From assembly GCA_028275165.1 (NCBI GenBank), contig JAQCNF010000087.1, positions 1 to 64,000 on the forward strand: DNA of 64,000 nucleotides, given 5' to 3'. Positions 1-64,000 of this stretch are shown one piece after another. The stretch comes from Haloquadratum sp. (GTDB lineage Archaea > Halobacteriota > Halobacteria > Halobacteriales > Haloferacaceae). The notes beneath the pieces were generated by a model. It saw nothing but the letters and a program-made list of their open reading frames with translations. It searched no databases and was not told the origin of the DNA. Position 1 is the stretch's first letter, and every line of letters begins with the position of its first letter. The position numbers were made by a program, and so were the translations under genes.

Positions 1-1196
1 CGGCTTGGCTGTCTTGTGGCGCGGTCAAATGCGGCACATCCTCAGCCGAGTCATCGTCGTTCTCGTGTTCTCTGAAACGACTCTCTCCGCTGAGGTAGCG
101 GTCTGCGATATTTATCGCCCCATTCACGTCCGCTTGGTACTCGCCCATCCAACAGTCGTCGTTCGTACAGTTGAACGTCGCCTGCTTCGGGCGATACCCA
201 ACTTCACCGCACGCATGGCACTCCTTCGAGGTATTGCGCGGGTTCACCGTCTCGACGGGAATCCCCATCTCGACGGCCTTGTACCGTACCGGATCTGAGC
301 ATGGAGTGTAGCGAATCCCCACCCGTGGAGACGGCGATTCATATACTCGCCATAGTCCATCGACTCCCGAATGTGCGTCAAGTCTTCCAGAACAACAACG
401 GGATTCTCGACGGATTCGGCGTACTCCACGACTTCACGGGTGACACGATGGAACACGTCGTCTCTCTGGTTCCACAGGTCGTCGCCGAACGACTCGGCGA
501 GACGGTCACTTCCGCGTTCTTGAAGCCGTCGCGTAGCGGTGAAGTAGGTCTTACGGAGCCGACGAACGGTTTTGCCTTCGTCAGCCCATAGTTCGGGAGC
601 GGTCGGAGAACCGTGGTCGTCGCGGTGACACACCGTGACGAGTGACGCTTCCCCGATGTCCACTCCGATAGGCGTCCGTTCATCGACGGGCGCCTTGGAA
701 CAATCCTCCACGTCGCGGGGGGCGGTGACGTGGAGATACCACGTCCCATCCCGCTGGAACAGCCGACTCTCACCCATCTCCGCGTCACCAGCGTTCAACG
801 CTTCCAACCAGTCCCGCTGGTCGGGATTCGGCTGTGCTGGTATCCAGAGGTGGTAGTCTTCGTGGTGGGGGATTTTGACGTACCACTCGATAGCGTTCTC
901 GGGCTGGTGGTCGAGGCGTAGCCCCTCGTTGGTGAACCGAACGGGGTGGTCGTCATGCAGGTCGCCCGCGTTGTACGTCGTCGTCAACTGCGGGACGTAC
1001 TTCTTGAGGGCGTTCTTCGCGTATCCCGACAGGTCGTCGTTGACCACCACGTCGTTCGCTTCGGTCTGTGTGGTGCAACCAGCGTCGAACGCATCGGCAA
1101 GTGCTGGTAGGCGTCCCGCGTCTCACGGAGTTTCCGCCGTTTGTGTGCGTTCGGGTCTCCCAGTTTCAGTTCCAGCGTCTCGGTGAGTTCCGTCAT
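1..1196 (-). pseudogene. tnpB: Frameshifted IS200/IS605-type tnpB (OrfB), 3' end beyond window
   Basis: RuvC-like TnpB nuclease of an IS200/IS605 element, read from the ATG at 1196 towards the left edge. Three pieces in different frames belong together: an N-terminal piece beginning MTELTETLELKL; a central piece carrying the RuvC-type motifs GVDIGE and VVLEDLTHIRE; and a C-terminal piece over about 1-260 with a decayed zinc-ribbon area ending in DDSAEDVPHLTAP. The first break, near 1098-1100, looks like a 1-base deletion after RDAYQ. The second, near 270-280, looks like a 4-base duplication (GTAC repeated) after HAQIRY. The start overlaps the end of the upstream tnpA by 4 bases, as in intact IS605 elements. 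GC content is visibly higher than in the genes to the right, suggesting recent arrival. Two frameshifts make it inactive unless one is a sequencing error. Confidence 0.85.
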
Positions 1197-1540
1197 GTGT
1201 CGCCCTCCTCGTGACGCTGAATGTAGTCCTGTACCGTCTCGCTGGAAACGTGACCCGCCGTTCCTGCGTAGTAGCCCCGCGCCCATCGAATCTTCTCACC
1301 CTCGTTGTCGGCATAGCGATGGTTGTATTTCCGCGAGGAAATCCCCTTGAACCAGTTGGCGAGAAGTGACGGTGCGTGCTTCGGTGGACTACTGACGAAC
1401 AGGTGGATATGGTCGGGGTGAACGGTCAGGTCGATAGTTTCCAAGCCCTTGTCGTCGGCGATTTCGTGGACCTTGAACCCCCACACGTGGAATATCGGCT
1501 TCATCGCGGTGGCAATGGCAGTACCAGTGTTGTCGGTCAC
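1193..1540 (-). pseudogene. tnpA: IS200-type transposase TnpA, N-terminus lost or altered
   Basis: Y1/HUH single-strand transposase of the IS200/IS605 family. The HUH motif is DHIHLF and the catalytic tyrosine lies in VQDYIQ near the C-terminus; KHAPSLLANWFKGIS is a typical haloarchaeal TnpA segment. The open frame is 115 residues from a GTG at 1540, against roughly 130 usual for the family, and its first 30 residues do not resemble the expected N-terminus with its YNLNYH-type segment. I therefore think the 5' end is truncated or replaced. It overlaps the tnpB start by 4 bases. The GC-rich palindromic stretch just upstream (about 1570-1620) probably contains the left end of the element. No other gene is seen between 1541 and 1781. 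Confidence 0.7.
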
Positions 1541-1781
1541 AAACGTGAGACTCCGAACCGTCTGAATTGAGGGGAACCGCCATCTGTGCGGCCCGGGACA
1601 CCAGCATCTTGAGCCGCGGGAAAATGAATATGTATATCAGAGCTCATTGCTGGCCTGTATAACTGACAGCAATTATGCTGGTCTTAGCTGAGTGGATGAG
1701 CGTTTGAATTGTGCTCATTCTGTATCTCAGACAGGCCAAGCAAAGCGAAACAAGTCTGTGGCTGGAGCATGATGATAAAAT

Positions 1782-2522
1782 ATGGATACACCAAATCGTG
1801 ATCATGCCATTGAGGCGCTCGCATCACGAGACTATCTTGAGGCAGGGAATTACTACATGCGGTCTGCGTATGCTCGACTATCAGGAGAATCCGAGCGCGG
1901 GCGGGATCTGTTCACATCTGAGGGTGGCAATTGGAGCGGGTATGCACTTGAGTCAGTGTTACTCGCAACGGTGTGTTCTCAGATTACTGGAAATGAATCG
2001 CGAGCACGTGGACGTGCTGGGCAAGGGATTCTCATTGCGAGTGACCTTCGAGATAGTGTTCTTTCGCAATTAGGGCTGCAAGCAGGCTGCGAGGAATGGG
2101 TCGGTCTATTCCGCGCGGTGACCCAGAAATCAGAACGGGCGAGTGCTGCGTTCGAGCGCGCCGAGACGCGGTATGGGTCGGTTGAGTCATCTGAAAAGGT
2201 TGAGTTAACTACAGAACCACTTCTACAGGCGAGCGAGCGGGCGCTTCGACAAATCTCTCGGCCGGATGATTTCCAATGGGATGATATGCACGGTTCAGCA
2301 CCATCCAATGCCCTGTCAAGACGCATCCAGTTTATTCGCTCGCGCGTCCCGGCGTTTATGAAATCTCGTCTCAATGCTGGTCATCTGCACGCACCGCGAG
2401 GGTCGACCGAGTACGGTAATGAAAAGTTCAGGTGTCCTGATTGTGGCTCGCACGATATCAATTACGTGGCTGATACAGTTCTGTGTCTCCGATGCGATAC
2501 CCCGACCAACCGTATCGATTGA
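1782..2522 (+). CDS. Conserved haloarchaeal protein with C-terminal zinc ribbon
   Basis: Function not recognised. The 246-residue protein starts with an alpha-helical, alanine-rich part (about residues 5-130) that could fold as TPR-like helical hairpins (HAIEALASRDYLEAGNYY, repeated small/large patterns). It ends in a four-cysteine zinc ribbon: CPDC near residue 218 and CLRC near 236. A helical scaffold plus zinc ribbon suggests a protein- or nucleic-acid-binding role; that is inference. The ATG at 1782 follows an AT-rich stretch (GATAAAAT) and is the first good start in frame. It stands alone between the IS remnant on its left and the convergent DisA_N genes on its right. Confidence 0.75.
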   Translation: MDTPNRDHAIEALASRDYLEAGNYYMRSAYARLSGESERGRDLFTSEGGNWSGYALESVLLATVCSQITGNESRARGRAGQGILIASDLRDSVLSQLGLQAGCEEWVGLFRAVTQKSERASAAFERAETRYGSVESSEKVELTTEPLLQASERALRQISRPDDFQWDDMHGSAPSNALSRRIQFIRSRVPAFMKSRLNAGHLHAPRGSTEYGNEKFRCPDCGSHDINYVADTVLCLRCDTPTNRID

Positions 2523-2685
2523 GCGTTCGTATATCATATCTGACAGAGCGTACACGGTTTTCACGCTCAACAAATGAGTCTCGGCACTGTGAGGATGAGA
2601 GACACAACCCAGAATGATGACAGAAACTCAATGACTTTTGAATAGCTCTGGGACGGTTATATTATCGACCGTCGATGAGCACCGG

Positions 2686-2710
2686 AGGTCAGGTCAGGTC
2701 AGGTCAGGTC
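2686..2710. repeat. Five tandem copies of AGGTC
   Basis: Five perfect head-to-tail copies of the pentamer AGGTC lie between the stops of two convergent genes. Too short for a CRISPR or satellite; most likely a slippage-prone microsatellite. A second period-5 tract occurs at 28797-28826. Confidence 0.9.
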
Positions 2711-2746
2711 GTGTCTGCTATCTAAGCAACTTTATGATAGACGGGC

Positions 2747-3301
2747 TCAGGCCGGTCGCCACGGGGCACCGATTTCATCGCGCTTGTAATCCTCAAAACT
2801 ACCGTTAGTAAAGACACTCACACGGCCTGTTTCTTCGCTTACTGTCACAGCGAAGAGCACTTCTGGTCGTGTCGAGACTTCAACTGCGCTCAGATGCTTG
2901 GTGCCCATCCAGTCAGCGTAAGCAATCTCATCGCGACGTTCTACCTCAGCTGCACTCGGTGAGCGAATTCGGACCATCTGCTCTTGAATTGTTCCGTCGG
3001 CAGTGACAACGATCGCACCATCTCGTTCAAACGCCACTTGTCTGGCAGCTGCGACGAAGTCCTCGCTCGAGTCTGAGACTACTCGACAGATGTCGACTGG
3101 CCAGACGTTTGCCCCGAGTGGGTCAGCGTATTCGGCGTAATTGACATCTGCGATGACGATGAAATAGAGGCTTGGACCGCTCACATACTGCTCTTCCCAA
3201 CGATCAAACTCTAAGCTTAGGCTTTCTGCGACATCGACAATCCGGTGTAGTAATGCTTCAACGGTCGCGTGCTCAGCGCGGAGTGTCCTACTTTCGACCA
3301 T
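2747..3301 (-). CDS. Compact DisA_N-domain protein, diadenylate cyclase-like (copy 1)
   Basis: Probable nucleotide-binding or cyclising protein of the DisA_N (diadenylate cyclase) fold, which in active members makes cyclic di-AMP from two ATP. The family DGA motif is at residues 94-96 (ERDGAIVV), the RHR-type motif appears as GTKHLSA at 133-139, and the following SEETGRVSVF matches the SES/SEE-containing segment. The protein has 184 residues, well short of the roughly 270 of the characterised haloarchaeal DacZ, and its N-terminal half (SGPSLYFIVI, YADPLG) differs from DacZ. The usual Arg before His is Lys. It is a tandem paralogue of the gene at 3386-3922, with about half the residues identical by eye. 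Cyclase activity is inference; a sensor or regulatory role is possible. Confidence 0.72.
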   Translation of the reverse strand: MVESRTLRAEHATVEALLHRIVDVAESLSLEFDRWEEQYVSGPSLYFIVIADVNYAEYADPLGANVWPVDICRVVSDSSEDFVAAARQVAFERDGAIVVTADGTIQEQMVRIRSPSAAEVERRDEIAYADWMGTKHLSAVEVSTRPEVLFAVTVSEETGRVSVFTNGSFEDYKRDEIGAPWRPA

Positions 3302-3385
3302 AGATAGGCGAATTATCAGTCATCAACTGGTGTGTGTCGCGCCTGCATAAAATAGACGCGTTATAGACGCTCTTAGGACGGGTCA

Positions 3386-3922
3386 TCATTCGATACGCCA
3401 TCGACCACCCAACTCTGAGCGCTCATAGTCATCGAATGTTCCATCTTCGAAAACGGTAACACGGCCATTTTCTTCACTCAGCGTAACTGCCGCAATCACT
3501 TCATCATTTGCAGACACTTCAAGTGCACTCAGATGTTTTGCGCTCATCCAGTCTGGATACTCCAGAGCGCGAATATCGACACCGTCAGAGGGACGAATAC
3601 GGACCATCCGTCTCTGTAGCGTGCCGTCTGCAGTCACCATTACGGCGCCATCAGCATCGAACGCGATGTCCTCGGCTGCGGCAATCACAGGCGAAAGGTC
3701 ACGGGTGATGACCTCTGCGATATCTGTCGGCCACTGATTATCGCCCAGCGGGTCAGCGTATGCACCAAACTGGACACCACCGGTGAGGACGAAATATAAG
3801 CTCGGACCTCTCACGTACTGGTTTTCCCACTTATCGAATCGAAGGCTGATATCTTCAAGGATAAATCTTAGTAGGTCAATTAATTCGTCCGTGGTGGCGA
3901 ATGACGCTTGCATCGCACTCAC
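3386..3922 (-). CDS. Compact DisA_N-domain protein, diadenylate cyclase-like (copy 2)
   Basis: Second of two tandem DisA_N-type genes. Residues 91-93 are the DGA motif (DADGAVMV) and 127-133 read SAKHLSA at the RHR-type position. SLSEENGRVTVF-like sequence follows (here TLSEENGRVTVF), matching the end of the catalytic domain. The QYVRGPSLYFVL and YADPLGDNQWP segments are shared with copy 1, so the N-terminal region is a conserved part of this small family. The frame opens with GTG at 3922; an ATG at 3913 is an equally good start. The gene is divergent from the histidine kinase at 4090, so the two share a 167-base promoter region. The spacing to copy 1 (84 bases) allows cotranscription. Whether it makes cyclic di-AMP cannot be decided from sequence. 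Confidence 0.72.
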   Translation of the reverse strand: MSAMQASFATTDELIDLLRFILEDISLRFDKWENQYVRGPSLYFVLTGGVQFGAYADPLGDNQWPTDIAEVITRDLSPVIAAAEDIAFDADGAVMVTADGTLQRRMVRIRPSDGVDIRALEYPDWMSAKHLSALEVSANDEVIAAVTLSEENGRVTVFEDGTFDDYERSELGGRWRIE

Positions 3923-4089
3923 TTTGATAAATTCAGCAGATAGATATGTTTAGAACTGTTCATTTGATTCCCAAACAGACGATCTGGAACATGTGGATAT
4001 ACAGCGTGTGTTCCTCGTGTGTGAAAGCAATCACCAAGTTGCGAAACAGATTTTTCTGTTTGATTCCACTGACAACGAATCAACATTAG

Positions 4090-6378
4090 ATGACCCCCAT
4101 ACAGTCCCAGATACGAGTGCTCTACGTCGATGATGACACCGAATTTGCGAATGTAGCTGCTACTTTTCTTGACCGGAAGGACAATCAGATGACTATCGAA
4201 ACGTTGTGCAACCCACAAGATGTTCTTGCAAGTATCACACACGAACCACCAGATTGCATCGTGTCCGATTATGAAATGCCACAGGTAGATGGGCTGAGTC
4301 TACTTGAGTCCGTCCGTCAAGAGTATCCAAATCTCCCATTTATTCTATTCACCTCCAGAGGAACAGAGGCAGTTGCCAGTGAGGCTATCTCTCTTGATGT
4401 GACGGATTATGTGCAGAAAGACATGAAAGAGGGGACGTATGACCTGCTCGCTAATCGGATCAAGAATGCAGTCGAAAGTTACCGACAGAGACAACATGCA
4501 ATCCAACTTCGGCACCGGTTTGAGGTTGTGTTAGACACGATTGAAGCAGCGGTCTTTCTTAAGGAGCCGGATGGAGAGTATTTGCTTATGAACGAGGCGT
4601 ATAAGCAGCGAGTGCGTATCGACGCCAGTACAGAACTGCACGAATTGGATTATAATGATCTCTTCTCATCTGATGTAGCTGCCCGGTATCGAAGCGATGA
4701 TCAACGAGTTGTCGAAACGCAAGATACGATTGAGATTGAAGAATCAGATCCTGACGCCGAGCAAGTGTGGCTCACGCGGAAATCACCAGTCTTCGATGAT
4801 GCAGACAATGTCATAGCTATCTGCGGTGTCTCGACCGATATCACGGCACAAAAGCGTCGTCAGCGAGCGTTAGAGCAATATGAGGAGTACCTTTCGCACT
4901 CGCCAGAGATAATGGCAATCTTGGATCAGACTGGTGAGGTGGTGTATCAAAGCCCGATGAAACAGGATCTGTATAGTTTCGATCTCCCACGAGTTAGTGG
5001 TGAAAATGTAGTCAACTACGTTCACCCGGACGATAAAGATCGCTTTCTTCAGGATTTCAATCGAGTTTTGTCGAATCCAGAGAAATTAGTCACGACAGAG
5101 TATCGGACGGCGACAACTGATGGCAATTGGGTGTGGCTAGAAAACCACGCTTTCAATTATCTTGATCAAGACCCAATCAACGGTATACTGATTTCGGCGC
5201 GTGAGATTAACGATAGAAAGGATCAGGAGCAATCTCTTGAGCAGTATAATGAGACACTGGAACAGTTGCATGAGACGACACCAGCACTCTTGGAGGCGAC
5301 AGACATGGAGACCGCCGCAACCCGTGTCATCGAACGTTTCGAAACGATCTTTGAGTATGATATCGCGGGGGTCTGGGTGAGCACAGAAGATCAACAGGCA
5401 CTTGAGCCGATTGCACTCTCTGATCGGGGAGAAGAACTAATTTCGGAACCACCCACGTATACAGCAGACGTGCAGTCAATATCATGGGAGGCATATGAAA
5501 GCCAGCAATTACGATATATTCGCGATGTATCTACGCATCAACAGCGAGCGAATCCAGACACGCCTATTCGCTCTGAGGTGATTGTTCCATTGGGAAAGCA
5601 TGGGCTGTTAAACATTGGCTCAGTTGAGAGAGACGCGTATGCAGAGTATGAAATAGACCTGATCGAGTTATGGGCCAAGACGCTGACTGTGATATTCGCC
5701 AGGATAACGCAAATACAGATACTGCGCGACAGAGAAGAGGAATTAACACGTGAGCGTGACAGATTGAATGAGTTTACACGAGCTGTCACACATGATTTGC
5801 AAAATCCATTAAACGTGGCCAGCGGATATACCGAACTCGCAGCACAAGAATGCGATAGCACACACCTGACAAAGATATCTCAGGCATTATCACGGATGGA
5901 GGAATTGATCGAGGATATATCGGTGCTTGCTCAGCAAGGTCAAGTCGTTGGTGAAACGAACCCAGTTGATATTGATGCTGTCGTCTCTCAGTGCTGGGAG
6001 AGGGTTGAGACGGCCGACGCGACGCTCACAATCGAAAGCACAGCAACAATACAGGCTGATGAGAGCAGACTCGCGGAAGTTCTCGAAAACCTGCTCTTGA
6101 ATGCTATCGAGCACTGTGATGAGCCGGTTGAAATTTACGTTGGCATTGCTGAAGAAGAGAATGGATTTTATATCGCTGATAATGGCGAAGGAATTGCAGA
6201 CGAATACCTGCCTCATGTATTCGAGAGCGGGTACACGACCGTCCAGAATAACACGGGCTTTGGACTGTCAATTGCCAGACGAATTTGTGAAGCACATGGC
6301 TGGGAATTAACAGTCACCGAGAGCGCTCATGGCGGTGCTCGGTTCGATATTACCGGAGTTGAGATGAGTGAGTGTTGA
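4090..6378 (+). CDS. Receiver-PAS-PAS-GAF sensor histidine kinase
   Basis: Cytosolic two-component kinase of 762 residues; no membrane segment is seen. Order of domains: receiver (about 8-125, acidic pocket DDD at 14-16, phospho-acceptor Asp60 in SDYEMP, Lys in QKDM); PAS (about 145-255, ends with DITAQKRR); second PAS (about 270-380, ends with INDRKDQ); GAF (about 400-545); HisKA with phospho-His568 in THDLQNP; HATPase with N box ENLLLNAIEH, G1 box DNGEGI and G2 box GFGLSIA. All catalytic residues appear present. A receiver at the N-terminus of a kinase is common in haloarchaea and suggests input from another phosphorelay. The start is ATG at 4090, divergent from the DisA_N gene. The output partner is not in the window. 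Confidence 0.92.
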   Translation: MTPIQSQIRVLYVDDDTEFANVAATFLDRKDNQMTIETLCNPQDVLASITHEPPDCIVSDYEMPQVDGLSLLESVRQEYPNLPFILFTSRGTEAVASEAISLDVTDYVQKDMKEGTYDLLANRIKNAVESYRQRQHAIQLRHRFEVVLDTIEAAVFLKEPDGEYLLMNEAYKQRVRIDASTELHELDYNDLFSSDVAARYRSDDQRVVETQDTIEIEESDPDAEQVWLTRKSPVFDDADNVIAICGVSTDITAQKRRQRALEQYEEYLSHSPEIMAILDQTGEVVYQSPMKQDLYSFDLPRVSGENVVNYVHPDDKDRFLQDFNRVLSNPEKLVTTEYRTATTDGNWVWLENHAFNYLDQDPINGILISAREINDRKDQEQSLEQYNETLEQLHETTPALLEATDMETAATRVIERFETIFEYDIAGVWVSTEDQQALEPIALSDRGEELISEPPTYTADVQSISWEAYESQQLRYIRDVSTHQQRANPDTPIRSEVIVPLGKHGLLNIGSVERDAYAEYEIDLIELWAKTLTVIFARITQIQILRDREEELTRERDRLNEFTRAVTHDLQNPLNVASGYTELAAQECDSTHLTKISQALSRMEELIEDISVLAQQGQVVGETNPVDIDAVVSQCWERVETADATLTIESTATIQADESRLAEVLENLLLNAIEHCDEPVEIYVGIAEEENGFYIADNGEGIADEYLPHVFESGYTTVQNNTGFGLSIARRICEAHGWELTVTESAHGGARFDITGVEMSEC

Positions 6379-6408
6379 ACTCGTTCTCGTATGGTCGATA
6401 TTCTCTCT

Positions 6409-6429
6409 TGACTGGGACAAACCCAGTCA
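6409..6429 (+). terminator. Hairpin downstream of histidine kinase
   Basis: Perfect 8-bp inverted repeat TGACTGGG / CCCAGTCA around a 5-base loop, 31 bases after the kinase stop. No U-run follows directly, so it may be a transcript-end structure rather than a classical terminator. Confidence 0.4.
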
Positions 6430-6730
6430 GGGAAGCAGTGAATCGTGATATCCGAGTGCGACCATTCCCGCAATTGTGCTCTCTCGGTATTTTTGAATCA
6501 AAAGGAGGTTTAAAATCGAAGACATGACACGAAATGTCTGAAGATATCTGAACAGCCTTACCTGACTGCTCTGGTTTCACGCTATTGTTACGACAACAGC
6601 ATCGTTGCTGGTTTTATTCAGATGGGGGATGCTTTTCGAGAGGTGACACACCTGAGGAAATTCGACACTGTGAGCTTTGATTTACTCGTCAACACGACAA
6701 TCTGAAGCCGATCTCTAAGGAACACATCAT
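6430..6730. other. Intergenic, no gene seen
   Basis: About 300 bases between the kinase and the next small gene. Short open frames on both strands lack recognisable features. Probably holds the promoter of the gene at 6731. Confidence 0.5.
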
Positions 6731-7057
6731 ATGGGACAAGAAACTCTCGACGGAAATGATATTTCGACACTCCGTGAAAGGTATGTCAAGAAAGTAGACC
6801 AGGAGCTGCCAAACAAGGCACAAAGTAGCGATGGGTGGCCTATCCACCTTAATCACTGCTTTGGACGTGTTATCCTCGATAATATATTCCAAGACGAGTG
6901 GTACGACCATGTTGATGGACGGCCTGCGTATGAAAATCTCTCAGAACAAGAGCTACGTGAAGCGATTCACATTGCAGACAGGATGCTTGATAAAGGCAAG
7001 CCCATCGTTGAAGAGCTCAATGAAAACTCCCTCCAATGGCGCGGCGAATTAGATTAG
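6731..7057 (+). CDS. Small conserved haloarchaeal protein
   Basis: Function not recognised with certainty. A 108-residue acidic, mostly helical protein with no membrane segment or signal. The segment WPIHLNHCFGRVILDN followed by WYDHVDGRPAYENL is rich in aromatic and histidine residues and looks like a conserved core rather than random coding. I have an impression of similar haloarchaeal proteins carrying an acetyltransferase label, but no acetyl-CoA motif is visible, so I do not assign it. It starts at ATG 6731 and stands alone, convergent with vapC. Confidence 0.7.
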   Translation: MGQETLDGNDISTLRERYVKKVDQELPNKAQSSDGWPIHLNHCFGRVILDNIFQDEWYDHVDGRPAYENLSEQELREAIHIADRMLDKGKPIVEELNENSLQWRGELD

Positions 7058-7158
7058 TGCCATCCTGTCGATTTTCGAGATGTATTCTTAGAGAGAAGCG
7101 ATATTGAGAGTATCTGTACTAGCTCATCAGCACTCGCGAATCGCGGTTTATATGCGTC

Positions 7159-7551
7159 TTAGTACGTCTCAATGTCGACTCCGAGCGCTGTGAAGTCTCC
7201 GACGTTGTCGGTAAGGACAGGTTCGTCGTAGACGTCAGAAACTGCTGCGACCATCGGATCGAGTTTATCGATGCCGCTTTCAGCATCGGCTTGCTGGTCG
7301 GCCCGTGCGAGCAACTGTCCGGCGCGATGAGCTATCGTCTCGTTCTGTTCGACGACCGGATACATCCGGAGCGCGTTTCTGACGTTCCTCCGTTCGTCTT
7401 CATCGCCGAACTCGGCACCGTACGATAGCTCCATGACGACCGGTGATGGAACCCGCTGAACGGTCTTCGTCTCCGTGAGTTCGATGCCTTTCTCGAACGC
7501 CCCCTCGCGACCGTCGAAGAGATCGATCAGGAACGGCGTATCAAGGATCAC
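7159..7551 (-). CDS. vapC: VapC-type PIN-domain toxin ribonuclease
   Basis: PIN-domain RNase, the toxin of a type II toxin-antitoxin pair; family members cleave tRNA or rRNA. The 130-residue length is typical. Acidic metal ligands are in place: Asp4 (MILDTP), Glu41 (VVMELSYG), Asp98 (DKLDPMVAA) and Asp115/Asp119 (LTDNVGDF). Its start overlaps the stop of the antitoxin gene by 4 bases, so the two are translationally coupled in one operon with the antitoxin first. GC content is higher than in neighbouring core genes (about 55% in a 60-base sample), in keeping with transfer. The RNA target cannot be predicted. Confidence 0.92.
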   Translation of the reverse strand: MILDTPFLIDLFDGREGAFEKGIELTETKTVQRVPSPVVMELSYGAEFGDEDERRNVRNALRMYPVVEQNETIAHRAGQLLARADQQADAESGIDKLDPMVAAVSDVYDEPVLTDNVGDFTALGVDIETY

Positions 7552-7778
7552 TCAAACCGCTCCCGGATTTTATGTTTCTCTTCGGCATCGGTCTTGCGCT
7601 TGTTTTCGAGACGATCCCGCATTGCTGTCGCCGTTTCTGACGAGAGTATCCCTGCGACATCCCCGGGATGCGGTCCCCCGATGAGCCGGCGGAGCGTCTC
7701 TTCCATCGTCTCGCTTTCGCGCTTGTGAGCCTTCACGAACTCGTGGAACTCCTCAGAGATACGAACCGATTTACTCAT
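7548..7778 (-). CDS. vapB: VapB-type antitoxin
   Basis: Antitoxin partner of the PIN toxin, 76 residues. The N-terminal part (MSKSVRISEEFHEFVKAHK) has the strand-helix pattern of a short DNA-binding domain, and EETLRRLIG follows as a helix. The C-terminal 35 residues are very charged and probably wrap around the toxin. The ATG at 7778 is the only good start. In known pairs the antitoxin, alone or with toxin, represses its own promoter, so an operator is expected just upstream in 7779-7830. Confidence 0.88.
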   Translation of the reverse strand: MSKSVRISEEFHEFVKAHKRESETMEETLRRLIGGPHPGDVAGILSSETATAMRDRLENKRKTDAEEKHKIRERFE

Positions 7779-7929
7779 GTTCCGTATACTCGGATATACG
7801 CGTTAATCAATCTTCGGCTGCTGTTCGGAGTGTCGTTCTCTCGGTCGACCAACTGCCTCCAGTTCGACATGGCGAGCGGAGGCTGAACTGACCGGGGCCT
7901 ATGTGATCAGAGCGTACTCTGTTCAACCT

Positions 7930-8121
7930 CTAATGACGACTGTCCTTTCTCAGAGGGTAGCAGGCGCGATTCTCTGACGTTCGTTCACTTCTTTCCCGAA
8001 ATGTATGGATAGAAAGCTGGCCTCGGCACTCATAGGGCTCTTCATAACCAGGTGCCAACTGGCTCAGAGCGGGTACCTCGTCATCAGCCACAAACGACAG
8101 ATACTCACGAGGTTTCATATA
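7930..8121 (-). CDS. Possible small protein downstream of aIF2-beta (doubtful)
   Basis: Open frame of 63 codons from an ATG at 8121, beginning 10 bases after the aIF2-beta stop on the same strand. It begins MKPREYLSFVADDEVPAL and has an acidic first half, but the second half is arginine-rich and unlike haloarchaeal proteins. Not recognised. It may be a real small gene with a decayed 3' end or a chance frame. The rest of 7779-8131 shows no gene. Confidence 0.25.
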   Translation of the reverse strand, partial: YMKPREYLSFVADDEVPALSQLAPGYEEPYECRGQLSIHTFRERSERTSENRACYPLRKDSRH

Positions 8122-8131
8122 GATTGACGAG

Positions 8132-8740
8132 TCAGACGAGTCGCGCGAATGCAAGCGTGCCGCTAGTACGCTCAATAAGTGCCTGGACGGTTTCGCCTTC
8201 TTGAGCGCCGGACACAAAGATAGTATAATTCCCTCTCTCAGCAACCCCATCACCCTTCCGACCGGTACCAGTGATCTCAACTTCGTATGTTTTGCCTTCT
8301 TCAACTGTTTCTTGGGTGTGGTGTTGGGTTGTGTTTGGACTCTTCTCGACCGGTCGAAATGCACCGCAGGCTTCACACCGAAGCATGTCAACTCCATCTT
8401 CAGTGACTAAACGCGTATCTGGAAGGCCACATTCACTGCAGGTCACATACTCGGCAACATATTCATCGATTGCTGACTCGAAATCTGCGACAGTAAATGA
8501 CCCATTATATCGCCCACGAGATTCTGTAAGCTGGCCATTCGTTCCTAACGTCCCCTGGATCGTTCGATGAATATCCTCTACGTCCCGGTCAAGTGTGTCT
8601 GCAATATCACTAAGATTTGTCAGACGGGTAAATGCACCGTCAGTCTCGCCATCGGGAGTGGGGATAGATAGTCGTGATTCCTCGCCTCCTCGCTCAGGCA
8701 GCGCCTCAAGTGCGCGGTCTAACGACGCGGTATACTCCAT
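8132..8740 (-). CDS. eif2b: Translation initiation factor aIF2-beta with C-terminal TRAM domain
   Basis: Beta subunit of the archaeal initiation factor 2 trimer that brings initiator tRNA to the small ribosomal subunit. From the ATG at 8740 it has 202 residues: N-terminal helix (MEYTASLDRALEALPE), the central alpha-beta domain with LGTNGQL and NGSFT, and a four-cysteine zinc ribbon (CSEC ... CEAC). A TRAM domain follows over about residues 140-202 (GRKGDGVAERGNYTIFVSGA), an RNA-binding add-on seen in haloarchaeal versions. A GTG at 8791 would add 17 residues and overlap the upstream stop; I prefer 8740 because it matches the family N-terminus. It is last in the run nif3 - dhs - eif2b. Confidence 0.93.
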   Translation of the reverse strand: MEYTASLDRALEALPERGGEESRLSIPTPDGETDGAFTRLTNLSDIADTLDRDVEDIHRTIQGTLGTNGQLTESRGRYNGSFTVADFESAIDEYVAEYVTCSECGLPDTRLVTEDGVDMLRCEACGAFRPVEKSPNTTQHHTQETVEEGKTYEVEITGTGRKGDGVAERGNYTIFVSGAQEGETVQALIERTSGTLAFARLV

Positions 8741-8787
8741 ATAAAAATTGAGGCGAAGGAATGGTATATCCGTTCCGAGGTAATTAT

Positions 8788-9819
8788 TCACTCACCGAGA
8801 CGATCACGAGTTGCTGCGACAAGCAGCGGAAGTGTAATCGAAGCATCACCGAGCACACTCACGTTTTGCGCACCCGGCTCAAGTTTGCCCCAAGACCTGG
8901 CTTCATTGAGCGTAGCACCAGAGAGGCCGCCTGTTGCATCCGGATCCATCGTTAACTGGACAGCATAATCGTAAGCTCCAGGAATCGTTAGCATCGTTTG
9001 CAGTGTGTAATTCTTCGGAACGCCACCTCCGACCACAAGAGCACCTGCTTTCTCGGCCTCAAAGGCAATATCCGAGAGATGAGTCATATCGCCGAGCGCA
9101 TCTAGACCAAATTCGGATGTCTGACTGTACATCCATGCTTGGATACCAAGGACCGAGTCCTGTATCGCCGGACAATAGATTGGAACGTCGTGCTCTGCGG
9201 CCGCAGCTGAAATGCCAGCACCTTCGTGTATGTCTCTTGCATCATTAACTGCAGCGTTTGCTACGCCAAGTTGCTCGGTGAGATCCTGAATCGTAACCTG
9301 CGAATCAAACACTGGAAAGACATTTTCTCGAAGATGCGTCTCAAGGAGTGTGAAATGTTCCTGCGGAAGATAGACGTTATATATGCGGTCAACACCCTCA
9401 GTTCGTAAATTTTCATCATGTTCACGTTCAGAGTCTGGCGAGGGAGCTGATTCACTAGCTGGGTGTGACGTCTTATGATCGGCTCGCCCATGGTGGTGCT
9501 TCCCTCCGATTGCCTCAATTGCATCGTGAGTTAGATTTGCACCGGTCGTCACCAACACGTCAATGTATCCATCACGAATGAGATCACTTACAACTTGGCG
9601 CATCCCTATTGGAACCATTGCGCCAGCAAGGCCAACAAACACATCAACTGCTGGGTCACGAAGCATTTCAGCATAGATATCGACCGCTTTTGAGATATCT
9701 GCAGCGCCAATCCCAGCTTTTCCGTATTCTGTGGCGAGGTCGCCGACAGTCATGCCCGCCTCAGCAGTCACATGCTCAATCGGTGCCTCACTAAATTCGG
9801 ACTGCTCCTCATTCTTCAT
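8788..9819 (-). CDS. dhs: Deoxyhypusine synthase
   Basis: Modifies the single hypusine lysine of aIF5A, using NAD and an aminobutyl donor. The 343-residue protein has VGLAGAMVPIGMR and VTTGANLTHD (NAD and substrate binding), GGHHH-like GGKHHHG, GVPKNY, and the C-terminal SWGKL with the catalytic lysine at about residue 312. The frame extends to 9915, but the extra residues would overlap the upstream nif3 gene; ATG 9819 gives the family N-terminus and a 50-base gap. The target, aIF5A, and an agmatinase-like gene lie 2-3 kb upstream on the same strand. In Haloferax the usual spermidine route is doubted and an agmatine route has been proposed. Confidence 0.95.
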   Translation of the reverse strand: MKNEEQSEFSEAPIEHVTAEAGMTVGDLATEYGKAGIGAADISKAVDIYAEMLRDPAVDVFVGLAGAMVPIGMRQVVSDLIRDGYIDVLVTTGANLTHDAIEAIGGKHHHGRADHKTSHPASESAPSPDSEREHDENLRTEGVDRIYNVYLPQEHFTLLETHLRENVFPVFDSQVTIQDLTEQLGVANAAVNDARDIHEGAGISAAAAEHDVPIYCPAIQDSVLGIQAWMYSQTSEFGLDALGDMTHLSDIAFEAEKAGALVVGGGVPKNYTLQTMLTIPGAYDYAVQLTMDPDATGGLSGATLNEARSWGKLEPGAQNVSVLGDASITLPLLVAATRDRLGE

Positions 9820-9869
9820 GGAAGCAATTACAACGGTGCGCTCGAATATGGTTCGCGGTTTCGCCCCTC

Positions 9870-10634
9870 TCACAACCCAGTCGGGTGTGTAAAAATCTGT
9901 GTGTCGACGCCCCACTGCTCTATTTCACTCGCAAGATTTTCGATTCCAAAGGTTTCTGTCGCATAGTGCCCGCTCAGGATGACGTTTATTTCTCGCTCGC
10001 GAGCTTCGTGATAGAGCTTTTGTTTTCCTTCGCCCGTGATGTACACATCCACGCCTGCGGTGGCTGCCTGGTCAAGAAAGTCGGCGCCAGATCCGGTGAC
10101 GATGGCCACAGTTTTGATATCACTTGGCCCAAACGGAAACGTCCGAATCTGTCCACCATCCGTTGGGAGTGCCTCAAGTGAACTGGCAAGACGATCCAGG
10201 GAGGTGCTCTGGTCGAATTGCCCAGCCTGACCAATGGGCAGCCCAGCAATTTCACCAAACGGACTGGTTGAGGTCACGTCAAGATACGAAGCTAGTCCAG
10301 CAGCGTTCCCAAGTGTCTGATGACCATCAAGCGGAAGATGTGAGACATACAAATCTAACTCAGCGCGGGCTAACTTCGAGACCAATTCATATGAGCGTCC
10401 TGTGACCCTCTCAACTCCACCCCAAATAACACCGTGATGTGTGCATAGCATATCTACGCCAGCTGAAATCGCAGACTCGAATGTTGCTGCTGCTGCGTCG
10501 ACAGCACATCCAACAGTTTCAACTGTCCCAGATCGACTCCCTATCTGAAGTCCGTTCGGACTCGCGTCAACGTCAGCATATGCTGCTGTATCAAGTTCTG
10601 CATCAAGCCGGTCGACTAATTGCGCAGTTTTCAT
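9870..10634 (-). CDS. Nif3-like dinuclear metal protein
   Basis: Member of the widespread NIF3/YbgI family (often labelled GTP cyclohydrolase I type 2 or dinuclear metal centre protein); cellular role unsettled. Metal-binding signatures are visible: THHGVIWGG near residue 70 and SGHYATETFG near the C-terminus, with VSHLPLDGH between them. From the ATG at 10634 it has 254 residues, the compact form without an inserted PII-like domain. Several in-frame ATG codons just upstream (10640, 10646) are alternatives. It heads the run nif3 - dhs - eif2b, with 50 bases to dhs. Confidence 0.9.
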   Translation of the reverse strand: MKTAQLVDRLDAELDTAAYADVDASPNGLQIGSRSGTVETVGCAVDAAAATFESAISAGVDMLCTHHGVIWGGVERVTGRSYELVSKLARAELDLYVSHLPLDGHQTLGNAAGLASYLDVTSTSPFGEIAGLPIGQAGQFDQSTSLDRLASSLEALPTDGGQIRTFPFGPSDIKTVAIVTGSGADFLDQAATAGVDVYITGEGKQKLYHEAREREINVILSGHYATETFGIENLASEIEQWGVDTQIFTHPTGL

Positions 10635-10820
10635 ACGCATCCTCATAGCCAACAGTGACGTGAATCTTCTGGGTTGACACTCAAGCCCTGGCTGAGGAGA
10701 TCAGCTGTGAGCGGGCCTTGCTATCAGTAATTGGAGAGGATATTGACTTCCTCCAGCATCTAAGCGGGTATGCGCTCAATTACTATCGAACACAGCCGTC
10801 CAGTCAACAGTCTCAAGCTC

Positions 10821-10905
10821 AAGTGAAATGGTTTGAGACCCCCCCGCGTCTCATCATCACTGAGATCGATGATTTCCAAACGAAGCCGTGGCACCTGCCC
10901 CGATA
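10821..10905 (+). mobile_element. Solo IS200-type right-end sequence
   Basis: About 85 bases matching the sequence at 32661-32736 that follows a decayed tnpA. Shared parts are TGGTTTGAGAC, a GCGTCTCATCATCAC block, and the downstream GATTTCC stretch. The hairpin is TGAGAC (10834-10839) / GTCTCA (10848-10853). No transposase frame remains to its left. The remaining 10653-10820 shows no gene. Confidence 0.65.
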
Positions 10906-10928
10906 TTCTTAGTGAAATGAGACTGCTG

Positions 10929-11756
10929 TTAGTCTTGAGCGACATCGGTGGCTGCTGTGTGAGCGAACACGTATTCTCGAAGCAGCTTTGCCCCGAGTGA
11001 TGCTGCCTGTCCGTTGTCGCGGTCATTTATTTCAACAATATCAAAACCAACCGTCGTTGGTGCGACCGTTCGGACCAAATCCCGGAGCTGTGTGGTGTGT
11101 AGTCCAAACGGTTCAGGAGTGCCTGTTCCTGGGGCAATACCTATGTCAGCAGCATCAATATCGATGCTCAAATAACATGCTCTCGATTGCACCCATTGCT
11201 CAATCTGATCAGCCTCAAATGCAGAGGGGGAGATAACTGTGACTTCAGAAGTCTGTGTTCGCTCCCACTCTGCAGCCGATCCAGTGCGGGTCCCGACCAG
11301 CAAAATCTCCTCAACGGAGGGAACGTCGAGGATGTGGTGCATAACTGTCGCGTGACTGTCGGAATTCCCGTCAAATGTTGCACGCAGGTCCAAGTGTGCA
11401 TCAGCACACACGACAACAGTCGGCTCAACAGCCCGGACACCGCTTCGCGTTACTGTATGCTCGCCCCCGAGTAAGAGTGGAATAGCTGTTTGGGCCACAT
11501 CGCGTAGTTCTCCTTCGAGCCACTGAAGATACGCTGACACGTCATCCCAGGCACGTATATCACCGTGGTCGTGGACTGCGCACTCACTAAAGTGTATATC
11601 ACGGTGATGATCGTAATCTTCAAATGGGCGAGCAAATTTCCGTATACGGTCTGGGCCGAATCGGGTCCCTCCACGGAACGTCGTCGATCGTTCAAGTGGA
11701 GCCCCAACAATGGTATACGTCGCATCAGTGTGCGACTCATTCGCCCCAGGAAACAT
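10929..11756 (-). CDS. speB: Agmatinase-like ureohydrolase
   Basis: Arginase/agmatinase-fold hydrolase with two Mn ions, 275 residues. Ligands are visible: His100 (GGEH), Asp119-His121-Asp123 (DAHLD) and Asp199/Asp201 (SIDIDAAD). The usual proline after the last Asp of SxDxDxxDP is Ile here, and GTPEPFGL follows normally. Its start lies 6 bases after the aIF5A stop on the same strand, so the two are surely cotranscribed. In Haloferax volcanii the orthologous agmatinase-like gene is essential and was proposed to act in aIF5A modification rather than putrescine synthesis. The context here fits that idea. Free agmatine as substrate remains possible. Confidence 0.92.
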   Translation of the reverse strand: MFPGANESHTDATYTIVGAPLERSTTFRGGTRFGPDRIRKFARPFEDYDHHRDIHFSECAVHDHGDIRAWDDVSAYLQWLEGELRDVAQTAIPLLLGGEHTVTRSGVRAVEPTVVVCADAHLDLRATFDGNSDSHATVMHHILDVPSVEEILLVGTRTGSAAEWERTQTSEVTVISPSAFEADQIEQWVQSRACYLSIDIDAADIGIAPGTGTPEPFGLHTTQLRDLVRTVAPTTVGFDIVEINDRDNGQAASLGAKLLREYVFAHTAATDVAQD

Positions 11757-11762
11757 GACCGA

Positions 11763-12137
11763 TTAAACGATCTTTCGCTGTCCTTCGTACTCAAGATATT
11801 CTATTTCATCATCAGGTGAGAGATTCTCACCATCTGGAATCCGCATAGTGAACGTTTGATACGTATCAAGATCCATAATTTGTGCATCTTCACCCGTGAC
11901 AGAGACTACCTGTCCACCTTTTCGTTCGACAATCGGAACCCACACTTTGGCGTCAACGGGTTGTGACAGTGTCCGCTTTCTTTCATCAAAGACACCGCGT
12001 CCCTCGACGCGCGCCTTCGCGCTCCCGTGTTTTCCTGGCTTGGCAGTGCTATAGGCGTTGATTTTACAGGGGGATTCCTCCATCATCACGTAGCTACCCT
12101 CCTGTAGTTCACGAACCTGTTTCTGCTCTCTGGGCAT
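11763..12137 (-). CDS. eif5A: Translation factor aIF5A
   Basis: Archaeal eIF5A homologue, which eases peptide-bond formation at stalled sites on the ribosome. From the ATG at 12137 it has 124 residues: an SH3-like N-terminal domain and a C-terminal OB domain. The modified lysine is Lys36 in [12 protein letters not shown]. The open frame runs to 12209 but the family N-terminus ([14 protein letters not shown]) and a TATA-like box at 12161-12167 both favour 12137. It is followed after 6 bases by the agmatinase-like gene, and deoxyhypusine synthase is 2 kb further down the same strand. Confidence 0.97.
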
Positions 12138-12160
12138 GATTGATGATTCTGCCGTGGTAT

Positions 12161-12168
12161 GTATAAAC
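12161..12168 (-). promoter_or_regulatory. TATA-like box before eif5A
   Basis: On the minus strand CGGTTTATAC, centred about 27 bases before the ATG at 12137. This spacing indicates a leaderless transcript that starts at the aIF5A codon, so eif5A-speB can be expressed separately from the UbiB gene above. Confidence 0.55.
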
Positions 12169-12208
12169 CGTTTGGAACACCTATCTTTTCTCCTGATTGC
12201 GTGTGCCA

Positions 12209-13891
12209 TTATGAGTCCTGATCGCGTCGCTCACGCATACTCTGCCGAGTAAACTGTGGACGGGCGCGTACGCCACGCTGCTTTCGAAATGATCGATAGA
12301 GCGCAATCGCCGCTGGAAGGGTCAGCAATGCCGCCACTGCTGCTGGAAGGATACTACTTTGATCGAAAGCAAATAAAATCGCTGTCGAAAGAGCACCAAC
12401 AGCAACGAACAGTCCATACACGATACGACGGGCCAGCCTGTCTAGGACGCTATTTTCATCTTGAATCCGTACGTCAACGGCTAGTTCATTCCGTTCGACT
12501 CGGTCAAGGACAGTATTCAGTCGTGGGGGAACCTCAAAGAGAGCCTGGGTGGTATCTTGAACTTGGTCACCAGCCCCAGCCAGCAGTCGTCGGGCAGTCT
12601 CTTCATAATACCCTTGATCCTCAATGTAATCTGTTGCGACAGTAATAAAGTCGAAATCTGGGTCTAATGTCACGCAGACACCTTCAACCACGGTCGCTAC
12701 GCGGAGGACCAACGCGAGGTTACGCGGGAGTCGAAGCGGGAACTCATAAATTGTCGATTCAACCTGGTCAATAATCTGTTGAACTCGATACTGCTCGATA
12801 TCTTCCCCGCGAGCATCAGCTATTGCCAACTGCATCACTTCCCCCATCACTTGACGATCTGCCTCTGGTGAGAGTGTTCCCATCTCAATGAGCGCATCAA
12901 GAATTCCATCGATATCCTGATTTGCCACAGACACATAAAACTCGATGATTTTTTCTTGAATGAATGGAGTTACTGTGCCAGACATTCCAAAATCGTAGAA
13001 AATAATTTCGCCTGCATCAGTCACAGCGAGATTGCCAGGGTGAGGGTCAGCGTGAAACACACCATCCTCGACAATCATTTGGAGATAGACTCGCTGGAGC
13101 GTCGTCGCTATCTCAGTCCGGTCAATCTGATTTTCGTCAAGTTCATTCAGATTGGTAATCTTGATCCCTGGAAGGTACTCCATCGTCAGTACACGCGCAC
13201 TGGAGCATTCCTCGATTGGGTCAGGGATACGAATCTCAGAGGTGTCTTTGAAATTCTCTCGAATATCACTTAGAATCCGCCGCTCACGAGTATAATCCAT
13301 CTCTTGTCGAATTGTCTTCGCAAATTCATCGGCCAAGTTTTCGAGTGAGAAAGCACGGCCCTGGCCAATGAATCTGCGTACAAGTGGCAGCGACCATCGG
13401 ATAACCCGCAGGTCAGCTTCAACTAAATCTTCGATACCCGGTCGTCGAATTTTCACTGCAACCTCTCTTCGGTTGTACTGAGCAGTATAGACCTGTCCTA
13501 AACTTGCCCCACTGATGGGGTCACGATCGAATTCGTCGTAGACATCATCAACCTCGCCGAGTTCAGCCTCGATAACACGCTTCGAGTCCTCCCATGGCTT
13601 GGCAGGGACATCATCCTGTAGACTTGATATGACATCAATGTACTCTGGTGGAAGGATGTCTGGTCGAGTTGAAAGTAGCTGACCGAGTTTGATAAACGTC
13701 GGTCCAAGGGTAAGCAGAGAATTCAGTAAAATTTCTGCACGCTGTGTCTGTGTCTCTGACCCAATCTCTCGGGACCCACCAAAGAGGAGGAACCGGCGGC
13801 GGTCACGCGTATACGCCACGATAAGTGGGAAGAACTGGAATAAAACGACGAGGAATCGCCAGTACGCGCGGAGATTCACCGCAAAGACCAC
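12209..13891 (-). CDS. UbiB/ABC1 (AarF) family atypical kinase, membrane protein
   Basis: Protein-kinase-like ATPase of the UbiB/COQ8 family, linked in other organisms to isoprenoid quinone synthesis or lipid homeostasis. The family KxGQ motif is at residues 68-71 ([13 protein letters not shown]), followed by an A-rich loop GASLGQVY, Lys in VAVKIRRPG, the catalytic loop HADPHPGN and the metal motif YDFGMSG. Two membrane helices close the 560-residue protein (about 490-540), as in COQ8-type members. The start is a GTG at 13891, 12 bases after the Hsp20 stop, so the two are likely one transcript. Haloarchaea make menaquinone, so a role there is plausible but inferred. Confidence 0.92.
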
Positions 13892-13902
13892 TCCATTACG
13901 GA

Positions 13903-14268
13903 TCAGTCGTCCTCGGGCGAAGAGATTGGAATACTCTGATCCGGTGTTGCAGACTGCTTGGGGAGCTCAATCGTGAGTACTCCCCGGTCAATCACACCTG
14001 TTGCACTCGCACCGGTTGCATCTGGAGGTAACGGGAGCTCAGCGTCCAAAAAAAGAGGACGCTCTTCGCGAATATAATTAAACTCTCTCGGAGTATCCTT
14101 CTGTCGGCGAGCTTCAACGATGAGCCTACCCATCTCCACACGCAGATCGACCGTCTCCTCAGTCGCTCCCGGTAGATCAAGCACTACCAGATAGCCATCC
14201 TCAGACTCCAGGAAGTCGGCGAAGATTGCTTCGGGGAGTTCCTGTAGTGCGTCCCGTAAGCCTGTCAT
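13903..14268 (-). CDS. Hsp20/alpha-crystallin family small heat shock protein
   Basis: ATP-independent holdase chaperone type. The 121-residue protein has the alpha-crystallin core: DGYLVVLDLPGATEETVDL, then REFNYIREERP, and the strand GVLTIELPK near the C-terminus. The short acidic N-terminus and the SPEDD tail are typical of haloarchaeal versions. Haloarchaeal GvpH proteins are also Hsp20-like, but no gas vesicle gene is nearby, so a general chaperone is more likely. It is upstream of the UbiB gene by 12 bases and divergent from moeA. Confidence 0.87.
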   Translation of the reverse strand: MTGLRDALQELPEAIFADFLESEDGYLVVLDLPGATEETVDLRVEMGRLIVEARRQKDTPREFNYIREERPLFLDAELPLPPDATGASATGVIDRGVLTIELPKQSATPDQSIPISSPEDD

Positions 14269-14372
14269 AGTTCGAAAGAAGAATGCAGGGTCGAAAAAGG
14301 CCGCGATTGCGTGGAGAGGTGTCCGTCACAGCGGCCCAGAGTCATTTTTTCCTTGGAAGATAGAGATTGATT

Positions 14373-15659
14373 ATGACTGGTGACGATGATGTCTGCAGGA
14401 CGGCGAATCAACGACCTTCTGACGAATCCGAACAACAGGTCAGTGTCCAAACAGCCCGGTCCCGACTTCTCGAGATGATATCCCCACTGACCCGAGTCGA
14501 GACACGATCGTTAAGAGGATGTCGTGGCCGCGTCGTTGCTGATTCGATACGGGCGAAACGAACAATTCCGAATCATAACCGTGCCGCAATCGATGGATGG
14601 GCAGTTCAATCAGCTGATATGTCTGATGCAACTGATCAACAGCAGCATCAGCTTTCGATTGTCGGGGCACATACAGATGTCGATGCTAATCCCCCATCGA
14701 AAGCGCCTATCGAAGAAGGAACTGCGGTTCGGGTCGAATCCCAAGCGACGCTCCCCAGTGAGGCTGACGCTGTCGTCCATTCCAAAGATGTGATAATAAA
14801 TGATGGACTTCTCGAAATATCTCGCACGTATGAGCGTGGCGAGAACGTGATCACGGTGGGAGACGATATTGAGTCGGGCTCAGTGATATTTGAATCGGGA
14901 CATCAGTTACAATCATCTGATCTGGGTGTTCTCAAATCGGCCGCCATTGACGAGGTCACATTGTATCAGCGGCCAACTGTGGGTATTATTCCAGCCGGAG
15001 AACAACTCGTTCAAACCGATCCCGGACCGGATGAGAGAATTGAAACCAATACACTGACTATTTCAGGACTGCTACAGCAGTGGGATGCTATTCCCACACA
15101 TCGCAACGTGGTGAGAGATGATCAACCAGTGCTTCGTGCTGCTATCCAGCGCGATCTTACAAAGGATGTTATTGTGACGGTAGGGGACTCGGTGATGACT
15201 GGAGCGAACGCACTTTCAAGAGTCGTTCGTGAACTCGGACAAATACTGGTTCGCCGGGTCGCGCTTAATCCGGGCTATCAAATTGCACTGGGAGTTATTG
15301 AGGAAACACCAATCGTTATGTTACCCAGCAATCCTCTCGATGCGATTGCCAATTCGATTGTTTTCTTATCGCCGCTTGTGGCACACGTTGGTCGTTTTGA
15401 TCAATTTGACCCGCCGACAACGACCGGTCAATTGAGTCAGGAGATATCTAGCTCAGAAGGCGTTCGAAAGCTCATACAGGTCCAACTCACACATCCCTCA
15501 CATGCAGATAGTCATCCAGTGGTTGAACCAATCGATGTGACTAAAATGGGGGTGCGTTCCTCAGTCGCACTGACTGATGGATGGATAATTCTCCCAGAGG
15601 AAATTGAAAGAGTATCTCGGGGGACCGAGATTGATGTCTATCACTGGGGGGTGACCTGA
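14373..15659 (+). CDS. moeA: MoeA-like molybdenum cofactor protein, divergent
   Basis: Homologue of molybdopterin molybdenumtransferase, which inserts molybdate into adenylated molybdopterin. The family segment PxFDxSAMDGYA is seen as IPNHNRAAIDGWAV, and the C-terminal domain has VGIIPAGEQLV, TNTLTISGLL and LPSNPLDAI. The loop usually reading GGVSVG is VGDSVMTGAN, and LPGNP is LPSNP, so this is a divergent member whose activity may be reduced or changed. I start at ATG 14373; a TTG at 14367 also opens the frame. It is 428 residues long, close to the family norm of about 400, and stands alone, divergent from hsp20. Confidence 0.85.
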   Translation: MTGDDDVCRTANQRPSDESEQQVSVQTARSRLLEMISPLTRVETRSLRGCRGRVVADSIRAKRTIPNHNRAAIDGWAVQSADMSDATDQQQHQLSIVGAHTDVDANPPSKAPIEEGTAVRVESQATLPSEADAVVHSKDVIINDGLLEISRTYERGENVITVGDDIESGSVIFESGHQLQSSDLGVLKSAAIDEVTLYQRPTVGIIPAGEQLVQTDPGPDERIETNTLTISGLLQQWDAIPTHRNVVRDDQPVLRAAIQRDLTKDVIVTVGDSVMTGANALSRVVRELGQILVRRVALNPGYQIALGVIEETPIVMLPSNPLDAIANSIVFLSPLVAHVGRFDQFDPPTTTGQLSQEISSSEGVRKLIQVQLTHPSHADSHPVVEPIDVTKMGVRSSVALTDGWIILPEEIERVSRGTEIDVYHWGVT

Positions 15660-15777
15660 CGACAGCGTGTCGTTCGTGTAACTGCTTGGGTGAAGAACAG
15701 ATTAGAATCTGCAGATGCTAAGGAGCAACAGTAACACTGAGTGGATGTCGTGAGTCTCAGTGTCATGCTCGAAGCGG

Positions 15778-16431
15778 TCAGTTAAGAAGATCAGTCAATT
15801 GCTTTACTCGATGGTCAGCGATGACACACTGGCCACGGATGTCTGGAGAGTGGCGCTCAACGTGCACACCAGTCAATCCTGCATTCCACGCTGCACCGAT
15901 ATCGCTCGCACTATCGCCGATGAGAACGCCCGTGTCCTGAGCTAATTCGACCGTCGAGAGCTGCTCGATCGCGTGATAAACTGGCGCAGGATCTGGTTTC
16001 CACCCGAGATCTGGGGTGCATGTAACGACTGTTTCAAACCAGTTATGGATACCCAAATGGCTGAGCACTGGTTGAGCTAAGAAATCTTGACAATGTGTGA
16101 CCACGCCGACCGGAATATCGTTGTCAAGCAACTCTCGAATCACGCTCGCTGCGTCGTCGTGAAGATATGTTGCCTCGGCCCGCATCTGGGGATCCTCGAC
16201 GGTATGGAAGACATCCCAGAACTGCTCAGGATCTAATCCCCACGACCGGAGTAGCGGATTTCGATTACCTTGCAATCCATGCCACAAAATCTCAGCCTCT
16301 GTGTCACTGAAGTTTCGCTCCAGTCGTGTCCCTACTTCGTCGAATACCGAACGGGTATATGTCCACGATGCATCGACGACTGTTCCATCGAGGTCAAACA
16401 GCCAGAAGTCGTGTTCTGAAAGCGTATTCAT
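15778..16431 (-). CDS. HAD-superfamily phosphatase, phosphoglycolate phosphatase-like
   Basis: Haloacid dehalogenase fold hydrolase, 217 residues. Motif I is DLDGTVVD with nucleophile Asp13 and Asp15; motif II threonine is in GVVTHCQ; motif III lysine is in GWKPDPAP; motif IV is IGDSASDIGAAWNAG. The helical cap between residues 20 and 100 marks the subclass of phosphoglycolate phosphatase and beta-phosphoglucomutase. The substrate cannot be told from sequence. Start ATG at 16431. No clear operon partner; the pterin dehydratase gene upstream ends at 16499. Confidence 0.88.
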   Translation of the reverse strand: MNTLSEHDFWLFDLDGTVVDASWTYTRSVFDEVGTRLERNFSDTEAEILWHGLQGNRNPLLRSWGLDPEQFWDVFHTVEDPQMRAEATYLHDDAASVIRELLDNDIPVGVVTHCQDFLAQPVLSHLGIHNWFETVVTCTPDLGWKPDPAPVYHAIEQLSTVELAQDTGVLIGDSASDIGAAWNAGLTGVHVERHSPDIRGQCVIADHRVKQLTDLLN

Positions 16432-16498
16432 TGTACTGGCTTTGTGCTCGGCACTTGAGAGTGACTCGTCTTTTGATTTTCCGTGCTCTCAGACAGGA

Positions 16499-16783
16499 TC
16501 AATACTCTTCGTATGCATCATCATATTGGGCTGCCAAAGAGGTATCATTCTCTGTAATTCCTCCCGCGTCATGTGTCGTGAGACTGACTTTGATTTCTTG
16601 ATAACCAACAGAGATCGATGGATGATGGAATGCCTCCTCAGCCAACTTACCAAGAATAGGAACGAATTCTGCGCCACGCATGTATGTATCAAAGCTATAA
16701 GTTCGACTGATTTCGTCCCCACTATGCTCCCACTCAGTTGGCATTCGGTCTTTGATTTCATCATCTGAGAGAAGTTCGGCCAT
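16499..16783 (-). CDS. Pterin-4a-carbinolamine dehydratase family protein
   Basis: Small PCD/DCoH-fold protein of 94 residues, which in other organisms dehydrates 4a-hydroxy-tetrahydropterins. The signature is AEEAFHHPSISVGYQEIKV with the paired histidines, followed by THDAGGITENDTSLA. The frame extends upstream to 16888, but the first 35 residues are not family-like, and ATG 16783 (or 16789) fits. It lies 59 bases after the hemA stop on the same strand. Its pterin substrate may be a tetrahydromethanopterin-related or folate-like compound; mptA, in the window at 40.3 kb, belongs to archaeal pterin synthesis. Confidence 0.9.
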   Translation of the reverse strand: MAELLSDDEIKDRMPTEWEHSGDEISRTYSFDTYMRGAEFVPILGKLAEEAFHHPSISVGYQEIKVSLTTHDAGGITENDTSLAAQYDDAYEEY

Positions 16784-16841
16784 ACTCATAGACTCTTGCG
16801 AGTTTGAATAATTGTTTGGCTTCGACCGCAAGCTGTATGAA

Positions 16842-18206
16842 TCAACCGTCAGATGGTGGCTCTGATATGTTTTGAGCGAAGGGTTCATCTATGTGTTTTC
16901 CTCCCGTGTCAGCTTCCTCGCTCGCCCGAGGGCCAGCTTGCGGATAATCAAACGTGGGGCCAGTGCTCTCGAACTCTGGATTGAATAGTGTCATTGCTGT
17001 CTGAATGGTTGACCAATCATCCTCAACTGCTGCATCACGGAGACTTTTTGTCGGCGCTGCGAGTAGCTGTCCGACCAATGCTTCGGCCATGTCGTTTATG
17101 ATTGACTTCTGCTTTTCTGTTAGTGGCTCCTGTGTTTCGAGCTTTGCAACTGCACGCTCGTACTCTCTGTCCTTGACCTGTTCTGCCGCCTGATACATGG
17201 CCTGGATTGCATCGTCAGCCCGCTGACGCTTGTAATCAGCCAAGAGCCGCTGGAACTCCGTTTCGATCATCTGCTCAACGTCCTCAGCGGCTGATCGTCG
17301 TGCGACCTCTGTTTCAGCAGTCACCGACTCCAAATCATCCATATTTCGAACTGAAACACCCACGATGTCCTCTGTAAGGGGTTCGACATCGCGTGGCTGA
17401 CCAAGATCAATGATGAAGGTCTCTGCTACCCGACAGAGGTCCTCGCGTTTGATAAGAAACTCATCACTCTCTGTTGCTGCCACGACAAGACTCGCCTGGC
17501 CCAGCACGGCAGACAATGTCTCTAGTCCGACCCCCTCAGCCGACACTGAGACCGTCCGAGCGAGAGCTTTAGCGTGTTCTGTGGTTCGGTTTGCAATGAT
17601 CAGATGTTCAATGTCGGTCGCCGAGAATGCATTTGCGACGAGTGTTCCCATTTCCCCGGCACCAACGACGAGAGCTGTCGCCGACGAGACTCTCGTCTCG
17701 CGATGAAGCAACTCGACTGCGGCAGAGCCGATTGACGTCACACCCTCATTGATAGCTGTCTCCTCGCGTGCTCGCTTGCCGACACGTAGTGCTTTCATCA
17801 ATCCAGCCTCAAGAACCGATCCAAGACCCCCAACTGCTTGTGCATCTTTGATGGCCTGTCGGAACTGTCCGAGAATTTGGTCCTCACCGATCACGAGCGA
17901 CTCTAGCCCGGCGGCGACTCGCATCAGGTGGCGCAGGCTTTCCTCGTGATTCATTTCACACACAGCACCGTCACGAACCTCCGGCGCAAAGTTTGTGAGT
18001 GCATCTCGTGCAGTCGTTACACTCTCTGCTACGACGTATGCTTCAGACCGATTGCAAGTCTGGATTGCAAAGGCTTCCGAGATACCTTCGCGGGTCAACA
18101 AAGTCTCAATGACTGCAGTCGCTTCGTCAGCACCAGCCATCTCGATTTCTCTGACACTTGCAGACTTATGTGATACTCGCACCCCACATATCACGCCCGC
18201 CTTCAT
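16842..18206 (-). CDS. hemA: Glutamyl-tRNA reductase
   Basis: First committed enzyme of C5-pathway tetrapyrrole synthesis; reduces glutamyl-tRNA to glutamate-1-semialdehyde with NADPH. The catalytic cysteine is Cys51 in TCNRSEAY; GLESLVIGEDQILGQ and VVGAGEMG (NADPH Rossmann) follow, then a C-terminal helical dimerisation region. 454 residues from ATG 18206. The longer frame to 18287 has an unrelated N-terminus. The ATG overlaps the stop of the precorrin-2 dehydrogenase gene (TGATG), so both are translated together. Upstream partners are siroheme-branch enzymes. The C-terminal tail (about 420-454) is poorly conserved and acidic. Confidence 0.97.
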   Translation of the reverse strand: MKAGVICGVRVSHKSASVREIEMAGADEATAVIETLLTREGISEAFAIQTCNRSEAYVVAESVTTARDALTNFAPEVRDGAVCEMNHEESLRHLMRVAAGLESLVIGEDQILGQFRQAIKDAQAVGGLGSVLEAGLMKALRVGKRAREETAINEGVTSIGSAAVELLHRETRVSSATALVVGAGEMGTLVANAFSATDIEHLIIANRTTEHAKALARTVSVSAEGVGLETLSAVLGQASLVVAATESDEFLIKREDLCRVAETFIIDLGQPRDVEPLTEDIVGVSVRNMDDLESVTAETEVARRSAAEDVEQMIETEFQRLLADYKRQRADDAIQAMYQAAEQVKDREYERAVAKLETQEPLTEKQKSIINDMAEALVGQLLAAPTKSLRDAAVEDDWSTIQTAMTLFNPEFESTGPTFDYPQAGPRASEEADTGGKHIDEPFAQNISEPPSDG

Positions 18207-18868
18207 CAACCTCTCTCCATCGTATTGCGTATCACTTGGGTTGCCTCTTCTCGTGGGTTTGCTTCTCTCGTATCTAAAGCCTTCCAAACAGCTGAAGAGC
18301 GAACGACAGCACGGATTGCGTCACGCCTCTCTGATGCAGAGAATCCGCCCTCACGAAGTTCTTGACGAAGCTCTGCGCTTAGTTCTGCCATTGCATCTGT
18401 TCCTGAGAGTGTCTTTTCTAACTGCTCACGGAGGTACTTGCTCAACGCTGGACTCCGAGCGCCTGTCGAAATTGCAATCTGAACGTCTCCATCTTCAACA
18501 GTCGCTGGGACCGTCACACCTTGCTCACCTGGTAGGAAACTGTTTTGCGCCCGAGAGGTATATGCTGCGTTGTATAGGATATCTCGCTCGTTTGCCTCTT
18601 GACACACAGCCTGATTCACGGCTGTGTTATCTGTTGCTGCAACTACGAGTGAGGGATTAATTCGGCCAATCCAATCACCGACTGCGTCGGGGCCAGGCGC
18701 TGCTCGGATACATGTCGCTGTCTCAGCGATATCTGCTGAAAAGGTTGGGCTGAGCACATAGACGTTTGCTTCATCATCAACAAACCACCGTGCTTTGCGC
18801 GCTCCGACGGTCCCCCCACCGAATATCACTACAGCTGAACCCGTGAAATCATGATACAATGGGGTCAT
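18206..18868 (-). CDS. Precorrin-2 dehydrogenase / siroheme synthase N-terminal-type protein
   Basis: Oxidises precorrin-2 to sirohydrochlorin with NAD, and in some relatives also inserts iron. The 220-residue protein begins with a Rossmann motif GGGTVGARKARWF (17-29) and contains VVAATDNTAVN, NSFLPGEQGVTVPA and STGARSPALSKYLRE, as in Met8p and the N-terminal part of CysG. It lacks a methyltransferase half. The stop overlaps the hemA start, and the siroheme decarboxylase gene ends 31 bases upstream. Together they link glutamyl-tRNA to siroheme-derived heme. Confidence 0.92.
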   Translation of the reverse strand: MTPLYHDFTGSAVVIFGGGTVGARKARWFVDDEANVYVLSPTFSADIAETATCIRAAPGPDAVGDWIGRINPSLVVAATDNTAVNQAVCQEANERDILYNAAYTSRAQNSFLPGEQGVTVPATVEDGDVQIAISTGARSPALSKYLREQLEKTLSGTDAMAELSAELRQELREGGFSASERRDAIRAVVRSSAVWKALDTREANPREEATQVIRNTMERG

Positions 18869-18899
18869 CGTCTGGATAGCTCAAAAGTTATCGGTGTAT

Positions 18900-19970
18900 T
18901 CATTCGGTGTGTGCCTCAGCCCGTTCGCTTAAACGAATTCCAGTTTTTTTCAGTATCGCCGTCGAAAAGAGCGTGTCCCATGTCTCGTCGCTGACCTCCC
19001 AGAAGTCTGCCATCCGATCACGTACCTGGGTAATCCGTTGATTGCTTTCAGCCTCTGACCGTCCGTGTGTCATCGCAAAGAAATTATATTCCCAAACTGG
19101 CTCATGGCGGGGTCGCTCATAACAGTGTGTGACGAATGGAAGTGCAGCGATTGCTGGACCCACCTCATCAACTCGGTCATCAGGAACGTTCCAGACAGTC
19201 ATCCCATTTTCACTGTATCCCAATGCATAGTGATTTGGAACAACGCCGACGCGCCGTATTTGTCCAGTCTCTCGAAACTGAGTTAACGTCTCCAGAACCC
19301 ATTCGATAGGCTGATTGACCGCCGTAGCAACGTCGGCATAAGGGGTTGCGGTAAGTGGGAGGCCATCTTGAATCTGAACCAGCAGGTCCCGCTCTGCGGG
19401 GGTCAGTTTCGAGGCATCTCTTGGAGGAGGTGAAGGACCAGCAGCATCGCAACTAATCTCACTGTCCACAAGCGGTCCGTTGAGCGGAAACTTCGCCTCA
19501 ACACGAAATTCTTGTTTCTTCGGCATGTTATACGTTTCTTGACCTGTTTCGCTCTCGATATCACTGAGAACTTCCGAAACCCGATTAGCGTCTGCAACAC
19601 TTACCACGAACCACATATTCAGCTTCGAATGCTCTCGCTTGTAGTTGTGTGCCACCTCACGATGTGCATTGACTTGTTCAGCGATTGTTTCAAATCGGTC
19701 CTTCGGGGCGTGCATCGCAACGAGCGTCGCTGTCCCCCCAATCTTTTCCGCATTTACCAGCGCACCAAACCGGCTCAAATAGCCGCGGTCATCAAGCGTC
19801 TGAATTTGGGAGAGCAGTTTATCACCCTCGATTTCGATATGATGATCTCGAAGGGCACCCGCGGCCGTCTCAAATGGTGACTCGCAGATTGGAAATCCAC
19901 CCTGAAATCCATTCAAGATTGCCGTATCAAGTGTCGAAAGTGACGACTCGTCCGGATGTACCTCGGTCAT
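18900..19970 (-). CDS. ahbAB: Fused siroheme decarboxylase AhbA-AhbB
   Basis: Converts siroheme to 12,18-didecarboxysiroheme in the archaeal and sulfate-reducer heme pathway. Each half is an Lrp/AsnC-like fold. The N-terminal half (about 1-165) has ILNGFQGGFPICESPF and RFGALVNAEKIGGTATLVAMH; the C-terminal half (about 190-350) has RRVGVVPNHYALGYSENGM with the histidine expected for AhbB, then VWEYNFFAMTHG. Many organisms encode AhbA and AhbB separately; here they form one 356-residue chain. It is often mislabelled as a transcription regulator because of the HTH. It heads the operon with the precorrin-2 dehydrogenase and hemA genes. Confidence 0.9.
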   Translation of the reverse strand: MTEVHPDESSLSTLDTAILNGFQGGFPICESPFETAAGALRDHHIEIEGDKLLSQIQTLDDRGYLSRFGALVNAEKIGGTATLVAMHAPKDRFETIAEQVNAHREVAHNYKREHSKLNMWFVVSVADANRVSEVLSDIESETGQETYNMPKKQEFRVEAKFPLNGPLVDSEISCDAAGPSPPPRDASKLTPAERDLLVQIQDGLPLTATPYADVATAVNQPIEWVLETLTQFRETGQIRRVGVVPNHYALGYSENGMTVWNVPDDRVDEVGPAIAALPFVTHCYERPRHEPVWEYNFFAMTHGRSEAESNQRITQVRDRMADFWEVSDETWDTLFSTAILKKTGIRLSERAEAHTE

Positions 19971-20044
19971 ACAACTCGGTCAGCATTGTGTTTTCATAAG
20001 CATCTCGATAAAAAGACACGGACACAGTGATATTGATGTCCGTC

Positions 20045-20443
20045 CTACGGAACGAGCGTGACACGGTCAACTGATTCGAGTGATTCGACATCCTTCGCAA
20101 GGGCTTCTTGATTCGGCTCTGCCTCATAATACCAGACGAGGTCGAATGACCCATCTCGAAGCAACTGTTGGCATTCCCATACAAACTCCTCATCAGTGAG
20201 CGTCAGTCCCTGAAATTGATTTGAGGCGAAATCAGAATCGTCATTCCCCGCATAAATAAAGCATTCACCCTTCTCAGCGTGTTCAGCAACGATTTCATTG
20301 ATATCAACTGTCAGCTCCTGCATCTCGAGATCCTCAGCGCCTGAAAGGGTTGTATGAATGATCATTCCAGCAAGTTCAATCTCGCCTGGCTCAAGAAGAG
20401 CGACCGTTCGTCGGTAGAGGTCGTCATCGACCGTCTTGCTCAT
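20045..20443 (-). CDS. DUF5778-type conserved haloarchaeal protein
   Basis: Unknown function. From ATG 20443 it has 132 residues beginning MSKTVDDDLYRRTVALLEPG. It is acidic, with aromatic residues in the C-terminal part (FVWECQQLLRDGSFDLVWYYE); no membrane segment, metal motif or nucleotide motif is visible. I recall this as a haloarchaeal family of unknown function (DUF5778), which I could not verify here. The open frame continues far upstream to 20674, but that part lies under the start of uppS on the other strand and is basic and unlike protein. It is divergent from uppS; 127 bases separate the two starts. Confidence 0.8.
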   Translation of the reverse strand: MSKTVDDDLYRRTVALLEPGEIELAGMIIHTTLSGAEDLEMQELTVDINEIVAEHAEKGECFIYAGNDDSDFASNQFQGLTLTDEEFVWECQQLLRDGSFDLVWYYEAEPNQEALAKDVESLESVDRVTLVP

Positions 20444-20570
20444 ATGATTTTTTCGAGTAGCGAGAATAAACGAATGACGGTTCATCTGAATGTGGGGGCT
20501 TGCGTTTCTGCGAGTGGTGTGGAGTATCCAAAGCGGAAGACAGATACGACTAACTGTAATCTTGAGGTAC

Positions 20571-21518
20571 ATGTGGAATCGGGTGCAGGGAGTGGTGCAC
20601 CGAGCGTACGAGAGAGTGCTGCGACGAGAGATTTCAGACGGACCAGCACATATTGCTATTATCCAAGATGGCAATCGACGATACGCACGTCAGCAGGGGG
20701 ATGATGTGCCTGAAGGGCATCGAGAAGGAGCCCAGACAACAGAGAAAGTGCTTGACTGGTGTGAAGAGCTATCGATACAGGAATTGACATTGTATGCGTT
20801 TTCGACGGAGAACTTCAAACGATCGAGCGAGGAGCTTGATTCGTTATTCGGACTGATTGAAAAGAAGTTGTATGAGTTCGCTGACGCTGATCGGATTCAT
20901 CAGAATGAAGTGCGGATAAAAGCGATCGGTGATGTGGCAAGATTGCCAGCGAGTGTACAAGAATCGATCCGGTATGCGGAATCCCAAACAGACGGATACG
21001 AGGGATTTCGATTGAATATCGCACTGGCTTATGGCGGCCGATCTGAGCTATTAACTGCAGCACGAGAGGTTGCAAAAAAAGTTGAGAAAGGCATACTGAC
21101 CCCAGCAGATGTTGATGCGAACACAGTTGAAGCGCAACTCTCGGCGAATGCATCTCGAGATGTTGACTTGATTATCCGCACGGGCGGTGATGAGCGAACC
21201 TCGAACTTTCTGCCATGGCATGCGAACGGCAATGAGGCTGCGGTGTATTTTTGTGCACCTTACTGGCCGGAGTTCTCAAAAGTCGACTTCCTTCGCGGTT
21301 TACGGACATATGAATCACGTGAAGAGTCGTGGCGTCAGTCGCGAAAAAATCGCGCCATTGCTCTTGTTCGGGCTGTTGCACAGACAGAGTATGAAGAAGG
21401 GATGCGTGTTGCAACGCGGCTACGAGAGCAATTATGCACTTCGAATGCGAAAGAACTCTCTGCTGAACTTGAACGACAACGCACACCCGAAACCATTTCA
21501 CACGAGAGGGCTGATTGA
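20571..21518 (+). CDS. uppS: cis-Prenyltransferase, polyprenyl diphosphate synthase
   Basis: Builds long cis-polyprenyl diphosphates, precursors of dolichol-type carriers for glycan assembly. The catalytic Asp33 is in IIQDGNRRYAR (residues 30-40), and AFSTENFKRSSEE, NIALAYGGRSE and LIIRTGGDERTSNFLPW follow in the family order. From ATG 20571 it has 315 residues, longer than bacterial UppS (about 250); the extra part is a charged C-terminal tail. It is convergent with a second, degenerate cis-prenyltransferase gene, and the stops are 7 bases apart. A DUF92 lipid-kinase-like gene lies just beyond. Confidence 0.95.
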   Translation: MWNRVQGVVHRAYERVLRREISDGPAHIAIIQDGNRRYARQQGDDVPEGHREGAQTTEKVLDWCEELSIQELTLYAFSTENFKRSSEELDSLFGLIEKKLYEFADADRIHQNEVRIKAIGDVARLPASVQESIRYAESQTDGYEGFRLNIALAYGGRSELLTAAREVAKKVEKGILTPADVDANTVEAQLSANASRDVDLIIRTGGDERTSNFLPWHANGNEAAVYFCAPYWPEFSKVDFLRGLRTYESREESWRQSRKNRAIALVRAVAQTEYEEGMRVATRLREQLCTSNAKELSAELERQRTPETISHERAD

Positions 21519-21525
21519 TTTGGTC

Positions 21526-22155
21526 TCACTCACCAAAGCGGCGCTGTCGATCCTGATAGTCTAACAGGGCACGTAGGTAATCACGTCGACGAAAGTCACG
21601 CCAGTTTACATCAGTGAAGTACAGTTCTGAGTATACCGACTGCCAAATAAGGAAGTCTGAGAGTCGCTCGGCACCGGTCTTGATCAGTAAGTCAGGTTCG
21701 TCAGAAAAGACCAGACGGTTCTCAATATCTGTTGGGTCAATATCGTCTGGATCAAGTTCGTCTTCACTCACTGCAGATGCCAGTTGTCGGACTGCTGCAG
21801 CAAATTCACGTTTGCCACCCAACCCAATGTTCATTTGCACTGGTGCCTCGGCGCGCTTGGTATCGTCAGGTCCTCGAACTGCGATTGGTTTGGGAGCTCC
21901 CACACCCTGCAGTTCTCTCTTCAACGTCGGGACAACTGCTTCATCAAGTACGCTGACCGAAACTGTCACTCGATTCGCACTGTATTCGAACGCCCAGTTA
22001 AAGAACGCGGCCAGCGTCTCATAGGCACCCTTTTCGAGCAGATCACGCTCGGTGATTACCACCGCCACGTGCTCCGGGCTGTCTGCTTCGTGAAACCGAT
22101 TTCGAAGCGCTAAGTATCGGTCGTAAACGCCCACAAGCGGCATATATGCGGACAT
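21526..22155 (-). CDS. cis-Prenyltransferase paralogue lacking the catalytic motif
   Basis: Homologous to UppS, seen from the C-terminal half: [10 protein letters not shown] aligns with NIALAYGGRSE, and [18 protein letters not shown] with the substrate-binding RTGG segment, followed by YSELYFTD. The N-terminal catalytic segment (DGNRR in active enzymes) reads [10 protein letters not shown], so the essential Asp is absent. The protein is 209 residues, shorter than active members. By analogy with the eukaryotic NgBR-DHDDS pair, it may be a non-catalytic partner of the convergent active enzyme; that is inference. ATG 22155 is preferred; ATG 22143 is possible. Confidence 0.82.
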
Positions 22156-22222
22156 GGTATAATTTACTTTGGTGGTCCTGCTGGGAAATTACTACAGCCA
22201 CTAACGATGTGTTTCGGGAGCA

Positions 22223-22230
22223 TTAAATAC
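22223..22230 (+). promoter_or_regulatory. TATA-like box before the DUF92 gene
   Basis: TTAAATA lies about 26 bases before the GTG at 22252. This supports a leaderless message starting at that GTG rather than at the earlier ATG 22207. Confidence 0.5.
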
Positions 22231-22251
22231 GTCTCTATAAAATCAGTCGAT

Positions 22252-23556
22252 GTGAACTCAACGCTCCGACGAGCAGGTGGATTTGCTCTTGTCGGGACAA
22301 CTGCGGTCACTGCGCCAGTGCTCGGACAAGCGGCATTCGCTCCATTCGTGGCTATGGCTGTTCTCGGTGCCTTCGTTATTACCGATGGGCCCTTATTTGA
22401 GTTGTTTGCCCGACCAGGTGACCGACAGGATGGTCGATTAAATGGTTTGATCGGATTCTCGCTGGCCGCAGCAGGTCTGGCGCTGATCTCAGCAGAACTT
22501 GGAATGCCAACGGCGGCATTTGTCGCCGCTACGCTCATCGTCGCATATGGAAATCTGGGAAAAAGAATTATCTCAGAAACATCAGATAACCCATTTATTG
22601 GAACAGCAGGATTTGTGGTAGCAGCGACTGTCGGCGGGATTGGAGGCCAGACTGCAACAGCGTCGTTTACTGACACTGCCGTGTTATGGCCGCGATTTGT
22701 GTTTTTAGCGACCGTTGGTGCACTTTCTGCAGCCCTTCTTCGAGAAATATTGTTTGAACGGGACGATCCACTCGTCATGATGAGTTCAGGACTGCTATTG
22801 TGGCTCTTCGGGTATCTCGCCACAGATGTGAGTGCGATTGAAGTGATTGCTGCACTGGTGGTGACAGTGGTGCTTGGATTACTCTCCTATCTGCTGGGGA
22901 CTGCTTCCGTTGCGGGAATGCTTTCTGGCGTGATCTTGGGTCTATTAGTGATTGTATATGGCGGCTTCGGATGGTTTGCAATACTGATGACTTTCTTCAG
23001 TGTCGGTGCACTGTCGACGAAGTATAAATATGATATCAAGACGAAGCGAGGGGTAGCAGAGGAAAACGAAGGGGCGCGGGGAACGGGAAACGTGCTTGGA
23101 AACGCAGCTATAGCACTCCTATGTGTCATTTTGTTCGCTGCTGGCGATGCAGTAATTATCGACCCAATCTGGTTCAAATACGCGTTTGCCGGGTCTATGG
23201 CAGCAGCATTGAGCGATACATTGTCATCTGAGCTCGGAGTATTATTTGATCAACCACGGTTGATTACTACTCTTGAAGCAGTACCACCGGGAACAGATGG
23301 AGGTGTGACGTGGCAGGGAGAGCTGTTCGGGTTGGTTGGTGCATCACTCGTTGGAACAATTTCATTTGTACTTCTCCCGGCGCTCACCCCGCTTGGGGCA
23401 ATAAGTATCGCTGTGTCTGGATTCCTTGGCATGGTAACAGATAGTGTGTTAGGGGCAACAGTTGAGGGTGATCGAATCGGAAATGAGGCGGTTAATCTGG
23501 CGGCGACATTCACTGGTGCTATGCTAAGTGTGAGTGCGGTTGGTCTACTTGGATGA
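22252..23556 (+). CDS. DUF92 family membrane protein, phytyl-phosphate-kinase-like
   Basis: Polytopic membrane protein with about 11 hydrophobic segments. The C-terminal half is the DUF92 domain (TMEM19 / plant VTE6 family), with KYDIKTKRGVAEENEGARGT, GSMAAALSDTLSSELG and FLGMVTDSVLGAT, motifs typical of the family. Plant VTE6 phosphorylates phytyl phosphate, so a polyprenyl- or geranylgeranyl-phosphate role is a reasonable guess; the archaeal substrate is unknown. The N-terminal half is a further membrane region. The frame opens with ATG 22207, but GTG 22252 fits a TATA-like box. The neighbours are polyprenyl synthases, and the next gene overlaps by 4 bases. Confidence 0.88.
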   Translation: MNSTLRRAGGFALVGTTAVTAPVLGQAAFAPFVAMAVLGAFVITDGPLFELFARPGDRQDGRLNGLIGFSLAAAGLALISAELGMPTAAFVAATLIVAYGNLGKRIISETSDNPFIGTAGFVVAATVGGIGGQTATASFTDTAVLWPRFVFLATVGALSAALLREILFERDDPLVMMSSGLLLWLFGYLATDVSAIEVIAALVVTVVLGLLSYLLGTASVAGMLSGVILGLLVIVYGGFGWFAILMTFFSVGALSTKYKYDIKTKRGVAEENEGARGTGNVLGNAAIALLCVILFAAGDAVIIDPIWFKYAFAGSMAAALSDTLSSELGVLFDQPRLITTLEAVPPGTDGGVTWQGELFGLVGASLVGTISFVLLPALTPLGAISIAVSGFLGMVTDSVLGATVEGDRIGNEAVNLAATFTGAMLSVSAVGLLG

Positions 23557-23981
23557 TGACAGTACAGAGTGCGAAAACACAGGATTACCCAACGTTACGG
23601 AATTTGCAGGATTATCTGAGTGCTCCCTCACCGATTTTATTGAAGCACGCCATTGAGCCCACCGGTGGGGGGCAGTGCCTCATCAGTGTGCACGCTCAGC
23701 AGCCAGTTGGATATATGTTATATTTTGCTGCCGAGCAAGTGCATATTACCGAGCTTGTTGTTCACCCAGAATTCCGACGAGCAGGGCGAGCGTCGCGTCT
23801 CATAAGTGCTGTTGTTGACAGGACCTCTCCTTGCACAACGCTCACAGTCACCGTGGCAGTCTCAAATGAGACTGCGATTGGTTTCTACAAGAGCTGTGGG
23901 TTTACCATCGCTGCACGTAAGAAGGAATTCTATGAGACACATGAGTCAGCAGTCGATGCATTGTTTATGACCAACAAGTGA
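23553..23981 (+). CDS. GNAT family N-acetyltransferase
   Basis: Acetyl-CoA-dependent N-acetyltransferase, 142 residues. Motif A is ITELVVHPEFRRAGRASRLIS with the pyrophosphate-binding R-R-A-G-R-A loop, and VSNETAIGFYKSCGF is the C-terminal motif B region with the conserved Tyr, as in RimI-like enzymes. The substrate is unknown. Its start overlaps the DUF92 stop by 4 bases (ATGA), so it is translationally coupled to a membrane lipid enzyme, though no functional link is evident. Confidence 0.9.
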   Translation: MMTVQSAKTQDYPTLRNLQDYLSAPSPILLKHAIEPTGGGQCLISVHAQQPVGYMLYFAAEQVHITELVVHPEFRRAGRASRLISAVVDRTSPCTTLTVTVAVSNETAIGFYKSCGFTIAARKKEFYETHESAVDALFMTNK

Positions 23982-24063
23982 GTCTATCCCGCACTGGTCG
24001 GATGTCTGCTTGACCGTGATCGAATTAATACAGTGGAGTCCAGTTATTCAAATGAGCGACCGA

Positions 24064-24645
24064 AGTGAGTAGAGAGGGATACAGCTGTACGCTATCCTCA
24101 ATCAAGACATACATGAGAGAGGATATAGACGAAGGTAACACTTCGTTAATAATCAACCCGGAGTTCCAGTATAGTATAGTACAATATAATATTGAGTGGC
24201 GAAGGACGAAACCACTGGTGAGACTGTACATGGGCAACTCACACTTGTCATGAATGTCCACCCACGTTGGTTACAGACCTACTTCAGACGTCGACAAGCC
24301 GTCATACAACGTAGTGCAGAACCAGCTTCCGGACTAAGATGGTGACTGGACAGACTGGAACCGAGTGTACTCAAAGCGGCTGTAGGTGGCGGTTCGCCGT
24401 ATCAATCCCATCAGCGTGGATTGAAGAAGTCGGGTCTAAAGTGTGAGCAATCCGAATGAAGGCTGGGATAGCCCATTTATTCCTGTGGGGGCTTCTGCGG
24501 GGAGCCATCATCAAGGTCAAGATGCACCGCTTGCAAACACCGTCATTGAAGCAGAAAATTCAACGCGAAAACACGGAAGCCGTTGAAGAGCCGGCGGTGG
24601 CTGGCAAGTATGGTGGGCGGAATCGTTCACAATAACGACGCTGTC
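24064..24645 (+). mobile_element. About 0.6 kb decayed IS1341-type element, internally deleted
   Basis: Non-coding relic sharing both ends with the element at 45360-45965. The left part carries AGTAGAGAGGGATACAGCTGTACG with a perfect palindrome TACAGCTGTA. The right part (about 24400-24640) encodes a broken tnpB tail: LKKSGLKCEQSE, stop, then remnants of the C-terminus. Most of the tnpB body is missing and several stops interrupt the rest. No tnpA is visible. Most likely a non-autonomous derivative mobilised in trans, or just a relic. Confidence 0.65.
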
Positions 24646-24658
24646 GACAGTATCGAAA

Positions 24659-26017
24659 TCAGATGAGTTCATCTGCGGTTCGAATACGAGGCTTAACTGG
24701 CATTTTCACATACTCCGCTGTCGCAGTTCCGATCACCGTCTCCACCCCAGCAGCAGCAGCCACATCTACCCACGGTTGGGTTACTGTCGTACCCAGTATT
24801 ACGACATGCACTGGTTTTCCTGAGTTGATAATTGATGGATCGACATCTGAAACCCGTTCTTCAGTGAATGCACGGTAGTCCTGATCGAGAAGCCGAAGAC
24901 TTTCTTCCTGCGACTCAATGACAGCTTTCACCTGTGATGCAAGTGATGCTGGTTCACCGACAGATGGTGGCGCTGTTGTGGTATCCTCCGAATCAGTCGA
25001 GAGTGCATCTGAGTTGACCACCGTCTCAACTGGAGTGGCTTGTGGAACTGACTCAGTCAGTGAATTATTCTGTTCCAGATGCAGATTTGTTTCAGTATCA
25101 GAAGTCGTTGTCTCGCTATTCTTGAATTGCTCATGCCGCGAAAGTGGTCGGTGAACACCGACCGACTCAGAGGCCTTACTGTCTTTGTGCTCAATGGCTT
25201 CTGTAGACTCTGGGAGTGAGAACTGCTCCTGCGGAACTTTATCCCGAAGCGCGGCGAATACTTCTTCTCTATCGAGATTCTCGACTGACTTTCCTGCTGG
25301 TGCGGATGCCACGTAATCAACTGACCCAGTTTGTTCGAGCTCTTTCAGTATGAGATTGCCCCCTCGATCATTATCGAAAAATGTCGTTGTGGTACGCTCA
25401 GTTGTGAGGTGTGCGACTGGCTCAGGGATGTTCGTACCCTCGACAGCGAGTGCATTCTTGATCCCGAATTGGAGTAGCCGCATGACATCAGCGCGGCCTT
25501 CAACAATAATGATTGCGTCTGAGTGCTCAACTCTCGGACCCGCAGGAACTCCATGATACTGCTCGATGCTCTCAGCTCGAACTCCATCCTTCACTTCTTC
25601 ACGGATTTCCGCGGACGACATGACACTTTCATCGAATGACTCCGAAAGAAGCTCTTTGGCACGTTCGATAACTTCTTCACGCTTTGCCTCTCGCACATCT
25701 TTTATTTCAGTGATCTCGACACGCGCCCCACAGGGTCCGACGCGAGTGATGGTCTCTAAGGCGGCAGCAAGAAGAGCTGTCTGGACACGGTCAAGACTAC
25801 TCGCAATAGTAACAGTTCCGTAAGACTGTCCGTTTTGTGAGTCAATATCGACATCGATTCTCCCAATTTTTGATGACTGTTGTAAGTCGCGGAGATCGAG
25901 TTCTTCACCGAGTAATCCCTCTGTCTGACCGAATATCGCACCAACGACATCTGATCGTTCAACGACTCCATCGGCGGTGATTGCAGCGTTGATGAGATAT
26001 TTGTCTGAATCATTCAT
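24659..26017 (-). CDS. dnaG: Archaeal DnaG primase-like protein
   Basis: Archaeal DnaG, reported to have primase activity and to associate with the exosome. The 452-residue chain has a conserved N-terminal region (DKYLINAAITADGVVERSDV), the TOPRIM domain with Glu173 (IIIVEGRADV) and Asp215/Asp217 (FFDNDRGGN), and a conserved C-terminal end. The linker at about 275-385 is rich in Ser, Thr and Glu and low in complexity, as usual in haloarchaea. The start at ATG 26017 gives the family N-terminus. It is divergent from the transporter pair at 26209. Confidence 0.96.
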   Translation of the reverse strand: MNDSDKYLINAAITADGVVERSDVVGAIFGQTEGLLGEELDLRDLQQSSKIGRIDVDIDSQNGQSYGTVTIASSLDRVQTALLAAALETITRVGPCGARVEITEIKDVREAKREEVIERAKELLSESFDESVMSSAEIREEVKDGVRAESIEQYHGVPAGPRVEHSDAIIIVEGRADVMRLLQFGIKNALAVEGTNIPEPVAHLTTERTTTTFFDNDRGGNLILKELEQTGSVDYVASAPAGKSVENLDREEVFAALRDKVPQEQFSLPESTEAIEHKDSKASESVGVHRPLSRHEQFKNSETTTSDTETNLHLEQNNSLTESVPQATPVETVVNSDALSTDSEDTTTAPPSVGEPASLASQVKAVIESQEESLRLLDQDYRAFTEERVSDVDPSIINSGKPVHVVILGTTVTQPWVDVAAAAGVETVIGTATAEYVKMPVKPRIRTADELI

Positions 26018-26208
26018 AATATCAATAAATTTGTTGAACCGGTAGTATTAAACACTGAATCTAATGAGTGAACGTCCAAATACCTATCGCGCATATCTTC
26101 GACAAGATGTGTTTGTATGGGACGAATATTGAATAATTATTTTCTTCATTTTATTTATTCGAATTTCTCTGAAGTAATATTTAGGTATTCAGACAAACTT
26201 ATTCATAT
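26018..26208. promoter_or_regulatory. AT-rich divergent promoter region dnaG / symporter
   Basis: 190 bases between divergent starts, much richer in A and T than the flanks. On the plus strand ATATTTAG (26177-26184) lies about 28 bases before ATG 26209, consistent with leaderless expression of the DUF3311 gene. Confidence 0.5.
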
Positions 26209-26442
26209 ATGAAGCGGAAAAAAAGAGATTACATTTGGATCGCAGTCTTTGCACTACTTACCGGATTTGCCATTCCATGGGCTCTTTGGGGAGCGTCAAC
26301 AACTATTATTGGCCTTCCAATCTGGCTCTGGTGGCATATTGCTGTCATGCTAATTGCATCGGTGTCATTCAGTATATTCACTCGAGGGGCATGGGACCGC
26401 GGAATGGCCATTGATCCTCAGGAGGTGAAAGCTGATGATTGA
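26209..26442 (+). CDS. DUF3311-type small membrane partner of symporter
   Basis: 77-residue protein with two hydrophobic helices (IWIAVFALLTGFAIPWALWG and IWLWWHIAVMLIASVSF) and a basic N-terminus MKRKKRD. Such proteins regularly precede sodium:solute symporter genes and are thought to be an accessory subunit. Its stop overlaps the start of the symporter gene by 8 bases, which implies coupled translation. Confidence 0.9.
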   Translation: MKRKKRDYIWIAVFALLTGFAIPWALWGASTTIIGLPIWLWWHIAVMLIASVSFSIFTRGAWDRGMAIDPQEVKADD

Positions 26443-27937
26443 ATCGACACTTGTGCTTCAACTGGGGATAATCGGAGCATATCTGATTGTTGCGATGGGA
26501 ATTGGTATTGTTGCCTATCGCGTTACAGCCAGCACTGCGGAGGATTATTATCTGGCAAGTCGGACGCTCGGAACAATCGTATTGTTATTTACTACCTTTG
26601 CAACGCTTCTGTCAGCATTCACCTTCTTCGGGGGCCCAAATCTTACCTATGGGTCTGGTCCAGAATGGATTTTAGTGATGGGATTGATGGACGGGATTAT
26701 ATTCGCTATTCTGTGGTATGTAATTGGATACCGGCAGTGGCTGATCGGCCAACAGCATGGGTACGTAACGCTTGGAGAGATGCTTGGCGATCGATTTGGG
26801 TCAAAACGGCTCAGAGCAGTGATTGCGACAGTCTCAATCTTTTGGCTCTTTCCCTACATCATGCTACAGCAAATGGGTGCTGGTGAGGCTCTTGTCGGGC
26901 TCACGAACGGTGCTGTCCCATACTGGGCCGGTGCAGCGCTCATCACCGTCTTTATCATTCTCTATGTTGCAGTCTCCGGTCTCCGCGGTGTTGCTTGGAC
27001 TGACACCCTACAGGGATTATTTATGCTTGGTGTCATCTGGATTGCAGTTGGATGGGTGCTCACCAGCGTCGGGGGAGTGGATACAATCAATCGTTCAATG
27101 GCATCATCGAATCCAGAATTTCTCTCCCTCGGTGGGGGCCTCTACACGCCACAGTGGATGATTGCCAGCGCAGTGACAATTGCCTTTGGGGTGACGATGT
27201 TTCCTCAGATCAATCAACGCTTTTTCATGGCGAATGATGCCCAGGTTCTCAAGCGTTCGTTTGCGCTTTGGCCGATTCTTGTATTATTGTTATTCGTCCC
27301 TGCGTTTCTGTTGGGTTCCTGGGCTGCGGGACTCGGTGTGAGTGTTCCCGAGGGAGCCAATGTGATTCCGGTCCTGCTCGGGAACTATACTCCCGCGTGG
27401 TTTGCTGCGCTTGTCGTGGCGGGAGCAATGGCAGCAATGATGTCTTCATCGGATTCAATGCTACTCTCTGGGTCGGCGTATCTCACGCGTGATATATATC
27501 GGCCGTTCGTGAACCCTGATGCCTCAGCTGATAGAGAGGGCTGGATTGCGCGATTTGGGGTAGCAATCTTTGCGACCGCCGCCTTCGTAGCCAGTCTCTT
27601 TCGTCCCGGTACAGTAATTACCGTTGGCGATACGGCGTTCGGTGGGTTCGCACAGATGACATTACCCGTAATGATCGCCCTCTACTGGGGAGGAACAAAT
27701 AGACAAGGAATCCTTGTTGGGATTAGTGGTGCACAGTTATTCTACATCTTACACATTTTTGTTCCGTCGACGCCTATTGCGGGCGTTAACCTATTTGCCT
27801 CAACGTATTGGGGATGGGACTTTGCGCTGTATGGAATGGTTTTATCCGCGGTGTTCACAGTCGGAGTCTCGCTTCTCACGACAACAGATACCAGCGAGAA
27901 CTCACAGGCATTTGCTGTCGGGACACAGGCAGATTAA
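26435..27937 (+). CDS. Sodium:solute symporter (SSS family)
   Basis: Secondary transporter of the SSS family with about 13 membrane helices over 500 residues. Family features are DYYLASRTLG after helix 1, GYVTLGEMLGDRFG, and the sodium-site stretch AMAAMMSSSDSMLLSGSAYLTRDIY in helix 8 with its serine cluster. The DUF3311 partner directly upstream resembles the arrangement seen next to pantothenate-type (PanF) permeases, but the solute cannot be decided. It is followed by 1.6 kb without clear genes. Confidence 0.93.
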   Translation: MIESTLVLQLGIIGAYLIVAMGIGIVAYRVTASTAEDYYLASRTLGTIVLLFTTFATLLSAFTFFGGPNLTYGSGPEWILVMGLMDGIIFAILWYVIGYRQWLIGQQHGYVTLGEMLGDRFGSKRLRAVIATVSIFWLFPYIMLQQMGAGEALVGLTNGAVPYWAGAALITVFIILYVAVSGLRGVAWTDTLQGLFMLGVIWIAVGWVLTSVGGVDTINRSMASSNPEFLSLGGGLYTPQWMIASAVTIAFGVTMFPQINQRFFMANDAQVLKRSFALWPILVLLLFVPAFLLGSWAAGLGVSVPEGANVIPVLLGNYTPAWFAALVVAGAMAAMMSSSDSMLLSGSAYLTRDIYRPFVNPDASADREGWIARFGVAIFATAAFVASLFRPGTVITVGDTAFGGFAQMTLPVMIALYWGGTNRQGILVGISGAQLFYILHIFVPSTPIAGVNLFASTYWGWDFALYGMVLSAVFTVGVSLLTTTDTSENSQAFAVGTQAD

Positions 27938-29250
27938 CTGGAATTGTGTTCACTACTTCGCTTGAGAGCAACGGAGCGAGAAGAACTTTCGTCTGCACAT
28001 CAGAGCACGAGGCGTTCTGAGGGTGCAGCCGAGATGGGACGCAGCACTATACGATAATGGATACGCTCGTCGCTCACCCGACAGCCCCACGACACGAAAT
28101 TGGGTCTGTACATAGACATAGACATGCAGGCGCGGTCGGCTGACGATGTTTGACAGGCAGTGAGATACGCGATTTTGCGACAGCGCGTGTTTCTCATGGA
28201 TGTCAGAGTGGGAGGCTCCGAAGCAACGCTGTCAAAATCACTGATTGTTTGTGTGCGAGCGAGTTGGTCAGCGTTCTCACCGCTCGTGAAGAATACGCTC
28301 TATGAGAATTGGCACGACTCCTGCAAAGCGCGTTCATCGTCAAGACGGATACCGTGACCCTGAGTTTGATAACGTCGGGGAGAAGACCGACAGCAGATCA
28401 AGTGGCACACGTTCCCGATTACCAACCCCTCGTTTGATAATAGTGACTGGCAGCCACAATTATTGCCAGTCGTGTACCGGCAGTCAACCAGCCCCAGAAT
28501 CGGTTACTGACTCGTGAACGCTTGCCACTCAATATCGAGTTACACTGGGAGAACTCGGGGACGATGTGGAGGATCACCGGCATCGGGGTCAGACGGAAAT
28601 CTGTGCCGTGATGACGAGGCTCGCAGATTCTCGAACCACTTGTCTCTGTTCTTGAAGATTCACATACGCTCTCACCCGGGGTGTTCGATGGCCGTCGCAC
28701 AATGATGATCCCGAACGTGCGTTTTAGTGCAGATACCCTTCGCCACAGCCCGATCAGGCGGAAACGGAGCTTCCAACTTACGGCAGGTGTTTCGATAGGA
28801 TAGGACAGGACACGATACGATACGATATGCGTCCGAACAGTTGGCAGGGACGTAGTGGAATGGTCTTCGGACTTTCTTGACCGGCTGTGGACACAAAGCA
28901 TTCGCTATACCCATGCACTCCATGCCCTGACCAGGCCGGGGAACGATACTGATAGACCGAGAGAGTCAAACGGTTTGTCATTTCATTTTCAGTCAGCTAT
29001 CGAGAGGTAGCTGATCCCCCATAGTAAGCATAATGAGAAAAACGACTGTTGTTGCTGGATCACTCGCAGCTCTTCGTATTTGAATGAACTGTGTGGATAA
29101 TTTGGTACTATCTGTCTAGTTCAGAACGCTTGTGCAAGACAGAAATTGTGAAAAGTATATGAAGAGTTCGACGGGTCTCCTGACGCGTAAATGAATCGGG
29201 TACGCTCCTATCACAATCCATAGTTTCAATCCATCAGAAACCGAACTTTT
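27938..29250. other. Long stretch without an intact gene
   Basis: 1.3 kb with no open frame that looks like protein on either strand. The composition is more GC-rich than in neighbours, suggesting old mobile DNA. A structured part around 28988-29010 (CAGCTATCGAGAGGTAGCTG) resembles one at 51255-51280 (CGGCTATCGAGAGAGAGAGCTGG), probably related element ends. I could not assign the rest. Confidence 0.5.
28797..28826. repeat. Period-5 microsatellite ANGAY
   Basis: Six tandem pentamers: AGGAT, AGGAC, AGGAC, then ACGAT three times. Same unit length as the AGGTC array at 2686-2710. No coding role seen. Confidence 0.8.
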
Positions 29251-29520
29251 GAATTCGGAAACCACGCGCCTCACAAAGTCCATGCACGCTGCAACGAAGG
29301 GGTGTAAGACGCGGTGAGTCTGGCTGTGTCGAGCGGGAGTGGAAGTGAAGGCGTCGACCTCCACGGACACAACGCGGGTGTTCAGGTGTGACTGCTTCCA
29401 CACGAGCTACGCGGCAAGTGCGAGAGGAATTAAAGACCGTTGCCCCTATCAAAGGTTAGACACGGACGCCACAGTTCACCCGACCCGTGGTACTTCACGC
29501 ACTACGAAGTCCGTCCGAAA
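29250..29520 (+). pseudogene. IS200/IS605 tnpB 3' remnant with element-end sequence (tentative)
   Basis: Broken coding remnants of a TnpB C-terminus: RAGVEVKASTSTDTTRVF and a decayed cysteine region after it. The sequence GACCCGTGGTACTTCAC at 29482-29498 is an exact 17-base inverted copy of 51496-51512, which sits in another element end. No intact frame. The assignment to tnpB is by eye from short fragments. Confidence 0.45.
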
Positions 29521-29533
29521 CGAGGTCTCAAGA

Positions 29534-29541
29534 TTATTTAT
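29534..29541 (+). promoter_or_regulatory. TATA-like box before CARF-like regulator
   Basis: TTATTTAT centred about 27 bases before ATG 29565, indicating a leaderless transcript and supporting that start over upstream codons in the same frame. Confidence 0.5.
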
Positions 29542-29564
29542 CCACTCGTCTACGATTCACATAC

Positions 29565-30485
29565 ATGCAGACACACATTGTCCCCGTTGGATTCGATTAT
29601 GATCGACTCATTGCACCGCTGATACGCGATCAGGTTGATGTTGATAAAGTGATTCTTCTTGAGGGGGCTATCGGTAGCGAATCAAATGTCGAGTATTCAC
29701 AAAATATTTCTGAGGAACTCGAGAAGGACTTTCAGAATCTACTCGGAGCCGATGCCGAGCGGGTCATCGTGAACGACGTCTATGATTACGATCAAGCATT
29801 CGAACAGGCATACGAACTTATTAACACTGAATTGGACTCTTCAGATGATTCGGAGGTCTGGGTGAATGTCTCAGCGATGCCACGACCTGTCTCATTCGCT
29901 TATGCGACAGCGGCACATTCAATCATGGTTGAGCGACAAGAAGATCGAAATCAGATACATACGTACTATACTGCTCCCGAGAAGTATCTCGAAACTGAAT
30001 TAGCTGAAGAACTTCGTGCTGCAAAACAGTTGTTGTACACACTGCTTGGAGATTCATCTGTCGATCAAAAGGATATTGAGCGCCGGTACAACGCTGCTCA
30101 GACACTGCTCAAGGAGTTCGATGAGCGGGGGACAACGATTGGGGCAAAGTGCATCGACGGGTCACACATGATTGAGTTACCGGTTGCTTCATTCCGAAGT
30201 GTAAAACCGTTTGAGGAGATTATTCTGTTCGAACTTGGTGAGTACGGCGAGTTTGATTCAGTGTCAGAACTTGCCGAGACGTTGGCGACAGACATGAATG
30301 AAGAATACACAGATTCATTCCGCTCAAAGGTAATATACAACGTTGATCGATTAGGCCCAGGTGGGAAAGGATATATCGAACAGGAAGATCGTGGGAAGTC
30401 ATATCGAACTCGGCTTTCACATATTGGTCAACTCTGGGTCCGTGCGCACACCCGTGACGATGCTGATGTCCGACTAAACGAGTGA
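29565..30485 (+). CDS. CARF-like / DUF6293-type predicted regulator with winged helix
   Basis: 306-residue protein in the style of the HFX_2341 / DUF6293 haloarchaeal family, a Rossmann-like ligand-sensing N-terminus joined to a C-terminal winged helix. The N-terminus THIVPVGFDYDRLIAPL and the loop VWVNVSAMPRPVSFAYATAA match the CARF-type pattern of Csa3 relatives (ligand-binding loop after the fourth strand). The C-terminal part (about 215-300: EIILFELGEYGEF, LGPGGKGYIEQED) resembles a wHTH with a wing. CARF domains bind cyclic oligoadenylate or other nucleotides; the ligand here is unknown. No cas genes are within the window. The start 29565 is chosen over 29487 because of the TATA-like box. 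Confidence 0.75.
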   Translation: MQTHIVPVGFDYDRLIAPLIRDQVDVDKVILLEGAIGSESNVEYSQNISEELEKDFQNLLGADAERVIVNDVYDYDQAFEQAYELINTELDSSDDSEVWVNVSAMPRPVSFAYATAAHSIMVERQEDRNQIHTYYTAPEKYLETELAEELRAAKQLLYTLLGDSSVDQKDIERRYNAAQTLLKEFDERGTTIGAKCIDGSHMIELPVASFRSVKPFEEIILFELGEYGEFDSVSELAETLATDMNEEYTDSFRSKVIYNVDRLGPGGKGYIEQEDRGKSYRTRLSHIGQLWVRAHTRDDADVRLNE

Positions 30486-30491
30486 ATGCGG

Positions 30492-31229
30492 TTAAGAATG
30501 CGCCACTTTCGCAATACGAGTTCCACAGGCAAGGAAGGTTGCTATGTATGTCAGCGTCACTGCCCCCGCGGCGGCGATCTGCAATGCTGTCGTGCCCCCG
30601 ACCATCGCAGAATCTGCGAGTGGCAATGAGGTATGATGTGGGCTCCCCACAACTGGAACAAAATAATCAAGAATATCATTCAATCCATACCACACCAGTG
30701 CCACTCCAATTGCCCGCAGGCGAAAGGAGGCAATCCGGTGGAGAACAAATGCTTCGAGCACCATCCCAAGGTGACTGACGAACAGAAACACGTATAATGG
30801 AAACCACGTCACCGCAAGAAATGATTCTGCAAACACACCAAGCACATATGGGGTCCAGAGGCCAAGTTTCCAGCACCCAAAGAATGCTAACATACTCAAA
30901 TACTCACTTGGATTACCACGATACCATCGCCACAGTGCAAGCGCGATGAACAGTGTCGCAAGTGGGCTATCGGGGACAAAAGGCCACAGAAGGAGAGGCT
31001 CGCTTCCCAGCTGCCATGTAATAACTGGATCAGACAGCGGGAGCGGGTGGAATCCATAATACCAGAATCCAAACACTGTACCCAGTAGGTTAATTCCGAT
31101 AATAACCGGTGCCAGTCGAAGGCCCCAGTGTTCAACGCTTTTCGGGAGTGGTGCGAGCCACCGCGGAAGTGAGTCTCTCGGAGATAATGTATCTGCGCTC
31201 AAAATGAGGCGATCCCGAATGGTAACCAT
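30492..31229 (-). CDS. DUF1405 family membrane protein
   Basis: Integral membrane protein of 245 residues with about six hydrophobic helices; function unknown. Family-like stretches are INLLGTVFGFWYYGFH, LALWRWYRGNP and WYGLNDILDYFV, with conserved aromatic residues at helix ends. ATG 31229 is preferred; the frame reaches 31358 but the extra residues are low-complexity Ser/Thr and not membrane-like. Convergent with the CARF-like gene; the two stops are 6 bases apart. Confidence 0.85.
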   Translation of the reverse strand: MVTIRDRLILSADTLSPRDSLPRWLAPLPKSVEHWGLRLAPVIIGINLLGTVFGFWYYGFHPLPLSDPVITWQLGSEPLLLWPFVPDSPLATLFIALALWRWYRGNPSEYLSMLAFFGCWKLGLWTPYVLGVFAESFLAVTWFPLYVFLFVSHLGMVLEAFVLHRIASFRLRAIGVALVWYGLNDILDYFVPVVGSPHHTSLPLADSAMVGGTTALQIAAAGAVTLTYIATFLACGTRIAKVAHS

Positions 31230-31449
31230 GTCAGTGTCTTTCGATACGACCGAAAAGAGGTGCCGATTCGTCGTGATGTTTCCTGAAATTTTATTCGCTG
31301 TCGAAGTGGATACCCCAATCGTTGAGGTCGGTGAAGAAGCCGACACTCGATGATGCAAACCAATTTCAATGGTTAATTCGACTTCCCCGCTAATATATAC
31401 TTTTCAGTATCTCTGTGACTACTCCGAGGTATGGAAATTGTTCGGAACA

Positions 31450-32320
31450 TCTAAATCAAACTTGACGTTTCCGAGGACAACTACGAACTCCTTGATGAGA
31501 CGTTCGAACAGCCCCGAGAAGCGGCCCAACACGTCGTTGACCACGAAGTAATGACAACCCTACGGACGCAAAGAATACGTTCCACAACGGACTCTGATTC
31601 CGTGAAAACCTCTCACTGCAACCCAGCCTCGTTCAATCCGCAAGAAACCTCGTGGCCACCGCCCTCGGCAACTGCAAAGACTGCATCACCGAGGACAGAT
31701 ACGGTAAGAAAGCTAGTAAATCCGGGTTCCGAAGGAGTGCAGTCGCGTACAACGGCTGAATAGTTACGAACGACAACCATGTGTCCCTTGCTACGACCGA
31801 CAAGCGGGTGACCGAAGAATAGCCAGTCAACGGCGAAGGAACGCCGTTTGAGGAGTCTTGAACCGACGAGTGGGAGCAAGAAAGGCGAAGCAGCACTCCA
31901 CAAGCGTGATTGCACTTCACGTCGCTGTGAAGAAAGAGGTGGATCCCGATTCTGGCGACGATGCATCCGAGAATCGAGTGGTTCTCAGTTTCGATTTAAA
32001 CGCGGGTAGATACCTCGCCGTCATTAGCTGGCAGCGTTCCTTGACAATGCAGGCTGCCTCAACCACAAGCGCAACGAGCACGAACGTCGTCGCGGAAACC
32101 TCCAACAGACAGGCACTCGCTCGGCCCATCTCAGTATCAAAGCATCGGCAGTGCTTTTGCTCGGTGGTGCGACAGGGTGTCATAATCACTCGTTTGAGAG
32201 GCCGTTCAAAACGACTACACGGCGATTGCGTTCGGGAACTTGGAACATTCGAGAGCACATCTCGGAGCGCTAGTGAATTCCAGCAGTGAACGTCCCGTGA
32301 AATTCAGCGCCACGTCACAT
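31450..32320 (+). pseudogene. Degenerate full-length tnpB of IS1341/IS605 type
   Basis: A TnpB sequence can be followed through many frameshifts and stops. The pieces in order are IKLDVSEDNYELLDETF at the N-terminus (31455 on), NLVATALGNCKDCI, KKASKSGFRRSAVAYN, LATTDKRVTEE, IALHVAVKKEVDPDSGDD, the RuvC region as NRVVLSFDLNAGRYLAV, and remnants of SSRSAHLSIK-like and FENLEH-like segments. The catalytic GVDLN-type motif has become SFDLNA. It is followed by a tnpA remnant in the same direction, which is the reverse of the usual tnpA-tnpB order, so two element relics may be joined. No function expected. Confidence 0.8.
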
Positions 32321-32429
32321 ACAGGCCCGAAGAACACGGCAGTTGCACATTTCACCAGAGTCCATCTGTTCCTCTCGGCTCACCTGAAGTGGTTCGAAAG
32401 ACCGGAGCTCTTTCGTCATCACGAGACTC

Positions 32430-32632
32430 TTCGATTCTCAAACGACACGCACCAAGTGAGGTTGTTCGGACAGTCAGGAGCGTCACGGCCCAGAGGACGT
32501 TGGAACAGCACGAGTCGTTCTTGCAGGAGTACCTGTGGTGTGGGGCGCGGTGGGTTTTGGGAACGTTCGTACTACATCGGGACTGCGGGAGCCGTCTTGA
32601 CTGAGACGATTGAACGCTAGAACAGACAGAAT
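32430..32632 (+). pseudogene. Degenerate IS200 tnpA, C-terminal half
   Basis: Fragments of a Y1 transposase in two frames: HAPSEVVRTVRSVTAQ (about 32448 on), FLQEYLW, and FWERSYYIGTAGAVLTETIER, which is the region just before the catalytic tyrosine. The codon after TIER is a stop where YIE is expected, so the catalytic Tyr is lost. The HUH motif is not visible. An element-end hairpin follows at 32671. Confidence 0.8.
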
Positions 32633-32660
32633 ACATCTACGTGTCGGCTGCACCTCGGCA

Positions 32661-32736
32661 TCAAGTGGTTTGAGACGCAGAGCGTCTCATCATCACGGAA
32701 ATAGAAGATTTCCGAAGAGGCACTTGCCTTCTCTGT
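32661..32736 (+). mobile_element. IS200-type right end with hairpin
   Basis: Perfect hairpin TGAGACGC - AGA - GCGTCTCA at 32671-32689, 29 bases after the tnpA stop. The same sequence with a degenerate stem occurs alone at 10821-10905. Subterminal hairpins at element ends are what TnpA recognises, so this is the probable right end. Confidence 0.65.
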
Positions 32737-32755
32737 AGAATGTTCAAGTGAACGG

Positions 32756-32763
32756 TTTAAGTA
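32756..32763 (+). promoter_or_regulatory. TATA-like box before pdxS
   Basis: TTTAAGTA centred about 25 bases before ATG 32785; consistent with a leaderless pdxS transcript. It lies only 20 bases after the IS right end, so the insertion just spared the promoter. Confidence 0.55.
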
Positions 32764-32784
32764 CACTCAGCGAGTATATCACGT

Positions 32785-33693
32785 ATGGCTGAAGGGACAG
32801 ATCTGGGCGAACTCAAGCGGGGTACTGATCTCGTCAAGCGTGGATTCGCACAGATGCAGAAGGGTGGCGTAATTATGGATGTTATTGATGTTGAACAGGC
32901 TCGTATCGCAGAAGAGGCTGGTGCAGTTGCAGTGATGGCCTTAGAAGCGGTCCCTGCGGATATTCGGAAGCGAGGCGGTGTTGCCCGGATGGCAGATCCC
33001 GCTGACGTCAGTAATATTGTTGATTCGGTATCTATCCCTGCGATGGGCAAAGCACGTATCGGACACACCAAAGAGGCTCAGATCCTTGAGGCAGTGGGTG
33101 TCGATATGATCGATGAAAGTGAAGTGCTGACGCATGCAGACGGGCGTTACCACATCGACAAGCGAGACTTCACTGCGCCATTCGTCTGTGGAGCACGCAA
33201 TCTTCCAGAGGCGCTCCGGCGAATCGACGAAGGAGCGGCAATGATCCGGACAAAGGGCGAGGCTGGAACCGGGGATGTCAATCAGGCTGTTCGACACCAG
33301 CGGAATATTAAAAGTGCTATTCGAGAGATCACAGGCAAAACATTCGAAGAACGTGAGAAGTGGGCACGTGAGCACGAAGCGCCGAAGCATTTAGTCCATG
33401 AAACCGCAGAGATGGGACGACTCCCAGTCGTTAATTTCGCCGCAGGCGGTATCGCAACACCAGCAGATGCAGCGCTGATGATGCACCACGGCTGTGACGG
33501 GATTTTCGTCGGCTCAGGTATATTTGGAGCCGAAAATCCACCTGCAATGGGTCGAGCAATTGTACGAGCAGTCAATAACTGGGATGACCCAGAGGCACTC
33601 GCAGACGTTGCGTCAAACTTAGGCAAAGGCATGAAAGGTCAGGCTAATCAGGACATGACCGAGGCCGAAAAGATACAGAGTCGCGGCGTCTGA
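32785..33693 (+). CDS. pdxS: Pyridoxal 5'-phosphate synthase subunit PdxS
   Basis: Synthase subunit that makes PLP from ribose 5-phosphate, glyceraldehyde 3-phosphate and ammonia; the ammonia comes from glutaminase PdxT. The 302-residue (beta/alpha)8 barrel has the first Schiff-base lysine Lys89 in [11 protein letters not shown] and the second, Lys157, in [11 protein letters not shown]; Asp32 (VIMDVID) is also in place. The start ATG 32785 fits the TATA-like box. pdxT is not in the window, so it is unlinked. Convergent with thrB. Confidence 0.98.
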
Positions 33694-33797
33694 AACAAGC
33701 CAGCCAAGCAGGTCCAAGAAGTCCCCGTCGTTGTTCTTTTTTGATCTTGTTCACAGAGATCTGACGATTAACTCCGCACGTATGGTTGTCGGGAATA

Positions 33798-34682
33798 TCA
33801 CTCGCACTCGTACACAGTTGCCCCAGCAGAGATTCGAGTTTGATATGCACGAGCAGCGACATCAGCCTGCTCAAATGCATCAACCATAGCGCCTGCAACC
33901 TGTCGTCGTGTTGCAGTTGGACAGGCGGCGATAATCGCCGGGCCGGCACCAGATACGGTGACACCTGTTGCACCAGCCATGAACGCAGCCTCCTTGACTG
34001 ATTCATACCCAGTGATGAGGTTCGCTCGGGCGGGCGTGACAATGCGCTCGTCCATTCCTTTACCAACCAATGCAGGATCATCGCGTGCCATCCCAGCGGT
34101 CAGAGTCGCTGCCGAAGCGACTGTGTGTATCAGATTTTCCATTGAGGTTGAGTCAGGAATAACCCTTCGAGCATCGCGTGTTGAAACAGCGATTTCGGGG
34201 AGACAAGCCACGAGTGGGATATCAGCCTCGATTGCAGTCACAGAATCACCACGTGCGACAGTAAATCCGCCAAGTAACGCTGGCGCGACGTTATCAGAAT
34301 GTGCATCACCCGATACGACGGCCTCGCCTTCAGCTGCAATAGGGACGAGTTCATGCCGCGTCAACCCGCGTTCATACAGTGTATTCAGTGCAAGCGCAGC
34401 CCCTGCCGAACTGGCCGCAGACGATCCCAGTCCAGACGATGGACGAACTCCTTTATCTATCTTGATATGCGCTGGGGCGTCAAGCGCGTTAGCCACAGCA
34501 CCAACCACGTTCGAATCTGGGTCTTCGGGAATAAATTGACTCCCTGCACCGCGAACCTCAATTGTCGTGTGCTCGGCCTGACTAACGGTAATGATATCTG
34601 CTGGTCGGTCAAGAGCGACCCCAAATACATCGAATCCACTGCCGAGATTGGCACTGGTCGCTGGAGCCCTGACCTTCAGCAT
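33798..34682 (-). CDS. thrB: Homoserine kinase
   Basis: GHMP-family kinase that phosphorylates homoserine for threonine synthesis. 294 residues from ATG 34682: MLKVRAPATSANLGSGFD at the start, the ATP loop PSSGLGSSAASSAGAA near residue 85, and VSGAGPAIIA near the C-terminus. The frame runs upstream to 34790 but the extra 36 residues are not family-like. It stands between the convergent pdxS and a divergent oxidoreductase; no other threonine gene is close. Confidence 0.95.
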   Translation of the reverse strand: MLKVRAPATSANLGSGFDVFGVALDRPADIITVSQAEHTTIEVRGAGSQFIPEDPDSNVVGAVANALDAPAHIKIDKGVRPSSGLGSSAASSAGAALALNTLYERGLTRHELVPIAAEGEAVVSGDAHSDNVAPALLGGFTVARGDSVTAIEADIPLVACLPEIAVSTRDARRVIPDSTSMENLIHTVASAATLTAGMARDDPALVGKGMDERIVTPARANLITGYESVKEAAFMAGATGVTVSGAGPAIIAACPTATRRQVAGAMVDAFEQADVAARAYQTRISAGATVYECE

Positions 34683-34810
34683 ACGCTCAGGATTGCGAAA
34701 CAGCGGATAAAAAGGTAGCGAAGGCCACACTGAGAGTCGGATTTGAACGTGAGACAGTGATACTGCGGAAGAACTTGGAACTGGTTTCATTGCACTCCAC
34801 AGACCAGTTT

Positions 34811-34818
34811 TTTATATA
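34811..34818 (+). promoter_or_regulatory. TATA box before FAD oxidoreductase
   Basis: TTTATATA, centred 25-26 bases before ATG 34840; a near-consensus archaeal TATA box with leaderless spacing. Confidence 0.65.
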
Positions 34819-34839
34819 GAGTGAAAAGAAATCACGACC

Positions 34840-36204
34840 ATGATTGGGATCGTTGGGGGAGGGATTGCAGGACTGGCGAGTGCGTACCGCCTCCAACAAC
34901 AAGGATTTGATGTACACGTATTCGAAGCCTCAGAATCGATTGGCGGGCTTGCAGCAGTTTATGAGACGGCAGGGGACAATATTGAAAAATTCTATCATCA
35001 TCTCTCAAAGACAGAGGAAACGATTGTCGAGTTGGCCGAAGAATTAGGTATCGGCGACAAGATTGAGTGGAAAATCGGAACGAACGGATATTACGTAGAT
35101 GGCGTTATTCATCCACTGAATACGCCGTGGGAGATTTTGGCGTACCCTCATCTCAATATGCATGATACGATACGATTAGGAGGGCTGACTGCAGGGGTCG
35201 ACCTTCGAGGAGGGTACCCAACGTTGGACAGCTATGAAGATCTGACTGAATATGAGCATGAAACCGTCGAATCATTCGTCAGAGAGCATACAACAGACAA
35301 CGTATACGAGAATTTTGTTGATCCGCTGCTTGATGGGAAATACGGTGCGCGAAAAAAAGATATCTCTGCAGCATGGTTTTTAGGCCGGATCCGGTTTCGT
35401 GGTGAGCGAGACCTCCTTCGTGGGGAAGTTTTAGGATATCCAAGAGGTGGTTTCACGACGATTATCGACGGATTGATCGATGCGGTCGGTCATGAGAACA
35501 TCTCAATAAATACCCCAGTGACTGGTCTCAAATGTAGAGATGATACAGTTGAGTCAATCATAGCTCATGACCAGTCAACACAGACGGAGTACAACTATTC
35601 GGTTGACGGAGTCGTCGTCGCGACGATGCCAAACGTGCTAGAGCAACTCACTGGATATACATGTCAGGTTGAGTTTCAAGGAGCCGTATGTGGATTGATG
35701 CATCTTGAGGAATCATTAATGGACACATACTGGCTTAATATCGCCCATGATGCACCGTTTGGAGCATTGATCGAACATACGAATTTCATCGACCGAGATC
35801 GATACGATGGCGAGCATTTAGTATATGTTGCCGCGTATGTTCAAGACCCCTCTGAACCACTGTGGCAAGCCAACAATGAGGCAGTTCGACGGAAGTGGCT
35901 GAATGAGATTGAGTCAATGTTTCCTGATTTTGATCGAGAGAACATCACAGAGCTAAATATCGCCAGAAATCCGCGGGCCGCCCCGATATATGAATGTGGC
36001 TATCTCGATTTAGTCATCCCGTATGACTTGAGCGAGAGGATCGCCCACGGGATTTATTATGCGGGTATGGCATCGGAAGCACAGTACCCAGAGCGGTCAC
36101 TGAATGGGGGAGTCGTTGCTGGGTTTAATGCAGCAGACAGGATTGTTTCGGATTTTGAAGCGGACTCAGGCACACACACATCCACGCTAACCACTGAACT
36201 GTAA
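34840..36204 (+). CDS. FAD-dependent amine-oxidase-like oxidoreductase
   Basis: Flavoprotein of the NAD(P)/FAD amine oxidase / protoporphyrinogen oxidase-like superfamily, 454 residues. The FAD-binding motif is IGIVGGGIAGLASAYRL with acidic residue in FEASESIGG, and the C-terminal FAD contact is YYAGMASEAQYPERSLNGGV. The middle part (GKYGARKKDISAAWFLGRI, GYPRGGFTTIIDGL) is like enzymes found in polysaccharide and carotenoid clusters. The substrate is unknown. It has its own TATA box, is divergent from thrB, and is followed by IS debris. Confidence 0.88.
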   Translation: MIGIVGGGIAGLASAYRLQQQGFDVHVFEASESIGGLAAVYETAGDNIEKFYHHLSKTEETIVELAEELGIGDKIEWKIGTNGYYVDGVIHPLNTPWEILAYPHLNMHDTIRLGGLTAGVDLRGGYPTLDSYEDLTEYEHETVESFVREHTTDNVYENFVDPLLDGKYGARKKDISAAWFLGRIRFRGERDLLRGEVLGYPRGGFTTIIDGLIDAVGHENISINTPVTGLKCRDDTVESIIAHDQSTQTEYNYSVDGVVVATMPNVLEQLTGYTCQVEFQGAVCGLMHLEESLMDTYWLNIAHDAPFGALIEHTNFIDRDRYDGEHLVYVAAYVQDPSEPLWQANNEAVRRKWLNEIESMFPDFDRENITELNIARNPRAAPIYECGYLDLVIPYDLSERIAHGIYYAGMASEAQYPERSLNGGVVAGFNAADRIVSDFEADSGTHTSTLTTEL

Positions 36205-36436
36205 CTGGTGAGTTCTTTACTACACCACACCACTTCAGAGAGCTTCAATCAGAGTGCCCACAGTTTAATTTGGAGTCGTGAGTAAGCTACCACGTCCTAA
36301 GACATTCAGCGTAGGCACCTGTTCTCGCTGCTCAAGACAGTAGGCGAATATTCGCCGTTCATGTTCAACCCCCCGCTGTTCAAGAGTACGCTGACGAGTA
36401 CGCCCCCCGCTCAGACTTTTGCTGGTCGCGGAGTTA

Positions 36437-36709
36437 CTACAAGCCAATATTCTTCGCCGCATTGTTACCAGCACGAACATCGGACCCGCGTTTCGGATAC
36501 CCAAACATATTCTGACCATTCTGACTCGGCCTATTTGTCCTCGTAGGTGAATCCAGACTTCGAGCAACGCTGACTCGTGTAAGCCGGACTTGCTTCACGA
36601 CGAGCCCTTCCAACTCGGCTTTGTACGTGACGCACTCGAACAATTGATAGAACGCCCACCTGTGAACCGCCTTCAGGTACACGAGGCGTTCCCGGATTTC
36701 TTTACTACT
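36437..36709 (-). pseudogene. IS1341-type tnpB 3' remnant
   Basis: C-terminal remnant of a TnpB on the minus strand with frameshifts: SKEIRERLVYLK, HRWAFYQLFECVTYKAELEGLVV, then in another frame YTSQRCSKSGFTYEDN (zinc-ribbon first half), and back to SDVRAGNNAAKNIGL before the stop at 36437. The second cysteine pair is lost. No 5' part is visible. The rest of 36205-36436 and 36710-36765 holds no gene. Confidence 0.8.
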
Positions 36710-36765
36710 CGCTCACTCCCCCCTACGCGTTTAGCTCTAAGCAAGGCGTTCTATACCTGTTGCAA

Positions 36766-37371
36766 CTAAATTTTGCCATCCTCTGTGTCTGATTCCACGT
36801 CCTCAAGACCTGGTGCCACTGAGATATCGACATCGCTCGGCGTTGGCTGTCCCCCGACCACAAGAGAGCCATCCTCGTCCTCAACGTATACGTCATCGGC
36901 AAATCCACCGGACGCATGAGGGTGTGTTGTACCCTTTAGTCGCTGAGGCGTTGAGGGAGCCTGCGGGATGTCCTGTGTGCGAAAGTTTCCCAGCGGGTCC
37001 GCAATATCAATCTCGTATCTATCAAAAAACATCTCATATCGGGTGTAATGTTGCTCTATCTCATTCTTTGGAAACTCCATCATCTCTGTCCATCCGTGAT
37101 TAAAGAAGTCGAAGTTTGCCTGAATATGAGTAATTTCCCGTGCCTCTGCTTCGGTGAAGCCCTCGTGTAAAGCAGTAACGTATGTGCTGAACGTGCATTC
37201 AAAGAATGACTCAAGATGTAGCTTTCGCTCCTCACGGTGGTCAGCGTCTGCTTTTTGAGCAAATATGTTGACGTGAAGATTGACGAGTTTTTCTGTCGCA
37301 ATTTTGCCAATGACTGGCATTGTAAGAGCCTTTTTTGCAGCAAAATGTCTGATATTCTGTCGGAGCTTCAT
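36766..37371 (-). CDS. DUF6149-type conserved haloarchaeal protein
   Basis: Unknown function, 201 residues from ATG 37371 (ATG 37374 also possible). The first 140 residues are helical and rich in aromatic, His and Lys residues (HVNIFAQKADADHREERKLHLESFFE); the last 60 are acidic and low in complexity. No membrane helix or known motif. It resembles a haloarchaeal family I know as DUF6149. It is isolated: IS debris downstream and a divergent flavoprotein upstream. Confidence 0.78.
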   Translation of the reverse strand: MKLRQNIRHFAAKKALTMPVIGKIATEKLVNLHVNIFAQKADADHREERKLHLESFFECTFSTYVTALHEGFTEAEAREITHIQANFDFFNHGWTEMMEFPKNEIEQHYTRYEMFFDRYEIDIADPLGNFRTQDIPQAPSTPQRLKGTTHPHASGGFADDVYVEDEDGSLVVGGQPTPSDVDISVAPGLEDVESDTEDGKI

Positions 37372-37551
37372 CATTTACAGTACTATCCGAGATAATTTAA
37401 CTCTTGTAGAGGAGAGTCATTCATAGTGCTGGCTTCAGACAACACATGTGGAGATTGAGCAAGGGGGGGATGGATTATGGTCCTGATAGGGTGTATATCT
37501 GCACTTTAGCGGATGGCAATCCACATTAACCCCCAGCGCGAGGATTCAACT

Positions 37552-38796
37552 ATGACTCAATCATACGTTATCATTGGCGATGGCGTCGCTGGCAGTTCCG
37601 CTGCTGAGCGGTTGCGAGAGGAGGCGCCCGGTGCAGATATAACCATTGTCACTGATGAGGGAGAGGCACTTTATAACCGAATTCTGATCAAAGAATACGC
37701 GAAAGGGAAGTTACCTGAGGCGCCTATCTCTATTCATGATGAGTCGTGGTATAGTGAGCGCGATATCGATCTGCGGATGAATACACTGGTCGTCAATGTC
37801 GATGTCCACGGTCATACAATCGAAACTCACGATGGACAGACACTCGGTTGGGATAAGTTGCTCATCGCAACCGGGGGGACGCCAGCTCAGTTGCCTGTCG
37901 AAAACGCGGACGCAGATGGTATCCATCACTTCTGGACATTTCAGGATGCCAGAGCGATCAAGTCACATATCGAAAAAGCAGAGCAGTCAGTTATCGTAGG
38001 AGCGGGGCTTCTGGGAATTGATTTAGCAGCAACAACAGCAGCACAGGACGTTGAAGGAAAGTATCTCATGCGGGGCGACTGCTGGTGGCGATATGCGCTC
38101 TCGGAATCCGGTGCAGAGATCATTCATGATGCACTTCGTGAGCGAGATGTGACTCCGGTCTTCCAGTCAGGTGTCGACCGTTTTGAGACCGACGACACGG
38201 GGGCTGTTGAGGCAGCTGTGGATCCAAACGGAGACCATTATCCAGCAGATTTTGTCGGCATCGCAATTGGACTAGATTTCAATACCGAGATTCTTCGCGA
38301 CACCCCTGTGAAAATTGAGGACGGCATAGTTGTTGATGAATATATGCGGACAGACCATCAGGATATCTTTGCAGCTGGTGATATCACACAGTTTTATGAC
38401 CGGTTATTGGGTGCACGTGGGCAAAACGGCGCATGGGGGTCAGCAAAGGAGCAAGGTGCGATCGCTGCACAGAATATGGTTGAATACGAGTCAGAACCAT
38501 TCGAGTGGGTGTCGTCGTACTCAATCACGCACTTCGACTTCCCGTTTCTTTCATTTGGCCACCCTACACGAGGTGATGACTCGGCCGAAGCAAAGTACTC
38601 TGAGACAGAATGGCGACGATTGGCGTTCAAAGATGGCCAAATTATTGGTGGTGTGCTGATCGGTGACCTCTCACCACAGTCAAAATATAAAACACTTATT
38701 CGAGAACAACGCGTTGTCGCGGATCAAAAAGAGATTCTGATGAAACAAGAATTCGAGCTTGATGAACTTGAGGCGGCTGGGACCACGGTCGAATAA
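37552..38796 (+). CDS. NAD(P)/FAD-dependent oxidoreductase, rubredoxin-reductase-like
   Basis: Flavoprotein disulfide-reductase-fold enzyme, 414 residues from ATG 37552. FAD motif YVIIGDGVAGSSAAERLRE at the N-terminus; NAD(P) motif VIVGAGLLGIDLAAT near residue 150; second FAD contact IFAAGDITQF near 280. There is no redox CxxC pair, so it resembles ferredoxin/rubredoxin or nitrite reductase FAD subunits rather than thioredoxin reductases. The electron partner is unknown. The frame opens at 37513, but the family motif begins right after 37552. Confidence 0.9.
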   Translation: MTQSYVIIGDGVAGSSAAERLREEAPGADITIVTDEGEALYNRILIKEYAKGKLPEAPISIHDESWYSERDIDLRMNTLVVNVDVHGHTIETHDGQTLGWDKLLIATGGTPAQLPVENADADGIHHFWTFQDARAIKSHIEKAEQSVIVGAGLLGIDLAATTAAQDVEGKYLMRGDCWWRYALSESGAEIIHDALRERDVTPVFQSGVDRFETDDTGAVEAAVDPNGDHYPADFVGIAIGLDFNTEILRDTPVKIEDGIVVDEYMRTDHQDIFAAGDITQFYDRLLGARGQNGAWGSAKEQGAIAAQNMVEYESEPFEWVSSYSITHFDFPFLSFGHPTRGDDSAEAKYSETEWRRLAFKDGQIIGGVLIGDLSPQSKYKTLIREQRVVADQKEILMKQEFELDELEAAGTTVE

Positions 38797-38861
38797 TCTT
38801 CATGCAAGCGTGATGTGGTGTCGTCGAAGTATTTATTATGCTTAATAATGTATGTGAAGCT

Positions 38862-39092
38862 ATGTCACAGTCCATCGATAGCCAGACTGCATCAACAACT
38901 CCCGTCGCTATCGTTGAGTGTGATCCCGAAACGATTGAACCAACTGACTCGGTTACACACGTCGACCAGTTGCCAACTCACGATCGCGAGCGAATCGTTG
39001 AGGCTATTGATGCAGAGGTTACCACAGTGATGGTAGATTCGGTACAGCCGGGTACCGTGATCCGTTATACATCGTATTATAAGCTTAAATAA
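38862..39092 (+). CDS. Small haloarchaeal protein, 76 residues
   Basis: Function unknown. From ATG 38862: acidic N-terminus, then TVMVDSVQPGTVIRYTSYYKLK at the end, a beta-rich tail like other short haloarchaeal proteins (DUF7979-type, from memory). The frame opens at 38838; ATG 38862 gives a typical acidic start. It lies 65 bases after the flavoprotein gene on the same strand and may be cotranscribed. Confidence 0.6.
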   Translation: MSQSIDSQTASTTPVAIVECDPETIEPTDSVTHVDQLPTHDRERIVEAIDAEVTTVMVDSVQPGTVIRYTSYYKLK

Positions 39093-39289
39093 TTCGTTGC
39101 GAACGACTCTATTTCCCGTGTAACAAAGAGTCTCTGTTTCCTTGCAGTCGGGTACCATAAGACAGCGACAGTTCCGTCGGTCACCTCACCTGACCCGTTG
39201 GTGAATCGCTACACCGACGAACCATGTCCTCAAAAACAACACCGGCACTCCCAATGTAGTATCTGTCCTTATATAATCATACCCGTATT

Positions 39290-39445
39290 TGACTTCTGGA
39301 TGACGTCTCAGAATCGTTCGGCTCAAGTAGCAGTTGAGTCGTTTGGCAATCTGGGCAGGACTTGATTTCGGATCGGGTCAGCTTTCACGAACAGGTGAGC
39401 GTGTTCGATGGCAATCTCTATCGATATAATCTTGTGACCGGATAG
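39290..39445 (-). pseudogene. IS200 tnpA remnant
   Basis: Minus-strand fragment ISIEIAIEHAHLFVKADP, which is the HUH-motif region of TnpA (PDHxHLFVKADP), followed by an interrupted tail with two stops. The rest of the 660-base gap 39093-39755 contains no gene I can support and may hold more of this element. Confidence 0.65.
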
Positions 39446-39755
39446 TCCTGTTCAGCAGTTCATTGGAACGGCTCCACAAGTTCGTCTCGGACTCACTCCA
39501 ACACCCCGTAACGGGAGCTCAAACATCATACGGACACGACGGAGTTGTTGGGTTGTAGGAGGGCAATCGGGCTTCAGAGACACGAACGATGTATTTGATC
39601 GCTTCATCATAACCGACCTCGTTCGATGGGAAACTGAAGAGCCGATATGGGAAAAGGTATCTAAATCACTTCCGTGGTGAACGGCAGGATTTCCATGGTG
39701 CAGTGAATAGGTCCTGGACCGATGCTGTTTTTGTAGCTTACTTGCAACTTCTTAT

Positions 39756-40187
39756 ATGACAGACGACACAGGCTCAACCACAGGGGATGCGGATATGACG
39801 TTAGCGTTTGAACTTAATGCACTGCAAACGCTTGCAGATCCAGCAGCAGTATTCAACGATGCTAGACAGTGGACCGAGTATGTCGGTGTTGTGAGTGAAA
39901 AGCCGACCTACGTCGTCACAAACTACACACGGAAACATCGTGTGAGACAAGACTTTTTTTCAGGTCCACGCGGCGTGCAAGAGAGTCTCGAAAATGTCAA
40001 AACCCAATTCGGCACAGCACGGCACGTCCTTGTCAGCAATGACCCAGATGACCGCGCTGTCGCTATAGATGCAGATTGGGAGTTTCTACCTCTCGATGAA
40101 GCTGCATCAGCTGCTGGGTGGGAGATATCGGAAACGGAAGACGAAGACGACCCGTTTGAGACGCAAACCCGCGATGACTGGCCTTAG
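39756..40187 (+). CDS. Conserved haloarchaeal protein (DUF7124-like)
   Basis: Unknown function, 143 residues. After an acidic start comes MTLAFELNALQTLADPAAVF, then YVGVVSEKPTYVVTNYTRKHRVRQDFFSG, and a C-terminal acidic tail (ETEDEDDPFETQTRDDW). There is no known motif; the strand-helix pattern with TARHVLVSNDPDDRAVAI suggests a Rossmann-like small domain. It is on the same strand as mptA, 91 bases upstream, so a common function is possible but not shown. Confidence 0.72.
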   Translation: MTDDTGSTTGDADMTLAFELNALQTLADPAAVFNDARQWTEYVGVVSEKPTYVVTNYTRKHRVRQDFFSGPRGVQESLENVKTQFGTARHVLVSNDPDDRAVAIDADWEFLPLDEAASAAGWEISETEDEDDPFETQTRDDWP

Positions 40188-40278
40188 AGCAGTCATCTCA
40201 TCGACTAAGCGAATTCGATAGCAAAGGCGAAACCACCGAACGAAAACATTAATCGACCGCCACACCAGTGTTTAGCTG

Positions 40279-41208
40279 ATGAGTCACCAATTGCCTGATA
40301 TTCAGGCAAGCAGTCCGGATGTATCTGTAGGGTTGAGTCAGGTGGGTGTAACTGGAGTTGATAAGCTGATTAAGATCGACCGACACGATGAGGACCCGTT
40401 GGTACTGATGGCCGAATTTGAGGTATTTGTCGATCTCCCGAGCGGACGCAAAGGAATTGATATGAGCCGGAATATGCAGGTCATCGATGAGACACTTGAA
40501 GCTGCGATCTCTGAGCCGACCTATCGTGTTGAGGACATGTGTGGGGATGTTGCTGAGCGGCTCTTGAGTAAACACGAGTACACATCTACTGCGGAAGTCC
40601 GAATGAGCGCTGATTATATTGTACGAGAGGACACTCCTGCCAGTAAACTTCCCTCACAGAGCACCATTACCATCGTTGCAAGTGCCACAGCGACTGAGGA
40701 AGGAACGAGAGAGGAGATTGGGGCCGAGGTTGAAGGAATGACCGTCTGCCCATGTTCTCAGGGTATGTCTGCATCACGTGCACGCGATGTGCTACACGAT
40801 CTGAACATTGACCCGGAGACGATCGACACGTTTCTCGAACAGGTCCCGCAACCGGGTCACTCACAACGAGGCCATGCCACGCTGACGATCACGGCTGATG
40901 GATCTCCTGAAGTAGATTTAATGGAGGTGGTAAATATCGCCCGTGACGCGATGTCTGCCCGGATTTACAATTTGGCGAAGCGCCCAGATGAAGACTATAT
41001 GACTTACCGTGGACATGCTGATGCGAAATTCGTCGAAGACTGCGTTCGGTCGATGGCCGAGCAAGTTGTTGCAGAATTTGATCATCTTGGTGACAGCGCA
41101 GTCGTCCATATGAAACAGTCGAACGATGAATCAATTCACCAACATAATGCTCACGCAGAACGTGAGATGACGTTCAAGCAGCTACGCCGCGAAGTTCGGC
41201 ATGCTTGA
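40279..41208 (+). CDS. mptA: GTP cyclohydrolase MptA
   Basis: Fe(II)-dependent archaeal GTP cyclohydrolase (COG1469 / FolE2-type) that makes 7,8-dihydroneopterin 2',3'-cyclic phosphate, the first step in pterin synthesis. 309 residues with tunnelling-fold repeats. Marker segments are [29 protein letters not shown] and [13 protein letters not shown] (Cys157/Cys159), with [25 protein letters not shown] near the C-terminus, split here in two parts: [12 protein letters not shown] and [13 protein letters not shown]. The ATG 40279 starts the family N-terminus. A pterin dehydratase gene is elsewhere in the window. Confidence 0.96.
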
Positions 41209-41350
41209 TTGTGTGGATCTCACTAACAGTCGTTGGCTATGACCAGTGTTGAGATGCGAAGCCGCAGTTATTGGGCTTAGAACCCCGGTTGAGTTGAGAC
41301 GTTCCATTCCGGATCATAAAAATCAGATTGCCAACAGCTGCTCATACTGA

Positions 41351-42982
41351 CTACTGAGCGAGAGAGAGAGATTGTACTGCGGTCATCATTTCTTCTGGAG
41401 AGGATACCTTCTGTGTTTTCGAATCCACTCGAACGATTGCACTTGAGCTATCGACACCGCATGGACATGGGTCTACGATAACTTCATGATCCGCGATTCG
41501 AAGTGCAGCACGGTGTAGTCGTGAGTTTGGCCCAGAGCCAACATCAACCGTCAGCGGTGATCGTTGCAGTCGACTACTGACTGCAGCGTAATGTGCTAAC
41601 TGGACACCAAAGCGATCAAAAGCACCAGCATGTGCAGCAAGTGCCTCACGAGCAGCTGTTCGAAAGCGTGGCTTATCACTCAAATAAGCTAACTCAAATA
41701 ATGCATCAGCGAGTTCTGCTGCTAAATCAATCGGATAAAGTGGTCGGTGAAGCAGTCCGACTTTCCTCAGTGGTCCATCAAGCACTGCTCCACTGTCAGC
41801 TTGAAGCTGGTCAAGAGCCTGGTCAGCAAATGAGCACGCCAGTGAGAGGAGATGTGAGTTAAGAGAGGATGGTTGTGGGCCAAGAACTTGATACCCACGA
41901 ACCAACGCTTGAAGGAAATACGCACAGTCCTCAAGTAAGTCCTGTGGTGAAGAAGTGTTGTATTGATGTGAAAGCGTCAGCTGGCTTCCATTCGTGAGAA
42001 ACGTAGAGCTCAGTGTCTGAAGCAATTGTAGAGCCAATGCTCGAGTCGACTCATCGTCTGTATATCCGCTGAAGAGAAGCAGTGCATCTACCGCTACCGC
42101 ATTTGGACCAGCGTAGCTATTGATATCGCGCCGGTTATCTCGCTCAGATTGCGATATTACAATGCTATTATCAAGACGGTCCTCTCGGAAGAGGTAGGTG
42201 CTCAGGAACTCGGTTGCCGCTTTAGCCTTCCTTCGATACTGGAGGTCTCCAGTATATGCATAGGCGTGTGCGTAGCTTCGAATAAGCGCTGCGTTGACCG
42301 ATACGAGCTTGGCAGAATGAGGTGCAGACCAGTCCTGCTCGTGCGCGTGCCGGTAGAATCCACCGGTGGTGTCATCCCAGAGGCCATCTCCAATTTGCTC
42401 AAGCGCAGCACACGCCTTTGATTGGTCTCGTTTGAAAGCGAAGTCAATTGCCCTGGGTAGTGGAAACTTAGCAGCATCACCCCAACCGTGATATTGTTGA
42501 TCCCACTGTGCCTCGAGCTGCCCTGTCATGTGAGCTTCAATATCGTCCGTCAGCGGTTCCGGCACGAGCGAGTCGTGATCTAATGCAGGGGGGACTTCGC
42601 CCACGAGATTGACCTCGTCGCGCAAGCGATGCCTGATGCTCTCGATCATGTGACGCATTTCGTCTGGGGTGAGATATCCAGCTTCTGCAATGACAGATCC
42701 ATCAGGGGCGAGAAAGACCGTTGCTGGGAATCCACCGATAGTGTACCGCTCACGAATACGAGGACGCCTGTCTACATCAACACGGACAGGCACAGTCACA
42801 TCATTAATATGTGCTGCTATCTGTGGTTCGGCGTATGTCTCACGGTCCATCTTGAGGCAGTCGCTACACCACGTTGCCGTAAGGGACAGCAACAATGGCC
42901 GGTCCAATTGGCGTGCCGAAGCAAATGCTTGTTCTCCCCATTCCAACCATTCGACACGGGTGAAATTCTTCATTCTCTTCAA
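41351..42982 (-). CDS. DUF255 (thioredoxin-domain, YyaL/SSP411-type) protein
   Basis: Large cytosolic protein: N-terminal thioredoxin-like domain (about 1-115) followed by an (alpha/alpha) toroid of the N-acylglucosamine epimerase type. The active-site motif is TWCSDCLKM with Cys39 and Cys42, where the family often reads WCHWCHVM. Later segments GGFYRHAHEQDWSAPHSAKL and ANAVAVDALLLFSGYT-like sequence fit the toroid. The 543-residue length is shorter than many members (about 680-730), with the C-terminal part reduced. The substrate is unknown. ATG 42973 is an alternative start. It is divergent from fxsA. Confidence 0.87.
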   Translation of the reverse strand: MKRMKNFTRVEWLEWGEQAFASARQLDRPLLLSLTATWCSDCLKMDRETYAEPQIAAHINDVTVPVRVDVDRRPRIRERYTIGGFPATVFLAPDGSVIAEAGYLTPDEMRHMIESIRHRLRDEVNLVGEVPPALDHDSLVPEPLTDDIEAHMTGQLEAQWDQQYHGWGDAAKFPLPRAIDFAFKRDQSKACAALEQIGDGLWDDTTGGFYRHAHEQDWSAPHSAKLVSVNAALIRSYAHAYAYTGDLQYRRKAKAATEFLSTYLFREDRLDNSIVISQSERDNRRDINSYAGPNAVAVDALLLFSGYTDDESTRALALQLLQTLSSTFLTNGSQLTLSHQYNTSSPQDLLEDCAYFLQALVRGYQVLGPQPSSLNSHLLSLACSFADQALDQLQADSGAVLDGPLRKVGLLHRPLYPIDLAAELADALFELAYLSDKPRFRTAAREALAAHAGAFDRFGVQLAHYAAVSSRLQRSPLTVDVGSGPNSRLHRAALRIADHEVIVDPCPCGVDSSSAIVRVDSKTQKVSSPEEMMTAVQSLSLAQ

Positions 42983-43071
42983 CTATGGAACCAGCATAAC
43001 TAAGCGCTTTGTGGGATGCAAACAACAGTATGTGACGCAAGGCATATGATTGCGCTCATCTTGATACAATT

Positions 43072-43560
43072 ATGCGGACCCGCTGGATGATTGGCGGACT
43101 CTTGGCTGTGCCATTAGTGGATACGCTGTTGCTACTTCCGTTGGCTTCAGAGATTGGGTTACTGCAGACTGTTCTTCTCGTTGTCCTGACTGGCTTGGTT
43201 GGTATGTTACTAGTTCGAGCAGAGGGGCGACACACTGTGGCTAAGATACAGCAGCGTGTGACGACTGGTGAACTCCCGACTGACGAATTGGTCGATGGAG
43301 GACTGTTAATTTTCGCTGGTGCACTTCTTTTGACACCAGGGGTCGTGACTGATCTGATTGGATTCGCTGCATCGATTCCAGTCACGAGAATTCCAATCCG
43401 CACGGCATTAAAACGATACATAATCATGCCCGCACTTGACCGTCGAAGTGAAGGCTTTGTCTCAGGTAATGTCTGGGTCGGTGGAACTCCAAGTGAGGAT
43501 GTCGTTAACTTAGATCCAGAGGAGTACGCACGCTCAACTGAAGACAAGGATGATAACTGA
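43072..43560 (+). CDS. fxsA: FxsA family membrane protein
   Basis: Cytoplasmic membrane protein of the FxsA family, which in E. coli relieves exclusion of phage T7 by the F plasmid; its native role is unclear. 162 residues with four hydrophobic segments: WMIGGLLAVPLVDTLLLLPL, TVLLVVLTGLVGMLLV, GLLIFAGALLLTPGVVTDLIG and a following short one. The family signature LLLTPGVVTDLIG is clear. The C-terminus is acidic. It stands alone, divergent from the DUF255 gene. Confidence 0.9.
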   Translation: MRTRWMIGGLLAVPLVDTLLLLPLASEIGLLQTVLLVVLTGLVGMLLVRAEGRHTVAKIQQRVTTGELPTDELVDGGLLIFAGALLLTPGVVTDLIGFAASIPVTRIPIRTALKRYIIMPALDRRSEGFVSGNVWVGGTPSEDVVNLDPEEYARSTEDKDDN

Positions 43561-44002
43561 GTCTGGAGAGTGTGAGTCGCCTCAGATCGGGTTGTGAGAC
43601 TTCTTCGCCGGATCAGCTTTCTCCGATGGAACTCCGTATTCCCCGAATTTGTACGACACGAGATCGTGTGAAAGGCGACGAATACCAGCGTCGGTTCATT
43701 CAGGATCCTCAGTATCCTCATGCCCACAGGCTCTTCAGAGATGATTCCGAGGTTATCTAGCTGTTGTGCTCACTCACGATTTCTTGTGACATTTGGTGGC
43801 ATTGGCATAGATAAACCGCTTGAGGGGGCTTTTGATCGTTATCTTCAACCGAGATTTATTCAATGAGCCTGACCCCGAGACACTGACATGACATGTAAAA
43901 CCTGCATTGATGAGTCTTAGAAACACATTGAGGTGGTCACGTATATATGATGAAAGGAAACTCTTATACAGATAATACAGTTAGGTCAGCATGACAACTC
44001 GC
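43561..44002. other. Intergenic before tRNA-Ile, no gene seen
   Basis: 440 bases with only short open frames lacking features. The last 60 bases are AT-rich (ATATATGATG, CTCTTATACAG) and probably hold the tRNA promoter. Confidence 0.5.
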
Positions 44003-44076
44003 GGGCCAATAGCTCAGTCAGGTTGAGCGCTCGGCTGATAACCGGGAGGTCCACGGTTCAAATCCGTGTTGGCCCA
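44003..44076 (+). tRNA. tRNA-Ile (GAT)
   Basis: Cloverleaf read by eye: acceptor stem GGGCCAA / TTGGCCC (7 pairs), D arm GCTC-AGTCAGGTT-GAGC, anticodon arm CTCGG-CTGATAA-CCGGG with anticodon GAT at 44037-44039, variable loop AGGTC, T arm CACGG-TTCAAAT-CCGTG. Discriminator base A at 44076; no encoded CCA. No intron. It stands between fxsA and a small gene with no rRNA nearby. Confidence 0.97.
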
Positions 44077-44377
44077 TCCGCGCGTTAATGAACACTTATC
44101 GACGATGCAGTATCGCGTGAATTGTATATCTTGAATCAGGTGACCAATATGTCCGGTGCGTGAGGTTTTGCGAGCTGACTCCTTACCGACCGTTATTGTA
44201 TCAGTGCAGACGACTTTCACTGAAGTCGCGTGGAGAAAATCTCCCACCGCTCATTGATAGGCACAAACTGGTTGCAGCACTCTGTTGCGTGCATTGACGA
44301 GCTGTGAAGGTATTCCAAAGCAGTTATCAGAACCTCAGCGAAGGAAATTGTATCAGCCTCACCACTGAGAGTTAATC

Positions 44378-44644
44378 ATGAGTGACATAATCGGTGCAAT
44401 CACAGGCACTTCGCCATATGAGACGGTGCAGATTGAAGATCAAAACTCGCGATATAAAATCACCGCTCATTACCATGGGAGTCAAATCGTCTACAGTGTT
44501 CCGCGTGAACGCTTGCGAGTAGAAGGCATCGAAATTGAGCTCAAACCCGACTCAACAGTAGTTCTTGAGAGTCATGATGAGCACCACTTATGGATCAAAC
44601 CGATGGAAGATATGGTGAAAGTCACGAGAAACGAACCAGCATGA
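44378..44644 (+). CDS. Small conserved haloarchaeal protein, 88 residues
   Basis: Unknown function. Beta-rich pattern (YETVQIEDQNSRYKITAHYH, QIVYSVPRERLRVEGIEIEL) suggests a small beta-barrel, perhaps of OB or SH3 type; this is a guess. Acidic, no membrane helix. ATG 44378 is the first start. Stands alone downstream of tRNA-Ile; the 300-base gaps on both sides show no other gene. Confidence 0.65.
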   Translation: MSDIIGAITGTSPYETVQIEDQNSRYKITAHYHGSQIVYSVPRERLRVEGIEIELKPDSTVVLESHDEHHLWIKPMEDMVKVTRNEPA

Positions 44645-44966
44645 AGTACTACTGGCACGACTACTTCGAAGGACACAGTCCTTCATGATCACCGAACTCG
44701 TTGATTGCTGAACAACACCAGACGCCCACTGTGCTTACTCTGTGGGAAGCTCCATCTCTGAGTTTTGTTACAGTGCCTTGGATGGCATCAAATTCATTTT
44801 ACCACAGAGTTAGGGTATGTGTGTTCAAGCGGCTGTGATCATTTTCTGATGCGGTGATAGTACGTACGCTCGTTTCGTGGTAGTGACATCTCTGATCAGT
44901 ATCAATCGCTAATAACACACCAGTTGAGCCACAGTAATTTTATTTTTTGAGTAACCGATCTGAATA

Positions 44967-45194
44967 TTATCGATAGTCCTCAAGATTCACCGTATCGGGT
45001 CTGGCCTCCAACCGACGTTCTATCCTCTTTTGAGCAATTTCAACCCGATTTCCAAACCCAGTCTGTTGAGTCATTGCTCGTCGTTTTGCTCGCTCTAATT
45101 TGAACCACTGGTCTTTTTCCTCGGCCGACATGGCGGCCCACTTTTGTTTCGGGAGATTGTAGTCTGTGTAGGTCACGGTTTGATATATAATCAA
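44967..45194 (-). CDS. Small basic-acidic protein, 75 residues
   Basis: Not recognised. Starts at ATG 45194, MIIYQTVTYTDYNLPKQKW, then a helix rich in Lys, Arg, Glu and Gln (EEKDQWFKLERAKRRAMTQQ) and QKRIERRLEAR. Unusually basic for a haloarchaeal protein, so it may be a mobile-element or virus-derived gene, or a nucleic-acid-binding protein. It lies beside the IS relic at 45360. The coding pattern (regular third-position use) looks real but the evidence is modest. Confidence 0.5.
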   Translation of the reverse strand: MIIYQTVTYTDYNLPKQKWAAMSAEEKDQWFKLERAKRRAMTQQTGFGNRVEIAQKRIERRLEARPDTVNLEDYR

Positions 45195-45359
45195 TTACAG
45201 GTAATTACTCGGTGAATGTAAGCTTTAGAGTATCCTCCTGCGAGATGAGTAAGGATGGTCGGTATGTTGAGCGAATGCAGTCACGTCCGATGACCCAAGC
45301 GGAGGAATTTGACTCTTACAGGCTCAGTCTCCTTCCGGCGAGCGAACGGAACAGCGTAG

Positions 45360-45965
45360 GGTGAGCGAGTAGAGAGAGGATACAGCTGTACGATATACTC
45401 AACAAAACAAACGTAAAACGAGTTCTTGATGCGAACGGTGGTTAAATAACCGTTTCAATATCAAGTGTGCCAGAAAACGCAACCATAGGTTAGACTACAT
45501 GGAGCCAGATCCAGATTTGTCGAGGGCGACCACGCACTCACACGAGAGTCCCATCCCGCTCCTGACTGCGACAAGCGATTGTACAAAATCAGTGATTTCC
45601 ACGTAGACTCCCACCGACCACTCCCAAACGATGCGGATATCACCGAGATTATTAAAAAAGCCGTTGTGGGTTCGCGAACACTCGTGCCCGAGGTGCGGAT
45701 TCACGACTGACCGCGATCATAATGCGCCGTTGGAAACACATCAGCGAGGTCTCAACAAACGGGGAGTGCAGTTCGAAAAGTTAGGATGAGGGCTGGGACA
45801 GTCCGAACGAATGTCTGGAGAGACTGGTGTCACTACGGGCAGGCGTCACCGCGACGCTCTGCTTGCAAGCACTGTCAGAGAAGCAGAAAGTCCACTGCGA
45901 GAGCATGGAGCCCCGTTCTCAGCGAAGCCGTGTGAACGGCTAAGTAGGGCGGGATAGTTCACTAT
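45360..45965 (+). mobile_element. About 0.6 kb decayed IS1341-type element, internally deleted (second copy)
   Basis: Shares its left end (AGTAGAGAGAGGATACAGCTGTACG, palindrome TACAGCTGTA) and its right part with 24064-24645. The right part encodes the tnpB tail with CPRCGFTTDRDHNAPLE and HQRGLNKRGVQFEKLG, then stop codons. The zinc ribbon's second cysteine pair motif is thus preserved although the body is gone. Similar length and order in both copies argue for a repeated non-autonomous unit rather than random decay. The rest of 45195-46127 shows no gene. Confidence 0.7.
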
Positions 45966-46127
45966 GTCATGCTAACTAACGATGTAAATACCTCAGTGCC
46001 CGGATGTGGAGTCGCTCATTCCTTGTTCTTGAGAAGTCGAGAACACTCCCGCATCTCAAGAGGATCGATCCTGAGCGGTCTACCGTAGCATGTATGTCGA
46101 ACGGCTGTCGATATATCTTATCGTACG

Positions 46128-46400
46128 ATGAATCAGTCAGATATAACGGATGAAGATGCTACTTCAGAACCGCGAGAAGCTTCTGAGGGTCTCTTGACAT
46201 TGAGCAGGGATAAGCTCTTAGTGGCGTGTATCCTTTGTATCGGCATTGCAGGGTCTGGAATAGCTCGCCGAGTCTTAGGGGAGCTCGGATATCATAATCT
46301 TGGCGTGATTGTATACATTGGTGGGTACGCAGGTATGATATTTCTCCTCTGGTATGGGTGGATTCGAACCCTCAATATACAGGGCCCAATTGCACGGTGA
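46128..46400 (+). CDS. Small membrane protein, 90 residues
   Basis: Function unknown. An acidic 27-residue start is followed by two hydrophobic helices (LLVACILCIGIAGSGIARRV and NLGVIVYIGGYAGMIFLLWYGW) and a short tail. ATG 46128 is the only sensible start. Likely a haloarchaeal-specific inner-membrane protein. No clear operon; 132 bases separate it from the next small membrane protein on the same strand. Confidence 0.65.
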   Translation: MNQSDITDEDATSEPREASEGLLTLSRDKLLVACILCIGIAGSGIARRVLGELGYHNLGVIVYIGGYAGMIFLLWYGWIRTLNIQGPIAR

Positions 46401-46532
46401 GATTGACTCTGAGCGGAGCCTGTATTACTGCAGCATCGTGTCTCTGAGTAAACTAAACTCACTGGTTGGGAATTCCCTGACAGCCGAGAACGGAAGTTTA
46501 ATACTCAACTCATACTGAGTGCCGAAATAGCT

Positions 46533-46778
46533 ATGCTCCCAGTCCAAATTGTTGACAGCTTTCTGTTGAATTACAACGTTGGACAGGCGTTATTGCTTGG
46601 GTTTATTATGATAACAGTGGGAGCGCTCCCGCTCAAATCTCGAAAGTTATTAGCAGCCAATGCGACAGCCTTTGGATTTATTTTTATTCTTACTCCGCAG
46701 GCGCTGGTTCCGATTCATTACTTGTTCGTCGGATTTGCGCTCGTGATGATTGGACCACTATTATATACGACAGCCTAA
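46533..46778 (+). CDS. Small conserved haloarchaeal membrane protein, 81 residues
   Basis: Function unknown. Hydrophobic almost throughout, with three helices: QALLLGFIMITVGALPL, LLAANATAFGFIFILTP and YLFVGFALVMIGPLLY. PLKSRKLLA after the first helix and the TPQALVP turn look like conserved features of a haloarchaeal family. Starts at ATG 46533, 38 bases before the next gene (DUF5815), so they may be cotranscribed. Confidence 0.7.
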   Translation: MLPVQIVDSFLLNYNVGQALLLGFIMITVGALPLKSRKLLAANATAFGFIFILTPQALVPIHYLFVGFALVMIGPLLYTTA

Positions 46779-46816
46779 GCAGGGTATTTACTTTCACTGA
46801 TGAGAGAAAGAGAGAT

Positions 46817-47350
46817 ATGAGTTCTCCGCGTGTTCCCGATGATGGTGGTGACCAGTTAAAATTATCATGTGGAAAGAGTCGCTCAGTTCGGTCGTTTGAT
46901 CTTGGAATGCGCGAATATGAATGTGAATGTGGTACGACACACGGTGTGGTGATGGATGTTCATCCGGCAAATCGGTTTCTTCCAGAGTTTCTCACTGAGA
47001 TACTTCAGGAAGCAATCGAAACAACAAGCGACTCAATGCCTGAATTTGGGACCGCACATCTAATGGGAATGGTTCTTGAAGAATTCCCACAACAGGTCGC
47101 CACGCGGGACGTAAGCGAAGATGGAGAGATTGGGACGGGCATCATCTGGGTGACAGAATTTGACGCTCGTCGACTTCATGAAATAATTGTTGAGCTCGTT
47201 GTTGAACTCATGGAACACGCAATGAGTCATGCTGATGATAATGCGATAACCTCCGAATTTGAACAGCAGATGCTGAAATTCGACACTGCTCAATTCGTTG
47301 ATCAGTATAGAGAACAACGTGATCTTTCAGCTACCGATGTCGGGTATTAA
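46817..47350 (+). CDS. DUF5815-type conserved haloarchaeal protein
   Basis: Unknown function, 177 residues. A cysteine-containing N-terminal region (LKLSCGK ... YECECGTTHGVVMDVHP) may bind zinc. The middle part is helical (FLPEFLTEILQEAIET, HLMGMVLEEFPQQVATRDV), and the C-terminal helix is rich in Glu and His. I know this as a haloarchaeal family of unknown function. ATG 46817. It is upstream of carB on the same strand with 181 bases between. Confidence 0.78.
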   Translation: MSSPRVPDDGGDQLKLSCGKSRSVRSFDLGMREYECECGTTHGVVMDVHPANRFLPEFLTEILQEAIETTSDSMPEFGTAHLMGMVLEEFPQQVATRDVSEDGEIGTGIIWVTEFDARRLHEIIVELVVELMEHAMSHADDNAITSEFEQQMLKFDTAQFVDQYREQRDLSATDVGY

Positions 47351-47531
47351 CTCTCCTTGTCTCTCATTCGTTCTGAATGTGATTGACCACTCACCGTGTG
47401 GATATATGATATTTTTTGAGCCAGAGAGGAGCGAATTTCACGGTATTTCAAAACTTCGAAATTCGTAATCACACTTCGTTTCTCGTAGTGTTTCGCCGGG
47501 CTTATGACGATGTGCGAATTCACCTGCAGTG

Positions 47532-50500
47532 ATGACTGAAGAGGACACCCTCCTCGGATCGGAGAATCGGACAATTTTGTTAATCGGCAGTGGCCCAATT
47601 CAAATCGGACAAGCAGCAGAGTTCGACTACTCAGGCGCACAGGCATGTCGGGCGCTCCAAGAAGAGGGTGCGCGGGTGGTCCTCGTCAACTCAAACCCAG
47701 CAACGATCATGACTGATCCGGAGATGGCCGATAAGGTATATATCGAGCCAATCACAACCGACGCGATTAGCGAAATTATCAAAAAAGAGAATCCTGATGG
47801 CGTTATCGCAGGTCTTGGTGGACAGACAGGACTGAACGTGACCGCTGAACTCGCTGAGGAGGGCGTATTAGATGCTTTCAATGTCAATGTGATGGGAACA
47901 CCATTGGAAACGATATACGCCACAGAGGACCGAGACCTGTTCCGAAAGCGGATGGAACAAATTGGTCAACCTGTCCCGCGCTCAACGACAATTTCGCTTG
48001 ACTCAGAGGAGACAGTAGCGAGGCTCACTGAGGATGACCTTGAGACGCGCGTCGAGAGTGCCGTCGAAGTTGTCGGTGGATTGCCGGTCATTGCACGGAC
48101 GACTTACACATTAGGAGGGTCGGGGTCTGGAGTCGTTGACGAAATGAGCGAGCTTATCGGACGAGTTCGCAAAGGGCTCCGTCTTTCGCGTAATAGCGAG
48201 GTATTAATCACCGAATCAATCGCTGGGTGGGTTGAATTAGAGTATGAGGTAATGCGTGATGCAGACGACTCGACGATCATCATCTGCAATATGGAAAATA
48301 TTGATCCGATGGGGATACACACTGGTGAATCCATCGTGGTGACGCCCTCACAGGTAATCCCTGATGAGGGACATCAAGAGATGCGTGATGCGGCTTTAGA
48401 AGTCATTCGGGAGCTGGGGATTCAAGGTGGTTGTAACATTCAGTTCGCCTGGCATGATGACGGAACCCCTGGTGGAGAGTACCGTGTGGTGGAGGTGAAC
48501 CCTCGAGTGTCGCGGTCGTCTGCGCTTGCATCCAAGGCGACCGGCTATCCAATTGCGAGAGTAACAGCCAAGGTGGCACTTGGGAAGCGACTTCACGAGA
48601 TCAAAAATGAAATTACAGGCGAGACGACAGCCGCTTTTGAACCGGCAATTGATTACATCGTCACCAAAATCCCACGCTGGCCAATAGATAAGTTCCGGGA
48701 TGTAGAGTTCGAGCTATCGACAGCGATGAAATCCACGGGAGAAGCGATGGCAATTGGTCGCACGTTTGAGGAATCGCTATTGAAATCAATTCGCTCAACA
48801 GAGTACGAACCAGCGGTGGAATGGGAGACCGTCGACAACACGACGCTTGAACAGCAGTATCTCATCCGACCATCACCAGACCGAACATTCGCGATCTTTG
48901 AAGCTTTCCAGCGTGGGTATGATGTCACAGAGGTTGAGCGATTGACTGGAATCAAGCCATGGTATCTCAACCGTTACAAACGGGTGGCTACTGCAAAGTC
49001 TGAGACAGCCGAGACATCGCCCGCACAGGCGGCGACAGCTGGTATGACGAATATGGAGATCGCTGAGATGACCAATCAAACACTCAGCCAGATCGAAACT
49101 GTCGTTCCTGGCCGAACATATAAACAGGTGGATACATGTGCGGGGGAATTTGCCGCACAGACACCCTATTATTATTCATCCCGAAAACCCGAATTTTATT
49201 CTGGCCCTTACAAGGGTGATGCAGCAGCAGGTGAGTTGCGGGTCGACCGAGATATTGAAAGTGTTGTCGTAGTCGGAGGAGGTCCGATTAGAATCGGACA
49301 GGGCGTTGAGTTTGATTATTGTGCGGTTCACGCCGTCCGAGCACTCCGCGAGATGGGTATTGATGCGCATGTCGTCAACAATAATCCTGAGACAGTTTCG
49401 ACGGACTATGACACCTCTGATGGCCTGTTTTTCGAACCAATCACTGCAGAGGAGGTAGCTGATGTCGTTGAGGCGACAGATGCTGACGGAGTAATGGTTC
49501 AGTTTGGTGGGCAGACGTCTGTGAATATTGGTCATCCGTTACAATCAGAAATCAATCGCCGAGGTCTCGACTGTCAGATCATGGGAACCAGTGTTGATGC
49601 TATCGATTTAGCTGAGGACCGAGATCGGTTCAATCGACTCATGGATTCACTGGATATTACTCAGCCCTGCGGTGGATCTGCGACCAGTCAAGAGGAGGCA
49701 CTTGGGCTGGCGAATGAGTTAGGATATCCTGTGCTGGTTCGGCCCTCTTATGTACTCGGGGGGAGGGCAATGGACGTAGTCGAGTCCGACGCCGAATTGA
49801 TTGAGTATCTAAAAGAGGCCGTCCGTGTCTCTCCAGAGAAACCAATTCTTATTGATGAATTCTTAGCTGATGCGATTGAACTCGATGTTGATGCCGTCTC
49901 AGACGGCACAGATACACTTATAGGAGGTATCATGGAACACGTCGAAAGCGCAGGTGTTCACTCTGGAGACTCAGCGTGTATGATACCTCCGCGGTCACTC
50001 GACCCTAAAACCGCTAAACGTGTTCGTGAAGTAACCGAGAAGATTGCAGAGGGACTCAATACGGTTGGATTGATGAACGTTCAGTTGGCGGTGAAACAGG
50101 GAGATGTATACGTCTTAGAGGCGAATCCGCGGTCGTCACGAACCGTTCCATACGTTTCAAAAGCGACTGACGTTCCAATCGCGAAGATTGCAGCAAAGGT
50201 AATCGCTGGGTCTTCGATTGAGGAGTTAGATGTGACAGAGAATATCCCTGAGAGCGTCAGCGTCAAAGAGGTCGTCCTCCCGTTCGATCGTTTGCCAGGG
50301 TCAGATCCACGTCTTGGTCCTGAGATGAAGTCGACTGGTGAAGTAATGGGTACAGCTGAAACGTTTGCAAAAGCTTATGATAAGGCACAAGATTCGATTG
50401 GAAAGCCAATTCCAACAGAAGGGACTGCTTGGATTGACTTCTCTGATGAGGAGTTTCCAACTGCAGAGAGTCATGATTCAGTGCTGCTGTACGAAGGGTA

Positions 50501-50753
50501 TGAGCAGTATTTTGATATCGTGGAATATGATTCAGAGGAGTCGCTGCATGACTCTCTCAGACGAGGTCAGATCGATTTTGTCGTCTCCCGTGATCGTGAT
50601 ACGCTTGAGGTATGCGTTGAAGAAGAGATTACGTATTTTTCAACGACAGCCTCAGCCTTTGCTGCACTGGAAGCACTGGACGCAAAAGAGGATCCGATTG
50701 ACGTAGCGCCGATATCCTCTCGTGAGAAAACGAACATCAATTGGGGGGTGTGA
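47532..50753 (+). CDS. carB: Carbamoyl-phosphate synthase large subunit
   Basis: Makes carbamoyl phosphate for arginine and pyrimidine synthesis from bicarbonate, two ATP and ammonia delivered by CarA. The 1073-residue chain has two homologous halves. The carboxyphosphate half begins LLIGSGPIQIGQAAEFDYSG and contains VEVNPRVSRSSALASKAT; the carbamate half begins VVVGGGPIRIGQGVEFDYC and contains LEANPRSSRTVPYVSKAT. Both have ATP-grasp segments. The C-terminal MGS-like regulatory domain is present but short. GTG 47529 precedes ATG 47532; I take the ATG. carA is not adjacent and must lie outside the window. Confidence 0.98.
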   Translation: MTEEDTLLGSENRTILLIGSGPIQIGQAAEFDYSGAQACRALQEEGARVVLVNSNPATIMTDPEMADKVYIEPITTDAISEIIKKENPDGVIAGLGGQTGLNVTAELAEEGVLDAFNVNVMGTPLETIYATEDRDLFRKRMEQIGQPVPRSTTISLDSEETVARLTEDDLETRVESAVEVVGGLPVIARTTYTLGGSGSGVVDEMSELIGRVRKGLRLSRNSEVLITESIAGWVELEYEVMRDADDSTIIICNMENIDPMGIHTGESIVVTPSQVIPDEGHQEMRDAALEVIRELGIQGGCNIQFAWHDDGTPGGEYRVVEVNPRVSRSSALASKATGYPIARVTAKVALGKRLHEIKNEITGETTAAFEPAIDYIVTKIPRWPIDKFRDVEFELSTAMKSTGEAMAIGRTFEESLLKSIRSTEYEPAVEWETVDNTTLEQQYLIRPSPDRTFAIFEAFQRGYDVTEVERLTGIKPWYLNRYKRVATAKSETAETSPAQAATAGMTNMEIAEMTNQTLSQIETVVPGRTYKQVDTCAGEFAAQTPYYYSSRKPEFYSGPYKGDAAAGELRVDRDIESVVVVGGGPIRIGQGVEFDYCAVHAVRALREMGIDAHVVNNNPETVSTDYDTSDGLFFEPITAEEVADVVEATDADGVMVQFGGQTSVNIGHPLQSEINRRGLDCQIMGTSVDAIDLAEDRDRFNRLMDSLDITQPCGGSATSQEEALGLANELGYPVLVRPSYVLGGRAMDVVESDAELIEYLKEAVRVSPEKPILIDEFLADAIELDVDAVSDGTDTLIGGIMEHVESAGVHSGDSACMIPPRSLDPKTAKRVREVTEKIAEGLNTVGLMNVQLAVKQGDVYVLEANPRSSRTVPYVSKATDVPIAKIAAKVIAGSSIEELDVTENIPESVSVKEVVLPFDRLPGSDPRLGPEMKSTGEVMGTAETFAKAYDKAQDSIGKPIPTEGTAWIDFSDEEFPTAESHDSVLLYEGYEQYFDIVEYDSEESLHDSLRRGQIDFVVSRDRDTLEVCVEEEITYFSTTASAFAALEALDAKEDPIDVAPISSREKTNINWGV

Positions 50754-50920
50754 GACTTCACTCACACCAAACGACCAGATTTCCTGTCACACAGAATAAG
50801 TATGGATGGAGTAGTATCGATCTCTTCCTACCCCTGATGCGGTAGGATTCCCGGAGACGGGGGTGAAGACTGCACGTTTCCTCGGCCCTCAGGTACGCTT
50901 TCGGGTGGAGCGTTCAACGG

Positions 50921-51217
50921 ATGCTATCGAAGAATGATCACCGCGAGAAGCTCGCCAGCTGGTATACGAGAGAGCACGTAGAGAGAAACCACGACGCTTC
51001 ACTGGAAGTACTGCGGCGTGGGTTGGAGAAACTGAGAGCGGAGTGTGAGCAAACAGAGTTAGGCTGGGATAGTCCGAATCAACGCCTGCGGAGACTGGAG
51101 ACGGAGAGGCGTGCGTTCAGCGGGAACGTATCGTTTTCAGCGCCGTCGCAGAAACAGGAAGTCCACAGCAACGGCACGGAAGTTCCACCCTCAAGGAGCA
51201 AACCAGTGAGCGAGTAG
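50921..51217 (+). pseudogene. IS1341-type tnpB C-terminal fragment
   Basis: Open frame of 98 codons that is the C-terminal tail of TnpB: ERNHDASLEVLRRGLEKLRAEC aligns with the DRDHNAALEIQQRGLNKL region of active proteins, and ELGWDSPNQRLRRLETE follows. The catalytic domain and the zinc cysteines are missing. The same tail is found, more decayed, at 24400-24640 and 45735-45960. The open frame does not by itself mean a functional protein. Confidence 0.75.
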
Positions 51218-51488
51218 GGTGGGGTATTTCACTTACCGTTTGAACTCGAACTCCAGTCGGCTATCGAGAGAGAGAGCTGGTCTCCTCGCAGTGTCGGACA
51301 CGGCTCAAGCCGGTTGCTTTCGTCTCGCTACCGCTGTCACACCACCATGACTCACCGTGAGAGCGACGTCCCAAACGTAGATGAGGTTCATATCGTTTCG
51401 AGTGTAATGCCTCTGTTAGTGTTCACGGAACTGTATCTCGTGAGCTAACCAGAGCCACTGCTCTGGCGACAAGGACTGACTAGTCTCT

Positions 51489-51578
51489 GCATGCGGTGAA
51501 GTACCACGGGTCGGGTGACCCGTGGAACTCTCGCTGTTTTCTTTGGAAACCTCGCTGCTTAGGACGGGGAGGATGTCA
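51489..51578 (+). mobile_element. IS200/IS605 element end with hairpin
   Basis: Hairpin CCACGGGTC - GGGT - GACCCGTGG at 51504-51525 (9-bp stem). The stretch GTGAAGTACCACGGGTC (51496-51512) occurs inverted and exact at 29482-29498. The following CTTAGGACGGGGAGGATGTCA looks like the end sequence of haloarchaeal IS605 elements. The sequence 51220-51860 otherwise holds no gene and becomes AT-rich towards the phoU-like start. Confidence 0.6.
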
Positions 51579-51860
51579 GTTCAATCAAAAGGTGTGGATG
51601 CGTATTCTACTCCGTTTGAATCATCACGTATGAGTCAACGTATTCGTATATATAGATATATGATTGTATATGTATGACAGATGAGCTCAGCAAATACATT
51701 CACGAGTCGTTTACGAACAAAACCTGCTAAATTAGAAAATGAGCGTATGAACAGCATATATTGTCATACATTGATCAATAAGGATTACACAGGAAAATTG
51801 GGCGTTGGTTATCTATATAGTTATGAATATTTTTATGACCGAGTGTGATGCACCTAGTAT

Positions 51861-52862
51861 ATGGTTGAAACCCGGAAGGTGCAGGTCACTGGGGGATCCA
51901 CATTCACTGTTTCTATCCCAAAGTCATGGGCAAATGAGAATAATGTGGCTGCAGGAAGTGTGGTTGAGTTTTATCCTGAAGGAGACTCTCTCCTCTTGGC
52001 CCCAGCAACGGAGAACGAGCGCACGAAGGGTGGGTTAGACATCACAGGTTTATCTGGTGAAGAGCTGAAACGAGCAGTGATGGCGATGTATGTCAGTGGA
52101 TTTGATATCATCTCATTAGAGAGTAATCGTATCAGCACTGCACAGCGCCGCACGATTAGAGAAGCTACACAGAGTCTTGTCGGTTTAGAGGTACTCGAAG
52201 AGACACGTGATTGTATCGTTGTTCAGGATCTACTGGACTCCTCTGAGCTTTCGATTCATAATGCCGTGACGCGAATGCGGCTTATTGCCCTCTCTATGCT
52301 TTCAGATATCGTTGATGCGCTTTCAACGCTTGATAAAGACATGGCGAGAGATGTCATACAGCGGGACGATGATGTTGACCGCCTCTGGATGGTCGTTTCT
52401 CGGATCTTTAGAGCGACTCTCCGAACGCCGAAAGCTGCTGAGGAGCTCGGATTAGAGCGTGAGACCTGTTTTGATTATCAATCCGCAGCGCGACAATTAG
52501 AGCGAATTGCAGACCATGCGACGAAGATTGGGCATCTAACACTGAATTTCGAGCAGTCTGTGCCGAGTGATGTGTTTAATTCGCTGAGCGATATTCAGCA
52601 AGACTCAGAAGAGATTATCGATGATGCTATGAACGCACTATTTACCGCTGACTCACAGGAGGCGACAGACCTCGCAAATGAAACTCGTGAAGCAGTTCAT
52701 GAAATCGACCAACGCGCTCGAGAAGTCGATAACTTACTCAGAGATCTGGACCCGGCCCGTGCACAACTGCTCGGACTTATCGTTGATTCAATCTCCCGGA
52801 GTGCGGATTATGGTGGTAATATAGCCGAAACAGCATTGCAAAAAGCAACGCCTACTCCGTGA
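51861..52862 (+). CDS. PhoU-domain phosphate-signalling regulator with AbrB-like N-terminus
   Basis: 333-residue protein: an AbrB/SpoVT-like DNA-binding domain (about 1-50, VQVTGGSTFTVSIPKSWANENNVAAG) followed by a PhoU helical-bundle region with two repeats (about 120-330: AARQLERIADHATKIG and SISRSADYGGNIAETAL). The E/DxxxD-type metal contacts of PhoU are plausible but not clear. PhoU proteins regulate phosphate uptake with PstSCAB; this fusion form is known in archaea as a transcription-linked version. No pst genes lie within the window. The start at ATG 51861 begins exactly at the AbrB fold. Confidence 0.9.
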   Translation: MVETRKVQVTGGSTFTVSIPKSWANENNVAAGSVVEFYPEGDSLLLAPATENERTKGGLDITGLSGEELKRAVMAMYVSGFDIISLESNRISTAQRRTIREATQSLVGLEVLEETRDCIVVQDLLDSSELSIHNAVTRMRLIALSMLSDIVDALSTLDKDMARDVIQRDDDVDRLWMVVSRIFRATLRTPKAAEELGLERETCFDYQSAARQLERIADHATKIGHLTLNFEQSVPSDVFNSLSDIQQDSEEIIDDAMNALFTADSQEATDLANETREAVHEIDQRAREVDNLLRDLDPARAQLLGLIVDSISRSADYGGNIAETALQKATPTP

Positions 52863-53036
52863 CTCTCGTGGGCATGGAGAAGATATCTTCTTAGCTCTCT
52901 CTGCGCGAGGGTGATAGCTATGACCCTGTGTCCTGCTTCGAATCACCATACGCGGCAGTTCATACGAACCGGACTTTGTTCGAATGATATATTCAGACGA
53001 AAAACTATGTAGTCGGATTGAGTAAACTGAATGAGT

Positions 53037-53408
53037 TTACTCAACCAGAACTGCATTCACCTGGCCGGTCTGGCCAGGACGTGAGGTAACGCGGGCATTG
53101 CCTTCGCTTGTCTCGATAACTGCACCCTTAGTGATAATATTCCGGCGAATGTAGTTAACATTCGCTGGGTTTTCGATAACATTCTGAATAGTCGCAGATG
53201 TCGTCGTCTCACCGTCGGATATCTGAGCTTCATTGGTGGAGAGCGCGCGAACTTTTTTTTCATTTCCCATCGAATCAATTATCTGGAATTTTGGCTCGCC
53301 AACCGTCGTTTCTGCTGGTTCGCGTCCTAATTGGTGTCGTTTCTTTTTGCTTGAACGGTGTAACCTGCCTCCAGTTCGCTTCCGAGTTGAGCGTCCTTGG
53401 TCCTTCAT
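53037..53408 (-). CDS. rps8e: 30S ribosomal protein S8e
   Basis: Small-subunit ribosomal protein found in archaea and eukaryotes. 123 residues, beginning MKDQGRSTRKRTGGRLHRSS with a basic tail, then KKRHQLGREPAETTVGEPK and ENPANVNYIRRNIITKGAVIET, as in the family. ATG 53408 is correct. It is a single gene, convergent with the phoU-like gene and divergent from the DUF2240 gene. Confidence 0.97.
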   Translation of the reverse strand: MKDQGRSTRKRTGGRLHRSSKKKRHQLGREPAETTVGEPKFQIIDSMGNEKKVRALSTNEAQISDGETTTSATIQNVIENPANVNYIRRNIITKGAVIETSEGNARVTSRPGQTGQVNAVLVE

Positions 53409-53596
53409 GTATAATACACTCTATGGCGGCTATTTCAATGAATCGTATCGGGAGGAAGCCAACTACCCAGACTACTATGATGTTCTGTATCGTTTGTCAG
53501 TTTCTTCTCCTCTATGATCGCTCCCCGAAAAGGGCGACTCCACCTCGAAATAATCAAAACAGGAGTCTCATAACCGTTCACTGGATGAATAAATCT

Positions 53597-54064
53597 ATGT
53601 CGTTGGAGATTACTGTCGCGGTCCCATTTAAACAACATGGCGAACAGACACTCTCACCCGGAGAGTTTGTGGTCGCATTAGCTGTCGATCGGGAATGGTT
53701 TTCACCTGATCAGGCACAGCGACTTATCGATATCGCTGAGGGAAAGAAGTTACTTGTGCGCGATGACCGCGGTATTCATGCGCAATTCGATCATACATCA
53801 GTTTCAATTCCGGAGTCATTTGAGCCATCTGAATCGATATTTAGAGATCAGTCGGCTTTTGAGCAGATACTTCAAATTCTTGAGACAACGAGTGAAAGTA
53901 AACAATCAACTGTTGCCGCAATTAATGAGCGACAACAACAACTGGGTATAACGGTCGAGACTGCCGCTGCAGTGTATGCCTGTGAACGCGATATCAGTAC
54001 GGACAAAGTCAGACAGTTGGCGAGACAGGAGTTAGAGAAAAACGATGGTGAAAGATACACTTAA
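53597..54064 (+). CDS. DUF2240-type conserved archaeal protein
   Basis: Unknown function, 155 residues from ATG 53597 (ATG 53585 is an alternative). The first 100 residues look like a helical, winged-helix-like domain (LSPGEFVVALAVDREWFSPDQAQRLIDIAEGKKLL split as GEFVVALAVDREWF and QAQRLIDIAEGKKLLV). The C-terminus is helical and charged (VYACERDISTDKVRQLARQEL). A DNA-binding or RNA-binding role is only a guess. The gene overlaps the following one by 20 bases, so both are likely one operon. Confidence 0.82.
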   Translation: MSLEITVAVPFKQHGEQTLSPGEFVVALAVDREWFSPDQAQRLIDIAEGKKLLVRDDRGIHAQFDHTSVSIPESFEPSESIFRDQSAFEQILQILETTSESKQSTVAAINERQQQLGITVETAAAVYACERDISTDKVRQLARQELEKNDGERYT

Positions 54065-54422
54065 TGACGGGAATCGACTCGCAGAACTACTTGCTTCTGA
54101 AATAACCGGTCACACTGAATCACTTGAGGAGATCGAGCTGTACGATGTCGACTCAAGCGCACAACCGACTGCAACAGGAGCACACGGATATCGTATGAGC
54201 CGGACATCAGACGACGTTGACGACCAGTCGGATCATCTCGCCACGACAGTTATATACCCGAGTTATATCGAGGTTATCTTCACTACAGAAACATCACAAA
54301 TTGAGAGAGAGGCTACTAAACAGGGGCTGACGCTCGACATGACAGGAGAGTGTGAGATAACCGTGCGAATTACGAATGGCGCACAAGTTAAGTGGTTCTT
54401 AGCAGTCTTACAGCAGCTCTGA
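54045..54422 (+). CDS. Conserved haloarchaeal protein, 125 residues
   Basis: Not recognised. Starts at ATG 54045 inside the end of the DUF2240 gene. Sequence: helical start (RLAELLASEITGH), a flexible acidic middle, then TVIYPSYIEVIFTT and an end TVRITNGAQVKWFLAVLQQL that look like strands and a helix. A small alpha-beta fold, possibly of the Pcc1 or similar type, is conceivable but I saw no signature. The overlap implies a function linked with DUF2240. Confidence 0.68.
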   Translation: MVKDTLNDGNRLAELLASEITGHTESLEEIELYDVDSSAQPTATGAHGYRMSRTSDDVDDQSDHLATTVIYPSYIEVIFTTETSQIEREATKQGLTLDMTGECEITVRITNGAQVKWFLAVLQQL

Positions 54423-55018
54423 TGCTGTCTGCCATCAGGCCGTTGTTGTGAAAGATACCGTTTGAGGTCTCACTCTGCGTGAACACGGAGAAACCTAACT
54501 GCTGGAGGTTGCAGGTTTGGAATTTCACCAAGCTTCACCACGCATCAATTCAGTCCGAATCTGAGGGGATTCTCGTGCTCTATACGGTAGAATGGGACTG
54601 CTTGCAGTGCCAAGTTAACCCCCGGCATTCCTCGCTATCGCTGACCGCATTCAACCTCGTTATCTCTGTCCAGCGAAGATTGAGCAGGTTTCGACGGACT
54701 TGGAGTTAGTTTCTGTGTTGCTGACGGTGGTCACCCTCAGTTGTACCCTGTGTGCACCGGTTATTGACTGATTCCGATTACTGTTTGCTCGCTCGGGGGC
54801 ATGCCACCATTGTCATCGTCGGCGTTGGAATAGGAGTCAAACTCGCCGGAATTGCTTTATTCTTGGCCTGATCCCTGAAAAGACACCAGTTGAGACGATA
54901 TGTGAGAATTGGGCATTGAGCGTTTATGTCTATATTGCCGGATCCATCTTGGCGGGTAAAGACACAACGACAGCCACAGATATGCTTTTCGAGCCTGTAT
55001 GAGCACTGATCATCTGGA
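54423..55018. other. Intergenic, no supported gene
   Basis: About 600 bases. Short open frames occur but look like chance; the GC is similar to the neighbouring decayed-IS regions. No element-end hairpin was seen. Nothing further can be supported. Confidence 0.4.
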
Positions 55019-55675
55019 TTATAATTCTGAGAGTAGGTTGAAAAGGCTAGATGGAAGCTCCTCTCTCATAATCGTCGACTTTGCTACATTGGATGGTGGC
55101 GGTCCTTCAGGATAGAGCACTTGGATTGGAACAAGACCAGCAGCTGCGGCACCTTCGATATCGGCTTGAACGTCATCTCCGACGAATACAGTGTTCGCTG
55201 GTTGAGTTTCGAGGCGTTCAATTAACGCTTCGAATGCTTCAGCATCTGGCTTCCCTGCTTCAAGTTCACCAGTAATGAGCGTTACATCAAACAGATCTGT
55301 CCAAGATAACCGTTTGAGTTTATCCCGCTGTGCGCGGCGTGGGCCATTGGTTAGCAATCCAATCTGATACTCTGTGCGAAGGCGCCGTAGCGAAGATTCA
55401 ACACCTGATAGTGGCTCTAATGCCTCCCCAATCAGCCGTCGATAGGTGGCTGCAACGTGCTCAGGATCTGAGTGTTGTGTTTCTTCAAATAAATCTCGAA
55501 AAATTGGCACTCTGGAATCTGCAGTCAGGTTTTGACCATGTGCTTCAAGATACTGCTCACGCGTAACTGGTGGCGCGTCTGTGAGATCAATTGCCTCGGC
55601 TAAGATAGCAGTTCGATCTCTGGTAGGGATTGCCAGCGTTTCATCAAGATCAAACCCAACAGCACTGATTGTCAC
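55019..55675 (-). CDS. HAD-superfamily hydrolase
   Basis: Haloacid dehalogenase fold phosphatase of 218 residues. Motif I DLDETLAIPTRD with nucleophile Asp9 and Asp11; motif II GLLTNGPRRAQ; motif III GKPDAEAFEA; motif IV FVGDDVQADIEGAAAAG. It has a helical cap between motifs I and II (subfamily IA). The substrate is unknown. The ATG 55675 is the only good start. It stands apart from the other phosphatase at 15778. The C-terminal tail is hydrophobic. Confidence 0.88.
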   Translation of the reverse strand: MTISAVGFDLDETLAIPTRDRTAILAEAIDLTDAPPVTREQYLEAHGQNLTADSRVPIFRDLFEETQHSDPEHVAATYRRLIGEALEPLSGVESSLRRLRTEYQIGLLTNGPRRAQRDKLKRLSWTDLFDVTLITGELEAGKPDAEAFEALIERLETQPANTVFVGDDVQADIEGAAAAGLVPIQVLYPEGPPPSNVAKSTIMREELPSSLFNLLSEL

Positions 55676-55877
55676 ACTCGGAGAGTGCGTTCCAAATGTC
55701 TATTATCTTTCGCCATGACCATTCCAGAAACACAAATACCTGTTGTGAACGACTCCATCTTACTCGCTCTTTGAGGTGGGGGCTTAGCGCCTGCAAAATG
55801 GTACATAGAGATAGTGTGTAACACTGTTTGCTTACTGCCTCAGCAGTTCAATCAGCTCTGATATCTACCCTAACAGT

Positions 55878-56222
55878 CTATCGCTCAGGGCGAGCATCAG
55901 GAGACAGAGTCTCAACTCGGACAGAAGACGTCGGAACACCGATGCGTGCGAACTGTGTCCTAATATGCTCTTTTGCCATTTTTGTAGCTTGCTCGCGGGT
56001 TTCAAACCCACGAGGCATTGGTGACTCGAACGCGATACGGATCGATTCATCATTAATTGTCATTTCTGTACCCCCGCTATCAACCTCATAGAACTCATCG
56101 CAAACCCACACAAATGGGGCGTTTTCATCAGGTGCGCCTTTATAACTTGGTGGATCCTCACCAGGTTCAAAGATTGTTCCGGTGAGAGCGGTCCCACCGC
56201 CGTGGCCGCGCACTAACAACAT
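55878..56222 (-). CDS. DUF7113-type conserved haloarchaeal protein
   Basis: Unknown function, 114 residues. Beta-rich N-terminus with many Gly and Pro (GHGGGTALTGTIFEPGEDPPSYKG is divided as LLVRGHGGGTALTG and EPGEDPPSYKGAP), a conserved aromatic stretch FVWVCDEFYEVDSGG, and a C-terminal helix with QATKMAKEHIRTQFARIG. ATG 56222. I recall this as a haloarchaeal family (DUF7113). It is divergent from sepF, with a 340-base gap that otherwise contains no supported gene. Confidence 0.78.
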   Translation of the reverse strand: MLLVRGHGGGTALTGTIFEPGEDPPSYKGAPDENAPFVWVCDEFYEVDSGGTEMTINDESIRIAFESPMPRGFETREQATKMAKEHIRTQFARIGVPTSSVRVETLSPDARPER

Positions 56223-56563
56223 GTTGATGAGTATACGATGACAGCAAATAAGAAACCCGACAACAGGTTACCCTCCCGAAGGTACGACGACAGTGCAGTG
56301 ATCTAAATGCACAATTTTGATACCGAAGTCTTGAGCATCTCGTCCGCGTGACCTCTCCCGTGTGACAAGGGGCGCCACTTTCTGTCCTGTTGCGGGATAC
56401 GGTCGTTTGCAGGCCACTCAGGATGACCAGTCTTCTGGCGAGGCTTATACCACCGTGATTTCTCTCCATCGAACACAAGAATATGAGAGTTTGTAAGCAG
56501 TAAACTGACATCTTTTCGATGTCTGACGCAAGAACTAACAGCACTTGCTCGTTCATGGAATGT

Positions 56564-56914
56564 ATGGGAATTATGAGCAAGATAATCGGGAGCGACTCAA
56601 ACGCCCCGGATGAATATGTCGAACTGGATATTGATGACTTTGAGACGGCACGTGGTGATGCGAATATGAGTGTTCAAATTGCAACAATTGGTGGACAACA
56701 GGACGTAATTGAGATCAAAGATGCAGTCTATGATGGTGATTTAGTTATCGCCGACATCACCCGACATACGACGTCAGATAGTACTATGGAGCATATTGTT
56801 GATTCGCTTCGACAGGTCGCAGACGAAGTTGATGGCGACATTGTTCAAAAAGGAGATGACCAGCTCATCATCGCACCAACGGGTGTTGCAATCTCGCGAG
56901 AGAAGCTCAATTGA
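56564..56914 (+). CDS. sepF: Cell division protein SepF
   Basis: Archaeal SepF, which links FtsZ to the membrane; in Haloferax it is essential for division. From ATG 56564 it has 116 residues: a short amphipathic N-terminus MGIMSKIIG for membrane anchoring, then YVELDIDDFET, and the SepF core (IEIKDAVYDGDLVIADITRHTTSDSTMEHIVD split as EIKDAVYDGDLVIADI and STMEHIVDSLRQVA), ending IIAPTGVAISREKL. The open frame begins at 56519, but the extra 15 residues are not family-like. It lies 66 bases before uvrA on the same strand. Confidence 0.93.
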   Translation: MGIMSKIIGSDSNAPDEYVELDIDDFETARGDANMSVQIATIGGQQDVIEIKDAVYDGDLVIADITRHTTSDSTMEHIVDSLRQVADEVDGDIVQKGDDQLIIAPTGVAISREKLN

Positions 56915-56980
56915 TCGTGAGCAATGCTATCGTGAGCATAACCGACGCCCTTTCATTATCCCCGCTCGTGTGATTAGGAG

Positions 56981-59929
56981 ATGAGTATGGACTTTATCGA
57001 GGTGCGGGGGGCAAAAGAACATAATCTCGATGACCTCGACGTCCAAATTCCGCGTGAGTCATTTACAGTCGTGACAGGCCTGTCTGGGTCAGGCAAGTCG
57101 TCATTGGCCTTTGAGACAGTGTATGCGGAGGGACAGCGGCGGTATATTGAGTCACTGTCTGCATATGCACGGAATTTCCTTGGCCAGATGGATAAGCCAG
57201 AGGTAGAAGCTGTCGAGGGGCTCTCGCCTGCAATTTCAATCGATCAAAAGAATGCAGCGAATAACCCGCGTTCTACCGTTGGGACAGTGACTGAGCTGCA
57301 TGACTACTTACGATTGCTATATGCACGAGTTGGTACACAGTATGATCCAATTACAGGAGAAGAGGTCGGCGAGCAGTCTGCCCAGGAGATGGTGAAGCAA
57401 CTCTTGGAATTTCCTGAAGGGACTCGTGCTATGATCGCCGCACCGATTGTTCGCGATCAAAAAGGGAGCTTTGAAGATCGTTTTGACGAGCTCGTCGCCG
57501 ATGGGTATGCTCGGGTTGAAGTCGATGGCGAGAGCTATGACTTGACAAGAGAGGAACCAGAGTTAGATAAAAACTACGACCACACGGTTGATGTAATTGT
57601 CGACCGAGTGAAACTCTCAGACAAATCACGCTCTCGTATTGCCGACTCGGTCGAGACCGCATTAGATGAGGCCGGGGGGTTGCTCAAAGTAATCATTCCG
57701 GACCCACCGACAGAGAGTGACATCGTAACCAATAGCCGATCGACTGGAGCACTCTCAGGTGAGGGAGAAGATAGGGCGATGGTCGAATTCTCCGAGGCGC
57801 TTGGGAATCCACATTCAGAGTTTCAATTCTCTGAGATTGAAACACGCTCGTTCTCATTCAACAGCCCATATGGTGCGTGTCCTGAGTGCGAAGGCCTTGG
57901 GCAGACAAAAGAAATAGATGAGGATCTCGTGGTACGGGATCCCGAAAAAGCCATTAAGAATGTCTTTGAGCCGTGGTCGTACAGTCGGTCCTACTATCAG
58001 ACACGGTTAGATGCCGTTGCGAATCATTTCAACGTCAGTGTTAAAACACCATTCTCAGAACTCTCAGAGAACGTCCAGCAGCAATTTTTGTATGGAACCC
58101 GCTCAGAGGTTGTCTTCCAAAGACACACTCGGAATGGAACACGTCGTAAAAGGAAGCGATTCGAGGGTGTCATACCGAACTTAGAGCGACGGCACGTTGA
58201 AACGGAATCTGACTCAACACGAGAGCATATTGAGAAGTATATGGCTGTGACGACATGTCCGAAATGTGAGGGGACACGACTCAAACAACAGTCGCGGCAT
58301 GTCCTCATCGGTGAGACCTCCATTACAGACGTGAACCAGATGAGCATCGGTGACGCACTGCGTCACTTCGATGGTCTCGAGTCTGAATTAAGCGAGCGAG
58401 AGAAAACAATTGCCAGCGAGATTCTAAAAGAAATTCGTTCGCGCCTTCAGTTTATGCAGGAGGTTGGTCTTGAGTACCTTACCTTAGATCGAGAGGCCTC
58501 AACCCTCTCAGGGGGTGAGAGCCAACGGATACGCTTAGCGACGCAGGTGGGGTCAGGACTGGTAGGTGTGTTGTATGTGTTAGACGAACCATCCATTGGC
58601 CTTCACCAGCGTGATAATGATAGATTGTTAAATACCCTCGAAGGGCTGCGAGACCTTGGCAACACCTTGCTAGTCGTTGAACATGACGAAGAGACGATGC
58701 GGCGAGCTGATGGGATTATTGACATGGGACCTGGACCCGGGAAGCGTGGGGGCCAGGTGGTCGTGCACGGTGACTTTGAGGAAGTCTGTAATGCTGAGCA
58801 GTCAGTTACTGGTGACTATCTTTCGGGAGAGAAGACGATCCCGACCCCAGACACTCGGCGTGAGAGTGAGACAGCGCTGAAGATTCAGGGCGCGCGGCAG
58901 CATAATCTCAAGGGAGTCGATGTCGAGATTCCACTGGAGCAGTTTACGGCGATAACTGGTGTCTCTGGATCTGGAAAGTCCACGCTGATGCATGATATTC
59001 TTTACAAGCGATTGGCCAGGGAGATGAATGATAATACGTCAGTTGACCCTGGTGCGCACGATGCCATCGAAGGAATTCATGGGATAGAGACAGTCCGGCT
59101 CATTGATCAGTCGCCAATTGGTCGAACCCCACGGTCGAATCCGGCAACATATACCGGCGTTTTTGATTACGTGCGCAAACTCTTTGCAGAAACAAAACTG
59201 TCGAAGCAACGCGGATATAAGAAAGGTCGATTCTCGTTTAATGTCAAGGGAGGAAGATGCGAGGAATGCGGTGGACAAGGGACAGTGAAGATTGAGATGA
59301 ACTTTCTCTCTGATGTGCATGTGCCATGTGAGGCATGTGATGGTGCCCGATACAACACTGAGACACTTGATGTGACATACAAAGACAAGACCATTTCGGA
59401 TGTTCTGGATATGGAGGTCTCAGAGGCACTCTCCTTTTTTGAAGCAAATCGACAGATTCGTCGTAGACTCCAGTTACTACAAGATGTTGGGTTGGGATAT
59501 ATGACGTTAGGCCAGCCTTCAACAACACTTTCAGGTGGCGAGGCCCAACGGGTGAAACTCGCAGAGGAACTTGGGAAGAGACAGACTGGAGAGACACTTT
59601 ATTTACTTGACGAGCCGACAACGGGTCTTCATAAGGAGGATGAACGAAAGCTCATCCAAGTATTACAGCGGCTGACTGATAACGGAAACACGATTGTCGT
59701 GGTTGAGCACGAGCTTGATTTAGTCAAAAACGCGGATCACATTATCGACCTTGGTCCAGAAGGAGGCGAGAACGGGGGAGAAGTGGTCGCCGCCGGAACG
59801 CCTGAGCACGTTGCGAGAGTCGAAGAGTCACACACCGGACGGTATCTGCGAGATATGCTGCCTGCTGTTGACATTGAAGGGCCAAGAGCCGGCCAAAGAA
59901 AGACACAGCCGCCTGCTGACGATGATTAG
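56981..59929 (+). CDS. uvrA: Excinuclease ABC subunit UvrA
   Basis: DNA damage-recognition ATPase of nucleotide excision repair, 982 residues, two ABC modules. Walker A motifs: GLSGSGKSSLAFET and GVSGSGKSTLMHDI. Signatures: LSGGESQRIRLA and LSGGEAQRVKLAEELGKR. Zinc fingers appear as CPECEG ... CPKCEG and CEECGGQG ... CEACDG. Known role is with UvrB and UvrC, which are outside the window. Haloarchaea have a bacterial-type Uvr system acquired by transfer. ATG 56981 and ATG 56987 are both possible starts. The last 50 residues are an acidic tail typical for haloarchaea. Confidence 0.98.
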   Translation: MSMDFIEVRGAKEHNLDDLDVQIPRESFTVVTGLSGSGKSSLAFETVYAEGQRRYIESLSAYARNFLGQMDKPEVEAVEGLSPAISIDQKNAANNPRSTVGTVTELHDYLRLLYARVGTQYDPITGEEVGEQSAQEMVKQLLEFPEGTRAMIAAPIVRDQKGSFEDRFDELVADGYARVEVDGESYDLTREEPELDKNYDHTVDVIVDRVKLSDKSRSRIADSVETALDEAGGLLKVIIPDPPTESDIVTNSRSTGALSGEGEDRAMVEFSEALGNPHSEFQFSEIETRSFSFNSPYGACPECEGLGQTKEIDEDLVVRDPEKAIKNVFEPWSYSRSYYQTRLDAVANHFNVSVKTPFSELSENVQQQFLYGTRSEVVFQRHTRNGTRRKRKRFEGVIPNLERRHVETESDSTREHIEKYMAVTTCPKCEGTRLKQQSRHVLIGETSITDVNQMSIGDALRHFDGLESELSEREKTIASEILKEIRSRLQFMQEVGLEYLTLDREASTLSGGESQRIRLATQVGSGLVGVLYVLDEPSIGLHQRDNDRLLNTLEGLRDLGNTLLVVEHDEETMRRADGIIDMGPGPGKRGGQVVVHGDFEEVCNAEQSVTGDYLSGEKTIPTPDTRRESETALKIQGARQHNLKGVDVEIPLEQFTAITGVSGSGKSTLMHDILYKRLAREMNDNTSVDPGAHDAIEGIHGIETVRLIDQSPIGRTPRSNPATYTGVFDYVRKLFAETKLSKQRGYKKGRFSFNVKGGRCEECGGQGTVKIEMNFLSDVHVPCEACDGARYNTETLDVTYKDKTISDVLDMEVSEALSFFEANRQIRRRLQLLQDVGLGYMTLGQPSTTLSGGEAQRVKLAEELGKRQTGETLYLLDEPTTGLHKEDERKLIQVLQRLTDNGNTIVVVEHELDLVKNADHIIDLGPEGGENGGEVVAAGTPEHVARVEESHTGRYLRDMLPAVDIEGPRAGQRKTQPPADDD

Positions 59930-60082
59930 CTCTCATACGCTCAGTCCACCTATCTAAGAGGCAAAAACAGTGGTATGAGATGCGAGTATGCGGCCAGGCA
60001 GGCAAGGGGAGTATGATCAGACATCATATTTATGACAGCCGACGCGTTTATTATTCGTGTTCACGTACAATTATACTCATAG

Positions 60083-60463
60083 ATGAACGGTAATAATCCG
60101 TATGCAGGCACGCCGGGTATTGTTGATGCAGGGAAGCCAGAGGAAATCGAGGTTTCAGGGGCAGAAGTCCGTACTCTGCGACAAGCAGTCACAGGCATTG
60201 TTTCTCGGACTGAACAATACTTACCAGATGGATACGCTGTCGGGGCTGAATTAACTTATGGGACAAGTGGGCCACAAGCGACAGTTGCTGTCCGACCACC
60301 TGCTGGCCGACCAGTCAGTGCTGGCTTTACACCAGATAAGGAAGAGCTAGAGAGTGGACTGACCGATGCGGATCGGAATGAGGTCGCACGAGGACTGGCT
60401 GCGTCTGCTGCTTATCAGGCGATGAGTGCCGTTGGGGACAATATCACGCCAACTGCTCGATAA
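60083..60463 (+). CDS. DUF5811-type conserved haloarchaeal protein
   Basis: Unknown function, 126 residues. Sequence features: NPYAGTPGIVDAGKPEEIEV at the start, VRTLRQAVTGIVSRTEQYLPDGY, VAVRPPAGRPVSAGF and a helical Ala-rich end. Acidic, no membrane segment or motif. I recall this as a haloarchaeal family (DUF5811). ATG 60083 follows an AT-rich stretch. It stands alone between uvrA and a secreted-protein gene. Confidence 0.75.
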   Translation: MNGNNPYAGTPGIVDAGKPEEIEVSGAEVRTLRQAVTGIVSRTEQYLPDGYAVGAELTYGTSGPQATVAVRPPAGRPVSAGFTPDKEELESGLTDADRNEVARGLAASAAYQAMSAVGDNITPTAR

Positions 60464-60601
60464 TACACTGAATCCAAGGGTGACAGGCTAGACGATTCGA
60501 TATCTGTTGACGAATAAGCCGACTCGGTCATCGGCTACTTGCACTCGATATGCTCTCTCTGAGTGAGCCACAGCTATGTAGTATGATATAAAATAGCTGG
60601 T

Positions 60602-61810
60602 ATGGATCGAAAATGGATTATCTATCTGCTCATCTGTATAACGATTGCTGGTGGAGTTCCCGTCAGTAGTGCACAAGAAATTGATGTGACGACTATTGTC
60701 GCCTCAGTCGAAAATACAGATGATGAAGCAATCCGCGGTGCAACAGTGATGGCAGACTGGAGTGATGGTTCAACATCATCAGTCACAGCGAGTAATGGAA
60801 TGGCATTATTAGATGTGCCAAAAGATGAGCAAATTGAGTTGACGATGGAACATCCGGAGTACACTCTCAATTTTCCAGTAGCAATAGAAGAACCAGCCGG
60901 ACAGCAAGTAACGCTGAGTGTGGCTGAAAAGGCATCGCTTACTGTTGTGACAAACGGTGGCGATTCAAGAACCATCACAGGCGCAACGGTTGAACTCGTC
61001 CAAGATAACAGGACTGTTGTTGAGGCTCAGACAGATCAAAGTGGACAGATAGAGAGTGGAACAATCGAAGCTGGCCGATACATAATTAATGTGAGACAGC
61101 CTGGATTTTTTGATCTTCGGCGAATCGTCAACCTTGAGCAGAATAAACGAATCACACTCTCATTGGAGCCTGGGGGAGTAACCTATGAATTCAGAGTCAC
61201 TGACCCGCACTTTGATCCCGTCAGACCGGTGGAAGATGCCGTTATCTCGATACCAGATGTAGGTGACTTCAGAACACTCGGAGATGGAAGGACTGTTGCT
61301 CGAGTCCCCGTTAATACCGAGGTAGATATCTCAGTCACAAAAGAGGGGTATCAAGAGGTGAAACGAGCCGTAAACATCTCTGAAGAGCGGGGGAATATTA
61401 CATTTGAAATAAGTCGAACACCACAGTTTATTATACAATCAGGAAATGAGCGGGTTATCGCTGGTGAGAAAGTCGGAATCACAGTGACGAACGCGTACGG
61501 CGAGCCAGCAGAAGACGTTGTTGTGCGGCGAAATGGGCAGCGAATCGGTCGGAGCGATGAAAATGGTGACATGCAGGTCGAAATTCCTGAGGCTGGTGAG
61601 TTTACACTGACTGCTGGGACTGGATCACTGAGCTCAGAGGATCTGACCGTGATTGGGGTGAATCCGTCCAGAACAGACGCCGAGACTGCGACTCTAACTC
61701 CGACATCAACTGGGGGGTCCTCCGGGTTTGTGCCGGGACTCGGTTATCCGGTTGGGGTTATTTCACTTCTTTGCTTTGGGCTTATCGCACGGCGATATCG
61801 CTCATCTTAG
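60602..61810 (+). CDS. Secreted, surface-anchored protein with carboxypeptidase-regulatory-like repeats
   Basis: Exported protein of 402 residues. Signal peptide: MDRKWIIYLLICITIAGGVP followed by VSSAQE, likely cleaved near residue 24. Three or four beta-sandwich repeats follow (about 30-110, 115-195, 200-285, 290-350), with the TxxxGxxxxxVPxGxY-like turn pattern of carboxypeptidase regulatory-like or Ig-type domains (GATVELVQ, GQIESGTIEAGRYIINV, TDVAISVTK-like). A Thr/Ser-rich stretch (TATLTPTSTGGSS) precedes the tail. The C-terminus PGLGYPVGVISLLCFGLIARRYRSS matches the plan of PGF-CTERM sorting tails, split as PGLGYPVGVISLL and CFGLIARRYRSS, but with PGL instead of PGF. It is probably processed by archaeosortase, which is inference. 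Confidence 0.82.
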   Translation: MDRKWIIYLLICITIAGGVPVSSAQEIDVTTIVASVENTDDEAIRGATVMADWSDGSTSSVTASNGMALLDVPKDEQIELTMEHPEYTLNFPVAIEEPAGQQVTLSVAEKASLTVVTNGGDSRTITGATVELVQDNRTVVEAQTDQSGQIESGTIEAGRYIINVRQPGFFDLRRIVNLEQNKRITLSLEPGGVTYEFRVTDPHFDPVRPVEDAVISIPDVGDFRTLGDGRTVARVPVNTEVDISVTKEGYQEVKRAVNISEERGNITFEISRTPQFIIQSGNERVIAGEKVGITVTNAYGEPAEDVVVRRNGQRIGRSDENGDMQVEIPEAGEFTLTAGTGSLSSEDLTVIGVNPSRTDAETATLTPTSTGGSSGFVPGLGYPVGVISLLCFGLIARRYRSS

Positions 61811-61945
61811 TCGCACGGGTATCTTAGCTGATACGCCTAAGAACTCACTGATGAGTTTACGAGGGAAAATTTAACAAAAAGTCACAGAATTAAAAATGTC
61901 ACAGAGTGGAAAATTAGTTTTCCATTAGTTCGTCTTTGAGGTATC

Positions 61946-62167
61946 TCAATACGTAGGTGTTGGAGAATCAATAAACAGTCCGTAAGCTAACACAACTGCA
62001 GATAATACTCCACCAAGGGCGGCACCAATCGCTAATGTAATTTGTGCTGCCGATGCAATAAATAATCCAAGGATTAGCGGCAATGGCAGTACTGCCAGTA
62101 GAATATCGTAGCGCGATTCAGTTCCGACTCGGAGGGTTTCTGTTGATATCGGTTCTTCTGTACTCAT
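61946..62167 (-). CDS. Small haloarchaeal membrane protein, 73 residues
   Basis: Unknown function. From ATG 62167: MSTEEPISTETLRVGTESRY then two membrane helices (ILLAVLPLPLILGLFIASA and LAIGAALGGVLSAVVLAYGLF), a short tail SPTPTY. The frame extends to 62200 but the added residues are hydrophobic Met-rich and not needed. It appears to be a standalone haloarchaeal conserved membrane protein. Confidence 0.75.
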   Translation of the reverse strand: MSTEEPISTETLRVGTESRYDILLAVLPLPLILGLFIASAAQITLAIGAALGGVLSAVVLAYGLFIDSPTPTY

Positions 62168-62342
62168 AGCAATACACCTCATATTCATATATATGTACAT
62201 ATATCTAAAAACTTACGCCGAGTCAGAAGACGTAATCCCAACGATTGTTGTGGATATATAATACATATTACTGGAATAATCAGGTGATTATTTACGAAAC
62301 CAATGCATAGTATTCACTCAGTGCCTGCTACTATACGTAGTC

Positions 62343-62474
62343 ATGAAAATACAGTATCTACATTTTGAGGATACAGAACTCGGACAGGGGAGTTCACGGT
62401 TTAAGACTGGAGTCACTATCCAAAATGACGCCTACTTGTTGAGTTATGCCAGTTTAGGAGCATCGGAGCACTGA
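62343..62474 (+). CDS. Possible 43-codon small ORF (doubtful)
   Basis: Short frame MKIQYLHFEDTELGQG to a TGA at 62472, between the small membrane gene and infB. No homologue recognised; basic and aromatic start, weakly acidic middle. Could be a chance frame. The rest of 62201-62493 shows no gene. Confidence 0.2.
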   Translation: MKIQYLHFEDTELGQGSSRFKTGVTIQNDAYLLSYASLGASEH

Positions 62475-62493
62475 GTTGGCTTTCGTTTGGAAA

Positions 62494-64000
62494 TTACTTG
62501 GCCCAGAATGGTCTGCGCTTCCGATGTTTATTCAGATACGCAGTAAGTGCCTCAAGCTCATCACCCGGGATTTCATCAGAGAGCTCCTGTTCAAGTATTT
62601 TTGCGTGCTTTTCTGGAAGATCAACCCATAGCTCGTCGCCCTCCTCAATTTGACGACCAACAGTTGGCCCGTCGATCGCGACAGAAACGCGAGTCCCAGC
62701 GCGGACCTGTGAAACATCCTCTCCCTGTTCTTGAATACCTGAGAGTTCACCAACCCGCGTGGGTTCATTATTTTCCCATTTAACGACGTACTGGTTGTTC
62801 TTGAGCGTTCCTGAGAGAACCTCAACGCCAACGACTGCTGGGCTGGACTGTCTAAAGATATGGTCATCAAGAATTTGGAATCGACACGGGCGAACGATCT
62901 TGTCTAAGATTGTTTCCTGTTGTGCCTGCTGTATCTCGTCGACATATGACTCATACTCTTCGACAAGTTGGTATATGACATCATCATGAAACAATCGTAC
63001 AGGGCTGTCCTCAAGTTCTGCTTCTGCATTGGCGAGCACATCAACATTGAACCCGAGAATCGCTCGGTGCAAATCCTCAGATGCTGTCGAAGCCACCGCC
63101 ACATCGCGGGGTGCAATGTCACCTACTTCAGCTCGAAGGATCGGAACTTCAGCCTCCTCAAGTGCATTCGCCATGGCTTCAAGACTGCCGAGCGTATCGG
63201 CCTTGACTACCACTCCTTCATCAGCAGTCGTCACGGTGATTTCGGCTAATTCAGCTTCAACTTCGGAGACGACTGTTGCCTTGTCACGATTACGAACAAC
63301 ACGCAGTGGAGCACCAGCGACGGCTGTCTCCAAGTCCGGGGCCGCTATTTTTACACCAGCAGCAGCCTGCACTGACTCAACAGTATCGAACGCGCTTTCA
63401 GTCCTCATCTCAGCATTCGGACGGGGTTGTAATAACGCTCGTACGTCAGTATGAATTGACCCATCAAGTCCACCGACAACAACGGTATCATCCTCACGAA
63501 CACTTCCATCATAAAGAACAACATCAACCGTTGCACCAAAGCCTCGCTCGTCCTTGACTTCTAAGATCGTCCCTGCACCGGGGCCGCCTACATCCACCGT
63601 CATTTGATCGCGCATGTACCGCTGTGACAGACCCATCAACACAGTCAACAAATCAGGAACCCCTTCCTCGGTAATCGCTGAAAGTGGAATTACACCGATA
63701 TTTTGTGTGAAGTTCTGCACTCGCCAGTACAGGTCTGCTGAAAACCCTTCATCTGAGAGGTCCCCGATAATCTCATACAGTGACTCGTCGAGCCGACTTC
63801 GTGTCGAACTTGGTTGAGCATCATATGTCTGTTGTATAGGCGTTGCCTCATTGGGATTCCATCCAGGGGTGGTATCAACTTTGTTTGCTGCAATTACGAA
63901 CGGAGTTCCTGTACGTTGAAGAATATCAAGTGCTTCAATCGTCTGTGGTTGGAATCCATCATTGACGTCAACTACCAGGATGGCTATGTCCGCTAGCGCG
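62494..64000 (-). CDS. infB: Translation initiation factor aIF5B (IF-2), partial, N-terminus beyond window
   Basis: GTPase that promotes ribosomal subunit joining. The window holds about 502 C-terminal residues; reading extends in frame to the right edge, and the first in-frame ATG/GTG candidates at 63720 are internal, not the start. Residues visible: the GTPase region (ALADIAILVVDVNDGFQP, FVIAANKVD, which is the G4 motif NKVD), the linker, and domains 2-4 with VDVGGPGAGTILEVKDERGFGATVDV, a stretch split as VDVGGPGAGTILEV and KDERGFGATVDV, and VVKADTLGSLEAMANAL. The stop is at 62494. The P-loop GTP site lies off the window. Confidence 0.96.
   Translation of the reverse strand, partial: ALADIAILVVDVNDGFQPQTIEALDILQRTGTPFVIAANKVDTTPGWNPNEATPIQQTYDAQPSSTRSRLDESLYEIIGDLSDEGFSADLYWRVQNFTQNIGVIPLSAITEEGVPDLLTVLMGLSQRYMRDQMTVDVGGPGAGTILEVKDERGFGATVDVVLYDGSVREDDTVVVGGLDGSIHTDVRALLQPRPNAEMRTESAFDTVESVQAAAGVKIAAPDLETAVAGAPLRVVRNRDKATVVSEVEAELAEITVTTADEGVVVKADTLGSLEAMANALEEAEVPILRAEVGDIAPRDVAVASTASEDLHRAILGFNVDVLANAEAELEDSPVRLFHDDVIYQLVEEYESYVDEIQQAQQETILDKIVRPCRFQILDDHIFRQSSPAVVGVEVLSGTLKNNQYVVKWENNEPTRVGELSGIQEQGEDVSQVRAGTRVSVAIDGPTVGRQIEEGDELWVDLPEKHAKILEQELSDEIPGDELEALTAYLNKHRKRRPFWAK

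Follow-up and report, generated by a model that had tools for sequence, protein, structure and literature searches.

The window analysed here, a 64,000-nucleotide stretch of Haloquadratum sp. DNA (contig JAQCNF010000087.1), contains two adjacent genes for compact proteins with hallmarks of the diadenylate cyclase (DAC) domain, and it raises the question of what such a pair does in a haloarchaeon whose genome (3.1 Mb in 194 contigs, 73% complete) also encodes a canonical 274-aa DacZ, on contig C152. Haloferax volcanii has been described as having a single DAC. Its DacZ (CdaZ, HVO_1660) is an active diadenylate cyclase, and c-di-AMP is essential in this species and implicated in osmoregulation (PMC6741144). 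The two genes and their motifs, located by open reading frame, coordinates or alignment, are as follows.

3386-3922, minus strand: DAC-A, the upstream copy, 178 aa, GTG start, 'SAKH' type (open reading frame)
3644-3652, minus strand: DGA motif of DAC-A, residues 91-93 (alignment columns)
3533-3541, minus strand: AKH motif of DAC-A, residues 128-130, equivalent to the [TA]RH of other DACs (alignment columns)
3470-3478, minus strand: SEE motif of DAC-A, residues 149-151 (alignment columns)
3302-3385, minus strand: 84-nt gap between DAC-A and DAC-B, which lie head to tail (coordinates)
2747-3301, minus strand: DAC-B, the downstream copy, 184 aa, 'GTKH' type (open reading frame)
3161-3178, minus strand: family-conserved GPSLYF segment of DAC-B, residues 42-47 (alignment)
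3113-3130, minus strand: YADPLG segment of DAC-B, residues 58-63, at the start of DPxGxNxWP (alignment)
3014-3022, minus strand: DGA motif of DAC-B, residues 94-96 (alignment)
2894-2902, minus strand: TKH motif of DAC-B, residues 134-136 (alignment)
2831-2839, minus strand: SEE motif of DAC-B, residues 155-157 (alignment)

The original prediction, made from the letters and open reading frames alone, described two adjacent genes of 184 and 178 residues that share a DGA motif and an RHR-like motif with Lys in place of Arg (TKHLSA, AKHLSA), and both proteins do carry these motifs, at positions that align with the catalytic motifs of DACs. The two sequences are 49% identical, and the KH motif reads GTKHLSA in DAC-B and SAKHLSA in DAC-A. 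The N-terminal segment that had been singled out as their own (GPSLYF, YADPLG) falls within a stretch conserved across the family (GP, Y and DPxGxNxWP). DAC-A and DAC-B are real genes, far beyond chance, given the 79 loci for relatives in haloarchaeal genomes with names, purifying selection and a confident model of the DAC fold. Between Haloquadratum walsbyi J07HQW2 and J07HQW1, pairwise dN and dS are 0.038 and 0.57 for the A copy and 0.012 and 1.02 for the B copy, and both genes are under purifying selection.

The Pfam DAC profile (PF02457, DisA_N) matches DAC-B at 32.2 bits and DAC-A at 22.3 bits, with a cut-off of 27, and covers only the C-terminal half, although in an AF2 model of DAC-B built on 54 relatives (pLDDT 86.3, pTM 0.84) the DAC fold spans the whole domain. 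The top rows of a Foldseek search of this model against the PDB were all known diadenylate cyclases (best E 5.8e-7), and VIA-align placed residues 7-180 on DacM/CdaA with Z 12.9 and rmsd 3.4-3.6; known DACs as a group scored Z of about 12-13, and the next unrelated fold 3.2. A family profile recovered other archaeal DACs at E 1e-4 to 4e-7 and, weakly, CdaA/CdaS/CdaM-type PDB chains (E 0.0065-0.06). Single-sequence searches of the PDB returned chance matches only, such as a dephospho-CoA kinase at E 0.009, and were set aside. CdaA/DacA, CdaM/DacM and CdaS share the fold, and their GT[RK]H..A and VSEETG.V stretches align with those of the family, but they carry RHR, have membrane or other N-termini and are only 14-21% identical in sequence.

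Both proteins have in common with DacZ their haloarchaeal origin and a DAC domain with DGA, [AT]RH-type and SE motifs. DacZ, however, has a PK_C-like N-terminal domain of about 120 residues, an ARHM motif and an mscS2 neighbour (PMC6741144), whereas DAC-A and DAC-B, as had been predicted, lack the corresponding N-terminal part of their own genome's DacZ, and instead have DPxGxNxWP and either K or R at the motif. They do not cluster with haloarchaeal DacZ: in a quick tree with SH-aLRT supports, a very long, saturated branch with support 100 separates the eight DacZ rows from every one of the 67 rows of the family. Fold, tree and missing domain together bear out the idea of compact proteins distinct from DacZ, and the assignment of DAC-A and DAC-B to a haloarchaeal subfamily of stand-alone DAC domains separate from DacZ is well supported. 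The possibility that they are ordinary annotated DacZ paralogues survives in one respect, in that the NCBI pipeline already labels many family members, including most plasmid-borne ones, 'diadenylate cyclase'; the tree argues against their being ordinary DacZ paralogues. The small haloarchaeal DACs may already appear in Galperin's 2023 review of DAC architectures, and we therefore make no claim of priority for the subfamily.

Relatives are encoded in 160 stretches of named genomes, and the 79 loci fetched from these are all haloarchaeal as far as their titles tell. Within a 295-genome sample of the phylum, strong matches were confined to the order of the window, and in its family matches occur in 114 of 170 genomes. 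PADLOC gave no defence match for DAC-A, DAC-B, the 2H protein described below, or the neighbouring 246-aa protein and kinase, and a defence role for the pair was rejected on this ground; a phage origin was likewise rejected, with no match in phages or viral contigs.

Across 54 sequences (DAC-B numbering), D94, G95, H136, S155, E156 and E157 are invariant; the A of DGA is present in all except part of the R clade. Residue 135, immediately before the His, is K or R in every clade, being Lys in a large clade that includes DAC-A and DAC-B and Arg in its sister clade and a few members. The Arg-to-Lys change, noted for the pair by the original prediction within an RHR-like motif, is real at the first Arg, but it marks a whole clade and is not special to the pair, and the comparison with RHR does not hold for the genome's own DacZ, which itself reads ARHM. 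A strict RHR is absent: DAC-A and DAC-B read KHL and the haloarchaeal DacZ sequences sampled read RHM ([AT]RHM), so that loss of the second Arg is normal for haloarchaeal DACs and the first Arg-to-Lys change is the only departure of the pair from its own DacZ at the R-H pair. In M. tuberculosis DacA, changing RHR to AAA abolishes activity, whereas a Gly-to-Ala change in DGA does not (PMC3328451). Lys at position 135 could keep the phosphate contact, and, because the family has kept its catalytic positions (DGA, [K/R]H and SEE), diadenylate cyclase activity of DAC-A and DAC-B is likely; the members of the subfamily are most likely c-di-AMP synthases.

The same residues can be read differently, with the pair as non-catalytic receptors of the DAC fold whose ligand is ATP or the c-di-AMP that DacZ makes, and which relay their state to partners as sensors. 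The replacement of Arg in the ATP-binding motif would agree with this, as would the further changes in A copies: directly before K-H, all seven in the tree carry S-A in place of the G-T of B, and one copy, in a further MAG that carries the A-B pair (L088:4558-5127), has Gln for the catalytic His (SAKQMSA). All these changes also weigh against our preferred reading. Neighbours differ between clades, as expected of adaptors, and, among 60 genomes sampled, each of the 44 above 90% completeness has a DAC match, in nearly every case to a full-length DacZ. A pure receptor, however, would not need the D of DGA, the His and the SE pair all to be (nearly) invariant, nor an R clade that keeps its Arg, and we regard the receptor reading as unlikely, though it deserves to be taken seriously.

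The pair was looked for in other Haloquadratum and related genomes, and the tandem was found in H. walsbyi J07HQW1 and J07HQW2 and in other genera. The A copies group together with support 99 and the B copies, in a clade of their own, with support 94; within both clades the three Haloquadratum sequences stand apart from those of Halorientalis LUM.68, Haloferacaceae LUM.70, ERR2683635 bin 34 and Haloglomus. The duplication is therefore older than these lineages, and the two genes have stayed together since; that A and B are two ancient clades co-inherited as adjacent genes across several genera is well supported. Spacing between the genes is 3 nt in J07HQW2 and 8 nt in J07HQW1, with a 4-nt overlap in Haloglomus, and in one MAG (L067, the same genome as G019) A and B form a single open reading frame of 394-399 aa, in which an internal GTG could also start B. 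DACs need two domains placed head to head (PMC8573169), and a fixed pair of unlike proteins, once fused, is thus best read as a heterodimer, the characterised CdaA/DacA, CdaM/DacM and CdaS being homo-oligomers. The pair in the window is probably a heterodimeric cyclase, with DAC-A as the more altered partner.

The original prediction had also joined the tandem to the divergent kinase gene in one signalling unit. The genes around the pair are listed here.

1782-2522, plus strand: 246-aa protein without a Pfam match, convergent with the pair and also a neighbour of the tandem in H. walsbyi J07HQW1 and J07HQW2 (open reading frame)
4090-6378, plus strand: receiver-PAS-PAS-GAF-HisKA histidine kinase, 762 aa, divergent from the pair (Pfam)
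7159-7551: PIN-domain gene between the DAC pair and the eIF-2beta gene

An eIF-2beta-like protein with a C-terminal TRAM domain is encoded at 8132-8791 of the window and also near the pair in J07HQW2 (L063:5112-5720). At the other end, on the minus strand, 244-1050 and 984-1540 hold an IS200-like transposase (Y1_Tnp, 115 aa, 1193-1540) followed by a TnpB-like frame that seems to be split by a frameshift into 268 aa (244-1050) and 100 aa (984-1286); no Pfam profile matches the 268-aa part, and its TnpB identity is our own reading.

The divergent arrangement of kinase and pair across 168 bp, and the presence close to four other family genes of a protein that shares the kinase's BLAST cluster, would suit a functional unit. 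In those four loci, however, the orientation varies, and in J07HQW1 and J07HQW2 the tandem occurs with no kinase beside it; in J07HQW2 an FMN-dependent dehydrogenase stands in its place upstream, while the eIF-2beta gene, further on, and the 246-aa gene still flank the pair. The kinase and PIN-domain genes (4090-7551) are likely a local insertion, so a unit of kinase and DACs is not supported and strikes us as highly improbable; the kinase, which is not conserved next to the tandem, is probably incidental to the pair. Of the suggestion of a c-di-AMP synthase or receptor pair within a signalling unit, the synthase part is the best-supported reading, and the unit with the kinase is not supported.

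In four genomes of relatives (L065, L066, L067 and L068), a gene of 218-223 aa lies 3' of the A-B pair on the same strand, overlapping B by 4 nt in Haloglomus and following it after 18 nt in L067, about 30 nt in L065 and about 500 nt in L066. Its product is a 2H phosphoesterase (PF13563, E 4.4e-22 to 2.1e-16) with two invariant HxT motifs (H73-x-T75 and H160-x-T162), and its fold resembles the P. horikoshii LigT-like protein 1vdx (Z 17.4) and the cGAMP-cleaving phage enzyme Acb1 (Z 11.2). It shares PF13563 and both HxT motifs with 2H phosphoesterases such as LigT, CPDase, AKAP18 and Acb1, but differs from them in an N-terminal H...MAS...FW.RR segment of its own, and no close characterised member was found. 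Of the 170 genomes of the family, 9 have close orthologues (E <1e-60), and each of these nine also has a K-type DAC member, against about 55 of the 170 overall as counted from the score list (hypergeometric 2e-5, ignoring shared ancestry). Five of the six tandem genomes have an orthologue (7e-7, again ignoring shared ancestry). The exception is the genome of the window itself, 73% complete, in which the gene was not found. In the three other tandem genomes of the window's genus, the 2H gene lies elsewhere on the chromosome, unlinked; this and its absence from the window's genome count against our preferred reading. A search of plasmids for the 2H gene found none.

A linked phosphoesterase fits a synthase better than a receptor. 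It also invites the idea that the heterodimer makes some other product, a mixed or differently linked cyclic dinucleotide, and for that reason has a 2H enzyme of its own: the two partners are fixed and different, the subfamily has its own DPxGxNxWP loop in the N-terminal half, and 2H enzymes include phosphodiesterases for cGAMP and for 2',5' linkages, Acb1 among them. We know of no DAC-domain enzyme that makes anything except c-di-AMP, which counts against a different product, as does the failure to detect cGAMP isomers in H. volcanii (PMC8646023), although only one DAC has been described for that species, and we consider such a product very unlikely. The c-di-AMP phosphodiesterases of H. volcanii are reported to be unknown (PMC8646023).

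Potential targets are suggested by a different branch of the subfamily. A single-copy clade (L095, L107, L115 and L116; support 98) lies in or beside potassium transport genes, and it is this clade, not the A-B tandem, that is found in K+ operons, which again counts against our preferred reading of the pair. In Halosimplex carlsbadense (L107:3783-14929) the order is K+ channel-TrkA_N, APC-Usp permease, DAC, Usp, APC-Usp permease, TrkA and TrkH, and in L095 it is APC-Usp permease, DAC and TrkA. Among the neighbours of K-type members, Usp proteins are the most frequent family, with 8 of 85 ORFs compared with about 1% of genes (binomial 4e-6, ignoring shared ancestry, with several of the eight from the single-copy K+ clade), and in Halorubrum a Usp gene lies immediately downstream of the R-clade members. 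KdpD has a Usp domain that is proven to act as a receptor for c-di-AMP (PMC8214093). At two further loci, Usp and twin-CBS proteins directly follow a family member (L112:1306-2283), and a family gene with an in-frame stop, probably a pseudogene, lies near an APC permease, a Usp and a TrkA-domain protein on a Halorientalis marina plasmid (L109:8001-8522).

Together, these results favour, with moderate confidence, a reading of DAC-A and DAC-B as DACs of this subfamily that would act as a heterodimer making c-di-AMP for osmotic and K+ systems. The two proteins would pack head-to-head, providing the two facing sites that DACs need, with B as the intact partner and A as the modified one, and would join two ATP into c-di-AMP. 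This product may act on osmotic and K+ systems through Usp, TrkA_C and APC-Usp proteins, while DacZ would make the housekeeping pool and, in relatives, the linked 2H phosphoesterase would remove the signal. On this evidence the pair is probably a dedicated c-di-AMP (salt/potassium) signalling module giving a local salt-stress signal. More tentatively, and with some doubt, we advance a narrower proposal: that the heterodimeric diadenylate cyclase is obligate and built from two genes (in one case a single chain), that one of its catalytic subunits is intact and the other modified, and that in relatives it shares an operon with a 2H-type cyclic-dinucleotide phosphodiesterase of its own.

Haloarchaea hold molar potassium, and their osmotic control is a process in which c-di-AMP is implicated. 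What is new here are the ancient A and B clades travelling together, their one fusion, the 2H gene after the pair in four genomes and the single-copy clade in K+ operons. A heterodimeric or single-chain DAC would, to our knowledge, be an architecture new to these enzymes. The targets of c-di-AMP in haloarchaea and the enzymes that degrade it are reported to be unknown (PMC6741144, PMC8646023). The presence of a second DAC subfamily in APC-Usp/TrkA/TrkH operons provides candidate c-di-AMP targets that can be tested, and the DAC-A/DAC-B/2H operon likewise provides a candidate phosphodiesterase. If the proposal is true, haloarchaea would possess a self-contained second messenger circuit, and the 2H protein would be a first candidate for their missing c-di-AMP-degrading enzyme.
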